Source: Zopfochytrium polystomum (lineage: Eukaryota > Chytridiomycota > Chytridiomycetes > Chytridiales > Chytridiaceae). From it: a DNA stretch of 64,000 nt. The notes under the pieces were generated by a model that was given only the letters and a program-made list of their open reading frames with translations, made no database searches and was not told the origin of the DNA. Numbering within the stretch: position 1 is the stretch's first letter; every line of letters begins with the position of its first letter. Below, piece after piece: positions 1 through 64,000 of this stretch. The position numbers and the translations under genes are program-made. Where the stretch lies: the NCBI GenBank assembly GCA_025765615.1, contig JAIVFJ010000019.1:62001-126000 (forward strand). The letters are read 5' to 3'.

Positions 1-1260
1 ACACCCCCAAAGTGTCCCAACAGCTTGTGCTGTTCCTGCCCAGTGGTTGCATTCCCTAACGGTTTTATCATTACTTACAGTCACAATCATCTGACCACTT
101 GAACTAAAAGCAACGGAGTTGACACCACCAGAGTGCCCCACCAGCTTTGCAGCTCTTGGCCAGTGGTCATTCCAAATTCTGACTCTCTCATCCCGACTTC
201 CAGTGACAACAAAAAGCCCATCTGGGCTAAATGCTGCGCAACAGACACTGAACCAGAGTGTCCCTCCAGCTTGTGCGGCTCCTGGCCAGTGGATGCGTTC
301 CAAATCCTCACTGTTGTGTCACCACTTCCACAAACAACAAATTGCCCATCAGCGCTGAAAGCTGCATACATGACACTTGAAGAGTGTCCCTCAAGAAAAT
401 TCATACAAGGTGGCCAAGCTCTTGGCTGGCCCTTAACCGCTCTGGGTCATGAAACATTGGCTGGCACTTTCCCCACAAACGCTTTGTAAAAATCAGACTG
501 GTTGGGCGAGAAGGGACCTGCTGTGAAATTAACTTGCAATGCTGATGCCTCATGCTCAGAGATGCCTTTCTGCACTTGTTCGGAAAAGCCGGAATCTCTC
601 AGTGAAGTTCAGAGAATGGCAGATCACACATGTTGAACTTTAGGTTCTCATCCATTGCCTTTATGCACAGGCTTGCAAACTCTGAATGGCCAACTCTCAG
701 CTCAATTTAAACAGCCCGCGTGCATCTGGTTTCACTTGTGAGGTAGTTCTTCGCAGACTTGTGGGAAATCCTAATCTTCTTTTTGGAGTCATCAAGCACA
801 AGGATTGGTCAAGCATGCAGATGCATCTCTTCACATTTTCAGGGATCTCCATTCCAAACAGGGAAACAATTGCTGCTGCAGTCAGAGGTTCACAGCCTTC
901 CAAAGAGACTGCAAATGGCTCTTCTTGGCAGACAGAAGTACTCCAGAGAATATTCTGTTGTACATTCCAACTAACTTGCTTCCCTCAGGAAGGTCTTTTG
1001 CTCAAGGGTGATCTTCGAAATCAGATTTCCTGATGAATGTGCATGCAGTCACAAGACAGACAAAGATTCCGGAGGACTTTAATACAGGGAGCTTGAAAAT
1101 CACAGATGGCTCAGCATTACAGATCTGAGGAAATCCCTTGTGAAATTCTCTGCAGCAGTTGGCGCAATCTCCTCAACTGGAATCGTCTCAAAGGCCCTTG
1201 CAATGCCTTTTCAGGGCGTCCAGTCACCATTTCCAGAAAGCAGCCTGTTTGGCTCCTGAA
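1..1260 (-). pseudogene. Decayed NACHT-WD40 (NLR-like) paralogue, 3' end off the window
   Basis: Reading the minus strand from about 1260 to 1 gives, in order, segments matching the intact NLR-like protein encoded at 11512-17589. They are the post-Walker-B stretch (TGRPEKALQG), a SSGIFVCLVTAC segment, the CEPLTAAAIVSLF winged-helix-like part, ENLKFNMCDLPF, then ALQVNFTAGPFSPNQSDFYK and several WD40 blades. The frame is broken by in-frame stops (TGA after ANVS near 450, TGA after SELH near 600, another near 1010) and by a 1-base deletion inside a WD blade near 220, where AAFSPDGLFVV resumes in another frame. About 250 residues between the NACHT-associated region and the WD region are missing. 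The P-loop, PB1 and TIR parts were not found to the right. This is seen directly by comparison with the paralogue. That it is non-functional is inferred. Confidence 0.85.
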
Positions 1261-1505
1261 ACACAGACAGAATCTCTTGCCTCTTACTTAAGTATTTCGC
1301 GCACAACGGTCGACCAGCTTGGCGATTTTGATCGCGGTAACAGCAATATGTAGGGTATAACGGTATGTGCTGCTCTCATATACATTCAAATCTTCCCTTG
1401 ACAATTCTAACACCGTCGACACCCCCGAAACGCGAACCTCAAATCATCTGAACGGTTCCTCCCAGCAAACCCATGTTCCCCCCCTCCCCACCCACCCGAC
1501 CCAAC
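1261..1505. other. Intergenic spacer
   Basis: This spacer lies between the start of the pseudogene homology and the stop codon of the cyclase gene. It is pyrimidine-rich around 1470-1505. I see no gene or RNA. Confidence 0.5.
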
Positions 1506-4500
1506 TCACCCCGCCTCGAGAGACCTCAGGTGGAACACAGCGACACCGCGGACCCGCTGCCTGGTTGATCTGAATTGGAACTGGCGAAACCCAGTCAAGA
1601 GCGCCTGTGTCGTTTCGGACAGGTACACCTCGCCGGGTCGGGTGATTTCCTGGATCTTTTCGGCAGTTCCGACTGTTCGCAAGGAGTAAGAGAGATCATT
1701 TTGACAAGATGAGAGACAGGACGAACGAGTGCGTCAAGGAGTTAGAGGCGGCGCTTGAGATACGTTCTGATCGTTAAAGCAAAACTCCGAGAACGAGAGC
1801 GGCCGTCAAGGTCACACCACTTCCACCCCCGTCTTGAAAAAGCACTCACCAGTGTCGCCCATGAGATCGTACCGGAAGTTCGTGGTCCCGCCCATAATAG
1901 CGCCGTGGCACGGGCCAGAGTGCACGCCGATCCGCATCTGGATTCCCCTTTTGATTTTTGCGGCGACGAACGGCGACGGATTAAGCGAGTTACGCACAAA
2001 CTGCTGCATCAGCGAAGCGACGAGGCACACTGAGGCCGCGCCGAGCGCGGACGGCGAGGCGGGCGGCGACGACGTTTCCCCTCCCAAGCTCTGGCTTTGA
2101 GCTGCGGGGTTGGAGCACGCAATGTACGCATCGCCTGGAGTTAGAAAGCAAAATGCGAAAAAGGCCGCGTTATGGATGAGCTATGAGTTTCAGGAGTATT
2201 TCTCACCAATGGTTGTAATCTTTTCGACTTCAAATTCGGCCGTCTTACCGGTACAGTCAGAGAAGTGCGGGGGTCACAAAAAAATACAAATGGAACTCTC
2301 CAACTCATACCAGTGTGTCAAAGTACGCAAAAAGCGTGTTCAGAACCAAGAACACGTCCATAGGCTCGACGGTCGATGACAGAGATGTAAATCTATTTCG
2401 CGTCACTGACAGCACAGAAAACGAATTCAGAGGCATACAAACCCCGCAATATCCATGTGCAAGACTGTGAGAACAGCGAACTCTTCGTACACGAGCAAGC
2501 TGGGGTCGTCCAGCAAATTCTCAATGACGCGAGCCGGGAGTATAGTTCTCAGGAGGAGGTTCGAGTTCTTCAGCTCGGCGCCAACAACGGAGGCCTGTCG
2601 AGTGAGCGTTTGGTCCAGCACGTAATCGAAGCGCGACATTGCTTCTTCGGCTGCGATGAGCACAATCCACGGTATCAGCGATGACTGCAGGAGGAAAGAT
2701 ATCGGCCACTCGAACGGTTTCCGGTAAAAGTAGAGGACGAGGCAGGTCACGACCGCCGAGTGCGACATGAGGAAGCGAGTTGCGAAGGAGAGCGCTCGCA
2801 TCATGAATATGGACATTGCGAGGCAGTGGACCACCGAGACCGTCGATATGAGCCAGAACCGCGACACCCCGCTCCAGTCGAGCATGAGGTTGCCTCCAAT
2901 GACGGTGCTGGTTGCGGCCGTCGTGTACGCCACGATCTGCGGCCACCGACGGCCGGTCGGTCTCACGAAGAGCGTCACGAATACGAGGGCGAGCTGGAGC
3001 GCAAACGCCGCGATACACAGGATACCCATGGCCACTCGCGTCTTGTTTACGAACGTAGGGGATGTCACGATCGTCCACGGGTCGACTCCGGCTCCATCGC
3101 TGGCGATAGCGGCCTGAACGTAAACGCCGCACGCCGCAAACAGTAGGAAGCCCAGTTCCAGCACCAGGCTCTGAAAGCAGAGCTTCCGCGTATTGAGCTG
3201 TGTAACTGGCTCCATTTCTCTTTGGTACGCTTCCTCCATGCTGCGGTCCCGGAATTGGAGCGTGGGGCCGACAAATTTGGAAAGCCACTCGGCAGAGTTG
3301 GAGAAGACGTCGAACCCGGACGAGAGGCCGTCGAGCGCTTTTCGAACCTCGATGAACTGACGCTCAAAGCTTTCGTGGGCCGGGGAGCTGTTGTTGGCGG
3401 GGTCCAACCGCGTGCTGCCGCTGCTGGCGAACGTCGACGTCTTGTCTTTCACCTTTGCTGTCAAGATGCGTGACTCCATAAATCGAAAGTAACGAGCTGC
3501 CGACGAATGCGCTGCAGCTACACGAGCGGCAACACGATCTCTGGAGAAGATGCCACCAAAAGCAGCGTCGTTGACGGCTTCCTCCTGCCCGAGCGGATTG
3601 GACGAAACCGAAGAGCGGCTCGGACGGGACGACTGCGAGACCACGGACAGCCGTCCAGCGCCGTTCTGATTAACTTTTCCGTCAGACGGGGCAACGAGCG
3701 AGCTTATTCTGCGTTGAAATTCGCGCCAAACGGGTACTTTCTCGGCAGATTCTGCGTTGCTGCATTGGCTGACACCGGTGGCAAGCGACAGGAGCGAGCC
3801 GTCGTCGATTGAGATCCGCTGGTCGAAAGAGTCTGTGCTCGCTGAGCCTGCCGCACCGAACGGACCGTGTTTCTTCAATGCCCTCTTCAAGACGGTGCGG
3901 GAGGTGTGCTTCGGTTCTGTTCGAGGTGGGTGCAGTTTTTCAAAGTCGCGCGGCAAAAGCCGGTCGATTACGTTGTGGAGCACCACGGTGCCTTTGCCCT
4001 TTAACAGTCGCGGGCCCATGGGGGCGCCACGGAAACCTGGTCGGGGAGGTCAGAGGTTTAGAGACAACCTTTGCGCCTCGTGTAACCCTTACTGGACGAC
4101 AGCTTTTCCCAAGTGCGCTGCGCCACAACAACCTGCCCTGGCTGCGAATTCGAGAGCAATCGACTTGCAAGGTTTACGGTATCGCCGTAGATCTGTGTGT
4201 ATGAAATCAGTCGAGATGCCTCGAAGATTAGTCGCCGTACCTCGAAACAAAAAGATCGCTTTCCCAGGATACCAGTTACGACCGAGCCTAGGAGAAAAAA
4301 GGGGGATCGTTGGATGTAGCTGCATTCGAACCGAAGAGCAAAATCAGGAGCGATTTGATTTAAAACTGATACCGTGGTGTATGCCAAACGCCCAGCTGAG
4401 TCGGACATTCGCGCCGCCGCAAACTTCCAGCAGCTCCGGGGGTAAATCTCCGCTCATCGATCGTTTAATCAACAGCGCCAGATCGACCATATTCTCGAGG

Positions 4501-6239
4501 TGTGAGCCCGTCGAGCTCAGAAACATGATCTTTGAGTGAATCGTCTGCCCTTCAGCGCCGTTAGAGAAAACAGAAGAAAAGGAAACGAAGACCAACACGT
4601 GGGGTGCCCCGACCTTGATCCTCTCGACGGCGGGAAACTGGAGCGCAAGGCGATCGACCTCGCGAAAGACGCGATTCAGAAAGGCGAGCGAGTCTCGCGG
4701 CGAACCGAGCTTTGGCGCGATGAGGGAGTCAAAGTCGGTGACGTCGACAAACATGACCGTTGCTGCGTTTTTTTTGGTTTTTTTTTTTGTTGGGCTGTTA
4801 GGCTTGAAACAGCTACGGCTTGGTGCGGGTGGGGGCAGAGGAGTGAGGCAAAGAACGGGCGGAAGGGATCGCGCTGCTTGGGTCGATCGACCCTTGTACG
4901 AACCAGAGGGCACCTCCTCCGAGATCAGGTCAAAGTCTTTTGGGTCGACCCCGCGAAGCCTTTCCACGACCGACTTTGGGAGCGTGAGGATCAGCAGGTC
5001 CTCTGATCTTTGGCGCTCCTCGGTTACTTCCGCAATCTGCCGTTGAACTACGATGGTTTTGAGGAAGCTTTGAACATTCGAGCGGGTGTTAGGGGCCGAT
5101 GCTTTCCAGCAAAATAATGAAAAAAAACTAGTGAATGCAGCAAACTTTAACGTCGAGGGACCCACTTCTGGCGCCTCCGCGCGTCTCCGCTTCGCAGTTT
5201 TCCAAAGTTGTAGACTCCCTCGATGATGAACGGAAGCAGGTAGACGACCATGGCCGGCAGCGGATGCGAATTCAATCCAGCAATGACCCCGATCTTGATG
5301 AACGTTATCGGAAGCATGGACATCATTCGAATCAGCTGCCCGGTGGCCGTTCCAGAAACGCCAGAGGCGAGGCTCAGGAAGCTCATCGTGACGGCCGCGA
5401 CGGGTCCTACGGCGTCGCCGAACGGCGTGAAGCAGAGGTTCATCGCGGGAGCGATGACGAGGATTGACGTCTGGAACGAGATGCCGGGTGGGAGAGAGGT
5501 TCATCATCAGTTTAGCGGCGACTCTCATTCTTGCAGATCGATCTTGGCGAAGAGGGATACGGGGGTTCAAAAAAGGCGCAAGAGAGGGCAGACCCACGTT
5601 CATGATCTCCACGAGCAGTCTCGTCGCCGGCGACGTAGTGTACAGCTTGACAAACACTGCGCCGTCCCACGGAATGGTTGTCGCCAGGGACACGAGACCC
5701 GCCGCGATCCCCGCAAACGTGCAAGCGTATGAAACAACCTGGAGGGTCGAGTCTTGGGCCATGTACGGCATGGTCAGGGAGGCGATGGTGATCAGCAGGG
5801 CCATCCAGGACAGCAGGCCCGTAGCGCAGAAGCGGAAGAAGATGATGCGACCGACGAGCAGCACTTCGCGCCGGTACATTTCCTCGAGGCGGCAAGAGCG
5901 GAACGAGCGAAACGGATTCAGGCGGCGACCGGTGGTGTTGGTGGTGGAGGTGGTAGTGGTAGTGGTGGTGGACGGGCCGAAAGCGTCGGCCAGATCGTTT
6001 TCGGTCTCCTCGCCAAAGTCGGGGGTAGTGGATGTAACGGTGGTCGCCTTGCGTAAAGGTACTTCGGGATCGCTCTCCGCGCTGGCAGAGGGATGGATGC
6101 GTGGCGCTCTGCTTCGCCTAATAGTCCTCCAAGGCTCGCGGAGGAGGAAAGGCGAGCTGCGATCGAACGGCGGGATGGGAGGTACCGCCGACAGAAAAAC
6201 CCAGCCCTTCCACAGCAGCTTGAGGAGTTTGCGCTGCAT
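1506..6239 (-). CDS. Two-cassette transmembrane class III adenylyl cyclase-like protein (M1-C1-M2-C2)
   Basis: Twelve exons: 6239-5598, 5470-5166, 5067-4904, 4762-4614, 4544-4373, 4287-4241, 4192-4093, 4036-2443, 2392-2311, 2243-2207, 2134-1850, 1672-1506. They sum to 3744 nt, an exact frame (1247 aa). The start is the ATG at 6239; an in-frame upstream codon at 6437 is not ATG-supported. Layout: a Ser/Thr-rich N-terminus, about six hydrophobic segments (about 180-310), cyclase domain C1 (about 330-545), a long linker, about six more hydrophobic segments (about 812-990), and cyclase domain C2 (about 1010-1247). C1 has FVDVTDF, VERIK-TIHSKIM and FEIYGDTVNLASRLL. C2 has HMDIAGFTS, VEKITTIGDAYI and YDLMGDTVGTAEKI. 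This is the metazoan tmAC layout, predicted to make cAMP at a membrane. C1 carries the Asn/Arg and Lys/acidic purine-site residues, and C2 carries both metal Asp positions (see findings). Intron ends are inferred. The ATP preference is inferred from Lys and Glu in C1. Confidence 0.85.
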
Positions 6240-6667
6240 AGTGCGAGAAGTTGGGGTGGTAGAGTTGGACTCGGATGGTTCAGGGTGGAAGCGGAGAGAA
6301 GGGGGAAGGGAAGCAGGCAGGCGAGTAGACGGCAGGCGATGCGGTCGTGCGGCGAGCCTGCGGCCTTGGTTGATTTGGAAGGAGGGCGCGAGTTGAAGGT
6401 TGCGTGCAGGTTTGCTGGAGAAGGAGGAACAACACAATTGTCACCGCTGCCCCGTGACAATCTGCCACGAAGACGGCCTGAGTCGCGTGAAAAAAGAAAA
6501 GAATCCCTCGTCAACAGATCAGCATTTGCGATATCAGAATTGCACGAAGACCGTCCAATGCAGTACATTTCACTTTCCTTGTATTTCACTTCAACAATGC
6601 TGCATTATCCAGATCCGCCTATGCTCGCAACAACCAAAACGTAACTTACCAATTTCCCCCTCTCCCT
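6240..6667. other. Intergenic / cyclase 5' flank
   Basis: This short spacer separates the cyclase start from the stop codon of the dehydrogenase; both genes are on the minus strand. It contains the putative cyclase promoter and 5'UTR. I recognise no motif in it. Confidence 0.4.
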
Positions 6668-7886
6668 TCACGCATTCACCACAAACCCACCATTCGGGTG
6701 CAGCACCTGCCCCGTGTAGTACGACGAGCAATTGGATGCGAGGAACACGTAGCTGGGGCCGCACTCTGCGGGTTGGCCGACACGGCCGAGGGGCGGCACC
6801 TTGTCCTGCCACGAGTCCATGGCGTGTTCGGTGCGCGAGGCCGGCTGCAGCGGCGTGTAGATTGGCCCAGGGGCCACGGCGTTGACGCGGATGCCACGCG
6901 GGGCGAGGTTGAGCGCGAGGGAGCGCGTGAAGGCGACGATGGCGCCCTGGCGCGCGGGAGTGAAGAAGAGTCGGGTTAAGTCAAAAAAAATTCTCTGTTG
7001 TCCCCCCTCAACCAAATACCTTTGTCGCCGCATAATCCAACAACGTCGCGCTTCCCTTGTACGCGACGACGCTCGCCCAGTTGATGATACACGCGCCGGG
7101 GCGCATGTGCGGCAGGGCGGCCTTGCACAGCCAGAACATGGCGTAGACGTTTGTGGCAAAGGTCTCCACCATCTGGTCGGTGGCGATGTCGGCGATGTCG
7201 GCGCAGACGTACTGCTTGGCGGCGTTGTTGACGAGGATGTCGAGGCGGCCGAACCGCTCGAGCGTGCGGGAGACGATCGAGGCGCAAGCGCGCTCGCTGG
7301 TGATGTCGGTGGGCTGGAAAGTAGGAAAGGCGGAGTGGGGAGTTGCTAAGAGTTCCTACAGGACGAGGGGGGTTGGGCGGGGAAAGAAGAAGAAGGGACT
7401 TGGACGGGAATGAGGCGTTACCAGCAGCAAGCACTTGCGCCCGGCGCTCTCGATCAGCTCCTTGCACTCTCTGGCGTCGCGCTCCTCCTTTTCCGTGTAG
7501 ACGACAACGACGTCGGCGCCCTCGCGGGCGAAGCAGACGGCGGCGGAGCGGCCGATGCCTGAGTCGCCCCCGGTGATGATGGCGACCTTGTTGAGGAGGC
7601 GGTCGGCGCCACGGTACTCTTCGAGGACGGGGCCGGGTGCGTCGTTGCCGCCGTTGCCGTCAGATTCGGCGGCGGCGGCGGCGGCAGCGGGCGGTGTGGT
7701 GGAGGGGGTGGTGTCGTCGTCCGGGGAGGGAGGGCTAACGGGGTGGGACTGGAGCGTTGTGTCAACGGGGAGCGGCGACATGACGTGTTGCAGGCCCGGC
7801 TGGACGGAGTCGACTTGCGTCTGGCCGGGGATCTGACCGGCTAACGGGTACCTGGTGGCCGAGCGCGACGTGTCCTGGGTGGCCAT
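6668..7886 (-). CDS. Short-chain dehydrogenase/reductase (SDR), YhdF/glucose-1-dehydrogenase-like
   Basis: Three exons (7886-7422, 7313-7020, 6946-6668) sum to 1038 nt, 345 aa, with GT-AG introns and exact frame. The start is the ATG at 7886. An N-terminal extension of about 95 residues is proline-, alanine- and serine-rich. The Rossmann core begins at NKVAIITGGDSGIGRS (TGxxxGIG nucleotide-binding loop). It continues with NNAAKQY (structural NNA), the catalytic Ser in INWAS, YAATK (Tyr-x-x-x-Lys) and NAVAPGPIYTPLQP. The closest family I recognise is the bacterial and fungal general-stress SDRs related to glucose-1-dehydrogenase (YhdF/YdaD type), which use NAD(P)H. The substrate cannot be read from the sequence. 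No targeting peptide is evident. The family call is firm and the substrate is unknown. Confidence 0.93.
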
Positions 7887-8175
7887 GGTTGCTGATCTTT
7901 CTTGCTATTTTGCGTTAAGGATGGGGCTTCTGTTACTTTCCGCTTCTTCTGGGGGGCGGGGGCCAACAAGGCGGTAGTCGCTGCGATGGTGCTGAGATGA
8001 TTGGGCGCGGTGAATGAACGCATCAAGCAATTTATATCCATCTCACATTCTTCGCTGGGAGACGTTTTATATTTACAGGTGCTTGACGTCAGACTGAGCG
8101 TGGCGAGCAACAAGGGAGGGGGACCCTCGCCACTCCCGGTCCCGACCCGACCTCTGTTGCTCCGATGCGCCAGCC

Positions 8176-9493
8176 TCACTCAGACTCTCCGATCCGATCC
8201 GATCCGGTCGGGTAGAGGCGGCTCCATCCTTTCTTTCTCTTGCTGTTTTCGTTCTTGTTATCGGAGTAAAAGTGGAGCAAGTCGGACAGCGTCCCCATCG
8301 ACAAGACAATAGGCCCGCCCAGCCCGAGGATATCCAGACCCAGCGCGTCGAGCTCGATAATCTGGAGGGGGCGAGAGGTATTGGGCGGGGTGTTTGGTGT
8401 TGGGGGTTTTTCGGAGGTATGTGTCAATTGGCTATGTGTAACTACTGACTCTCCTCAATAATCTGAGGACAACAAAACGCCGCAACGTAAACTGCCTCGC
8501 ACAATCCCTCGACCGAATCGTCAAACCTTCACGTGTCGAACCGCAACAGTTTCATGTGGCGACGGCCGGTTCTTGCTTCACGCGATGCGACGGTGGCAGC
8601 AGAACATCGTTGACTGGCGGAGAAAATGCGGGGGAAGCAGCGTCCTCGGCGACGCTGGACGGTTCCTGCTTTGGCTGTAGCCGGTGTCCCGAGAAACGGG
8701 GGTTGCCGCGACCGCGGCGACCGCGAAGCCCCTGCTTTCGTGCGCCTCGCGCGCGACTGCACAAAGTCCTTGTCGCTGTCGTTTTCGTCGTCGTCGCTGT
8801 CATCGTCGTCGTGGTAGTCGTCGTGCTCGAATTTGTAAACGTGCGCGGACGTGTGAGGCGGACGCGTAGCGCGTAGACGCACGGCGGGTGCCGGCGCGAG
8901 AAGAAATTGGGCTCGCATCGTCGACATCCCCGTCCTTTTTCAAAAAGTGGGGGTGCTTCGTGCTGTCGCCACCGCCGTCGCGAATTGTCCTCCTCATGCT
9001 CGACGACATCGTCGCGATCTAGTGTCAAAATCGAGCTCGCCTTTGCCGTCGTCGTCGTCGCCGCGCTTACATCGTCCATGCGGCCGTCCATTCTGTCGCT
9101 TCACCACGCGTCGGCCCGTACGCGCCCATTTCTCCTCCGCAGCCATGAACGCCGTTCTCGCTCTTCACGCAGACCTCGCGCTTGACCACGGCGGCGGATT
9201 TGCTCCGAGTCGCGCTGGTGGCTGTGGTGGCGCTGTGGTCTGTGGGTGTGGTCGTCCTCGTCTTTCGTCGCCGTGAATCGTTGCTGCTGCTTCCGTTCGC
9301 TGTAGTCGTCGTCGTCGTCGTCGAAATCGTCATCATCGCTTAGAAACTCGCCGCCGGTGAGGTCAACGAAGAGCACGGAAATTGGTTGTGTTCCGTTGAG
9401 GGGGGCGGCAAGTCGAAGTGCGTCTGGTCTGAGAGTGTGTGTGTTTGTCTGGACGCGCAGACAAAAGGCGCAAGCGAGATAACAACTATGCAT
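8176..9493 (-). CDS. Candidate multi-exon gene with acidic runs and SUMO-type motifs, exon structure unresolved
   Basis: I do not recognise this gene. On the minus strand, one frame reads ISVLFVDLTGGEFLSDDDDF (hydrophobic core plus an acidic run, like a SUMO-interacting motif). Neighbouring frames read VKREVCVKSENG, RLQPKQEPSSVAED and SHRVKQEPAVAT, which contain psi-K-x-E SUMO acceptor consensus sites. Further down, FDDSVEGLCEA can be joined by a GT-AG intron in phase 0 (gtttacg to ccctccag) to IIELDALGLDILGLGGPIVL and MGTLSDLLHFYSDNKN, ending at a stop at 8176. The last part looks like real protein. The middle consists of GAC/ACG-type triplet repeats open in several frames, so the exon chain is not settled. 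It could be one gene or two. Confidence 0.35.
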
Positions 9494-9596
9494 ACACTAG
9501 TCTACACATTAGTATGTAGATACATGAGGGTTCTGGAACGCTTTCGTGCTTGAAGCTGTGCGACCAAACACGCTGCTCAGCTCAATCAGGTTTACT

Positions 9597-9915
9597 TCAC
9601 AGATTTGCATCGCCCCATGAAGGTGACCAAAGAAAACATCTATTCAAAAAAGAGTCCATCAACAAGAAGTACTTCCCCCACTGGCTATTGATCACATCTT
9701 GTTGTCCCGACAGCGTAGTCAACCAAATCTTCCTGATCAACTTCTCGCTGCGCACGTCTTGGCCCTTCAGTGCTTTGATGGCTGTTGGGCAGTCCCAAGC
9801 AGCAAATCGATTAGCACGATCCCAAAGGTTCTCGATGGGGTTCCAATCCGAACTTTGCACCTTGCGGTGGCCAGCTCATGGCAACAGAACCCTTTACCTT
9901 CCCAGCTTCTTCCTT
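9597..9915 (-). pseudogene. Tc1/mariner transposase C-terminal remnant
   Basis: The minus strand encodes SSDWNPIENLWDRANRF, the family motif containing the third catalytic acidic residue (DLNPIENLW in Tc1 elements). A degenerate tail follows. The upstream part is out of frame (a WPPQ segment near 9880) and no DD motifs precede it. This is a short relic without recognisable terminal repeats. Confidence 0.7.
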
Positions 9916-10199
9916 TCCTTGCTGTGTGTTGCTGTGTGTGTGGGCCATTTGTCATGCTCATAAACAATATCGTACTGAACAAAAGTCAACAATAAACTCA
10001 ATGAAGACATGAAACTCGCCCCATTTAGGATATCCAAATTATGTGAGCTATTCAATTATAATAGTCATTACTAGCCAAAATGGCGCCGGGTAGACAAGCG
10101 GTCTTTTCTGCGACAAGCAACTGAAAAACGCCGGCACCGTAAAAGGGCTTTGGCAAATTTTGTTCTTGTGGAAAACTGTTGGGGTCCAACATGAGTCTA

Positions 10200-10441
10200 A
10201 GGCTGCGCACCGCCAACGCGGTTGGCGGACATCCGCACGCTCTGCTCCGCGCGTGGCGGAGGGAAAAATTCATGTCCGCATTTACGGATGCGGATTCCCG
10301 ATTTTTTGATGTATCCGCACAAAAACGGTGGTCTGCAATTCTCCGCGGCCCGCGGGTGGGCGTTTTTGGGGGTAACCGCAAAGGCCGTTGCGGAGCAGTT
10401 TTTAAATTAAATGTCCGCTCCGAGTCCGCGGTGCGCAGCCT
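10200..10441. mobile_element. MITE-like element with perfect 15-16 bp terminal inverted repeats
   Basis: AAGGCTGCGCACCGC begins next to a TA at 10198 and its exact reverse complement, GCGGTGCGCAGCCTT, ends next to TA at 10443. The TA dinucleotides flanking both ends fit a Tc1/mariner-type target duplication. The interior (about 240 bp) is dense in short CCGC/GCGG inverted motifs and has no credible coding capacity. Confidence 0.6.
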
Positions 10442-11361
10442 TACATGAATGACTCGATTTGATTCGATCTTTTGAACACAAACCGGCGAATTTGTGAGGC
10501 TTCTCGGACGTTTGGTTCGATGGTTTTTAGGGAAAAGTCGCTTGAATGACGCAAAACCGAACTGTTATTTGACCTTCTATTCATTAAATAAAAAAATCAC
10601 CTGAATTGGACCCAAATGCTTGACCAATGCATGCGATTTCGACTTCAATTCAAGCATACAAATTGAGTCCAACATCCTCCTTCTGATTCAATTTCTTTGT
10701 TAGACCCCCAGAAAACTAGTTCAGATTGCGCAAAGCTTAATTTGTTTGTAACGTCACGAGGAGTTTTGCCCCTGATTCTTCGCTGAGCCCCTTGCAGACC
10801 GTAGTAGAAAGCGCACACTCTTTCCTCCAGACTGCTGGCGTCATGATTAACCAGCAATGATCGAAAACAAACACTCTCCTACTTCGAACGCATACCCGAA
10901 CACACACACTCCCCAAAATTTGCGGGAGGTTGACATCTCCTCTTTTTGTTTTTTGGATCTGTAGGTCAGTTGGAAGTTCTGTGTTGCGTTTTTTGTACAT
11001 CCAGTGGTAGCCAAAAACGTCTTGAAGGACTGATCACCCTCTTCATACGACACCTTTTTGTGCCTTCTACTACCCGACACCAGTGAAACAGGGTCCAAGC
11101 GTGGGGACTGCAGAGTTTTTAGTGCAAATAGGCGCTGGTCATTTCAAATAATAAAACACAATTGCAGCCACGCAACCTCTGTCTTGCAGAGAAGCAGCAG
11201 CACAAAGAGTGATTGGGTTTCTTCGACATGACGTCACACAGGGTTAACTTTGTTACGGAAAAGTCAAGTCCCCCCAACAAGGGGAAAAAATACGGAGAGA
11301 GACGATAGACACGACAGAACCAGAAAAAAAGAAAAGAAAAAATTCAATCAAAATCAGGCAA

Positions 11362-11397
<36 letters not shown>

Positions 11398-11511
11398 AAA
11401 TTCCAACCCACGTAACAAAAAATCCCACCTTCTCATCGTAAATGCCCCCCCTCCCCTTGGTCCACTCACTCACTCCACTCACTCCACTCACTCCACTCAC
11501 TCGACTCGCTG
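10442..11511. other. AT-rich intergenic region with poly-A tract
   Basis: No gene is seen. A run of about 33 A lies at about 11363-11395. It may mark an old retroposed insertion or simply a simple repeat in the 3' flank of the NLR-like gene. Confidence 0.4.
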
Positions 11512-14500
11512 CTACCGCTCCAGCGCCGCCACCACCGGGAACGCCACAAACACAGACACCCCCGCCCCAAGGGCCACCAGCGTGTTGGTGCTGCTCCTGC
11601 TGCTGCTGCCGCCCCCGCCAGCTCCTGCGCCTGCATCGTCGCCGCCGCCGCCGCCGCCGTCGACGAGCAAGCGGCGGTCGCCGCGGAACTCGGGCGCCAG
11701 CCAGAACCGCACGGCCGCGTGGTCCGCGCACAGCCAGCTGCCCTGCTGGATCTGCACGCGCGGCGGCTCGCCCCGCGCGCCGCCTCCTCCTCCCGTCCCG
11801 CCGCCAGCCGAGGCCGCCAGCGGCACTGCCGCCGCCGCCGCCGCCGCCGACAGCGACAGCAAGCTGCTTGTTCGTGCACCGCCGCGACGGGGACCGCCAC
11901 CGCCGCCGCCGCCGCCGTCCGGTCGCCACACGAGCTCGGTGCCGCCCTTGTCCACGGATCGCACGGAGCGCCCGTCGCGGCTGAACGCCGCCGCCACCAC
12001 GTCGTCCGTGTGCGCAGCAAGCCGGTGCGTCTCGGCCGCCTGCTGCAGCGTCACGTGCTTCTGCTCGCCGCCAACCCCAACCACCGGCTCCCCGCCGCCA
12101 CCATCCTCCGCCGCCGCCGCCGCCGCCGCCGTAGCAGCACCAAGGTCCCACACGCGCACGGTCTTGTCCTCGGACGCCGACACGACGCGGCGGCCGTCGG
12201 GGCTAAACGCGACCGCGGTGACGGTGTACGCGTGGCCGCGGAGCACGAAGCCGAGCCTGGCTGCGGCAACGTCCCAGACGCCGACGGAGCCGTCGTACTG
12301 CCCCGTGACGACCCTGGCGCCGTCGGGGCTGAACGCGGCGGAGCGGTAGTACTTGCGCCCGCGGGCCTCGAGCCGCTGGACCTCTGCGGCGGTCTCGACG
12401 TCCCAGACGCGCAGGACGGCGCCGTCGCCGCAGGACAGCACGCGGGCGGAGTCGCGGGAGAAGGCGGCGGCGCGGATCGGGTGGCCGTGCCCGACGAGGG
12501 TGCGCAGGACGGCGCCGGACGCCGCGTCAAAGACGCGCACGGTGCGGTCGTCGCCGCCCGTGACCAGCAGCCGCGCGTCGGCGCTGAACTCGACAGAGTT
12601 GACCCACCCGCGGTGCGTGTCGGCCGGTCGCGCGCGTTCGCCGCCCGTCGACGCGTTCCAGATCACCACCGCGCCGTCGGCGCTGCCCGACGCCACGCTG
12701 CGCCCGTCCGCGCTCGCCGCCACCGCGAGCACCCGCGTCGCGTGGCCCCGCTGCGCCGCCGCGCGCTCCGCGGCCCGCTCGACCGCCGCCGCCGCGCCGG
12801 GCCACGCCGCCCGCGCCGCGGCGGAACTCGCCATGCCCCCGCCGCCCCCGGTCGCCCCCGCCGCGCCGCCGGCGTCCCAGATGCGGATTGTGCGGTCGGC
12901 GCTGCCGGACGCGACGAACCGGCCGTTGGGGCTGACGGCGACGGAGCGCACCTGCGCCGTGTGGCCGGCCAGCCGGCGCAGCTCGGTGCCGTTGGCCGCG
13001 CTGCGGATGCGGACCGTCTTGTCAAAGCTGCCGGCGACGACGTACTGGCCGTCGGGGCTGAACGCGGCGGACAGCACCGCGTAGTGGATCTCGAGGCGGT
13101 GCATCCGGGCTTCGCCGCCGCCGCCGCCGCCTCCGACGCCGACGACGCCCCCGTCTCCACCGTCGCTGCTACCACCACTGCCGCCGCCTCCGCTACCGAA
13201 GCTGCCGCCGCCAGAAATCAGCTCCCACATGCCGAGCGACCCGTCGTCCGAGCCCGACAGCAACACCTCGCGGTCCGGGCTGAACCCGACGGCGTTGACG
13301 CTGCCGGCGTGGCCGTCGAGGGCGGCCAGCAGATCTCCTGTGGCGGCGACCCAGACGCGGACGGTCTTGTCCTCGCCGCCGGAGGCGATCAGGGCGGCGT
13401 CGGGGCTGACGGCGACGGCGAGCACCTCGTCGGTGTGGCCGAGCAATGTGCGGACGACGCTGCGGGTGGCGAGGTCCCAGATTTTGACCGACTTGTCGGC
13501 GCTGGCCGACACGACGCGGGCGGCCCGGTCTGGGGTGAAGGCGACGGCCCACACAGGGCCGTCGTGGCCCTCGAGGGTGAGGAGCTCGGCGCCGAGCGCG
13601 GTGCTCCAGACGCGCACGGTGCAGTCCTGCGAGCCCGAGGCGACTAGCTCAAAGTTGGCGCTGCAGGCCACGGACGTGACCGCCAGGGTGTGTTTCTGGA
13701 GTTTGTGGAGCTCCTGGCCCGTGCGCGCGTCCCAGATCCTCACGGTGCGGTCGCGCGACGCCGAGACGATCTGCTGGCCGTCGGGGCTGAACACCACGCA
13801 GTTGACTTCGTCCGTGTGGCCTTCCAGCACGTTGATGCAGCCGGGCCACGTCGTCCAGCCGCCCTTGAGCACGCGCGGGACGGGCACGTCGGCGGGGAGG
13901 CTTTTCGCGTAGAGTCGATAGAACCCCGACGTGGTTGGGGAGAACGGGACGGCGGTGAAGTAGACCTGGAGTGCCGATTCCTGCAGCGGTATCAGAAACT
14001 TTTGGATCACGCGGACCACGTCCTGGAGGAGCACGTGCAAGTAGACCGAGCCGCGGTCGATCAGGATTTCAAAGTCGGAGGTCGCGTTTTGCAGTGCGCT
14101 CATGGCCGGCATTGCGAGGGGGAGGATCTGGAGGAGGCTCATCGCCTCGAGGAGGTGGTGCAACTTGGTGGAGAAGAGCGTGTGGAGCTGGCGCTCGAGC
14201 GCGGTCATCAGCGAAGATCGGCTGCCTGATGGCCGGGGCGTGGACCGCGACGACGATGCGCTCAGGGCCGATGCGCTCGCCCTCGTCATTGCAAATGAGG
14301 GGCTTTTGCTGCGTGCTGGATCTTTCTTCTTGCGGTTGAACATGGCGGTCAGCCAGTACTTTGGCGGCTTGTAGGGCAGCTCCTCCGACGATGTGGGGGG
14401 GCTTCCGTCGCTTGGAGGCGAGGCGGGCAAGGTGGGCGAGGCCGGGTTGCGGACCAATCCGAACCAAGTCCATTGGGGCTGGTCCGCTATGTACAGCTCC

Positions 14501-17500
14501 GCCGAAGTTCCGCTTGCCGCGTCTTGGCAGTGCTCCCAAAAGTGCTGGACGGCGTAGCGCACGTGCTCGCTGATGCGCCTGCGCACAAAGTTTTTAAAGT
14601 CGGGGACCTCGTCGTGGGCGGCCTTGTACGGCAGGTTGCACATGTTGAACGTAAGGTTCTCGCAGAGCGCCATCACGCACCAGCGTGCGATGTCGCCGTG
14701 CGCTTTGAAGATGTCGACCTGGAGCCTCGAGTCGGCGTAGCGAGTCGGGTCCACCAGGTAGTCCTTGACCGACTTGTGGAAGAGGCGCAGCTTGTTGGTG
14801 CCGTTGTCGAGCACGAGAATCGGTTCCAGCATGCGGATCGCCCGCATCACGTCGTCGGGGTTGTCTTCTGCCAGCAAGGCGACCATGCCCGAGGCGGTGA
14901 GCGGCTTTTTCAGCAGGGCGATGGTGAACAACACGTGCACCAGCGTTTCTTTCGGCCCGTCCGAGTCAAACAGCTGTCCGAATACTCTTGCGTACATGAG
15001 ATCCATGCTGCCGAGGAGGTCCGAGGGAAGGTTTCGGATTTCGGCCATTGTGATGCTTGCTTCTCTTTCGAGCAGCTTGCACGCGGCGATCAGCCAGACA
15101 AAGATGCCCCCGGACTTGCTGACAAGCAGCTTGGCGCCGTTGATGACCAGGTCGGCGTTGGCTCCGTGCGCCTCGAGGAACTTTTGCGCAAATACGATCT
15201 GGTCCGCGTGGTTCTGCTTCTGGTTGGGCTCGATTTTTATGGTAGACAGCTCCTCGAGGGCGCGCTTGATGTCGTCTTCCGGGCGGGCAGTCACGAGCAG
15301 CTTCACCTGCGCCGGCAGGCTGTTGTCCAGCTGCTTGAAGATTTGCAGAATCTCGTTCCGCTGATGAAGCGTCTCGCACTCGTCGAGGGCGTCGACGACC
15401 AGAACGACGGGCCTCTGCAGCTTGTTCGCATCGGAAATGTACTTCAAAGGGCTCGCGATGAGCGTGGAGAACAGTTCTGGGAGGGGACGAGACAGGACGT
15501 CGGGCGTGTTTTTGTACACGGCAAGGAGGACGTTTCCGTAGTGAACGCTAAACTGCGCCAACCCGAATGCCAACGTTACAATCAGGTTTCTCGCGCTGCT
15601 GCGGCGCTCGTCGTCGTGCTTGCAGAAAAACTGGCCGCCCAACAGGCTGAGCGCCTGGAGCTCGTTGGCAATGACGGCAGCCATGACCGATTTGCCCACC
15701 CCGGCTGCACCACATAGCCACATGACGCGATGAGAGTATGACGTGCCAGGTCTGCTCGTGGACTTTGCCGTCCCCACAGTCGGCAGCGTCGGTCCCTGCT
15801 GAACGGATTCCCCAAATGCTGCCGTGGACGGCGGTGAGAGAAACTCCAGCACCTTATCCACCAGCCATTGTCTCGTTCCAGGCAAAAACTCTTTCAGTAG
15901 ACGATCGCGCTCAATGTCCATTTCCGCCGAAAGCGGTTTGAGCCAGTCTTCGAGGCTGTCGATGCTCTGGCGGGGTAGTGATATATCTCGAGCTGGAGTT
16001 TCGTTTTCTTGTTCGATTTTGCGCTTGTTCCACACTTCTCTGGCTCGAGTGACGATTCTGGATGGATTTCAATTGTTAAAAAACGATCGGGCAACAATAC
16101 AGACGGCTCACCGATCCACATCATTCTTCGGATCCACCACCGCGCCCTGCAGCGCCAAAACCTTTGCGACCGTGTGCCGAACGGTCTGGCGGCGCGGGCT
16201 CATTTTGTGAATGTGAAACCTGTCGGGGAAGTCGCTCGCGTCGAACTTGTTGAACAGGATAATGGCGGGGCGGTTCGTGCCATTGAACGGCACTTTGGCG
16301 CGCTCGGACAGAAAAACGGGCAACACGTCGCAGCCGTGCTCTTCTTTCATTTGGAGGGCGAGCTCCCACTAGTTTTTCATTTTGTTTTTTGTATTTGTGG
16401 TTGAGTATAAGGGAAAAATAATTAAGGGGAGGGTGCAGGCTTACTACGATTCCCCAGTCGAGGCGTGGGAGTGTGGATCATACGCCACAAAAGAAAAAAA
16501 AAGAAAAAAAAAGGCAGAGTAAGGCGACGGTGGGATTTACCTCGAGCAGGACATTATCCGGGGTCTCATCGGCCTTCCGCATGTGCTCCATCGCTTTCTC
16601 GGAGCACAGCAGGATGTGCACGCCGGAATGATACAGCGCCGACATAAAGTTTTGCTCCCAGTCCTCGCCGGCGGCAAGGCAAAACGCGTCGAGAAACGGG
16701 TGGAGGCCGTCGTACTTCGACTCTTGCGGGTGGATGCCGCCGAGGTAGAAGGCGCGCTCGTTGTTCAGGATCTTGTCCATTTGCCAAAAAAGCTCCCTCG
16801 CGACTTGGCTCTCGGTGGACTGGCGGTAGCTTAAAGGTTGACGAGGAAAATAGAAAGCGGTTCCGGTTTTGTTGGAGATTTTTTGTTAGTGTGCGGGTTG
16901 ATTTCACGGTATTTGGAGGGACTAGGGAGCACCTGATGAAAAAGGGGTGCCTTTGGACTAGAAACTTGCATTTCCAGTTGTGCATGATGTGGTCCGTCCA
17001 CTTCTCTTTGAGGGCGAGAACAGGAAAGTCAGGAGTGGTTCGCTGAGGTGAATTCCAACGAGCCGAGCCAAGCTCACCAGTGGGCAGCGGTATCGCTACA
17101 GGGTTCTGGCTTTGGTTTGGCGCTGTAGGAGTCTGCACAGGGGCTCCGGTAGGCGGATCGGGCGGGCGAGGCGAGTGGCTGCTTTCTAGAGTGATCACCT
17201 TTTTCAGAGGCGAACACAAAAAGAGGTTGCCGCAATCAAAGTTAAAAGCAAGGTGGGGGGATGCACAGAGTCGTCACAATGTCGGTGTTTACCTCCCACT
17301 GATAATTCTGCGACAGGACACCGACAATATCGTCGTCGCTTCCGAGGATGCAGACCTCGCCATTTGCCGGGTCCGTGTACTCGAGCTCGACGGGTTCGGA
17401 TATGCGCCATGCGGACGCGACCTTTTGAAGCAGGCTATCGTAGCCGGCGGCAGGCACGACCCTGATGTTTCGGTACCTGTCCTTGAATTTGCAGCGAATG

Positions 17501-17589
17501 AGAATGTCGTTGCTAGAATTAAGTTGGTTTTGAGACGAGGGTTGCGAGAGAAGCCGTTGCGGCTGATGCTGCTGCTGCTGCCGGCTCAT
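11512..17589 (-). CDS. PB1-TIR-NACHT-WD40 NLR-like protein
   Basis: Six exons (17589-17293, 17198-17078, 17005-16933, 16829-16541, 16368-16112, 16057-11512) sum to 5583 nt, exact frame, 1860 aa. The ATG at 17589 opens the protein. Residues about 25-98 look like PB1: basic CKFKDRYRNIRV, then an acidic OPCA-like LEYTDPANGEVCILGSDDDI. A Pro-rich linker follows. Residues about 150-330 read as TIR: YRQSTESQVARELFWQMD, GEDWEQNFMSALYHS, VHILLCSEKAM, then LLE-WELALQMK and VLPVFL. The Glu of WEL sits at the position of the catalytic Glu of NADase TIRs. NACHT: Walker A CGAAGVGKS (about 462), Walker B VVLVVDALDEC (about 565). Thirteen WD40 blades run from about 1085 (INVLEGHTDEVNCVVFSPDG), with Gly/Ala-rich insertions and a low-complexity tail. 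By family knowledge the WD region senses, NACHT oligomerises, and TIR signals or cleaves NAD+. The role here is inferred. Confidence 0.85.
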
Positions 17590-19268
17590 GGTCTTCGCGT
17601 TGTGTCGGTTTTATTATTTTTCGTTGCGTGTTTTGGGTGTTGATCCGTTTAGGTAGACGGGCCGCTGATTAGACGTGGTTCGTTTCTTTTTGGGTGGAGA
17701 AGAGGAACGTTAGTGTTGGAAGAGGCACAAGGCAACGGGGTTAGCTGATGGGGAATGCGGGCACGGGTGGTCAGTACTTAGCGAGTTGAGGAAGGGGCTG
17801 GAAAGACACCCGTGTGGTAGTTGGCCGACTGGGTGGTGCCACGCTATGCTCCCTCTCACCCGACGCAGGTCGTTCAGTTGCTGGTTCGTTCGTTCGTTCG
17901 TTCGTTTAATGGCCGACCCGATCGGATCGATCGAACGCGACGGGAAATGCAAAGATCACGCTGAACTCACGAAACCGCCTCCCTGCCTCCGCCGCCGCCG
18001 CCGCCGCCGTCGTCGTCCTCCTCTTCGTCTCGACCCAAGCCCTCCCCACTCCAGCCACCTCTGCGCCCCCACCCCCCCAGGACCCTCCACACCTCCTGTA
18101 CACGTTTCCCTCCCCTCCTGCTTGATGCAACCGCGTCGCTGCTGCTACGTGCGCTGCGTGCGCGCTGCGTACTGCGTGCTGCCGCAAGTCCGCTTAGTGC
18201 TGCTTGCTTCTTTGCGGCTGCAATGGATGTGTGTGTTGGGGGCCGACACCGGATGAATCGTGAGAGTACTGATACGAGAACGACGGGGAGGGGCGAATAC
18301 GTGAAAAAGTAGAAGGGGGCGAGTGTGGGTAAGAAGCGAAGTAGGATACGACTCGGGGTAGAATGCGCTCGATCGATCCAGTAGATCAGGTTCGATCGAA
18401 AGATATGTAAAACGTGTCCGTTCTTCTTTCGCTTGTTCTTCTTCGCCCTTCGTTTCTGCGCCACCGACGGCACAGAGCCGACTATTTCTTTTTTTTTGTT
18501 TGTTTTTGGCGCTCAGCGTCATGCGGCGCTTCCGTCCGACCTTTCTGTCTGTCTCTCCCGCTCTGTCTCTGTCTGGTTTTTGCGGTTTTTGGCCAGACGA
18601 GACGAGGGCCAAGTTCGGAAAAATTGGGAGAGATGAATATGCCAGGGGAAAAAAAAAGGTGGAAAAATGGAAAGGAAATGACGCAAACAACACTATTCAG
18701 GATTCAAGAAGAGTGGCCCAAGGGCGGGAAAAAAAAAATAAAAAATAAAAATAAAAACAGAGAGAGAGAGCCACAGTGTATTTTATACAGAACGAAAAGG
18801 GGAGAGACTTCAACACACATCCCCCCTCTCGCAACATTGCAAATAAAATGACATTATTGACCTGGTCACCCCAGTCAAAAGGGGGACTGGGTAAGAGCAT
18901 ACCCACCAGCCAGGGCAAACCCTAAATTTGCCCCCAAATGGCAGCCAGTGCCATTCTGGCAAATGGCGTGGCAAATTTGGACAGAGGCCAAACGAGGGCA
19001 AATCCGTCCCTGCATAGACAGGTTTATTCGCTGGGGTATTCTTTTCTTTTCTTAAACTGACTAGTCTTCGCTCTTTTGCGTCGTTCACAGTTCCACTGCC
19101 TCTTGTTCACCCTTGTCGCCACATCCAATACACCATCAAAATGCCCACAAAAAACGTCAATGCAGGCCAACACGCCCACCACAAGAGGCTTCGTTCAGAA
19201 GAGTCGTACTCCACACACTCACAGTCCTTGACAGGAAGCATCTCAACACGCCCCAAGCACATTGCGGT
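17590..19268. other. Intergenic region, simple-sequence rich
   Basis: This is the 5' flank of the NLR-like gene. It has a (GTTC)n run near 17885-17905, GC-rich triplet repeats near 17985-18010 and purine-rich stretches near 18640-18770. Open frames here are low-complexity and inconsistent between strands. I see no supported gene. Confidence 0.4.
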
Positions 19269-19350
19269 TGTTGGGTGGAACTGACCAGTGAGCAGAAAGA
19301 GGCACAAGACAGACCCAAGCCTATTTTGACTGTTGGTTATCATTCTACAC

Positions 19351-19659
19351 TGTCAGGAACATGGCAGGACAGGACAAGGCAGACAAGGAACTGTGAGGAG
19401 TGATGATTGTATTGGAAACAATAATTCACTTGAGGGATGGGACAGGTCCCCCCATCCCCCTTTTATACCTTTGGAGAGTCTTCCTTGTCAAGACTCAAAG
19501 AAAGTTCCAGAAAGAGCAATTAGTAATACAATGATACCAATGATACCAATGACAACAAGACAAGTCAGGAAAGCAAAGAAGGTTCTAGAATGTTCCACAA
19601 GGCTCCATGAAGGAATGTTCTTGAAGGTTTCAGAGGTTTCCGGAGGGGGATTCATAACA
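19351..19659 (-). repeat. Solo LTR (short type) of the Ty3/gypsy chromovirus, inserted in a family-2 LTR
   Basis: It is 309 bp, TGTCAGG to ATAACA on the plus strand, so the element orientation is minus. The 5-bp target duplication TACAC is present at 19346-19350 and 19660-19664. It carries one copy of the 45-bp heat-shock-like repeat unit. Confidence 0.9.
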
Positions 19660-19861
19660 TACACAATGCCCATGGCGAGAGCAAGACACTGCCAATGCAG
19701 ACCCAGGCACTGGCTTGCACTGTTGACAAATACTCCGAGTATTAAGTGGAACAGAAACCTGGCGTTAACAGCTTTCCTCCTCCTCTGCTCAAGCAGATAA
19801 TATAGAAGAGGTTTTCACCCTGTGCTGGTTACACTCACCTGTTATGGTGTGCATATCATGA

Positions 19862-20214
19862 TGTCAGGAACAGGGCAGGACAGGACAAGGCAGACAAGGA
19901 ACTGAGAGGAGTGATGATTGTATTGGAAACAATAATTCACTTGAGGGATGGGACAGGTCCCCCATCCCCCTTTTATACCTTTTGAGAGTGTTCCTTGTCA
20001 AGACTCCAAGAAAGTTCCAGAAAGAGCAATTAGTAATACAATGATACCAATGATACCAATGACAACAAGACAAGTCAGGAAAGCAAAGAAGGTTCCAGAA
20101 GGTTCCACAAGGTTCCATGAAGGAATGTTCTAGAAGGTTCCAGAAGGTTCCAGAAGGTTCCATGAAGGAATGTTCTAGAAGGTTCCAGAGGTTTCCAGAG
20201 GGTGATTCATAACA
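19862..20214 (-). repeat. Solo LTR (long type) of the chromovirus family
   Basis: This 353-bp copy has TGTCAGG and ATAACA termini and two 45-bp repeat units. The target duplication is imperfect (ATCAT plus extra bases on the left). It is inserted in the family-2 LTR. Confidence 0.88.
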
Positions 20215-20344
20215 ATCATTATGTATCAATTATTCATAACAGTTTTTTTCTCTTTCTCTGCAAGTTGAGGAGAAGGACCACCCACAAACACATCACCACT
20301 TCATTCACCCCTTCCGCTCCCTCACTCAGAGTTGACGGTTTAGA

Positions 20345-21866
20345 GTATGTATAATTTGCAATTGGACTCCTCCCAAGAGGCCCTGTCTGTGTCATGCGGT
20401 GAACAACATGTAGCGAAAAAAGGCCTGTTTTTGCACCAAACTGTTTGGTTAGTATCAAAGAGGCGCTGAACGGATCTGTTTTGTTCCTTCTATCTCAAGG
20501 AGAGATTCAGTACAACCGGAAGCTCAGTGTTTGGGGTACAAACAAACTGCAGACAACCCGTCGAGGTGAAATGTCGTACAGCACCGCCTTTCCCATCCAT
20601 GGAAGGCTATCACTGAAAAGAATATCCAGCCAAATGTGCAATGAGTGCACCCAAGCAGTTACTGTCAGGCGTTTCTTTGCACTTTGCTACCTTTAGTGCA
20701 AGTTTTCCCCACCAATTGCTGGGGTTTTAGACAAAAGCGAAATAAAATAAAAATATTAATAAAATCACAAAAGAATAGCTGATTCAAACACTTCCGGTTC
20801 ATCCAATTGCAAATGGGACAGAACAAAATGAACTGTTCATATATTTAGTAGAGCGATATGCCGTTGGCGCCAAAGCAGAGACACACAGTGCTTTTGCCGA
20901 ATGGTCTTCTCCCTCCGTTAGCTCGACCATCCTCATCGCCCAGATCCAAAATTTGGTCGGTGGGGGCAGCGAACCAATGAGCTTTTTAGTATGAATAATA
21001 AACCAATGCGGGAAACCTGTGGACGCGGTTGCGGATTCTTTTTTTGCACGTGGCGGGAGCGGCCACGCGGAACAGATCAACTGAATTTTCGCAACGTTGC
21101 GGGGTTCACAAAGCCTTTCCCACCCCAGTTTTTGTTGTTTCCTTTTTCCACCCCCGCTTCCCGCTGGCGCTGAGCAGATCAACAATACTCGAAAAGTGCT
21201 TTGCATGAGCAGTTTTTTGTGCGCTCGGGTTGAGTTTACATTTTTCAAGTTGGGAAAGAATCGAGTCGAATGTGGGCGGCGGCATGTGCAGAAACGTTGA
21301 TTGAAACAGGAATAAGGGACAACGATATGCAGTAGATGGGGCAGCTGGGGGGCGGCAACCCATCCGCTAAACATTTCCAAGGTTAATCCCTGAACCTTCG
21401 CGCAGGTACACTCCCATGCAGCTTTGCAGGCGGCGCTGGGGCTGGGTCTGTTCACCTCCTCGAGGAAACACGATGTGCAAGCGGTCGGGGTTTGAAAACT
21501 GGAACCATTTCCTTTTCAGACCCCGACGACGCAACGAGAGATTCCACTGACGACCGCCTCACCTCATCAGGTCCCCCGGCCCCCAATCCCTCCGCCCCTT
21601 GTTGACTGTCGTCGTCATCTGCACGCCCCCGACCGAAATCCCCGAAGGCGATCTCGTCCCCGCGATTCCCGCAGGGTCTGCTTCCGAATCAGTTTGGTCT
21701 CAGGGGCGAAACATACGTGCACCGTCCCTCGGTGATTAGCGGAGAGCAATCGTGGAATCGAACTTCAATAGACGACCTTGTTCCCGCACACATAGCGCAC
21801 TGCCCCACAGCAACACGCCACACGCCACAGATCGCACCCTCGCCAATCGCTCCTCTTCTACGCCCA
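20345..21866. other. Intergenic region upstream of the cyclin gene
   Basis: AT-rich to 21.3 kb, then GC-rich. It is likely to contain the cyclin promoter and 5'UTR. I found no credible gene on either strand. Confidence 0.4.
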
Positions 21867-24069
21867 ATGGGTGCCGATGCGGAATTTCGGCGGACGCTGC
21901 GGCCAGCTGCCCTCGCGGATGCAAAAGCGAATGACGGTTCCTCAGAGTACACGGACGAGATCATGCGGTTTATGCTGGAAGCAGAGGTAAGGGGGTTTCC
22001 ACGCACACCGATTTTTCTTTCGCTCTGCTCCCCACCTACTCAACGCACTCCTCTCATCCTCTTGCGTGAAGCAGTCGAGCGTCCTCCCCTCGCCGCACTA
22101 CATGGACTACCAGCCCGAGCTGACCTGGGCGCTGCGCCGCACCCTCGTGACCTGGCTGATTGCGGTGCACGCCGAGCTGGGCCTGCAACCCGAGACGCTT
22201 CACCTCGCGGTCAACCTGCTGGACCGCGCGTGCAGTGCGACTGCAACTCCATCGACTCCAACACCAACACCATTTGCACCGACAGCACCAGCGGCGGCAC
22301 ACAGCGCCGCACCGGTGACTCTTGCCGATCGCAAGGCCCTCCTCCCCGTCACCGGCGGCCCGCGCGCCCACCGCCTGCTGGCCCTGACGTGCCTGTGGAT
22401 CGCCGCAAAGTACGAGGAGAACAACGGCCGCGTGCCGCCGCTGCGCGTCCTGGCGCGCCTCCTGCTGCGCGGCGACCCAACGCCGGCGGCGGTCGAACAA
22501 AACGCCGCGACGGCGGCGGCTGCTGCTGACTTTGTTGCCGCCGAGGCCGCCGTGCTGCGTGCCTGCGGCTTCGCCGTCGGCCACCGCCCAACCGCCGTCG
22601 CGCTCCTCGCCGCCGCCGCCGCCACCGCCAAGCCGTGCCCCGAGGAGCGGGCCGGCGACCACGGGCGGTTCGCCCGCGTCGTCGCCAGCCTTGCCGTCGA
22701 CACCACCCTGCTCCACCGCCGCTTCCTCTCGTGCCGTCCCAGCCACGTCGCCACAGCGTGCGCCACCATCGCCGCCGCGATCGTCGGCGGCAGCGGCAGT
22801 TTCCGTTGCAACCGAGGCCCCGGAGACCAGGCGCTTCCCACGTCGCACTGCTGCTACTCCTGCCGCGGCGCGCTAGGCCCGCTGTCCCCGCCGTCGCTGC
22901 ACCCGTCCCCGCGGCTGCTGCCGCGCTCACACGCCGCTCGCTGCGCGGACGATGTTGACGACCGCGACCACGATGGCGACGACGGCGACACGTACGAAAC
23001 TGGCGGCAAAGCGGCGGCGGCAGCGCCGGCCGTCGCGGCCATCGTCGCGGCGCTCGAGGACTGCCTGGCGCACGTGCCGCCGTCGCTCGCGGACAAGTAC
23101 GCGTCGTTGTCGGCGCTGTCGCCGTCGTCGTCGGCGTCGTTGTCGGTCGACGGCGACGGCGGCGCGCGCTGGGACGCCGCGGCGCGCGTGCGCGAGTGGG
23201 TGGTGTCAAGGAGGAGGGCGTGCTCAGGCCAGCACCACCACCACCGCGACAGCCGCCACGACCGCCACCGCCGCTCGCCGGCGTCGCCGTCGCCGCTGCT
23301 CCGCGATGAGGACGAGGACACCGCCGCCGCCCGCACGGCGGGGGGCATGCTGACTCCGCCCAAGGACGGCCACGACGGACCCCGCCGCGGCGCCGTCCCG
23401 CCTCCGCCCGCGCCCCAGCCAGCGCCGCCGCCGCCACCGCCGCCACGGCAGCAACCGCCGCTCCTCTACGGCTCCTACGCGCCCCCGCGCTTCCTGCCAC
23501 CCGCGCATCCGCACGTCTTCCCGCTGCTGTCCGGCGCGCCGTACCTGCCCCTCGACGTGCCGCGCGTCGCGCTGCCGCCGCCGCAACCGCCGCCGCCGTC
23601 GACTGCGCTCCTCGTGCCGCCGGGCAGCCGCTACAGCAACAACAATTACAGCCGTTACAGCAACAGCAGCATCAGCAGCAGCAGCAGCATCGCGGCAGAG
23701 GCCACCGGCTCGCTGCTCCGGCTGGCCACGGCGACGGCGGCGTCGACAGGGACGGCGGCCGGCGGCGCAGCCCTGCTGCTCCACCACAGCTTCCACAACA
23801 ACAACCACCACAACAACAACCACCACTACTACTCCCACTCGCACCGCCGCCACCACAACCTCCTGCTCCCGGACCCGCAGGACGCGCTCGCCGTCTGCCA
23901 TCGCCCCGCCGCCAACAACCACCACCACCACCACACCCGCACCCGCGTGGGCTCGCGCAGCGGCGACGGCGCCGGCGCCGGTGGTGCGACGCTGCCGACC
24001 CCCGCGCACCCTGTCGCTCCCGTGCCGAGTGCGATGGCGGCGTCGCGGGCTTACTGGAGCGGACGTTAG
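21867..24069 (+). CDS. B-type-like cyclin with long low-complexity C-terminal region
   Basis: Two exons (21867-21986, 22075-24069) join in phase 0 over a gtaagg...gcag intron, giving 704 aa. The start is the first in-frame ATG; the frame extends upstream without ATG to 21717. Residues about 25-45 read EYTDEIMRFMLEAE and continue after the intron with SSVLPSPHYMDYQPELTW and LRRTLVTWLIAVHAELGLQP, ETLHLAVNLLDR. This is the MRAIL-type cyclin box of A/B cyclins, here LRRTL. LTCLWIAAKYEE follows. The box is interrupted by Ala/Thr/Pro insertions. A second fold may run to about residue 260. The remainder is Pro-, Ser-, His- and Asn-rich. By family it would bind and activate a CDK. I see no clear destruction box before the cyclin box. 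Assignment to mitotic cyclin B versus another class is uncertain. Confidence 0.82.
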
Positions 24070-24152
24070 GCGCGGAACGGGCAAGGGTAGTCACCGCGCT
24101 TCGCAAAGGCCAAGAGGAAAGGCCCTCTCGGCCGGGAGTGTCATATCTGGCT

Positions 24153-24153
<1 letters not shown>

Positions 24154-24204
<51 letters not shown>
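24154..24204. repeat. (CT)n microsatellite
   Basis: About 25 CT units lie just 3' of the cyclin gene. Confidence 0.95.
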
Positions 24205-24207
<3 letters not shown>

Positions 24208-24414
24208 CCCTCTGTTCACTCTGTCTCTTGGTCTCTCTGACTCTCTTGTCTGTGCCCGCACTCATTTTTCTATTGCATGCACTGTTTCTTCGCGTGTGTG
24301 AGTGCGTGATGGTGTTCTAAGTTATGCGAAAGCGGCTTTTGCAAGTGGCAAGCTGCGAAAAGTAAGATATTTGAAGGAAAGCGTTAAACCTCGCCCCGCT
24401 CGGATATCTACACT

Positions 24415-24473
24415 GTGTAATAACAAAGAGTCCAATCTTGCGCGTTGTAATAACAAAGAGTCCAATCTTGCGC
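24415..24473. repeat. Tandem duplication of about 29 bp
   Basis: AATAACAAAGAGTCCAATCT followed by TGCGCG occurs twice in tandem. The role is unknown. Confidence 0.7.
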
Positions 24474-24596
24474 GCAGCCTCCATCAAGCAGAGAGTAGCA
24501 AAACTGGCAATCCTCCAGTAAACGATGTGTGCAAGACAAGGGAGAACCAGAACGTGAACGGCCAAGATTGGCAAAGAACCTGAACAAGTTCTGTGA

Positions 24597-24668
24597 GGGG
24601 GATTCCGGGGATTGAACCCGGGACCTCCTGCACCCAAAGCAGAAATCATACCACTAGACTAAATCCCC
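24597..24668 (-). tRNA. tRNA-Pro(UGG)
   Basis: The minus strand gives a 72-nt cloverleaf. The acceptor GGGGATT pairs with AATCCCC. The D-arm contains TAGTCTAGTGGTATGAT (box A). The anticodon stem TCTGC/GCAGG encloses loop TTTGGGT with anticodon TGG. The T-arm includes GGTTCAATCCC (box B). There is no intron and CCA is not encoded. Confidence 0.95.
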
Positions 24669-25820
24669 CTTGCTAGTAAGATTGTGTCAGCACTATCATA
24701 AATTTCTAAGAAGTCTGTCGTCCATTGTCTCTCTGACGAAGAGACAGCGATAAGTTCGAACGGCATCGACGCGGACTCGTTTTTCTCTCAGCACCGCTCA
24801 GTCAGTTCCACCAACCAACGCCTCTTTCTTTGTTGATCGTGTGTTTTTTTGTTGTTTTTTTTTTCTCTTTTTTTTTCTCTTTTTTTTTCTCCATTTTTTT
24901 TCTCTCTCTTCTTTGATCGCTGGGGACGGAAGGCCGATTGGAAGAGCCTCCTCGGAGAGGGGGCATGTGGGCATGCATGTATGTGTGTGTGGGTATTGAT
25001 AGGTGTGCAAGTGTAAAGAGCGGGTTGCGACCTTCTGCGACCGCAGAGTGAAATCTATACTCTGGTAACAAACTCCACCAGAGACTCGCCATATTAACCT
25101 TTAGCAATATTGATATTTATGCAAAAAAAAAAAAAAAAAAAAAAAACAACGAGATCCTTACAATCGTCGACAGAGCGCCAGCTGTCCCTGGCGATCTGGA
25201 CCCTCCCGATCCAATTCCACAAGCACATTGTGATCTTTGGTCAATTTTCCATGTATTATGTAAATTTCAGACTGAAGCATGGCCTTTGGAGGAAAAAAAG
25301 CAGTACATGGAAAAGATAGCAAATGTGATATCGAAAAATTGTGATATCACACATGATATCCTGACTTTGGCACCCCGATGATATTCATCCAAAAAAGCTG
25401 GTCATGCTCTGAAATTTTCAAGCAGCTTCTTGAACAGATGTGCTTCCTACTAATCTTGATTTCGTGAAAGATTGCTCATTTTTCATGTAGAAAACAACCC
25501 ACAAAATCGAACAACCACAAAATTGAGCAACTTACAGGAACCGCCCACCACAGATGCAAACCTGCCATAAACAGTTTGGCAAAGCCCAAAATCAGCTTTT
25601 TATCAACCAGATAAGAAAATAACATGGCAATCGCAGCTCTGTTACTAGTGAAATTTGTTCAAAACTTGTTCAAGCGGATTTGTTCTGCATAGAGAATATG
25701 CCAATGAATATTTGTGCAAAAGAGCAAGGCTGCCAGATGGCTGGGCAAGATTTTGGCTTTATTCAGAAACCGATATCAATATTGATATCTTTCAAGAGAA
25801 CTCCCTTGTACTATGTGTTC
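24669..25820. other. Intergenic region without recognised genes
   Basis: T-rich and A-rich runs occur (24841-24905, 25122-25146), along with a small cluster of GATATC palindromes near 25330-25365. Nothing is supported as coding. Confidence 0.4.
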
Positions 25821-27584
25821 TGTGAGACTATACTCACTCCTTTGACCCTGGGATCTGGGCCCTAGAGTGAAGGAAAGCAAATAATAGGCTAAACCTAACT
25901 TTATTGGGCTGTTGTCTAGGGGGTGTTTCAACCCTACTACTTGCCTAGTCCACAAAGTATCCCTACTGATCTGTCTAACAGGGGTCTCAAACACAAAGAA
26001 TGGACATTCAGAGGGACAATCCTCTGAGGGATCGGTGCTGGGGCACTGATTACTTGCGTGGCTGTGGGCCGATGTGAGGGGAAACGGAAGGGCACTCCCA
26101 AGGGCGCAACACAACCGCAGAATAAAGAGAGAGAAGAGGGAAATGGGGGTTTTTATCTCAGGAACCTAATCTCAAATGGGAGCGGTTAATTGCGACGGAA
26201 CGGACAGGGCGCGACCTAGCCCTCGTCGCAGACGCCCTCGTCGTTGCCAGCGATGGGTGGAGAGAGAAGGGAGTTGACTATGTAGGGGTTGGAAGGTCGC
26301 CAGCAGGGAACTCGCACACGGAAACAACTGCGATCATACACGCACCCCGCCAGGCTGCGTTGGCACAATCACTTGACCAACGGGCTTTATCGCATTGCAC
26401 TCGTACTCACACATCTCACCCTCACAGCAATAGGACTGAGGCAGGCACTTGTTGATCAAACTCTCAGGTGTCGGGGGCTGCACTAAGTGCAGCCACCAAC
26501 ACCTTCGCAGGGACGGGAAGGTTGGGAATGACGACACTGTTGTCGCTGCAGCAGGCAAGCGCTGGGGATCCTCACTCCAACACAGAGCCAGCAATATCAC
26601 ACAGTCCCTGGTGGGGCCAGCTGCATTCCCCACCCACAGCCCCTTAAGAGGAGCCCCACAAAGGGACCATGTACACACCTGGGTGTGTACCATCTCTCAC
26701 TACCCTCACCATTGCGAGCCAGATGGATTGGAAGGGACTCTGTATTTGTGCCAAAGGACAGAAATCAGATTGAAGAAAAAAGGAAAAAGAGAAATGGCCC
26801 AAAAACAGAGAGAGAGAAATTGACAAGTCAACCCCCCTGACTTGGAGTGTCAGGAACAGGGCAGGACAGGACAAGGCAGACAAGGAACTGAGAGGAGTGA
26901 TGATTGTATTGGAAACAATAATTCACTTGAGGGATGGGACAGGTCCCCCATCCCCCTTTTATACCTTTTGAGAGTCTTCCTTGTCAAGACTCAAAGAAAG
27001 TTCCAGAAAGAGCAATTAGTAATACAATGATACCAATGATACCAATGACAACAAGACAAGTCAGGAAAGCAAAGAAGGTTCCAGAAGGTTCCACAAGGTT
27101 CCATGAAGGAATGTTCTAGAAGGTTCCAGAAGGTTCCAGAAGGTTCCATGAAGGAATGTTCTAGAAGGTTCCAGAGGTTTCCAGAGGGTGATTCATAACA
27201 TGGAGCACCCACCACAAATGCTAAGTCCCCCCAACCCTATGCGTGTATGTACAAGTGCCGAAAATAAATAATAAATTAGGCGGGCATGCGGTACAGCCTG
27301 TCAGGCACCCCATTTCTTGGCAGTTGGGCAGTCTCTGTTAGTCACCGAAAAAGAAAATATGTTGAGAAAACCCTGGTGCAATGGAAACTGTTAAGACGAA
27401 AGAAGTAAAAGCAGGCCCAATAAAGACAGGTTAGCCACAAATACACTTTGATAACGCCTTGGAAACTAAAGAACCAGGAAGAATAATAGGGGTCCTGATC
27501 CTTGCAGTTTTTTATGACAGGTATGCTTGTTTTTGCAAATAAAATCCCAAGACTTTATCACTGCGACCTTGGTGTAGTCTCACA
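25821..27584. repeat. Family-3 LTR-like element (about 1.4 kb) carrying a nested chromovirus LTR
   Basis: It begins TGTGAGACTA and ends TAGTCTCACA, a perfect 10-bp inverted terminus with TG...CA ends. It is flanked by GTTC on both sides (25817-25820 and 27585-27588). Removing the nested LTR leaves about 1411 bp. Parts recur at 56241-57689 and 60536-60935. No open frame resembling gag or pol was found, so it reads as a solo LTR or a non-autonomous element. Confidence 0.65.
26848..27200 (-). repeat. Solo LTR (long type) of the chromovirus, nested in family 3
   Basis: 353 bp with target duplication TGGAG at 26843-26847 and 27201-27205. It has two 45-bp units. Confidence 0.92.
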
Positions 27585-28095
27585 GTTCTACGAAGTAAAA
27601 ACATTTGCTTTTTTGGCAGGTTCTCTCGTTCATTACGAAGAAGAAAAGTGCAAGGTTCAATTGGGGGCGAGCTGGTATTTTTGGGATGGTGTCAATGTGC
27701 CAAAAATGGGGGCCGTGACATCAAATGTGATTTGTCGAAGGGTTACTACCCTGTTCGGCCCCTTCTTCTTCTTTTTTTTTTTTTTTTTTTTTGAAGGATT
27801 GTACTGTATTCGAACCATCTGGGATCCAGTTCATCGTCCCGTGTGCTCATCGCCCCCACTCCCAGCTCCCCCCCTCTCGGCGGCCACCCCTCCCAACAAC
27901 ATCAAACAGCAGCAGTCAGCCTTTCAGGGACAAGCTGGGCAAGGCGGCACAGCTAGCGCCCCCGGCCCCCAACCACCAGCAGCATACACACACATCACAC
28001 AAACCCCACCCACTCCCCCAACATCGACCATCCCACGTCAAAAACGCTCCGTACCAACAACCCGATCAACTCCCCCCCGCTCGGCCGAATCCGCC
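27585..28095. other. Intergenic region, 3' flank of RPL27
   Basis: A poly-T run lies near 27770-27792, followed by a C-rich stretch. Open frames here are low-complexity. No gene is supported. Confidence 0.4.
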
Positions 28096-28615
28096 TTAGA
28101 AGCGGAGCTTCTGGAAGAACCACTTGTTCTTGCCGCTGTTGAATCGCTCCTGCAGCACCTTCTTGACGGCTCTCTTCGCAGCCTTGCGCTGGGTGACTTC
28201 CCTCATCGCGTCAACGGTGACGACAGACTTCAGGTCAAGGTCAAGGTTGTAGCTGCGACAGTAAAGAGGAATAGGTTCAAAAGGGGTAAGAAGAAGAATG
28301 AAGACAAAAAAATCGAAAAGATGTTCCGATGTCGCCACATTCGGACGTTTGCGATCGCGCTTACCGGGTTGGGAGAATGTGGTTGTAGTTGACCGACTTG
28401 ACGAACGGCTTGACCTTTGACCTCTTGGCAACCTTCTTTGGCCTCATCTTCTTGGTGATCTTGCGGGGGTACCTTTCGACACCGGCAACGATGGCGTGGC
28501 CGTAGGGCCTCTCCTTTGTCCCGTCGTCAAAGTTCTTCACAATGACGGCCTTCTTGCCGGCGTAGCGGCCAGAGAGGATCAAAACAACCTTGCCGGTCTT
28601 CAGAAACTTGACCAT
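28096..28615 (-). CDS. RPL27: 60S ribosomal protein L27 (eL27)
   Basis: Exons 28615-28365 and 28252-28096 give 408 nt, 135 aa, with a phase-2 GT-AG intron. Typical eL27 length is 135-136 aa. The start [20 protein letters not shown] is the KOW-type N-terminus of eL27. It is followed by [38 protein letters not shown] and the diagnostic C-terminus [12 protein letters not shown]. It is a structural component of the large cytosolic ribosomal subunit. The region just 5' of the ATG ends in a pyrimidine-rich tract with a possible splice acceptor, so a 5'UTR intron is possible. Confidence 0.98.
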
Positions 28616-29340
28616 TGCTGCCAACGAAGCAGAATGGCAAACGATTAGTAAATAGTGATGAAGGGAGGAGGTTGGGGGTTGGGGGATGGGGGAGAGCGCG
28701 AGCAAGGGTATGAGGGCAGGAGGCCGACACCGTCGTTCGCGACGATCCGTTGCTGAGGAATGGGGAAGCCGTTCCAATGTCGAGATCTGCCCCCCGCTGC
28801 AGGTACGAGTTCGAGCCAGAACATGCCGCCCCTGAGTGATGTGAAGCTATTTGATTGGTCCCAGGAGGGGTAGGGACGACGCATCGAAAATCTTCCGCGA
28901 GACGGCTTGGACGACTGACTGATGAAGGGCGACAGAGTACTACAGGCGATGGGAGGTAGGCCGCAAACAGGAGGATCGCCCGGCAGTTCACTCGATCCGT
29001 ACAGCCCGCCAACAACACAGTACGAGGAGAGCGTGGGGAGATGGGAGGGTGCAATGGGATGCGATGGAATGGGTATGGGATGGGATGGGATGGGATGGGA
29101 TGGGATGGTGAGTGTGCGCGTAGTCTCACCTTTCGATGTGGGACGACGAGAGGTCGGTTGTGTTTGATGATTGATTGAATTGATTCCTGCGAAAAAAAAG
29201 CGGCCAAGGGGCAGAAAAGCCAACAGTCTTTTGCCTATACCACCCACCCCACAGACAGACAGACAAGGCTTTCCAATATTGTTGCCAACCTTGACAAGTC
29301 GGCCTGCCACGTGACACACTCTCCCCCCTTTCCGGCTGAC
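28616..29340. other. Divergent promoter region between RPL27 and the helicase gene
   Basis: The two genes are transcribed away from each other from this 725-bp gap, so both promoters must lie here. It includes a (GGGAT)n repeat near 29066-29108. I recognise no definite TATA box or factor site. Confidence 0.55.
29066..29108. repeat. (GGGAT)n pentanucleotide repeat
   Basis: About eight consecutive GGGAT-type units, interrupted once at the left end. This is not a telomeric repeat. Confidence 0.9.
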
Positions 29341-32300
29341 ATGTCCGACCGACACGATCAGAGTAGGAGCGCCCCTGCCGCCGCCGCGGACGCTGGAGCA
29401 GCCACCGAAGCCGCCGCCGAGGCCGCCGCGGCCGCCTCGGCTCGCAAAGATCGTGCCCTCGACTCCATCGGCGAAGGCAGCAGTAGCAGTGTTGGAATGA
29501 AGCTGAACGGCACACCTCCCGCTCCAGGCAACGACACCGACGGCTACCCGCCACAAAATTCTGAGGCGGCCAACAGCAAAGGCCTGCCGAACAAGTCTCC
29601 TCAACCCCCTCCGCCCCGCCCTTCGTCGACCTTTGACGCCGAGCGCTACCGTGCCGACTTCGACACGTCAAGCACAAAGCTACCGATTTTTCCCTACAAG
29701 GATGAGCTGGTCGAAGCCGTGGCGGCTTTCCAGCATCTCATCGTTGTCGGCGACACAGGTAATAATGTTTGAACCCAACAAGCAACCCATCCTCCCCCCC
29801 CCCCCCCGCCTCGCCCACTGCCCACTCGACATATCATCAACTTTCCGCTCCAAGTTCGTGCGCGTTTCTGACCATAGCATTCCAGGCTCCGGAAAAACGA
29901 CCCAGCTGCCACAGTATTTGCACGAGGCAATGCCCGAAGCACGCATTCTCGTCACTCAGCCCCGGAGGATCGCCGCAATATCTGCGGCAACCCGCGTCGC
30001 CGAAGAAACGCGCACCCGACTGGGGTCTCTTGTTGGCTACTCGGTCCGCTTCGAGTCTGTGCGGTCCGCGTCCACTAAAATCCTGTACATGACGGACGGT
30101 GCGTTGCTTCGATCGGTCGCGACCCGCCGCTTGCAAGACTCTTCTTTAGTGGGCGGCGGCGGCGGCGGCAACGGCGGCGGCGCAGCGCTTGAAGACCTCG
30201 CGGACATAATAATTCTGGACGAAGCGCACGAGCGGTCGCTCGAGACCGACGTGCTCTTTGGCCTGCTCCGCACCCTCGCGCAGTCCCGCCCGTCCCTCAA
30301 GCTCATCATCATGTCGGCTACGCTCAACGCCGACAAGTTCTCGGACTTTTTCGACCAGGCGCCCGTCTTCTCGGTGCCCGGCCGCGTGTTCCCCGTCGAC
30401 ATCTTTTACGCGCGCCGCGTCAAGATGTCGGCGCTCAAGGGCCAGTACGTCAACCGCGCAGTCGAGGCCGTCGTCGCGATCCACTCGAACGAGGACCCCG
30501 GCGACGTGCTGGTGTTCTTGACCGGCCAGCAGGACATTGAGACCGCGTGCCGCCTCGTCCGCGAGGCCGTCGACGCCCTCCAGCCCTCCGATCTCAAGGC
30601 GTACCCGGCCGTGCGCGCCATCTCCGTGCACCCGATCTACTCGGCGCTGGACACGGCAGAGCAGAAGGCCGTGTTTCGACCGGCGAAGGACGGGTACAGG
30701 AAGATTGTGGTCGCGACAAACATTGCGCAGACGTCCGTCACGATCCCGGGGATCCGCTACGTCGTCGACAGCGGGTTTGTGAAGGAGAAGATGTTCCATC
30801 CAAAGACGGGCGTGGACGCGTTGATCGTGGTGCCGATTTCAAAGGCGGCCGCCACGCAGCGGGCCGGACGCGCTGGCCGGTGAGTTTTTTTTTTTGTTTC
30901 TTCTTTTTTTTTTCTCAGTCGGTCGACTTTTCTGAAAATAATTTTCTAATGATGCAATGTATGATTGATTCACTCACAGAACCGCTCCCGGAAAAGTCTT
31001 TCGGCTGTACAGCCAAGACGCGTTCGAGACCCTCGAGATGGACACGACCCCGGAGATCCAGCGGTCCTCGTTGCTGGGCACGGTCCTGTCGCTCAAAAAG
31101 ATTGGCATCGCCAACGTGCTCGACTTTGAATTCATCGACCCGCCCGAACGGTCGCTGATCGTCACCGCCCTCCGCCAGCTCTACTACCTCGGCGCCCTCG
31201 ACCCCGACGGCGCCCTGACCCCGCTCGGCCACCAAATGTCGCTGCTGCCGACCTCGCCCTTCCTCGCCCGCGCCCTCATCGCCGCCTGCACACCGCCCGC
31301 GGACCACCAGGACAATTGCGGCGAGGAGATGCTCACCCTCGTCGCCATGCTGTCGTCGGAAGACCCGTTCCTTGCGCCGCGCGCAGAGGACAAGCGTGCC
31401 GAGGCCGAGCTGATCCACGCGAGGTTTGGCGGCGGTGGGGGCGGCGGCGACGCTTCTGTTTCTGCCGCCGCCGCCGCCGGCAAAAAGTCGAGCGCCGCCG
31501 CCAAGACGCGGCAGCCCCCGCGCTCGTTCGTCAGCGGCGACCACCTAGCGCTCGTCAGGGTGTTTGACGCGTTTGTCCAGGCCTGCGGCGGCGGCGGTGC
31601 AGGCGGCGGAGGCGCAGCGCAAGAGGCGCAGTGGTGCCGCCGTCGCTTCCTCCGGCTCCGCGCCCTGCGCGCCGCTCGCTCCGTCCGCGAGCAGGTCGCG
31701 GAGATCCTGACGGGCGAGCTCGGCCTCCGGCTGGGATCTTGCCGCATCCGCGCCGCTGCGCCGCTGCCGTCGCCGTCGCCGCGCAAGCGCCGCCGCCGCG
31801 ACGACGACGACGAAGAGATGGACGTCGACGACAACGGCAATGACGACCGCCAGCGCCGGCGCGGCGGGTCGTTTCGGTCTGACCAGCGCAGCGGCGCGAG
31901 CCCGCGACGCCGTCGCAACAATGGCCACGGCCACCGCGACCGACGGCGCGGCGGGGGGTTCGGCGGCGTCGACAGGGACGACGATTATGACTACGACGGT
32001 AGCGGTCACTACGACGCCGACGACGGCGACGACCCCGCGCGCGACGTGCTGGCCAGCTTCGATCACGTGCCGATCCTGAAAGCGGTCTGCGCCGGGTTCT
32101 TTGTCAACACGGCCCGCCGCCACCCGCACCGGAACATGTACTACCACTACCTTATCTCGAGCGGCGCCGTCGGGCGCTCGGACCTTTCGGTCGGCGGCGG
32201 CGGTGGAAGCGGAAGCGGCGGAAAGACCAAGGACGATGGTGACAAAGACAACGACGACGACGGCGACGACGACGACGCCGACGCCGCCAACGCCATGATG

Positions 32301-32549
32301 TCGCTGTACATCCATCCGTCGTCGTGCCTCGCCTTTGCGTACCGCGCCGCGGCGGCGCCGTCCTCGTCGTCGTCGATGTCGATGGCACCCTCCAGCAGCA
32401 TCCACCACCACCACCACCACCACCACCAGCTCCCGGACTGGGTGGTCTACCAAGACCTGCAGTTTGTCACGCGCGCAAACATGCGCGTCGTCAGCCGCAT
32501 CGACTTTGCGTGGGTGCAGGACGGGGGTAGCGAGGGTGCGCGAGTGTAG
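29341..32549 (+). CDS. DEAH-box RNA helicase, DHX40-like
   Basis: Exons 29341-29758, 29886-30879 and 30980-32549 total 2982 nt, 993 aa, exact frame. The first intron splits the P-loop GDTGSGKTTQLPQYL. Other motifs: VTQPRRIAAISAATRVAEE (Ia), IILDEAHERS (II, DEAH), IIMSATLNADKFSDFFD (III), VFLTGQQDIE (IV), ATNIAQTSVTIPGIRYVVD (V) and QRAGRAGR (VI). The second intron follows GRAGR. The C-terminal part (LPTSPFLARALI, DHLALVRVF, WCRRRFLRLRALR, then IHPSSCLAF and WVVYQDLQFVTRANMRVVS) matches the HA2/OB region of DHX40/Prp43-type helicases. Large Gly-, Asp- and Arg-rich insertions interrupt the C-terminal half (about 690-840), plus a His run. It is predicted to remodel RNA or RNP in the nucleus. DHX40 is my best match by motif, but DHX8/DHX15 relatives are not excluded. 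Confidence 0.92.
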
Positions 32550-33135
32550 GGTGGAGAGGTTGCTTGCGGGGGGTGCGGGTGGTGGGGGTGGTGGGGGCGG
32601 AGGTGGGGGGTCCGTCGGCGGCGGCTGGCGAGGACGAGTCTGCGGTGCTTGGGAAGAGGCAGAGGAGGAGTGTGGCGGGCGAAGTCGAGGGCAGCAGCGC
32701 GACGGCGACGGTGCCAGTGCCGGTAGTGGGAGAGGGTGGGCGCGGCGACGACGGTGCTCAGAGGGGGCAAGATGGTCCAAGCGTGCCGCCGCCGCCGCTT
32801 GCTGCTGGTGCTGCTGCTGCTGGTCGTGCAGCGGGAGCAGGAGGGTCGGCGGGGGCGGCGGCTGTGGCGGCTGACACTGCAGCTGGTGCTGCGGCTGCGG
32901 CTGTGGCTGCTGCCGCTGCATCTGCTGCTGCTGCTGGTGCTGCTGCTGCGCGCGACGAGAAGGCCGAGGCGGCCAAGGCGCGGTATCTGGCGCGCAAGGG
33001 GCGACGGTAGAGCGGGTCAGTGGGAGGGAGGGAATGAGGAGAAGAAGGAGCGAGAAAGAAACCAAAACCACACAAAAAAAAAAAAAAAAAAAAAAAACAA
33101 ATCGGAGGGTGGGAAAATTAATTTAATCAGTAGTA
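32550..33135. other. Helicase 3' region / possible extra exon
   Basis: An open plus-strand frame (about 32564-33010) ends in EKAEAAKARYLARKGRR, which resembles a basic C-terminal tail. It could be an alternative last exon of the helicase if an intron removes the stop at 32547. I see no decisive splice sites. A poly-A run follows at about 33075-33097. Confidence 0.3.
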
Positions 33136-35584
33136 ATGGACATGTCACGAGAGGCCGGATCGCCGGACAAGGCCGAGGCAGCAACTGCGACAACGATCGG
33201 CGGCGGCGACAGCACTTTGCCACAACCACCGCCGCACCCAACGACATCACCTACTCCTCCTCCACCCGCCGCCGCCGCCGCCGCCGTCGATGAACCACCA
33301 GCAGCGATAGCCACCGCCGCCGCTGCCGCGAACGCTTCTGCAGCAACCGAATCGACCTCCTCCTCGTCCGCCTCCTCCTCCTCCTCCTCCTCCTCCTGGT
33401 GGTGGTGGTCGGCCTCGTCGGCAGGGCTGGTCCCGCCCCAGCCTCCGCCCGCACTGCTCCGCTCGCCAATCTCAAACACCGCGCGCGTCGCCCTCGCAAA
33501 GATGCTCGCCGCCTCGCGCACCATCGTCCACCTCGACCTCGACGCCTTTTATGCGCAGGTCGAGCAGGTAAGGGTGTCGTTCCGTTTTTTTTGCCACTCC
33601 CCCCTTCGATATCTAACCCGAAAGAAAAAAAAAAAATCTACACGTCATCCCCCATCAAGGTGCGGCTCGGCTTGGCCCCCGACGTGCCGCTGGCCGTCAT
33701 GCAGTGGCGTGGGTTGCTGGGTGAGTGAAGTGGGAGTGGGAGTGGAGTGTAGTGAGCTTCTGGTTTGGGCGTCCTTTGTCCCTTTCCGTCGTCTTATTTG
33801 GCCGTTTTACTCACAAAACAAAAAAATAAAATAAAATAAAACAAAATAATATATATAAGCCGTCAACTATCCCAGCCGCAAGTTTGGCATCAAGCGCTTC
33901 AGCACCATCGAGGACGCGAAGAAGCTCTGCCCGGACCTAGTCCTGGTCCACGTCCCGACTTTTGGCGAGGGCGACGTCGAGCCAAAGGTATATTTATTTG
34001 TGAAGGGTACCTCGAAGTGTTGGTTTGAACTTTGCCATTTTTTTTTTTTTAATAACCCCATCGCCCCAATCCCTTCAGTACCACTCCAACCCGGCAAAAG
34101 AAACCCACAAGGCCTCCCTCGACGTCTACCGCGCCGCCTCGAAAAAGGTCATGGCCATCTTCAAGCGCTTCTTCCCCCGATACCAGCGCGCGTCTATAGA
34201 CGAGGCATTCATCGACGTCTCGGACGAGGTCAACCGCCGCATTTTGGCGCGCTTGGAGGACCTGCAAGATGCTCTTGATGGTGGCGGCGGCGGAGATTGC
34301 GTCGAAGGGGACGCGGAATGCGGTGATGGCGGCGCCGCCGCCCTGGAGGAGCCGGAGGTGCTGTGGGACGGCGCCGGCGTGCTTGTCGGCGTTGAGGACG
34401 CGAGCGTCGTCGGGCCGTCCAAGGGCTGGAGGTAATTTGAGATTTGGGTGAAGGGTCTGTGTGTGGGGGCAGAGTGTGAGCGGACAGGACAAAGTCGAGG
34501 CGGGGTAGCTACGCGCGTGGACGCGCGCGCCATGCTTCTCTGACTGTGAATGCGGCTCTCCCTCTTCCCCCTTACCACACAGTGATTTGCAGCTTCGGCT
34601 CGGAGCAGAGATGGCAAAAGAGGTAATGTGTGTGATGTGTGTGTATGTGTGTGTGTTGCATCGTTGTTGCGTAAGGGGTTCCGGCGTGTCTGAGTGCGTA
34701 CGAGGAGTTGGTGCAGTAGGACTTAGGCTTTTTTCCTCCCACTGCGAGATTCGCGCCACGGTTCACAAGGAATTGGGGTACACGCTTTCCGCAGGCATCG
34801 CGCACAACAAGACCCTGGCAAAGATATGCTCCGGCCAAAACAAGCCCAATAACCAGGTATGGAGGTGAAGGGGGGGAACTTGGCCGGAAAAAAAAAAGGT
34901 TTCGCGCACTATTTTTTAACTTCTTCTGCGGGACACCGGGTCTCCCCCCTGTAGTCGATTCTTCGAGAGTCAGAGGTCCTCGGATTCATGGAGACTTTGA
35001 AGATTTCAAAGATTCGGAACCTCGGCGGAAAGCTAGGCCACGAGATTGAGGAGAAGCTCAAAGTGGAGACGGCCGGGGACCTCAGGTGGGTAGTGAGAAA
35101 AAGAAAGCCCTCTTGTCTTTTTGCTTGTTTGGAGCGTCAGCGTGCGGCTTCTGATTGCATTTCTTCCACCCCCCGTCTCGACCTTTTTTTCGGTAAAGAA
35201 ACATCCCCCTTGGCGTGCTCAAATCGAAGCTAGGCGACGCGACCGGCGTGTGGGCCTACAACATTTGTCGCGGGATATGTCGTGCCCCAGGTGTTGTGCT
35301 TGCTTCCAAGTGGTTTTTCCACCGTGTTGGAATACAAAGAACAAGGCGGGCGAACCGATGTATATTTTTTTTTTCTTTCTCCCCACTCCTTCTTCCAGTG
35401 ACCCAAATCACGCAAACCAAGTCTTTTGGCTCGAACAAGAGCATCATTCCGCCCGCACGAAGCATGGCCGAGGCCCTTCGATGGCTCGAGTACTTGGTCG
35501 CTGAAGTCTACTACCGTTTGATGGAGGAGTACGACGAGTACCAGCGCTGGCCAAAGACTATTGTTGTGAGTTCTCTCTATCTCT

Positions 35585-35616
<32 letters not shown>

Positions 35617-37102
35617 TTTAGTAGGTTTCTCGCACGCGCGCGTCGCCTTTGCTCTCCCACACTCTCTAAACCGTCTTGGCAAAAAAAAAAAACACACCAG
35701 CTAAGCCACAGGTCGCCCAACCTTCCGAACGGCGGGGGGTCCGCCAACCTTCGCAACCCTTACGCAAACCCCGGCCAGACAAAGTCGTGCGCGCTGCCGT
35801 CGTGGCAAAAGCTGAACAGCATCGACGTGCTGCGACAGCTCGCCATGACGATGGCGAACGATATTGTGCCGTTTGTGCCGTTGAGTGACGGTTTTTTGTT
35901 TTTTTGTGTTTTTTTTGGATTTTTTATTTTCCTGCTGGGCCCTTTTTTCCGTGCTTTTGCTGGCGCAACGCGGAATCGCTCACGACACCCCCCCCTGCCG
36001 TACACGACAAAAAAAAAAAAAAAAAAAAACAGATGCCTCCACCTCGGCCTCACCGTGACGGGCATCGCAAGCGTCGAGTCCAACTTCAAGTTCTCGCTCC
36101 GCGACTACTTTGGCGCAAGAGCAAACTGCCTACCGGACGTTGGCGGCGCCGGCACCAGCGGCGACGGTGTCGCGTCGCTGTCGGAGCTAGAGGCCGTGCC
36201 GCCGGCGCCGGCGGCTGCAGTGGACCACGACCCTTTCGTGTTGCATGATGCCGACGGTGACGGTGGCGGTGGACTAGTTGAAGGGTTCGAGGGTGACGAC
36301 GAGGTGTGGGGGTGGGAGGCCGATGACGTTGTGGTCCACGGCGATGGTGTTGGCGACGACGGCGGTGGCGTCGATACGGACGGTGGTGATGGTGGTGGCG
36401 GTGGAGGTTCGCGCGAGGACGGGGGGGCTGCAGAGAAGGAGGCGGCGGTCGGGCGGAAGCAGCCAGAGGGAAAGCGGACGGCACAGGACGCGGGATTCGG
36501 GCACTGGGGCGACGACGACGATGCGGACTGCGACGGCGGCGGCGGCGCGGACGTGGAGGGTGTGGCGGCGGCGGCGGTGATGGTGATGGTGACAGTGAGC
36601 TTCTTTTTTTTTTTTTTTTTTTTTCTATATGACGTTGGAGTTTTACTCATTTCTCCTCTTTCATGTTCTTACCTACTCTACTTCTTCCCTTCCCCCTCCC
36701 CACAAGTGCTCTCGCTGCGGAGAGCAAGTCGCGGAACGGCTGATGGCCGAGCACAACGACTTTCACGTCGCGCTCGAGCTGCACAACCAAGCGTTTCGGG
36801 AGGCCGAGGAGCGAGCGTCGTCGTCGTCGTCGTCCTCGGCGCCCGCGGGCGGTGCGCGTCTCACGGCTCCTTCGTCCGCCGCCACCACCGCCGCGAGCGA
36901 CGGTCGGAAGAGGCGCCGGAAGGAGGGCGGCGGCGGCCGGGGTGGTGGAGGAGGAGGAGGAGGAGGAGGAGCCGGCGTGTGGGCGAGCAAGAAGCCCGCG
37001 GAACACAACCCGGCAGCACCGCCGGCGGCGCGCCGGTCGATTGCAGAGTACTTTGTGAAGGCCTCAGAGGCGTCGGCGGCGGCGGCGCCTAGAGCGCGGT
37101 AG
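33136..37102 (+). CDS. Translesion DNA polymerase eta (Y family) with UBZ finger
   Basis: About twelve exons. Clear ones are 33136-33567, 33660-33720, 33860-33987, 34079-34431, 34583-34622, 34749-34856, 34955-35085, one starting 35199, one ending 35565, 35701-about 35890, about 36032-36594 and 36707-37102. The joint near 35280-35410 is unresolved. After a Ser/Pro/Ala-rich start come IVHLDLDAFYAQVEQ (first catalytic carboxylates), AVMQWRGLL-AVNYPSRKFGIKR (eta-type), RASIDEAFIDVSDE (catalytic Asp-Glu), YTLSAGIAHNKTLAKICSG, KIRNLGGKLG (HhH), the little-finger part, and LRDYF. The last exon has CSRCGEQVAERLMAEHNDFH, a C2H2 UBZ3-type ubiquitin-binding finger. It ends with RRSIAEYF, a PIP-like PCNA motif. 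It is predicted to bypass UV lesions at stalled forks. The Gly/Asp-rich insertion before the finger is unusual. Confidence 0.92.
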
Positions 37103-37918
37103 GGCTTGGTGGGGGGGTGACGGAGTTGTCGCGTTGGGGACTCGTGGTTGCTGCGATGGGGCGGTGGTTGGTTGCTAATGTTCAAGTGTAGATTTGTTAT
37201 TTTTATTATTTTTTTTGTTTCGCGACTTATCTTCCCCCGCCAATGGCACATGAAAGTCCGTATGTATGAACAGATGAATAAGATGACGCCGGATTTGAGG
37301 GATGACTTGCAAGTCGCGGCGGAGAATCCTTAAATAGCACGCAATGTGTGGGCTTCCCTCAACTGGCTTTTTTGGCCTGACAGGCCTAATTTTATCAATT
37401 TTTTTCCCACCTGTTGACTTGTAAGCAATCCTTTCCCCCAAAAAAAATAAGTTGAAAAAAAGAAGATACTGAAGAGTGCAGCAGTCTTAAAACAGATACA
37501 TGAAGGCAGTTGCAGGCAATTTAGAGAGGGATAGGGAAAATTGTTTTCACCTCAACCCCCCCACTCGAAAGAGAGAGGTTGTGGACGATTTGATAACTTG
37601 TCCACCAACAGCCAATAGCCAAAGTCAGAGACAGAGAGGAAGACAGACAACCTGTTGACTTCCACTCAGATAGACAGACAGCCTGTTGACTTGCTTCCAT
37701 TTTGAATTTCGCTGCCCCTTTCAGAGAGACAAATCATTGATTGATAGAAACAACAGCCGAGTTGACTTTGCAAAATCATAAGCAGATATAGTATTTTTTA
37801 GTGGAGCCACCCCACGCTTCTCTGTATGGGTTGGTGGCGACATCCACACTGTGTTTGGGACACTGATGCCTGCTGTGGTCCACTTGAGTGGAACACAGCA
37901 GTTTTGTAACGCAAAAAA

Positions 37919-37963
<45 letters not shown>

Positions 37964-38449
37964 TGTGTGTGTGTGTGTGTCAGCCCCCCCCCCCCCCCCC
38001 TGGCAGTGAGACAGTCATGAAGGACTGAAACCAACAGAGCGACAGATGGACAGAGTCACAGACAGATAGAGAGCAGACAGTGAATCCGATAGCCAAGAGC
38101 TGAAAGAAGCTAAAGGGAGAGTCATAGAAACAGAGACAATTTTATTCCTTTTCCATCTACGGCCAACATACAGAGTCAGAGACAGAGAGCAAGACAGACA
38201 ACAACCTGTTGACTGTCTGTTGACTGCCACTCCCAGGCTCAGAGGCAGGGGGGTAGACAGACAACCTGTTGACTTCCACTCAAATAGGCAGATAGCCTGT
38301 TGACTTCCTTTTTGAATTTCGCCACCGCATTTCAATTGGGTGCCAAAGAAAAGAAAGAACAGGTTTCCTCCCCTAGCTTTTGAATTGCACCAGAAAGAGG
38401 CAAAGGAAGTGAACTGCAGCATTGGCCCAATTTTGTGGAGTCCAACAAA
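37103..38449. other. Repeat-rich spacer with diverged direct duplication
   Basis: Segments at about 37613-37720 and 38160-38330 share AGACAGACAACCTGTTGACT, CCTGTTGACTTCC and TTTTGAATTTCGCC in the same order, so they form an old direct duplication. No gene is seen. Confidence 0.55.
37921..38000. repeat. Compound microsatellite (GA)n-(GT)n-(C)n
   Basis: GA units are followed directly by GT units and then a run of about 18 C. Confidence 0.95.
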
Positions 38450-38944
38450 ATTTTTTATTCAGTATGTAGTATGACGTTACCTGCTGCAATTACAGCGGCA
38501 AACCTTCTAGGCATACTTACAATCAAGTTCTGGCAATCTTCAGGGGAATTTGCCTCCACTGGCAGCAGATTCGCTCTTGGAGCTCTGCATTCGATCTTGG
38601 TTGTCTTTCATTGGAATTCAGCTGAGTTTTCAAATCTCTCCATAGATGCTTGAGGGGATTCAGGTCTGAAGATTGAGCTGGTCACTCAACACAATGAGAT
38701 CCTCTTCGAGCCATCCCTTGGGGTATTTTGATTTGTGCTTGGGATTGTTGTCTTGCTGAAAGGTAGTTCCTGCAGGGGCAAGTCCCATTCATCCAGGCTA
38801 GGGATAAGACTATTTTCCAGAATTGTCCCGTATTGTCCCGAGACCATTATTCCCTTTACAACTGCCATTTGCAGCATTCCAGTCCAGGTCATAGCACCCC
38901 AAAGCATCTGGAAACCACCACCAAACTTCTTGGTGGGTTGTATG

Positions 38945-39358
38945 TGTTAGGCGGAACTGACTGGTTAGCAGCAAGAGTCACAAGATGGACCCGAACCTAT
39001 TGTGACTGTCAGTTATCGTTCTCACGATGCCCATGGGGAGAGCAAGCCACTGCCAATGCAGACCTTGAGCACTGGCTTGCACTGTTGACAAATACTCCAA
39101 GTATTAAGTGGAATGAAAACCAGGTGTTAACAGTTTTCCTCCTCCTCGGCTCAAGCAGATAATATAGGAAAGGTTTTTACCCTGTGCTGGTCACACTTGC
39201 CTAGCAACTATTACAGCTTGCATATCATCATTATGTATCAATTATTCATAACAGAGTTTTTCTCTTTCTCTCCAAGTTGGGGAGAAGGACCACCCACAAA
39301 CACACATCTCCACTTCATTCACTCCTTCCACTCACTCACTCAGAGTAGACTGTTTACA
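38945..39358 (+). repeat. Family-2 solo LTR inside the Tc1 remnant
   Basis: 414 bp, TGTTAGGC to TTTACA, with target duplication GTATG at 38940-38944 and 39359-39363. Removing it restores the transposase reading across the join (PVQEQHIQPTKKFGGG). Confidence 0.9.
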
Positions 39359-39652
39359 GTATGTGTTGCTCTTGCACTGGTTTTCCTGGGATTCCCCACG
39401 CATAAGCCATGCCGTCTGAGCGTTCCATGTTGATTTTAGTCTTGTCAGACCAGATTACATGCTTAAACACCTCAACAGTCCAGCTCTCAAATTTTCAAGC
39501 AAAGTCCAAGTGAGCTTTCTTGTGGGGAGATAAGGCCAGCCGTTTTTGCTTTTGAAGTCCCCTCAAACCTGCCTTCCTAAGCGCACAGTGCACTGTTTCA
39601 GGTGAAACAGTGTCTCCGATAGTCTCATGGTGAATTCAGGAAAGATGGGTTG

Positions 39653-40005
39653 TGTCAGGAACAGGGCAGGACAGGACAAGGCAGACAAGGAACTGAGAGG
39701 AGTGATGATTGTATTGGAAACAATAATTCACTTGAGGGATGGGACAGGTCCCCCATCCCCCTTTTATACCTTTTGAGAGTGTTCCTTGTCAAGACTCCAA
39801 GAAAGTTCCAGAAAGAGCAATTAGTAATACAATGATACCAATGATACCAATGACAACAAGACAAGTCAGGAAAGCAAAGAAGGTTCCAGAAGGTTCCACA
39901 AGGTTCCATGAAGGAATGTTCTAGAAGGTTCCAGAAGGTTCCAGAGGGTTCCATGAAGGAATGTTCTAGAAGGTTCCAGAGGTTTCCAGAGGGTGATTCA
40001 TAACA
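39653..40005 (-). repeat. 3' LTR of the deleted element
   Basis: Long LTR type with two 45-bp heat-shock-like units. It ends TGTCAGG/ATAACA on the plus strand. Confidence 0.92.
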
Positions 40006-41544
40006 TCATCTCCCCCTTTTAGGCCTCTTCTGCAACTTGGTGGGGTACCTGGTCTTGAACTCGAGCAGAAGGTCTTGGCAGTGAGTGAGGTTTGACTCAG
40101 GCTCCCAGGTGTTGTCAGCATCTGAGTAACCTTTCCACTTAACAAGGAACTTGAGTGTTCTTCCAAACCACTTGGCATCCAAGATTTGTTCAACCTCAAA
40201 TTCCTCTTCACCTTCTACCTCAACTGGAGGAGGAGGAGGAACAACTCTGCCTGGAATGGAATTGGCCACAAACTTCTCTAAAAGGCTGACATGGAAAACT
40301 GGGTGGATCTTCATGGATGCAGGGAGATCCAGCTTGAAGGTGACTGGATTGATTTGCTCCAAGATCTTGAAAGGTCCCAACTTGAGGTTGTCTAGCTTGG
40401 GACTTGGTCTTTTGGTCTGCAAGTTCTTCCTCATGCCTGGCCAGTAAAAGTCTCTGGAAGCAAGCTCATATGTCTTGTGCTCTCCTGGGTGTCCAGCTGT
40501 TGCTGCAACATGCCTTGTCTTGAGTATCTCAAGTTTTTCCTCTTCTTGGCTGATTTGAATCTTGTGAGGCTTGGGGTCCTTGGAAATAGCATGGGCCCAC
40601 ACACTGTCAGGAAGCAGTGAAAGGTGTGTCTTGGAAGGTGGGGTGAAACCATCTCCCCCTTCAGGTGCAAGGTCTGTCCTTCTGTGCTCATCAGCAGTGG
40701 GGCTTGAATTGTTGACTGGGAACTGTGATTCTTGAATCTTTGACTGAGGGTTCTGTTCTTGGCAAAGACTGTGAGCTGTGGAGCTTGAATCTTGAATTTG
40801 GACTGTGAACTGTGGTACTTGAATCTTTGACTGTGGGTTCTGTGAACTACAGACTTGGCCATGACTGTGAGCTCTATGAGCTGTGCTGGAATCTTGACTA
40901 TGAACTGTGAACTGTGAAACTTGAATCTTGGCTGGGATCTGTGAGCTGCAGGCTGATACTGGAGCTGTCATTTGTGGTTGACCTTGGATACTAGGCTGAG
41001 AGCCTTGAATCAGGGACTTGAGAGCATGAGACTTGGAGGCTTGACTTGAGTTTTGGGTGACTGTTCCAATTGGTGGAGGTTGGACTTGACCAGTGACCCA
41101 ATCAATGGCAGGGTTCTGGGCTTGCAGCCATGGTAATCCCAGGATGACAGAGAATGTGGGTGAGCCAAGATCCAATACTTCCAGGTTGACCATGGATGGT
41201 GGAAAGTCTTGGATGTGGAGGTTTAGCTTGGTTTCATGGCTGATTTCCTTGAACAGAGCATGATTGGCAAAGTGGATCTTGAGGGGTGTGGATTTCTTGA
41301 TGGTAGGAATGGCACAAGACTTGGCAAGGGTGGCATCAATGATGTTGCAGGATGATCCAGAGTCTATAAGGGCCTTGGTTGTGATGGTTGACTTGGGTGA
41401 GAGTTGAATCTTGACATCCATGGTGAGTTGGTGGGGCTTGGAATCTGAGGTGTTTGTGGTGCTGGTGGTGGTGATGAAACAGGGGCAGCTTGGAGGAGGG
41501 TCCAGGGAATTGCCCCTCAGTGAGCCTGGACCTGGGAGTTTGGG
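40006..41544 (-). CDS. Mini-pol: retropepsin, partial integrase and chromodomain
   Basis: It is entered from gag by -1 frameshifting at the heptamer at 41538-41544 (plus strand GTTTGGG). The protease has ALIDSGSSCNIID (DSG active site). The frame then passes a Gln/Ser-rich spacer directly to RRTDLAPEGG and the HHCC zinc region start (GHPGEHKTYELASRDFYWPG). There it joins [19 protein letters not shown] (GPY/F module) and [19 protein letters not shown] chromodomain follows (EFEVEQILDAKWFG, FLVKWKGYSDADNTWEPE). Both deletions keep the frame. The second joins at a shared TGAGGAAG. No RT, RNase H or DDE core remains, so it cannot transpose alone. Confidence 0.85.
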   Translation of the reverse strand, partial: PKLPGPGSLRGNSLDPPPSCPCFITTTSTTNTSDSKPHQLTMDVKIQLSPKSTITTKALIDSGSSCNIIDATLAKSCAIPTIKKSTPLKIHFANHALFKEISHETKLNLHIQDFPPSMVNLEVLDLGSPTFSVILGLPWLQAQNPAIDWVTGQVQPPPIGTVTQNSSQASKSHALKSLIQGSQPSIQGQPQMTAPVSACSSQIPAKIQVSQFTVHSQDSSTAHRAHSHGQVCSSQNPQSKIQVPQFTVQIQDSSSTAHSLCQEQNPQSKIQESQFPVNNSSPTADEHRRTDLAPEGGDGFTPPSKTHLSLLPDSVWAHAISKDPKPHKIQISQEEEKLEILKTRHVAATAGHPGEHKTYELASRDFYWPGMRKNLQTKRPSPKLDNLKLGPFKILEQINPVTFKLDLPASMKIHPVFHVSLLEKFVANSIPGRVVPPPPPVEVEGEEEFEVEQILDAKWFGRTLKFLVKWKGYSDADNTWEPESNLTHCQDLLLEFKTRYPTKLQKRPKRGR

Positions 41545-42440
41545 TGCTTCTTCCTTGGGCAGTCCTTGACAGCATGCTCCTTGGAGCCACAGTAGAAACA
41601 CAGTCCCTGCTGGGCCCTCCTTGTTTTCTCCTCTTGGCTCAGAGGACCCTTAGGAAGTGTCTCAACTGCATCCACTTGCATGGGTTCAGGAACTGTAAGA
41701 GCTTGAGGGACTGGGGTAGGTCTTGATGTAGTTCCTACTTGTCTTTGCTTCATCCTCTTGGAGTAGAGTCTGTTGTCAATCTTGATGGCAAGGAGAATGT
41801 ACTCTTCCAAGGTCTCAGGGATGTGCAGAGACTGGGAGAGCATGTCTTGGATGGACTCATGGAGACCATCATGGTACAGCTCCATCAGAGCTGCATCATT
41901 GTATCCAGAGTCTCTGGCTAGTTGCTTGAATTGGTTGGTGTAGGCCACACAAGATTGCTTTCCTTGCTTGATATGCTTGAGCTTGGATCTTGCTGTCCAA
42001 GATGCGTAGGGGTCACCAAAGGTAGCTTCCAGCCCCTCCCAGAGCTCTTGCAGGGTGGTGGGTGTGCTTGGGAGAGATCTGTACCATGATTGAGCTTGAC
42101 CAGACAGGAGGGTGCTTGTGAAAAGAACCTTGACTTGCTCACTGGGAAATCTTGAAGGTTGGAGAAGGATGACATTCTCCACAGTGGCCATGAAGTTCCT
42201 AAGGTCTTTGGCCAGCCCAGTGAACTTGTCAGGGCTGGGAACCTTGGGCTCTCTTGCTTGGTTGGCTTGAGGCAGGGGAAGAGCTTGATGTTCTTGTTGG
42301 TGAAGTTGTTGTTGAAGCTGGTGCTGCTGGTGAAGGACTTGTTCTTGAAGTTGGTGTGTCTGTCTTGAGAGGGCTTGTAATTGGTCCATCAAGGCTTGGA
42401 AGGCAGTTGCATCAGGGAAGGTGTTGTTTGGGTCAGACAT
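41517..42440 (-). CDS. Gag polyprotein of the deleted chromovirus
   Basis: 307 aa from ATG 42440. A Gln/Leu/His-rich N-terminal coiled segment is followed by the retrotransposon gag domain (FTGLAKDLRNFMATVENVIL, LLSGQAQSWYRSLPS, WEGLEATFGDPY) and one CCHC zinc knuckle (CFYCGSKEHAVKDC). It forms virus-like particles and packages RNA, by family knowledge. It appears identical at protein level to the gag at 44282-45205. Confidence 0.93.
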   Translation of the reverse strand: MSDPNNTFPDATAFQALMDQLQALSRQTHQLQEQVLHQQHQLQQQLHQQEHQALPLPQANQAREPKVPSPDKFTGLAKDLRNFMATVENVILLQPSRFPSEQVKVLFTSTLLSGQAQSWYRSLPSTPTTLQELWEGLEATFGDPYASWTARSKLKHIKQGKQSCVAYTNQFKQLARDSGYNDAALMELYHDGLHESIQDMLSQSLHIPETLEEYILLAIKIDNRLYSKRMKQRQVGTTSRPTPVPQALTVPEPMQVDAVETLPKGPLSQEEKTRRAQQGLCFYCGSKEHAVKDCPRKKHPNSQVQAH

Positions 42441-42480
42441 GATGGCAGAGAGTAGTGGGAGAGGGTGAAGTGAATTATGA

Positions 42481-42833
42481 TGTCAGGAACAGGGCAGGAC
42501 AGGACAAGGCAGACAAGGAACTGAGAGGAGTGATGATTGTATTGGAAACAATAATTCACTTGAGGGATGGGACAGGTCCCCCATCCCCCTTTTATACCTT
42601 TTGAGAGTGTTCCTTGTCAAGACTCCAAGAAAGTTCCAGAAAGAGCAATTAGTAATACAATGATACCAATGATACCAATGACAACAAGACAAGTCAGGAA
42701 AGCAAAGAAGGTTCCAGAAGGTTCCACAAGGTTCCATGAAGGAATGTTCTAGAAGGTTCCAGAAGGTTCCAGAGGGTTCCATGAAGGAATGTTCTAGAAG
42801 GTTCCAGAGGTTTCCAGAGGGTGATTCATAACA
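42481..42833 (-). repeat. 5' LTR of the deleted element
   Basis: 353 bp. Just downstream in element orientation (plus-strand 42478 and below) is the same ATAATTCACTT primer-binding motif as in the full copy. Confidence 0.92.
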
Positions 42834-43067
42834 GGTTGTGTTTTTTGCCTCACCAGACTTGATTTTCCTCACATACAACTGCTTATTAGGGGAGGAGAGC
42901 TTTCTTGGGCGGCCTGCCGCTTTGATAGGTGCCTCTGGATGCTTGTTGTTTCAGATTCGATCGACAGTGCAACGTCCTACGTCAAGTCCGGTTGCAATTT
43001 CGTGACTGCAAAGACCTTTGGGTGATGAGACTGAGTACATCATTTTTTTTCTGCAAGTGACAGGGCT

Positions 43068-43574
43068 TCACTGATTGGGAGATGACGGAGGAGCAATTGG
43101 GAGCAGTTTCAACCCACCTTTCTTTCTTATGTATTCTCTTGTTTGGTGGAAAAATTGCGCGGAAAAATGGTCATGGGACAATGAAATCACCTGATTTGTT
43201 TTTTTCCAAGATGCATCCACAAATTTGGCCAATGGATTGCTGATCATTGCAAGAGCGCAGATTGTGCAATTGCATTGATAAACAAATGAAAAGTCGTGTA
43301 CACCTTCTTCATATACAGGGTTGTTGGCCCTGCAAATCTCACAGCCATATCTTTTTATTGCAGCTGTACATGCATTCGCCAGCTCAACCTTGAAAACATT
43401 GACCCAATTTTGTGAGCCACTATAAGTAGACTCACAAGCAGACATGGTAAATGTACTATTTGTTGAGGGTCTGGACATTGTATGTTCAAATATTACAAGT
43501 GCTGGGGTTTGGATCCCCACTGGTCTTATGCTTTTGGCTTTGAGCTGCGCGAGTGTGCCATTTAGTAAGTCCAT
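43068..43574 (-). CDS. Hypothetical 168-aa ORF
   Basis: I do not recognise it. The ATG-started frame is uninterrupted in repeat-rich DNA. It has a Cys cluster (YGCEICRANNPVYEEG and YQCNCTICALAM) that could bind metal. It lies directly beyond the N-terminal end of the Tc1 remnant, so it may be a captured or transposon-derived fragment. It could also be a chance ORF. Confidence 0.25.
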   Translation of the reverse strand: MDLLNGTLAQLKAKSIRPVGIQTPALVIFEHTMSRPSTNSTFTMSACESTYSGSQNWVNVFKVELANACTAAIKRYGCEICRANNPVYEEGVHDFSFVYQCNCTICALAMISNPLAKFVDASWKKTNQVISLSHDHFSAQFFHQTREYIRKKGGLKLLPIAPPSSPNQ

Positions 43575-43619
43575 GGAGGCGCCTTAGCTTCCTTACTGTA
43601 ACAACAGAATGCGATATTT

Positions 43620-43873
43620 TCTAGTTCATAATTGGACTCTTCCTGTGAAGCCCAGGACGCACAATACGCACTGTGCGGCGCCAGCTGGGTCCAGCAACAG
43701 GTGCCACACTTGCGTGAGGAAGTGGGTTTTAACCTTCCTTGCTTCTAAGGTAGGAAATTCCTCCGGCTTAGTGAAGCAGATGTCTGTATCCAAGCAGGAT
43801 GAAGTTAGAAGAGCCCCACTGTCTCCAGCCCTGTGTGCGCACAACTTGGATTGAGTTGGAACTTTCTCCTGGG
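43620..43873. repeat. Family-4 repeat copy
   Basis: It shares GTGAAGCAGATGTCTG, AGGATGAAGT and TTGGATTGAGTTGGAAC in order with 54950-55150. It is a diverged interspersed repeat of unknown class. Confidence 0.55.
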
Positions 43874-43933
43874 TGTCAGGAACAGGGCGGGACAGGACAA
43901 GGCAGACAAGGAACTGAGAGGAGTGATGATTGT

Positions 43934-44241
43934 TGTTATGAATCACCCTCTGGAAACCTCTGGAACCTTCTAGAACATTCCTTCATGGAACCTTGTGGAA
44001 CCTTCTGGAACCTTCTTTGCTTTCCTGACTTGTCTTGTTGTCATTGGTATCATTGGTATCATTGTATTACTAATTGCTCTTTCTGGAACTTTCTTTGAGT
44101 CTTGACAAGGAAGACTCTCAAAAGGTATAAAAGGGGGATGGGGGACCTGTCCCATCCCTCAAGTGAATTATTGTTTCCAATACAATCATCACTCCTCTCA
44201 GTTCCTTGTCTGCCTTGTCCTGTCCTGCCCTGTTCCTGACA
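43934..44241 (+). repeat. 5' LTR (short type) with promoter
   Basis: It has TGTTATG and CTGACA termini. TATAAAAG lies at 44126-44133, with the probable RNA start about 30-35 nt downstream at AAGTGAATTAT (44161-44171). One 45-bp heat-shock-like unit lies at 43950-44015. Confidence 0.92.
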
Positions 44242-44243
44242 TC

Positions 44244-44254
44244 ATAATTCACTT
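44244..44254 (+). promoter_or_regulatory. Putative self-priming primer-binding site
   Basis: ATAATTCACTT starts 2 nt after the 5' LTR and is the exact reverse complement of AAGTGAATTAT at 44161-44171, the predicted 5' end of the RNA. This matches the Tf1-type mechanism, in which the first 11 nt of the transcript prime reverse transcription. No tRNA-complementary PBS is evident. Confidence 0.7.
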
Positions 44255-44281
44255 CACCCTCTCCCACTACTCTCTGCCATC

Positions 44282-45205
44282 ATGTCTGACCCAAACAACA
44301 CCTTCCCTGATGCAACTGCCTTCCAAGCCTTGATGGACCAATTACAAGCCCTCTCAAGACAGACACACCAACTTCAAGAACAAGTCCTTCACCAGCAGCA
44401 CCAGCTTCAACAACAACTTCACCAACAAGAACATCAAGCTCTTCCCCTGCCTCAAGCCAACCAAGCAAGAGAGCCCAAGGTTCCCAGCCCTGACAAGTTC
44501 ACTGGGCTGGCCAAAGACCTTAGGAACTTCATGGCCACTGTGGAGAATGTCATCCTTCTCCAACCTTCAAGATTTCCCAGTGAGCAAGTCAAGGTTCTTT
44601 TCACAAGCACCCTCCTGTCTGGTCAAGCTCAATCATGGTACAGATCTCTCCCAAGCACACCCACCACCCTGCAAGAGCTCTGGGAGGGGCTGGAAGCTAC
44701 CTTTGGTGACCCCTACGCATCTTGGACAGCAAGATCCAAGCTCAAGCATATCAAGCAAGGAAAGCAATCTTGTGTGGCCTACACCAACCAATTCAAGCAA
44801 CTAGCCAGAGACTCTGGATACAATGATGCAGCTCTGATGGAGCTGTACCATGATGGTCTCCATGAGTCCATCCAAGACATGCTCTCCCAGTCTCTGCACA
44901 TCCCTGAGACCTTGGAAGAGTACATTCTCCTTGCCATCAAGATTGACAACAGACTCTACTCCAAGAGGATGAAGCAAAGACAAGTAGGAACTACATCAAG
45001 ACCTACCCCAGTCCCTCAAGCTCTTACAGTTCCTGAACCCATGCAAGTGGATGCAGTTGAGACACTTCCTAAGGGTCCTCTGAGCCAAGAGGAGAAAACA
45101 AGGAGGGCCCAGCAGGGACTGTGTTTCTACTGTGGCTCCAAGGAGCATGCTGTCAAGGACTGCCCAAGGAAGAAGCACCCAAACTCCCAGGTCCAGGCTC
45201 ACTGA
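44282..45205 (+). CDS. Gag polyprotein
   Basis: 307 aa starting MSDPNNTFPDATAFQ. It has a Gln-rich coiled N-terminus (LQEQVLHQQHQLQQQ), a gag domain with FTGLAKDLRNF and AQSWYRSLPSTP, and a CCHC knuckle CFYCGSKEHAVKDC near the C-terminus. The stop TGA at 45203-45205 lies just after the frameshift heptamer. It is intact in this copy. Confidence 0.95.
   Translation: MSDPNNTFPDATAFQALMDQLQALSRQTHQLQEQVLHQQHQLQQQLHQQEHQALPLPQANQAREPKVPSPDKFTGLAKDLRNFMATVENVILLQPSRFPSEQVKVLFTSTLLSGQAQSWYRSLPSTPTTLQELWEGLEATFGDPYASWTARSKLKHIKQGKQSCVAYTNQFKQLARDSGYNDAALMELYHDGLHESIQDMLSQSLHIPETLEEYILLAIKIDNRLYSKRMKQRQVGTTSRPTPVPQALTVPEPMQVDAVETLPKGPLSQEEKTRRAQQGLCFYCGSKEHAVKDCPRKKHPNSQVQAH
45178..45184 (+). promoter_or_regulatory. 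Gag-pol -1 ribosomal frameshift heptamer
   Basis: CCCAAAC is in the gag frame as C-CCA-AAC, a perfect X-XXY-YYZ slippery site. It lies 19 nt before the gag stop codon. The pol frame is exactly -1 relative to gag. A downstream stimulatory structure was not verified. Confidence 0.65.
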
Positions 45206-48200
45206 GGGGCAATTCCCTGGACCCTCCTCCAAGCTGCCCCTGTTTCATCACCACCACCAGCACCACAAACACCTCAGATTCCAAGCCCCACCAACTCACC
45301 ATGGATGTCAAGATTCAACTCTCACCCAAGTCAACCATCACAACCAAGGCCCTTATAGACTCTGGATCATCCTGCAACATCATTGATGCCACCCTTGCCA
45401 AGTCTTGTGCCATTCCTACCATCAAGAAATCCACACCCCTCAAGATCCACTTTGCCAATCATGCTCTGTTCAAGGAAATCAGCCATGAAACCAAGCTAAA
45501 CCTCCACATCCAAGACTTTCCACCATCCATGGTCAACCTGGAAGTATTGGATCTTGGCTCACCCACATTCTCTGTCATCCTGGGATTACCATGGCTGCAA
45601 GCCCAGAACCCTGCCATTGATTGGGTCACTGGTCAAGTCCAACCTCCACCAATCGGAACAGTCACCCAAAACTCAAGTCAAGCCCCCAAGTCTCATGCTC
45701 TCAAGCCCTTGATTCAAGATTCACAGCCAGCCAAGACTCAAGTTCCACAGTTCACAGTTCACAGTCAAGATTCAAGTAGAGCTCATAGAGCTCACAGTCA
45801 TGGCCATGACTCTTGTTCACAGAACCCACAGTCAAAGATTCAAGTACCACAGTTCACAGTCCACATTCAAGATTCAAGTTCCACAGCTCACAGTCTTTGC
45901 CAAGAACAGAACTCTCAGTCAAAGATTCAAGAATCACAGTTCCCAGTCAAGAATTCAAGCCCCACTGCTGAGGAGCACGACAACCTGGACCCATCAGACC
46001 TTTTGCTGGCATCCAAGCTACCAAAAGAATATCTCCCTTATGCTGATGTGTTTTCCAAGACCAAGGCAGACCTGCTACCAGCTCAGAGGCCTTATGACTG
46101 TGAAATCCCACTCAAGGATGAAACTTGCAGCCCACCTTTCAAGCCACTGTACCACCTCTCTCCACCAGAAGCCAAGGCCCTCCAAGAATACATTGAAGAA
46201 ATGCTGAACAAGGGATTCATCCAACCTTCCAAGTCACCAGCTGGAGCTCCCATCTTTTTTGTCAAGAAGAAGGATGGGGGACTGAGACCCTGTGTGGACT
46301 ACAGAGATCTCAATGAGATGACAGTCAAGAACCGCTATCCACTGCCTCTCATCTCTGAATTACTGGACAAACTGAGCCATGCAAGGATATTTTCCAAGAT
46401 TGACCTCAGAGGTGCCTACAATTTGGTCAGAATTAAGCCCCAGGATCAATGGAAGACTGCCTTCAGATGCAAATACGGTCACTTTGAGTACTTGGTCATG
46501 CCCTTTGGACTTACCAATGCTCCAGCTATTTTCCAAGGCATGATGAATGACATCTTCAGGGATATTCTGGACCTTTTTGTCATTGTCTACCTGGATGATA
46601 TCCTGGTATTTTCATCTGACACTGCAAGCCATATGGGACATGTCAAGACTGTCTTGGGGAGACTCAGACAGCATCACCTCTATGCAAAGCTGGAGAAGTG
46701 TGAATTCCACAAGACCTCCATTGAGTTTTTGGGGTTCATTGTGTCTGACAAAGGGATCTCCATGGCACCAGACAAGATCCAAACTATTCTTGAATGGAAG
46801 GCTCCAAATTCCATCAAGGATGTTCAAAGCTTCCTTGGATTTTGCAACTTCTACAGAACCTTCATTGCCAACTATTCTGCCATAGCCAAGCCTCTCACTG
46901 ATCTCACCAAGAAGACCACCAAGTTTGAATGGACCCCAGCAGCAGAGCAAGCCTGGCTAGCTCTTAAGACAGCAACCACAAGTGCACCACTCCTTAAGCA
47001 TGTGGATCCCTTGCTTCCCTTCACCTTGGAAACTGATGCCTCAGACTATGCCCTTGGCGCTGTTCTGTCCCAGCCAAGCTCTCAGGACCCCTCTGCTCCT
47101 CTGCATCCAGTGGCATATTACTCCAGGAAGCTGAACAGTGCTGAGTGTAACTACGCAGTCCATGACAAGGAGTTGCTTGCAATTGTGGAAGCATTCAAAT
47201 TCTGGAGACACTACTTGGCTGGTTCTAAAAACATCTCTGTCTATTCGGATCACAAGAACCTCACCTTCTTCAGGGCAAGGAGGTTGCTCAAGCAGAGGCA
47301 TGCCAGGTGGGCTGAACTGCTCTCTGAGTATGACTTTAAGCTGTGCTATTCTCCTGGCCACCTTAACACTGTGGCTGATGCCCTGTCAAGAAGAACAGAC
47401 CTTGCACCTGAAGGGGGAGATGGTTTCACCCCACCATCCAAGACACACCTTTCATTGCTTCCTGACAGTGTGTGGGCCCATGCTATTTCCAAGGACCCCA
47501 AGCCTCACAAGATTCAAATCAGCCAAGAAGAGGAAAAACTTGAGATACTCAAGACAAGGCATGATGCAGCAACAGCTGGACACCCAGGAGAGCACAAGAC
47601 ATATGAGCTTGTTTCCAGAGACTTCTACTGGCCAGGCATGAGGAAGTACATCAAGAACTATGTCAGCAGCTGTGAAACCTGTCAAAGAAACAAATCCAGC
47701 AGACACAAGCCCTATGGACTTCTGGAGCCCCTCCCAATTGCCATCAGCCCTTGGTCATCAATATCCATGGACTTCATTGTGAAACTGCCCCCATCCCATG
47801 GATTTGACTCTATCCTTGTTGTCATCTGCAGAAGGACAAAGTTGGCCCATTTCATCCCCTGCACTGAGAATATAGATGCACAAGGAACAGCAGACCTGTT
47901 TTTGCAGCACATATTCAGGCTCCATGGGCTGCCTCAGTCAATCGTCAGTGACAGAGGACCACAGTTCAGATCTCAATTTTGGAAAGCACTCACAGCAGCC
48001 CTTGGAATCAAGTCTCAACTGTCAACTGCTTATCACCCTCAGACTGATGGACAAACAGAAAGAACAAACCAGACTCTGGAGCAGTATTTGAGGTGCTATG
48101 TCAGCTATCAACAGGATGATTGGCCCACCCTCCTTCCACTGGCAGAATTTGCTCTCAACAATTCTCTCCACTCAAGCACCCAGCTATCTCCTTTCTTTGC

Positions 48201-48843
48201 AACCTATGGCTTCAATCCAAGAGGAGATCTTCTGGGACAAGAGACCCTATCCAATGTCCAAGCTCCTGCTGCTGGCTTCACACTTAGCATAAGCTCAAGA
48301 TCATCAGCACCTTCCTGGACTCCACCCTGAAGCAAGCCCAAGAAGATGCCTCAAGATTTGCCAACACTCACAGAATGGACCATGACCTTGCTGTGGGTCA
48401 GCAAGTTTGGCTTCTGAGGAAGAACTTGCAGACCAAAAGACCAAGTCCCAAGCTAGACAACCTCAAGTTGGGTCCTTTCAAGATCTTGGAGCAAATCAAT
48501 CCAGTCACCTTCAAGCTGGATCTCCCTGCATCCATGAAGATCCACCCAGTTTTCCATGTCAGCCTTTTAGGAGAAGTTTGTGGCCAATTCCATTCCAGGC
48601 AGAGTTGTTCCTCCTCCTCCTCCAGTTGAGGTAGAAGGTGAAGAGGAATTTGAGGTTGAACAAATCTTGGATGCCAAGTGGTTTGGAAGAACACTCAAGT
48701 TCCTTGTTAAGTGGAAAGGTTACTCAGATGCTGACAACACCTGGGAGCCTGAGTCAAACCTCACTCACTGCCAAGACCTTCTGCTCGAGTTCAAGACCAG
48801 GTACCCCACCAAGTTGCAGAAGAGGCCTAAAAGGGGGAGATGA
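45178..48843 (+). pseudogene. Pol polyprotein (protease, RT, RNase H, integrase, chromodomain), frameshifted
   Basis: The open frame to 48330 holds retropepsin ALIDSGSSCNIID, RT (CVDYRDLNEMTVKNRYPLPL; VIVYLDDILVFS catalytic YLDD), RNase H (LETDASDYALGAVLSQ), the integrase HHCC zinc region (GHPGEHKTYEL...CETCQ) and the DDE core (SMDFIVKLPP; VSDRGPQFRS; TDGQTERTNQTL). A 1-base loss near 48283 ends the frame early. The true continuation ([18 protein letters not shown]) reads in another frame. A 1-base insertion near 48572 (GGAGAAG versus GAGAAG in the deleted copy) breaks it again before the chromodomain (FEVEQILDAKWFG, KWKGYSDADNTWEPE, ending at 48843). The chromodomain class targets integration to histone-marked chromatin in related elements. 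Confidence 0.93.
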
Positions 48844-49197
48844 TGTTATGAATCACCCTCTGGAAACCTCTGGAACCTTCTAGAACATTCCTTCATGGAA
48901 CCTTCTGGAACCTTCTGGAACCTTCTAGAACATTCCTTCATGGAACCTTGTGGAACCTTCTGGAACCTTCTTTGCTTTCCTGACTTGTCTTGTTGTCATT
49001 GGTATCATTGGTATCATTGTATTACTAATTGCTCTTTCTGGAACTTTCTTGGAGTCTTGACAAGGAACACTCTCAAAAGGTATAAAAGGGGGAATGGGGG
49101 ACCTGTCCCATCCCTCAAGTGAATTATTGTTTCCAATACAATCATCACTCCTCTCAGTTCCTTGTCTGCCTTGTCCTGTCCTGCCCTGTTCCTGACA
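48844..49197 (+). repeat. 3' LTR (long type) with 18-pentamer heat-shock-element-like array
   Basis: It is 354 bp with two 45-bp units. About 48865-48975 reads as contiguous nGAAn/nTTCn pentamers: four, then eight in a row, then six with one mismatch. TATAAAAG lies about 110 bp further downstream. The 5' LTR of the same element has only one unit. Confidence 0.92.
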
Positions 49198-49663
49198 ATT
49201 GTATTGGAAACAATAATTCACTTGAGGGATGGGACAGGTCCAACCATCCCCCTTTTATACCTTTTGAGAGTCTTGCTTGTCAAGACTCAAAGAAAGTTCC
49301 AGAAAGAGCAATTAGTAATACAATGATACCAATGATACCAATGACAACAAGACAAGTGAAAGCAAATGCACGTGTAAGTCGGCAATGAGGGTTGCGCTAG
49401 GTAACACCCTTGTCGATCCTAACCTGTTTCTACTAAGAAATCGGATCAGTGGTTTGGATAGGATAGAATAAAAGCAGCTTGAGTGAAACCGCACTTTTTT
49501 TTTTCTTATCCCTGACTGCGTTGCAGATTAGGATAAGCTCTGAATTCGGATTTAACCGAGAATCCGCTGATCCTTAGTTTCTAATACACTGTTCTTGTGT
49601 TTGAGGTTGAGGTTGAAGGTTCCCGTGGTGAAACAAAAAAAAAAGGGGAAAAAAGGATCTGCC

Positions 49664-50065
49664 TGTAAACAGTCTACTCTGAAGGAGTGAGTGAATGAAG
49701 TGGAGATGTGCGTTAGAGGGTGGTCCACCTCCCCAACTTGGAGAGAAAGAGAAACAGTCTGTCATGAATAATTGATACATAATGATGATGTGCACACTAT
49801 AATAGTTGCTAGGCAAGCATGACCTGCACAGGGAAAAAACCTCTCCTATATTGTCTGCTTGAGCAGAGGAGGAGGAAAACTGTTAACACCAGGTTTCTGT
49901 TCCACTTTATACTCAGAGTATTTGTCAACAGCACAAGCCAGCACCAGGTCTGCATTGGTGGTGGCTCACTCTCCCATTGGCATCATGAGAATGATAACTG
50001 ACAGCCACAATAGGTTCGGGTCTGTCTTGTGCCCCTTGCTGCTAACCAGTCAGTTCTGCCTAACA
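49664..50065 (-). repeat. Family-2 solo LTR
   Basis: 402 bp, TGTAAAC to CTAACA on the plus strand. Target duplication CTGCC lies at 49659-49663 and 50066-50070. Confidence 0.9.
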
Positions 50066-50558
50066 CTGCCTTACTCTTTTCATTCCCTGGTTGGGTGCTT
50101 GTGCAATGACGCCCTTTGGGAGGAGGGCCTCAGTTACAGGCTCACAGCCAAGAGGGGGGGGGGCTGAGATGGTTCCCCTGTGGCCCAGGATGATGCGGGA
50201 CGTGTGGAACACGCAGAGCGTCCCTACAGGATTCTTCATAATAATTTTCTTGATTGACCGGCCCCTAGTGAAAAGTACAACTACTGGTAGTAGTCAGCCG
50301 CAGGATTCAGCATGCTTTCTCTTGTTCTTGTTGTGTTGTTTCCGCACTCGCGACGTTTGCTTCACACACACACATTCCATTTCTTTTTTTTTTTCTTCTT
50401 CTTCACTATTTTTTTTGGCCTGCCTTTTGAAAAGAAATGAAGAAAGCAGAAAGAAATTTTTTCAGAGATGAATTGGAAAAAGGGAAGAAGGGCAAGAGAA
50501 AAAAAAAAAAAAAAAAAAAAAAAAAGGCGCGCCCACACACCCACCGACAACAACAACA
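50066..50558. other. Rab2 upstream region
   Basis: It has a T-rich then A-rich simple sequence (poly-A of about 25 at 50500-50525) close to the start codon. I recognise no core promoter motif. It should contain the Rab2 promoter. Confidence 0.4.
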
Positions 50559-52654
<2,096 letters not shown>

Positions 52655-54140
52655 AGAAAGAAGCCCGTGCAGTGCGGTGCGGTTTTTGGGTTTGTGGTGG
52701 GTAGGGCGGGCGTGGGCTGTGGATTGTGGAGGGTAGGGGCTGAGGGCCTTGGGATCATCTTTTGCTACTCTTATCCAAAGTCCGACCCCGTTCATCCTAT
52801 CATTTTTTTTTTATATTTTTTTTTTTTTTTTGGGTCCTAGTAGTCTTCTGCCAGCGAGCCAGCCAGCCAGCCAACAGCAACCTTTCCCCTCTCTTGTGTG
52901 ATCCTTTTTTTTTCATTCTCGTGGATCGATTCCTTGTGATATCCAAGCAGGGGTGGATGGGTGGGTGGGTGGCAGCTCGTCGCGGCGGCGGGGGGGGTAA
53001 GGGAAGGAGGCCAAGAGGGTTGACACTGTGCGGCGGCGGGGAAGGGGGGTGGGGGGTCGAGTGGTGGTGGTGGTGGAACGCGAGCGAACTCATCGAAACC
53101 AGTACTAAAAAAGGAGCCATCCATGTTCACATATTGACGAAAAGAGAAAAAATAAAACTAAAAATAAAAAACTTGTGAACGAGGGATTCAAACGACGTGG
53201 AAGCCTGATCGGATTGATTGATCACAAAAACAAATATGTATTAATTGATCGAAACGAGCCTGTGACCTCAAATAAATTAAGTGTATACCCACTTTTTAAC
53301 TGGTAATTGTGAGGATTACCACCCCATCTCGATCCACGTTTTGCTAGCAAAATGTGACTAGGCTTGGATTCCTACTCTCTTATTATTTATTGGGTTTCCA
53401 TACGGCCTCTGACTGGCTCTGTATGTCTGCCTCTGAGCTCTACTATTATTATTTATTATTGGCGATGTTGCAGACAGAAAGACTCAGTCTTGATTCTAAT
53501 TGCTGAAACAAGGCTCCCTTGCTCAGTGGTTAGAGCGCTCCCTTCAATTGGGAAGGTGCCAAGTTTGAGACATGCTAGTTGGCAGACTGAACCGAAATGC
53601 AAAGTCCAACTATGCCTGGCCAATGGCTCCTCACTTTTGGAAATGACTTAGGACTGAAACACTTCTGTGGGAGAAGTGCTAAGCCCAGATGGACAGAGTT
53701 AACAAGATGATGGCAGAGGTAACAAGCTCTACCATCTGATGTAATGCCTCATAAAAAGGGTATGAGATCACAGGGGTTTTCCTTATATTTTCATTGGTGA
53801 TTTTTACTAATATTTTCAATTAATAATTTATCCTGTTTTCCCTGTTTTTCCTGTTTTCTTTTTTATTTCTTCCTTGTTGTCTCTGTCTGTGTCTTTCCTT
53901 TCTTCTGTGGCTGAGAGTGACTGTCTTCTTATCTGCACCAATCATTTCTTGCCAGCCCTCTCCTTTCTGTTTGCCAAGAAATGCTCCATGATTCTCTGGG
54001 CTGTCGTCCTTGTTTGGCTGGCTCAGCCCCATTTCTTGGTGATTCACTCCTCCCATTCCTTTCGTTACTATTTTATTTATTGTTTTGCTGTTTTGTATGT
54101 GTTTTCCCTCCTTTTTCCCACCTCCCTGGTGATTCCAACC
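52655..54140. other. Intergenic region with tRNA-like fragment
   Basis: Near 53511-53585, GCTCAGTGGTTAGAGCGCTC gives a good D-arm (box A) followed by a plausible anticodon arm with CAA. The T-arm and acceptor stem do not form. It reads as a tRNA pseudogene or SINE head. The rest is simple sequence and AT-rich DNA without a supported gene. Confidence 0.45.
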
Positions 54141-54493
54141 TGTTATGAATCACCCTCTGGAAACCTCTGGAACATTCTAGAACATTCCTTCATGGAACCT
54201 TCTGGAACCTTCTGGAACATTCTAGAACATTCCTTCATGGAACCTTGTGGAACCTTCTGGAACCTTCTTTGCTTTCCTGACTTGTCTTGTTGTCATTGGT
54301 ATCATTGGTATCATTGTATTACTAATTGCTCTTTCTGGAACTTTCTTTGAGTCTTGACAAGGAACACTCTCAAAAGGTATAAAAGGGGGATGGGGGACCT
54401 GTCCCATCCCTCAAGTGAATTATTGTTTCCAATACAATCATCACTCCTCTCAGTTCCTTGTCTGCCTTGTCCTGTCCTGCCCTGTTCCTGACA
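54141..54493 (+). repeat. Solo LTR (long type) of the chromovirus
   Basis: 353 bp with target duplication CAACC at 54136-54140 and 54494-54498. It contains two 45-bp units and TATAAAAG. Confidence 0.93.
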
Positions 54494-55923
54494 CAACCCT
54501 TTCCTATTTAAGCAGCTGCCCCCCGTCTTGTTTAGTGTGTGAACCTGTGCCTGAAGTTGCCTTGCCTGCCCTATTCTTCCTGACTGTATGTAGAGCTGGG
54601 AGTGGCAGTCCCCTGGTGTGTGACAGGAGGTTGAAGTCCTCTTGGCCATCATGGCAGTGTGCTGGGTTCAAGCCCCAGTGCACCTCACCAATTCTGCATG
54701 CTGCTTAGGTTGGATGGGTAGGAGCAAATTGGTGATGGAAGGATGGAGGGTAAATCTCTGGTGGTGCCTCTATGTTCGTGTCAATACATCTAGTCAAATC
54801 CAGGTCTCTCAAGGTGATATGAATGAGCTGTCTGGCCAGGTACTGCTGCAGGAATGGTCTCTCAGGTATGCCCCCTCCCTGGTTGTTGGCTCCTGTGGCC
54901 TCTGGTGGGCCTGGTCTTCACTGGGTTCAGACCCTCTTTCTCTCAGATTAATGCCTGTGATGTCATGGTGCCACATTGGGGTGAGGGAGTGGGTGTTAAC
55001 GTTCCTTACTTCTAAGATAGGGAATTCCAAATTCCACTGGCTTGGTGAAGCAGATGTCTGCGTCCTAGTAGGATGAAGTAAGACAAGTCCCACTGTCTCC
55101 CACCCCGTGTTCCCCCTCCTTGGATTGAGTTGGAACTTCTCCTTGGAGTGAGACAAGTTGTGTCTGGTTCTGTTAAGTGGAAAGCAGTTCTGACTTAATT
55201 CAACAGACACCTCTGCACACTAACTGTTCCTTGTGCTTGCCCTCTGTGTCGAGCCCCCTCCAGCTTAGGGCTTGTCTTTGACAGAGAGGGAGCCTTGCTC
55301 CATGGTGGTGGCTCCAACAGACTGCGGTCTGGCCACTCTCCTCTCCACTCTCTTGTCTTCTTCAGTTGGATTGGAGTGGTGCACTTAGTGCCACTCCCTG
55401 GAGCTTGCTGCCTCTTGCGCCTCCAGCATTGTTACCAGATTTCCCGGTCCCCTTTGGCTTTGGCTTTTGCCTCCATTGGGCCCACTCTGTGTCATGGACC
55501 AGAGAACCCTGCACATTCTTTGCTAGTGTGCCACCTTTTCACAGTTGCCTTGGTCTGAGTGTGAGAGTCTTCTCTTTGTGTGTACTAAGAGAGTTTCTTT
55601 GTGTTTCTTGGGCTTCTTAAGACTCCAAATACATTGTCCTGTCTAGTGACCCCTAGACATCTCCTTTTTGCCCTTTTTCACTTTTCAGGATTGGTATTTA
55701 GGTTATTGCTCTGTTTGCCACCCATAGCCCAGGGTGAGGATTTAGAGAGCACAGTCTCACATTGTGGACAAAAAGAAATGATTCCACAGGTGGTACAGTC
55801 ATTTTGTAGACCCACACATAGGCCCACTTTTTTCTTCTGCTGCTCTGTGATTGCTTTAAGACAAATCCCTTGAGAGCTCTGCTCTGTTTTAGATGCAGGC
55901 ATGTGAAGCATCTGGAGTCTATT
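54494..55923. other. Repeat-derived spacer (includes family-4 copy)
   Basis: Positions 54950-55150 match the family-4 repeat at 43620-43873. The rest is Cys/Leu-rich in translation but has no consistent frame. No gene is supported. Confidence 0.4.
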
Positions 55924-56240
55924 TGTCAGGAACAGGGCAGGAGGGACAAGGCAGACAAGGAACAGAGTGGAGTGATGATTGTATTGGAAACAATAATTCA
56001 CTTGAGGGATGGAACAGGTCCCCCATCCTCCTTTTATACCTTTTGACAGTTTTCCTTGTCAGGACTCAAAGAATATTCCAGAAAGAACAATTGGTAATAT
56101 AATGATACCAATGATACCAATGATACCAATGACAACAACAAGACAAGTCAGGAAAGCAAAGAAAGTTTCAGAAGGTTCACAAGGTTCCATGAAGGAATGT
56201 TCTAGAAGGTCCAGAGGTTTACAGAGGGTGATTCATAACA
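55924..56240 (-). repeat. Diverged chromovirus LTR
   Basis: About 317 bp, TGTCAGG to ATAACA, with several mismatches and small indels relative to the other copies and no matching flanking duplication. It is the oldest-looking member and directly abuts family-3 sequence. Confidence 0.85.
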
Positions 56241-57689
56241 GGTGCGAGGGAAACAGAAGGGCACTCCCAAGGGTGCAACACAACTGCAGAATAGAGAGAG
56301 AAGAGGGCAACAGGGGGTTTTATCTTGCAAAGAACCTAATCTCAACACAACGGGAGCGGTTTGTTGTGCAGTGGGACAGACAGGGTTCAACTGAGTACCC
56401 CTCACCGCGCAGCACTCAGGGAACCCTTGTTGTTGCCAGCAACAAGGGTGGGAGAGAGAAAGGAGTTGACTATGCAGGAGTTGGAAGGTCGCCAGTCCGG
56501 AACTCACACACAGAACACCAACAATGGTACACGCACCATGCCGGGCTGCGTCAGCACTATCACTTGATATTGCATCACACTTGGACTCACACATGTCGCT
56601 CTCACAGCAACAGGACATCAAGGCAAGCAGGGACCTTGCGGTGTGAGGGGAGGTGGGAACCGCCCTTGACGCCCCCAGACAGAAGGGGAGGTCAGCCACA
56701 AGGCCGCTCCCCGCCGCTGGAGCCGGCGGGGATTGCGACAACAACTTGTGATCCTTACTCCAACACAGAGCCAGCAGTGTCATGCCATTGTGGGAGGGGC
56801 CAACTCCGCTCCCCACCCTGTGGCGCCTTAAGAGGGGCCTTACTAAGAGATGACATACACACCTGGGTGTGTACCACTACCCTCACTCTTGTGAGCTGGA
56901 TGGATTTGAAGAGACTCTGTATGGTGCCAATGGACAGAAATCAATCAGAATGAAGAAAAAAGGAAAAGAGAAATGACCCAAAAACAGAGAGAGTGAAAAT
57001 TGACAAGTCAACCCCCCGTTGACTTGGAGCCTATGCATGTACGTACATGTGCCAAGAATAAATAATAGGGATCCTCGATTTTGTCTCTCGCCTCCGGCAA
57101 CGTGTTGCCAGAAGTTTGTGGAATTTATAATTGAAATTGAACTCCCCACCAGCCAACAGAGCATGCCAGTCCGCCTGGATCAAGGGTGGTGGTGGAGGGT
57201 GAAGAAAATATTTTTGATTTTGTCAAATCTGACTGGGAGCCAGCAACTGGCAACCAGCAAACTGCAGGTTTTTTTTGCCAGTCGTTGGCAGTCCCCTGCA
57301 ATTAGTGGAAACTGACCAGCAAGGACCAGCACCAGTCCTTTCTGGAAAATTCCGGTCAAAATTGAGCATCCCTAATAAATTAGGGGACGTGGGGTACAGC
57401 CTGTCAGGCACCCCATCCTGAGGCAGTCAGGCAGTCTCTGTTAGTCACCAAAAAAGAAAATATGTTGAGAAAACCCTGGCGCAACAGAAACTGTTAAGAC
57501 GAAAGTAGCGAAAGCAGGCCCAATAAGAAAGACCGGTTAACTGCAAATACACTTTTGATAACGCCTTGGAAACTAAAGAACCAGGAATAATAAGAGAGGT
57601 CCCAATCCTTGCATTTTTAAGGCAGCTATGCTGGTTTTTGGGGATAAAATCCCTATACTTTATCACTGAGACCTTGGTGTAGTCTCACA
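56241..57689. repeat. Family-3 element copy, left-truncated
   Basis: It is colinear with 26070-27584 (GAAACGGAAGGGCACTCCCA-like start, CAGCCTGTCAGGCACCCCAT, GGAAACTAAAGAACCAGGAA). It ends in GGTGTAGTCTCACA as the other copy does. A segment at about 57065-57370 is an extra insertion absent from the first copy. Confidence 0.7.
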
Positions 57690-58166
57690 ACCATTGGATC
57701 ACATTCTGATCCAGTTCTACGGAAAGAAGTTTTGTCCATTCACATCTAAACCAGCGGGACAGGGCTACGAAAAACTTCGAGTCAAAGGTGGGCCAAAGGC
57801 TCCGTGAAATGCTTGGTCTGCTTGCTGTGGACATTGCGTGGATAACTGCTTTAAAAACCACGTCAAAGAGATTGGTTTGAAGGGTTCAAAAAATGGAGGC
57901 AAGGTCGAAAAATGAAAAGAAAACTGCGAAATCTTAGTTGCCACAATTCTGTTGCATGCCAAGAAATTTTACCCTTGGGAACGTGCCCCCACGACTTAGA
58001 GGAGTCGTCAGATTATCATCTTAACATCCCATAACCTCTGTCACTGGCAAAATACAAGTATTGGAGCACACTCGGTCAACAATCCTCCAATATTTTTAAC
58101 ACCTTTTTTTCGATTCATATGGGTAAAACCTCGACAATATTATTCTTGATGGTAAGAATGCCCCCA

Positions 58167-58251
58167 GCACCCATGCAGGGGGTTGCACCCTGGACCTTCT
58201 CCTGTCGACAGGAAGTAGAAGGGAGACGCAATACCACTTTGCTACACGGGT
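58167..58251 (-). tRNA. Intron-containing tRNA-Arg(UCU)-like gene
   Basis: The minus strand folds as a cloverleaf. ACCCGTG pairs with CATGGGT. The D-arm GCAA/TTGC follows TA. The anticodon stem TCTCC/GGAGA encloses CTTCTA plus a 12-nt intron (CTTCCTGTCGAC). The T-stem CAGGG/CCCTG encloses TGCAACC. The T-loop departs from TTCRA (G at position 55), so it may be a pseudogene. The UCU anticodon is inferred from loop position. Confidence 0.5.
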
Positions 58252-58391
58252 AAGTGACAAATTCAAGTGCAGAACGCCTTCCTGAGTTTATACTCCCTGT
58301 TTCCAAAAAAATGCTACCCACCCTTTCCCCCTTCTTTCGTTGAAAAGCTGCTCTCGCTTCTGGAGAAAACTCACCAGATGAAAATGCACGC

Positions 58392-58550
58392 TTGCTTTGC
58401 AACTATTATAGTGTGTATCATCATTGTGTATCAATAATTCATAACAGAGCTTTCTCTTTTCTCTCCAAGTTGGAGAAGGACCACCAACAAACACACATCT
58501 CCACTTCATTCACTCCTTCCACTCACTCACTCAGAGTAGACTGTTTAAAC
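58392..58550 (+). repeat. Family-2 LTR fragment (3' part)
   Basis: It matches the right half of 38945-39358, from GCAACTATTATAG to GTAGACTGTTTA. Confidence 0.75.
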
Positions 58551-60535
58551 AAATGTGAAACTATATACACTGTGGGCCATGGCCTTGGTTCCAGCAGCTA
58601 CCATTTTTTGATCCATGTGTACTGGGACACATAAGCCCATTTTTGGCTCCCTTTTTGCGGTCCAGAGATACTGTTTTCATTGATTCTGGTCCAGGAGATT
58701 CAATTTTTCTTGGACCGCTGTCTCCTGTTTTCATGTAAAATGGTAGCTGGAGGTGCCAACATTATTGGCTCTCAGGTCCCATTTTCGTGTGATGATGACA
58801 TCATGGCTAAGTCTGCCAGATTTACAGTAGGGCCATTATGGAGCCAGTATCCCCAGTGCTCCTCACTGCCTCCCACCAGCACTCAGAATTGTCAGAAAAG
58901 TCTTAATCCATTTATTGATATTTCTGCCCTTCCCATCCCACACAAGCCACTGTCGCCAGCAATGGCAACTTGCAGCCACTGACCCAGCCGCAGTGGGGCA
59001 GTTGGCTACAACAGGGCTCGCACTGTCCAGCCCCCTGCCACCACCACCTGCAAGATCAGCATTGGCAAAGCGCCGCCAGTTGCCGCACCATACTCCTGCA
59101 GTTCCCCCACCGTCCAGTCACCACACTGCCACTGTCTCAGCCCAGCCCAAACAACGCAATGCGCTTCTTACACACTAACGCTGGTGTGTACCCTCTCCTA
59201 CCCTGCCTGGCTGCTGCTTGTCACAGTGGTTGGCGAGTACTGGCCCCATCTCACGGTCCAGCTTGCTCCGCATGTCTGTCATACCCATGCGACACATTTT
59301 TGTTGGTGGAGGGGGGGTTAGCCAACAAACGTGTGTCCAAACAAGCACTTGCTGCACATCTGCTGCCTCACTGCACAGCATACTCTTGTTGATGCGTGTT
59401 TGGTGGGGGAGGAGGTGGTGGTGGTGGAGGATTCTTGCGGAGCGTTTTTGCCATCGCAACTCTGTTGCTGTCAGCACTCTGCAACATCTGTTTGTTACAA
59501 TCGATAGTCACCTATTCCAGGATGCTTGCCTGCAGCAAATTGAAAATAACTTTGATAACAGTGACAAACTGTCTGCTCCCTTACATGCAAAACCAAAGAG
59601 AAGATGATGCTGCCAGGATGCGAGATGCAAACTGAAAGGAAAACTATACTGTGTTTGTCAAGACCAATTTTAGTATCTCTGACCACCTAATTAAGCTGAC
59701 TAAAAGAGCAGTAGCAAAACTGTGGAAAACAACAGTAGCTTTTGTGGAGACAAATTGGGATGAGGTGGTTGTGGAGCATTGGTCCAAGGTTGCTCTGGTT
59801 GATAAGCATTAGACTCTGGCCTGTGCTGGTTACCTGAATAGCAAACATTGTTGAGACTCCAGTTATCTCAAGGTCTATTTTCCTTTTCCTTGTGTAATCG
59901 AGCACTCCTCTATGGTTTGTTGTTGACTAGTTTCAACACAGTTTGTTGAACTTGTCAACCATCAATCCCGTCACAAAAGTGCTGCACCTGAAATGAAGCC
60001 ATTCGCACACTACCAACAGCTTCTCCCTATCATGACAATCAGCGGACAGAAGGACTTCGACGAGAATTCAGAATGCATGGAGACTGTGATGGTTGCAGCA
60101 GTTCATTTGCAGTCAGAACTCAAGACTAAACTCAGCTTGCCACTGATTTTGGAAGGTGGAGAAATGGTTGTTATTGACATGAGGCTTGTGAAGGATGCAA
60201 TTGGACAAATCAAAAGTGGTGGTGGCAGGTCTTGGGTAGTGGTGGAAAAGCCAAGAAACGTCATTGTTCATAGTGAATGAAGCATCGTTCCATCAGAGCA
60301 AAGAATGCATTGTCTCCTACTTCAATATCCACTCTCTGATCATCTTGAGGTGGGTGTGCCAGCTCCCATTCTTTGAAAATGGGAGCTCCCACCACCCACT
60401 TTCGTCAAAAGCGGTTGCCCCAGGTCCTATTCTTGAAACACAGGAGCTCCAACCACCATTTTTCTTGCCTCTGGTTTCAATCCCGTTTCTGATGCAAAAT
60501 GGTAGCAATGTGACCAGCCATGGCCGACAGTATAT
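58551..60535. other. Intergenic region without recognised genes
   Basis: Short open frames only. One is a 95-codon ATG frame at 59993-60280 (MKPFAHYQQLLPIMTISGQK start) without recognisable homology. It may be a transposon scrap. Confidence 0.35.
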
Positions 60536-60935
60536 GCTCACTCCTTTGGGCCTGGGATCCACGCCTTAGAGTGAAGGAAAGCAAATAGCAGGCAAAAACT
60601 AACTTTCTTGTGCCAACGTCCAGGGGGTGTTTCAACCCTACTACTTGCCTAGTCCACAAAGTATCACTACTCATCTACCTAACAGGGTTGAAAGTTCAGA
60701 GGGACCATCTTCTGAAGGAGGAGCGCTAATGACTTGTGTGGCTGCTGGCCAGTTGGAGGGAAAATGGAAGGGTGCTCCTGAGGGTGCAACAAAACTGTGG
60801 AATACAGAGAGAGAAGAGAGAAATGGGGTTTTATCTCAGGAACCTATTCTCAAACACAACAGGAGTGGTCAGTAGAGGTGCGGGGGGATGGACAGGGCGC
60901 AGCTGGCGCACCTCACTGCACTGACGCTGAGGAAT
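60536..60935. repeat. Family-3 element fragment (left part)
   Basis: It is colinear with 25840-26230, sharing GTGAAGGAAAGCAAATA, GGGTGTTTCAACCCTACTAC and TTGCCTAGTCCACAAAGTAT. Confidence 0.7.
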
Positions 60936-61079
60936 CTTGTTGCCACCAGCGACAGGAACAAACAGTTCTGCTGAGTAGTGCAAATGCATGGGGAAGTTCC
61001 GGGAACGCTTGTTCCAATGGCATAGCAAACGACCTTTGCTTTGCGATACTCAGCTGCTGTTGCCTTGCCATCTGCCCAA

Positions 61080-61478
61080 TGTAAACAGTTTGTTCTGAGT
61101 GAGTAAGTGGAATGAGTGAGTGAGTGAAATGAGTGAATGTGGAGGTGTGTGTTAGTGGGTGGTCCTTCTCCCCAACTTGGAGAGAAAGAGAAACAGTCTG
61201 TTATGAATAATTTATACATAATGATGAATGCACACTATAGTAGTTGCTAGGCAAGTGTGACTGGCACAGGGTAAAAACCTCTCCTATATTATCTGCTTGA
61301 GCAGAGGAGGAGGAAAACTGTTTACACTGGGTTTCTGTTCCACTTAAAACCCAGAATATTTGTCAACAGCACAAGCCAGCACCCAGGTCTGCATTGGCAG
61401 TGGCTTGCTCTCCCCATGGGAGAACAAAAACTGACAGTCACAATAGGTTTGGTTCTGTCTTGTGCCTCTTGCTGCTAA
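61080..61478 (-). repeat. Family-2 LTR copy, right end truncated
   Basis: It starts TGTAAAC like the 49664 copy and shares AACTTGGAGAGAAAGAGAAA and AGAGGAGGAGGAAAACTGTT. The final TAACA end is lost. Confidence 0.75.
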
Positions 61479-62184
61479 ACACGTGACCTCAGTACGTCAT
61501 CAGATGCTGCGGCGTGCACTTGACAGCTCCAGGTATGTGCTGATACATTAGCTTGGGCATTGGGTCCCTGTGCGACCCCTAGGGTAGGCCTGCATTCCTA
61601 GTGTGCCCAGTAAGGCTCCAACCAAATTGCTTTACCTCGGCTCAACAACCCTGCGCACGCCGACAAGAGGCGGAGCAGTCTGTCTACAGAGGCAGGCAGA
61701 CAGGCAGGGAGTGAATGTGGTTCCCATTGCAGCTGAGTGGGCCTGTGAAGGGGATGAAGTCTGGCCAGTGTGGAGACAGGCGCACAGCGCCTGTTGGAAC
61801 CCTTTTGGTCGTCAAAAACGACTTTGCCAGGTGGAACTGACTTTGTGGAGAGAAGTCAGAGCTAGCCATTTCGCTATGCGCTGGCCCTAGTTTCATCACG
61901 AAAGTAGCATTGGTACATTGTGCCACAACGCATCTCGGTGGCACCTACACTTAACGGGTAAATCGTCGTTGATGATGACCCGTTAGCTTCGTTTGCTGGT
62001 GTCAAGGTGGTGCATGTCTCTCGCTTGTCTCATGTCGCAAGTTTTTTGTGTTTCGTTTTTGATGTTTTTTTGTGGGTGGAAAAAAAAAAAAGGTAATCCC
62101 AACCACGTGCCTCATCTGCCTGTCTCCTCTCTCTATCTTGTCTCTTTCTCCCACTGTCTCTCTCTCTGTCTCTCTCTCTCTCTT

Positions 62185-62229
<45 letters not shown>

Positions 62230-63516
62230 CTGCCTGCTTGCCGATGGCGACAGATCGCCCGGCAGCACGCGCGCGCGTGCGCGTGTGGGGGGATCCTTTC
62301 GTTGGTTGGTTGGCCGTTTCAGTTTCTTTTTTTTTTGTTCATTCCATATTTTAAATTATTTATTTTTGGATTTTCAAGGAGAGAGGGAAGAGAAAGCTGC
62401 CTTTCACAAAATTTCGCAAGGAAGAAAACAAGGCGGAAAACGCCTTGGCGTCGCGAGCAATTTCTGAGTGGAAGACCTGGGCCTGGGTGGACCCCAAAGG
62501 AAAGAGAGAGAGACAGAGAGAGAGTGAGAGAGAGAGAGAGAGAGAGAGCGAGCTGCACTGGTTGGTTTACTTGCGCGCGTGTGCGTGTGCGGTCAATGCA
62601 AGAATCCAAACAACCAAAAAAAAAAAAAAAAGAAAGAAAAAGGAAGGCCTTGTTTTGCGTTTTGAATTTGTTTTGTGGGTTTTGATTCTTTTTCTTTTCT
62701 TTCTGATTTTCTCCCTTTTATATTTTTACATAGTTTTTTTACATGCACTTTCTCACGCTCCCTTTTTTTCAAACACCGCTCCTCATTCTTCTCACACAGG
62801 GAGAGAGAGAGAGAGACGGAGAGAGAGAGAGGCACGGTTAGCAATCGAGAGGGAGGCCCGCCTGTTCTCACGCTCACACACACACACGCACACAGGCACA
62901 CACACGAACTCTCTCTCTCGCCCGCTCTCGCTCGCTCTCTCTGTCTCTCTCGCTCTCCCTCTCCCTCTCTCTCCCTCCCCCTCTCCTCCCTCTCCCTCTC
63001 TCCTCCCTTTATCATCCGCCCCTCCCCCTCCCCCTCCCTCCGCCAACACGCCCACTGTTCAGAATCACAACCCGCTCCTCTGGTTCTTCCCGCCTCGCCT
63101 CCCCTCATCGTCGCGGCCAGACCATCCTCTTCCCTCCCGGCCGCCCCCAAAAACCACTTTGGTGAGTGCAAACTTTACCCTGATTTGCTCGTCCGCCTCC
63201 CCCTGCGCACCAGGGTGCGCACGGGTCAATCCCTCCTTGTTCTCTTTGTGGGCTCGGACACTTGGTCAGCGAGGAATCACCCCCTTGCCTTCCACGCCTG
63301 GCCAGCCACCACCACACTACCCGCCACGCTTCTTTGAAGGTGCGATGGTTGTTTGGTCCAACCACAATCGGAACGCAGATGAACCACCACCCCTCACTCT
63401 TCTCCCCCACTCCCCACCCCTCAGTCTCCATCTTTGCTCGATGGCTTCTTCTCACAATCATGTATATCTACCCCCTACCTGAATTAGGGCACTAGAACAA
63501 CAAGGCGAACCCGAAG
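61479..63516. other. Simple-sequence-rich flank of the right-edge gene
   Basis: It contains (CT)n at about 62153-62227, (GA)n at about 62505-62550 and 62800-62835, poly-A/T runs, and long pyrimidine-rich stretches to 63055. It probably includes the promoter and 5'UTR of the next gene. Reading frames here come from the dinucleotide repeats. Confidence 0.5.
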
Positions 63517-64000
63517 ATGCTGGCCGAGCAGAGCACTTCTCCGCCGACTGGTCCCACCACCCCAGGGACCATCCTTCAGCAAAACCAGCAGGAGCAGCAG
63601 CAGCGACCCCAAGATTTACAATTTCAAACACGCGAACGCGTCCCCAGCGGGTGCAGCGACGGTTCAAACGCCTCGAGCACCGTCCCAGACTCGGCCGCAA
63701 CCACCGCAGCAAAGTCTGTCCTGGTCGCCGCCTACCTAGGCCACACTGCGCACACCCAATTCCCTGATGTTGGCGGCCCACCCGCGGCCTCCACGGGCTC
63801 CAGCGCCGGATCAGAGGGCAACTACAGCTACAATGCCACCCCTACGCTTGCCTCTGGCTCGATTTTCTCCATGATGAACGTTGTTTCGGCCGCCGCCGAG
63901 CGCCAGCAGGCGTCTGGCTCATCCTCTGTTGCCTCGTCGTGCTCAAAGACCCCCACCGCCATTCTCATGTCGTCAAACTCGTCCGCCCGCGACCTGCAGC
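63517..64000 (+). CDS. Unidentified Ser/Ala/Gln-rich protein, N-terminal part
   Basis: The ATG at 63517 opens a frame that stays open to the window edge (161 codons). An in-frame TAG lies 24 nt upstream, so this is a plausible start unless an upstream exon exists. The sequence begins MLAEQSTSPPTGPTTPGT, has a Gln run, then VLVAAYLGHTAHTQF and GSIFSMMNVVSAAAERQQ. It is low complexity, typical of a disordered N-terminus of a regulatory protein. No domain is recognised and the function is unknown. Confidence 0.6.
   Translation, partial: MLAEQSTSPPTGPTTPGTILQQNQQEQQQRPQDLQFQTRERVPSGCSDGSNASSTVPDSAATTAAKSVLVAAYLGHTAHTQFPDVGGPPAASTGSSAGSEGNYSYNATPTLASGSIFSMMNVVSAAAERQQASGSSSVASSCSKTPTAILMSSNSSARDLQ

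Follow-up and report, generated by a model that had tools for sequence, protein, structure and literature searches.

The arrangement nearest to the one described here is known from a plant. According to the portion of PMC9786959 that describes it, AsTIR19 of Arachis stenosperma combines a PB1 domain (residues 9-111), a TIR domain (135-294) and an NB-ARC domain (339-525), a fusion backed by RNA-seq, and AsTIR57 (wild peanut) also carries PB1, which makes two of the 24 TNx genes. The paper introduces AsTIR19 as a gene for resistance that has been put to use in engineered plants, and its authors suggest that PB1 aids oligomerisation. The placement of PB1 before TIR is thus known in a plant and not new for NLRs at large, and the preliminary description of the gene studied here, which knew of no such order in the STAND family, has to be amended on this point. 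It stood as far as fungi are concerned, no fungal PB1-TIR case having been found in print in open-licence full text.

The fungal reference for WD40 diversification, presumably the work of Paoletti and colleagues, comes from Podospora. In the blades of this fungus, positive selection is reported, in the relevant part of PMC1805685, at codons 7, 9, 25 and 27, each pair flanking a conserved residue. As far as the excerpts of the surveys go, TIR was reported in Chytridiomycota NLRs (PMC9815663), no NLR hits were obtained in chytrids (PMC4986451), and NLRs were counted in 122 fungal proteomes, ten chytrids among them (PMC12258605). The term PB1 is absent from the main text of these three papers, of PMC12881547 and of the TIR survey PMC7075850.

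Structure of the predicted gene

The window, by which we mean the whole stretch of 64,000 nucleotides that was analysed, lies on contig C19 of the genome of Zopfochytrium polystomum (Chytridiales), which was searched over 80,164,350 bases in 761 contigs. An exon-by-exon rebuild of the gene at 17589..11512 (-) gave an open spliced frame of 5,583 nt, encoding 1,860 aa and closed by a single terminal stop, with five introns of 94, 72, 103, 172 and 54 nt that all have GT-AG borders. The features of this gene were the following, in window positions and with Pfam cut-offs in parentheses.

17293..17589 (-), exon 1, aa 1-99; PB1 by family alignment
17508-17293 (-), PB1 core, aa 28-99, within exon 1
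17385-17326 (-), OPCA-type acidic motif LEYTDPANGEVCILGSDDDI, within exon 1
17078..17198 (-), exon 2, Pro/Ser-rich linker, aa 100-139; GT-AG, in frame
16933..17005 (-), exon 3, TIR start (WKCKFLVQRHPFFI); found as its own piece in many paralogs
16541..16829 (-), exon 4, TIR body; TIR_2 38.2 bits (28); SARM1 and Cat1 alignments
16543-16541 (-), codon of the predicted catalytic Glu260, last codon of exon 4
16112..16368 (-), exon 5, C-terminal part of the TIR; WEL in 37 of 38 loci
16365-16363 (-), Glu262 of WEL, within exon 5
11512..16057 (-), exon 6, encoding the NACHT, a helical region and the WD40 propeller; stop-to-stop open frame, 1,518 aa
15226..15729 (-), NACHT domain; PF05729 38.2 bits (26.7)
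15711-15688 (-), P-loop GAAGVGKS, motif read from the sequence
15408-15379 (-), Walker B VVLVVDALDE, motif read from the sequence
11910..13839 (-), approximate limits, WD40 repeats with Gly/Ala-rich inserts; PF00400 396 bits, 12 scored stretches

The Pfam profile search placed TIR_2, NACHT and WD40 above their cut-offs, the TIR being scored within 16112-17005, and the six in-frame exons, the TIR-like domain and the NACHT P-loop and Walker B of the preliminary description were all recovered. Its WD40 repeats were confirmed as such; its count of thirteen blades compares with the 12 scored stretches of the Pfam search and with 10 blades, of mean pairwise identity 0.35, under a strict pattern that overlooks some blades, so that blade numbers are minimum values. 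No HET domain was matched among the Pfam families of residues 1-365 of the window protein. The features by which fungal NLR/STAND proteins are recognised, namely the NACHT Walker A and B motifs, C-terminal WD40 repeats and an N-terminal TIR effector, were found in this gene, and the domain order and the NLR-like reading of the predicted protein are supported.

A family of PB1-TIR loci in Zopfochytrium polystomum

Six exons are predicted for the window gene, and the family to which it belongs counts at least 91 PB1-TIR loci. The genome that carries it is a large one: a sentence of a 2023 paper (PMC9926174) names Cladochytrium polystomum, which we take to be Zopfochytrium polystomum since the Zopfochytrium description is the reference given there, as having the largest chytrid genome, with 81.2 Mb and 12.3% transposable elements.

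Exon 1 (PB1) gave 131 genome matches and the TIR piece 206, and the pairing count took 120 of the former and 150 of the latter; the eleven PB1 matches left out had E values of about 0.005 or worse, and those at C176 and C113 were kept though as weak. At least 91 of the 120 placed PB1 matches, on 76 contigs, are followed on the same strand by a TIR at a distance of 198-657 bp (median 421 bp). The figure of 91 is a minimum for PB1-TIR loci because some of the 29 matches without a listed TIR do have one, and too high for intact genes because some loci have lost or partial domains. Conversely, PB1 was found upstream in 91 of the 99 merged TIR loci among the TIR matches listed. A scored NACHT was also present in at least 58 of the 91 PB1-TIR loci, and the NACHT frame reached 1,000 aa or more in 40 of these 58 three-domain loci.

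When PB1-TIR regions were used as queries in protein searches, the hits were two Z. polystomum proteins (P0001 and P0002) and, from other chytrids, two TIR relatives (P0003 of Nowakowskiella and P0004 of Dinochytrium), the N-termini of which did not match the PB1 profile (hhalign probabilities of 0.2 and 1.2, respectively). The search with P0001 returned P0001 alone; these searches demand shared words and similar length, and within these limits the rest of the family was not found in the protein collection searched. For the deposited P0001, a single model contains a PB1-like segment, which has no Pfam PB1 match, a TIR and an NTPase of the NACHT type; this protein maps exon by exon to C110, six segments being 93-99% identical and two short ones 84-85%. 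P0001 and P0002 had been considered as support from a second species and were dropped, since both belong to the same genome; a 597-aa HSP90 frame taken from it has 100% identity to a Z. polystomum protein, the next hit, in another chytrid, having 88%. P0002 as deposited is without PB1, an internal segment of it giving an hhalign probability of 0.1 against the PB1 profile, and PB1-like exons are present upstream at its locus. In the sequence that precedes the TIR of P0002 at C428, the family profile was matched by two PB1-like segments (hhalign probability 98.8 and 97.0) and, weakly, by a third (66.5), while those of C113 gave 99.0 and 81.6; these values for tandem PB1 segments come from single pairwise tests on what are known as separate genomic segments.

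Diversification of the WD40 repeats and proposed working of the receptor

We compared the WD40 arrays of ten genes. Seven sibling arrays are homogenised, with a blade identity of 0.73-0.86; in three of these cases (L063, L066 and L068) the TIR of the locus is lost or incomplete. The blade identity of the non-homogenised arrays was 0.35 in the window, 0.45 in L012 and 0.52 in L033/L074, and one standard blade was found in a 1.2 kb stretch of L011 and one in a 1.2 kb stretch of L014. By the homogenised-blade criterion of the HNWD genes, the seven sibling arrays qualify and the window gene (0.35, 10 blades) does not.

Positions 10, 12, 28 and 30 showed 53 distinct four-residue combinations among the 58 homogenised blades. 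The pN/pS ratio, which was estimated on the seven arrays with the window, L074 and L078 left out as non-homogenised and bootstrapped with 60 replicates over 56 distinct blades, was 1.49 (1.14-1.94) at these four positions, compared with 0.39 (0.28-0.54) at the 36 blade positions outside the six most variable. V11 and D29, both conserved, lie between the members of the two pairs of positions, which are spaced as in Podospora, with a constant shift of three. Because of this common flanking pattern and spacing, we equated the Podospora codons 7, 9, 25 and 27 with positions 10, 12, 28 and 30. The results showed that the WD40 face of the siblings is under HET-E-style diversifying selection, a conclusion that concerns the siblings and not the window copy, because the blades of the latter are non-homogenised.

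This diversification backs in part the immune or allorecognition switch proposed in the preliminary description. The gene probably encodes an intracellular NLR (STAND) receptor that would turn nonself recognition into TIR activity and cell death. The WD40 propeller would bind a ligand, which could be a protein of foreign origin or one of the cell's own that a parasite or a non-identical cell has altered; the NACHT would exchange nucleotide and oligomerise; the TIRs would cluster and cleave NAD+; and the cell would die or signal, as the precedent of NLRs and TIRs suggests. The acidic OPCA face of the PB1 domain would plug into a basic-faced PB1 partner and in this way place or bridge the receptors.

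The receptors could also serve cell-to-cell allorecognition and not defence against viruses or parasites. The diversification of the same blade positions as in Podospora HET-D and HET-E points in this direction, but we know of no heterokaryon incompatibility in chytrids and we consider this reading somewhat unlikely. It is also opposed by a screen for mycoviruses in which dsRNA of strain WB228 was purified (PMC7482067), since this makes viral pressure plausible. A virus is one candidate trigger of the proposed receptor.

The TIR domain and its candidate catalytic residue

TIR_2 was matched by all 17 aligned family TIRs, the LLEWE stretch is invariant in the same 17 sequences, and most of them also preserve a BB-loop-like motif, HxFxDxxCLxxGxxW. 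The glutamates of SARM1 (which we take to be the catalytic Glu642) and of Cat1 both aligned, in weak alignments, with the Glu of LLE, which is residue 260. It was the Glu of WEL (aa 262) that had been assigned to the NADase catalytic position in the preliminary description, and this assignment is two residues off the aligned glutamate. The intron located between LLE and WEL recurs in the paralogs, DNxLLE followed by a GT donor being found in 36 of 38 loci and WEL in 37 of 38, so this junction is more than chance. The alignment of the family TIR profile with SARM1 was weak (E 0.37) and that of the Dinochytrium relative was better (4.1e-4), while a PDB profile search with the family TIR gave no hits at E 0.1. 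We predict that the TIR is an NAD+ hydrolase with Glu260 as its candidate catalytic residue.

PB1 domains mediate interactions and adaptor functions are also known for TIR domains, and on this background the TIR could be a scaffold and not an enzyme, in which case the clustered TIRs would recruit another TIR or PB1 protein that kills. The weak match of the family profile to solved TIRs is consistent with such a role. However, the glutamate aligned with that of SARM1 is the same in 17 of 17 sequences and the BB-loop-like stretch is kept in most of them, which makes a scaffold unlikely.

Loss and maintenance within the family

Ten of the 29 PB1 matches without a listed TIR were read individually. 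A TIR is present after all in L061 and L062 and a partial one in L065, L066 and L069; PB1 is followed by NACHT, with no TIR found on reading the loci, in L063 and L068; L070 has PB1 and WD40 remains interrupted by a Ty3-type element; and PB1 alone was recovered from L064 and L067. C110, C428 and C113, which are also among the 29, have TIR exons downstream of PB1. Several family loci (L063, L064, L067, L068, L069 and L070) are without some of their parts, and equal-scoring duplicates of family copies occur in the genome.

The distances between copies of PB1 and those between copies of the TIR were correlated over 30 loci (r 0.83, or 0.81 without P0001), none of 2,000 permutations giving a value as high, when L048, L056 and L061 (partial TIR), L055 and L060 (near duplicates) and L018 and L063-L070 (no spliced TIR) were left out; the two exons therefore travel together. 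Among close copies, the median pN/pS was 0.37 for PB1 (45 pairs) and 0.32 (29 pairs) and 0.45 (39 pairs) for the TIR exons, these pairs being non-independent. PB1 and TIR evolve under purifying selection.

The equal-scoring duplicates, the Ty3-interrupted copy and the copies lacking a TIR would all be expected of a repetitive, decaying expansion without current function, from which the window copy survives by chance. This is very unlikely in view of the purifying selection on PB1 and TIR, of the long NACHT frames in 40 of the 58 three-domain loci and of the window frame, which is intact over its 1,860 aa.

Identity and charged faces of the PB1 domain

Exon 1 of the window gene by itself gave no PB1 match in Pfam when residues 1-139 were searched, the single result being a chance-level match to GLF (E 0.22). 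PF00564 was matched at E 1 or better by 21 of the 26 aligned family PB1 exons, the best value being 5.8e-9, while each of the other Pfam families named matched one member. We call the window domain PB1 because its relatives match PF00564, the window exon itself being without a match. The family PB1 profile, compared with solved structures, found the PB1 domains of an NBR1 homolog (E 4.1e-4), MEKK3 (0.011), Cdc24 (0.11) and PKC zeta (0.34), and also the non-PB1 chains of Npl4 (0.053) and VAV2 (0.23). AlphaFold gave no usable model of the window PB1 exon from two sequences (mean pLDDT 54) or of P0001 from four (34.5). With the poor window model, Foldseek hits to PB1 domains reached a probability of up to 0.95 with a best E of 0.18, FERM domains scored alike, and no match had an E below 0.15. 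It is highly improbable that the protein begins with a ubiquitin-fold domain of another kind (RA, Crinkler-like or a different one), as the unmatched window exon, the FERM-like results of its poor model and the weaker profile hits to Npl4 and VAV2 could suggest, given the PF00564 matches of 21 of 26 relatives with no other family matching more than one member, the PB1 domains of NBR1 and MEKK3 as best PDB profile hits and the OPCA Asp found in every family copy.

The first Asp of the OPCA motif is kept in 44 of 44 family copies and the motif is also present in the window exon. Lys is the usual PB1 residue in strand beta-1; in the column aligned to the NBR1 Lys, 4 of the 44 copies have a basic residue, which is Arg in each (L009, which is the window copy, L011, L012 and L014); at the two positions of the beta-2 pair, 35 and 39 of the 44 copies have a basic residue. 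In terms of type I and type II PB1 domains, most copies are type I-like with a partial basic patch, because the OPCA acid is universal, beta-1 is mostly non-basic and beta-2 is mostly basic.

These results qualify what the preliminary description had said of this domain. Of the PB1-like fold with a basic patch and an OPCA motif, the OPCA motif and the basic beta-1 residue (R32) were found in the window copy, but a basic beta-1 is confined to the four copies named; the PB1 profile check that it proposed came out positive for the relatives and not for the window exon. Of the two roles it offered, self-nucleation is weakened for most siblings, and recruitment of a basic-faced partner fits better, because in most siblings the acidic face is retained, but the basic one only in part.

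Nine other PB1 frames of the same genome (L021-L029) have a Lys near the start of beta-1, and PB1 proteins with this Lys thus coexist with the family. One of them, L024, combines a Lys-type PB1 with a Cys-rich ZZ-like stretch, because of which it looks NBR1/p62-like by eye.

The basic beta-1 could also divide the family into two functional groups. Acid-only siblings with diversifying WD40 repeats would be the sensors. The small basic-faced group (window copy, L011, L012 and L014), in which the WD40 repeats would be stable and non-homogenised, would act as a helper and join these sensors head to tail in a common TIR assembly. The non-homogenised arrays of the window copy and L012 (0.35 and 0.45) speak for this division, but the non-basic L033/L074 (0.52) is non-homogenised as well and ten genes were compared, and we regard the proposal as quite doubtful. 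If true, it would be the fungal counterpart of the sensor-helper NLR networks of plants.

Comparison with known systems

The PB1 domains of the family resemble those of the scaffolds NBR1, Cdc24 and MEKK3 in matching the same family profile and in their acidic OPCA motif, but here PB1 heads a TIR-NACHT receptor and the basic beta-1 residue is mostly absent. With SARM1 and bacterial Cat1, the TIR shares the BB-loop-like motif and the aligned Glu, whereas the regulatory domains of these enzymes are other than those of the chytrid gene, the TIR activity of which is predicted.

Plant TNLs have NB-ARC and LRR. They and a small group of fungal TIR NLRs resemble the chytrid genes in having an N-terminal TIR, an NTP-binding switch and a repeat sensor, whereas the chytrid genes differ from other TIR NLRs by the combination of NACHT and WD40, by PB1 ahead of TIR and by their number, with 91 or more loci in one chytrid. 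In AsTIR19, PB1, TIR and a nucleotide-binding domain follow one another as they do in the chytrid gene. The plant protein differs in having an NB-ARC domain where the latter has a NACHT, in that no C-terminal LRR or other repeat is named for it in its description, and in its PB1, which is called type 2 there, whereas the chytrid PB1 is mostly type I-like; two of 24 TNx genes (AsTIR19 and AsTIR57) carry PB1, compared with about 90 loci here (PMC9786959). The presence of a PB1-TIR head both in a fungus and in peanut suggests that it is a mode of assembly of NLR heads.

The HNWD/NWD genes of Podospora anserina (HET-D, HET-E and HET-R) share with the chytrid family the NACHT-WD40 architecture, the homogenised blades of the siblings and two hypervariable residue pairs, which are the same in both. 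They differ from it by an N-terminal HET domain in place of PB1 and TIR and by belonging to an ascomycete and not to a chytrid, and the blades of the window gene, unlike theirs, are divergent. A WD40 face that diversifies at the allorecognition residues of Podospora places this sensor strategy outside the Dikarya, by common descent or by convergence.

PB1-like segments upstream of the TIR and the NTPase

The deposited protein P0001 (PB1-like segment, TIR, NACHT-type NTPase; contig C110) is adjoined on its upstream side by a Gln-rich frame that may be a separate gene or a first exon. A Pfam search found no WD40 match in P0001. Tandem PB1-like segments lie 5' of the TIR at two other loci, on C428 and C113, and these segments seem to have been left out of the deposited model of P0002, the TIR protein of the C428 locus, which begins at the TIR.

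C110:8300-11300 (L082), bases 412-1875, same strand as P0001: the Gln-rich frame, which contains a PB1-like domain (hhalign probability 95.5)
P0001, residues 860-913, after the NTPase: candidate C1-like zinc domain (E 9.2e-4, below the cut-off)
C428:18800-22200 (L083): two or three tandem PB1-like segments
C113:125900-129400 (L084): two or three tandem PB1-like segments

NACHT matches without a listed TIR

Twenty-seven of the 86 NACHT matches in the Z. polystomum genome had no upstream TIR among the TIR matches listed, and twelve of them, with frames of 403-422 aa, may represent a different NACHT family. For at least one of the 27, on C159 (L001), tblastn did find a TIR piece. At two loci, PB1 is followed by NACHT 489 bp further downstream with no TIR among the matches listed.

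C9:617697: PB1 then NACHT, a frame of 1,343 aa being kept
C79:62485: PB1 then NACHT

Retroelements and probable recent duplication

The window also holds helicase exons and, at 40006-48330, two retroelement frames judged by their domains to be Ty3-type.

29507-32549, + strand: DEAH-type helicase exons (DEAD, Helicase_C, HA2, OB_NTP_bind)
40006-41649, - strand: partial Ty3-type frame with a chromodomain
45073-48330, + strand: Ty3-type frame (reverse transcriptase, RNase H, integrase, protease)

Elsewhere, L070 (C72:98100-101600), a member of the family that keeps PB1 and WD40 remnants, is interrupted by what, read by eye, looks like a Ty3-type integrase region. PB1 match scores were equal for the family copies at C66:44644 and C191:73090, and likewise for those at C83:79497, C83:216871 and C284:66547, which suggests that the copies of each group were recently duplicated.
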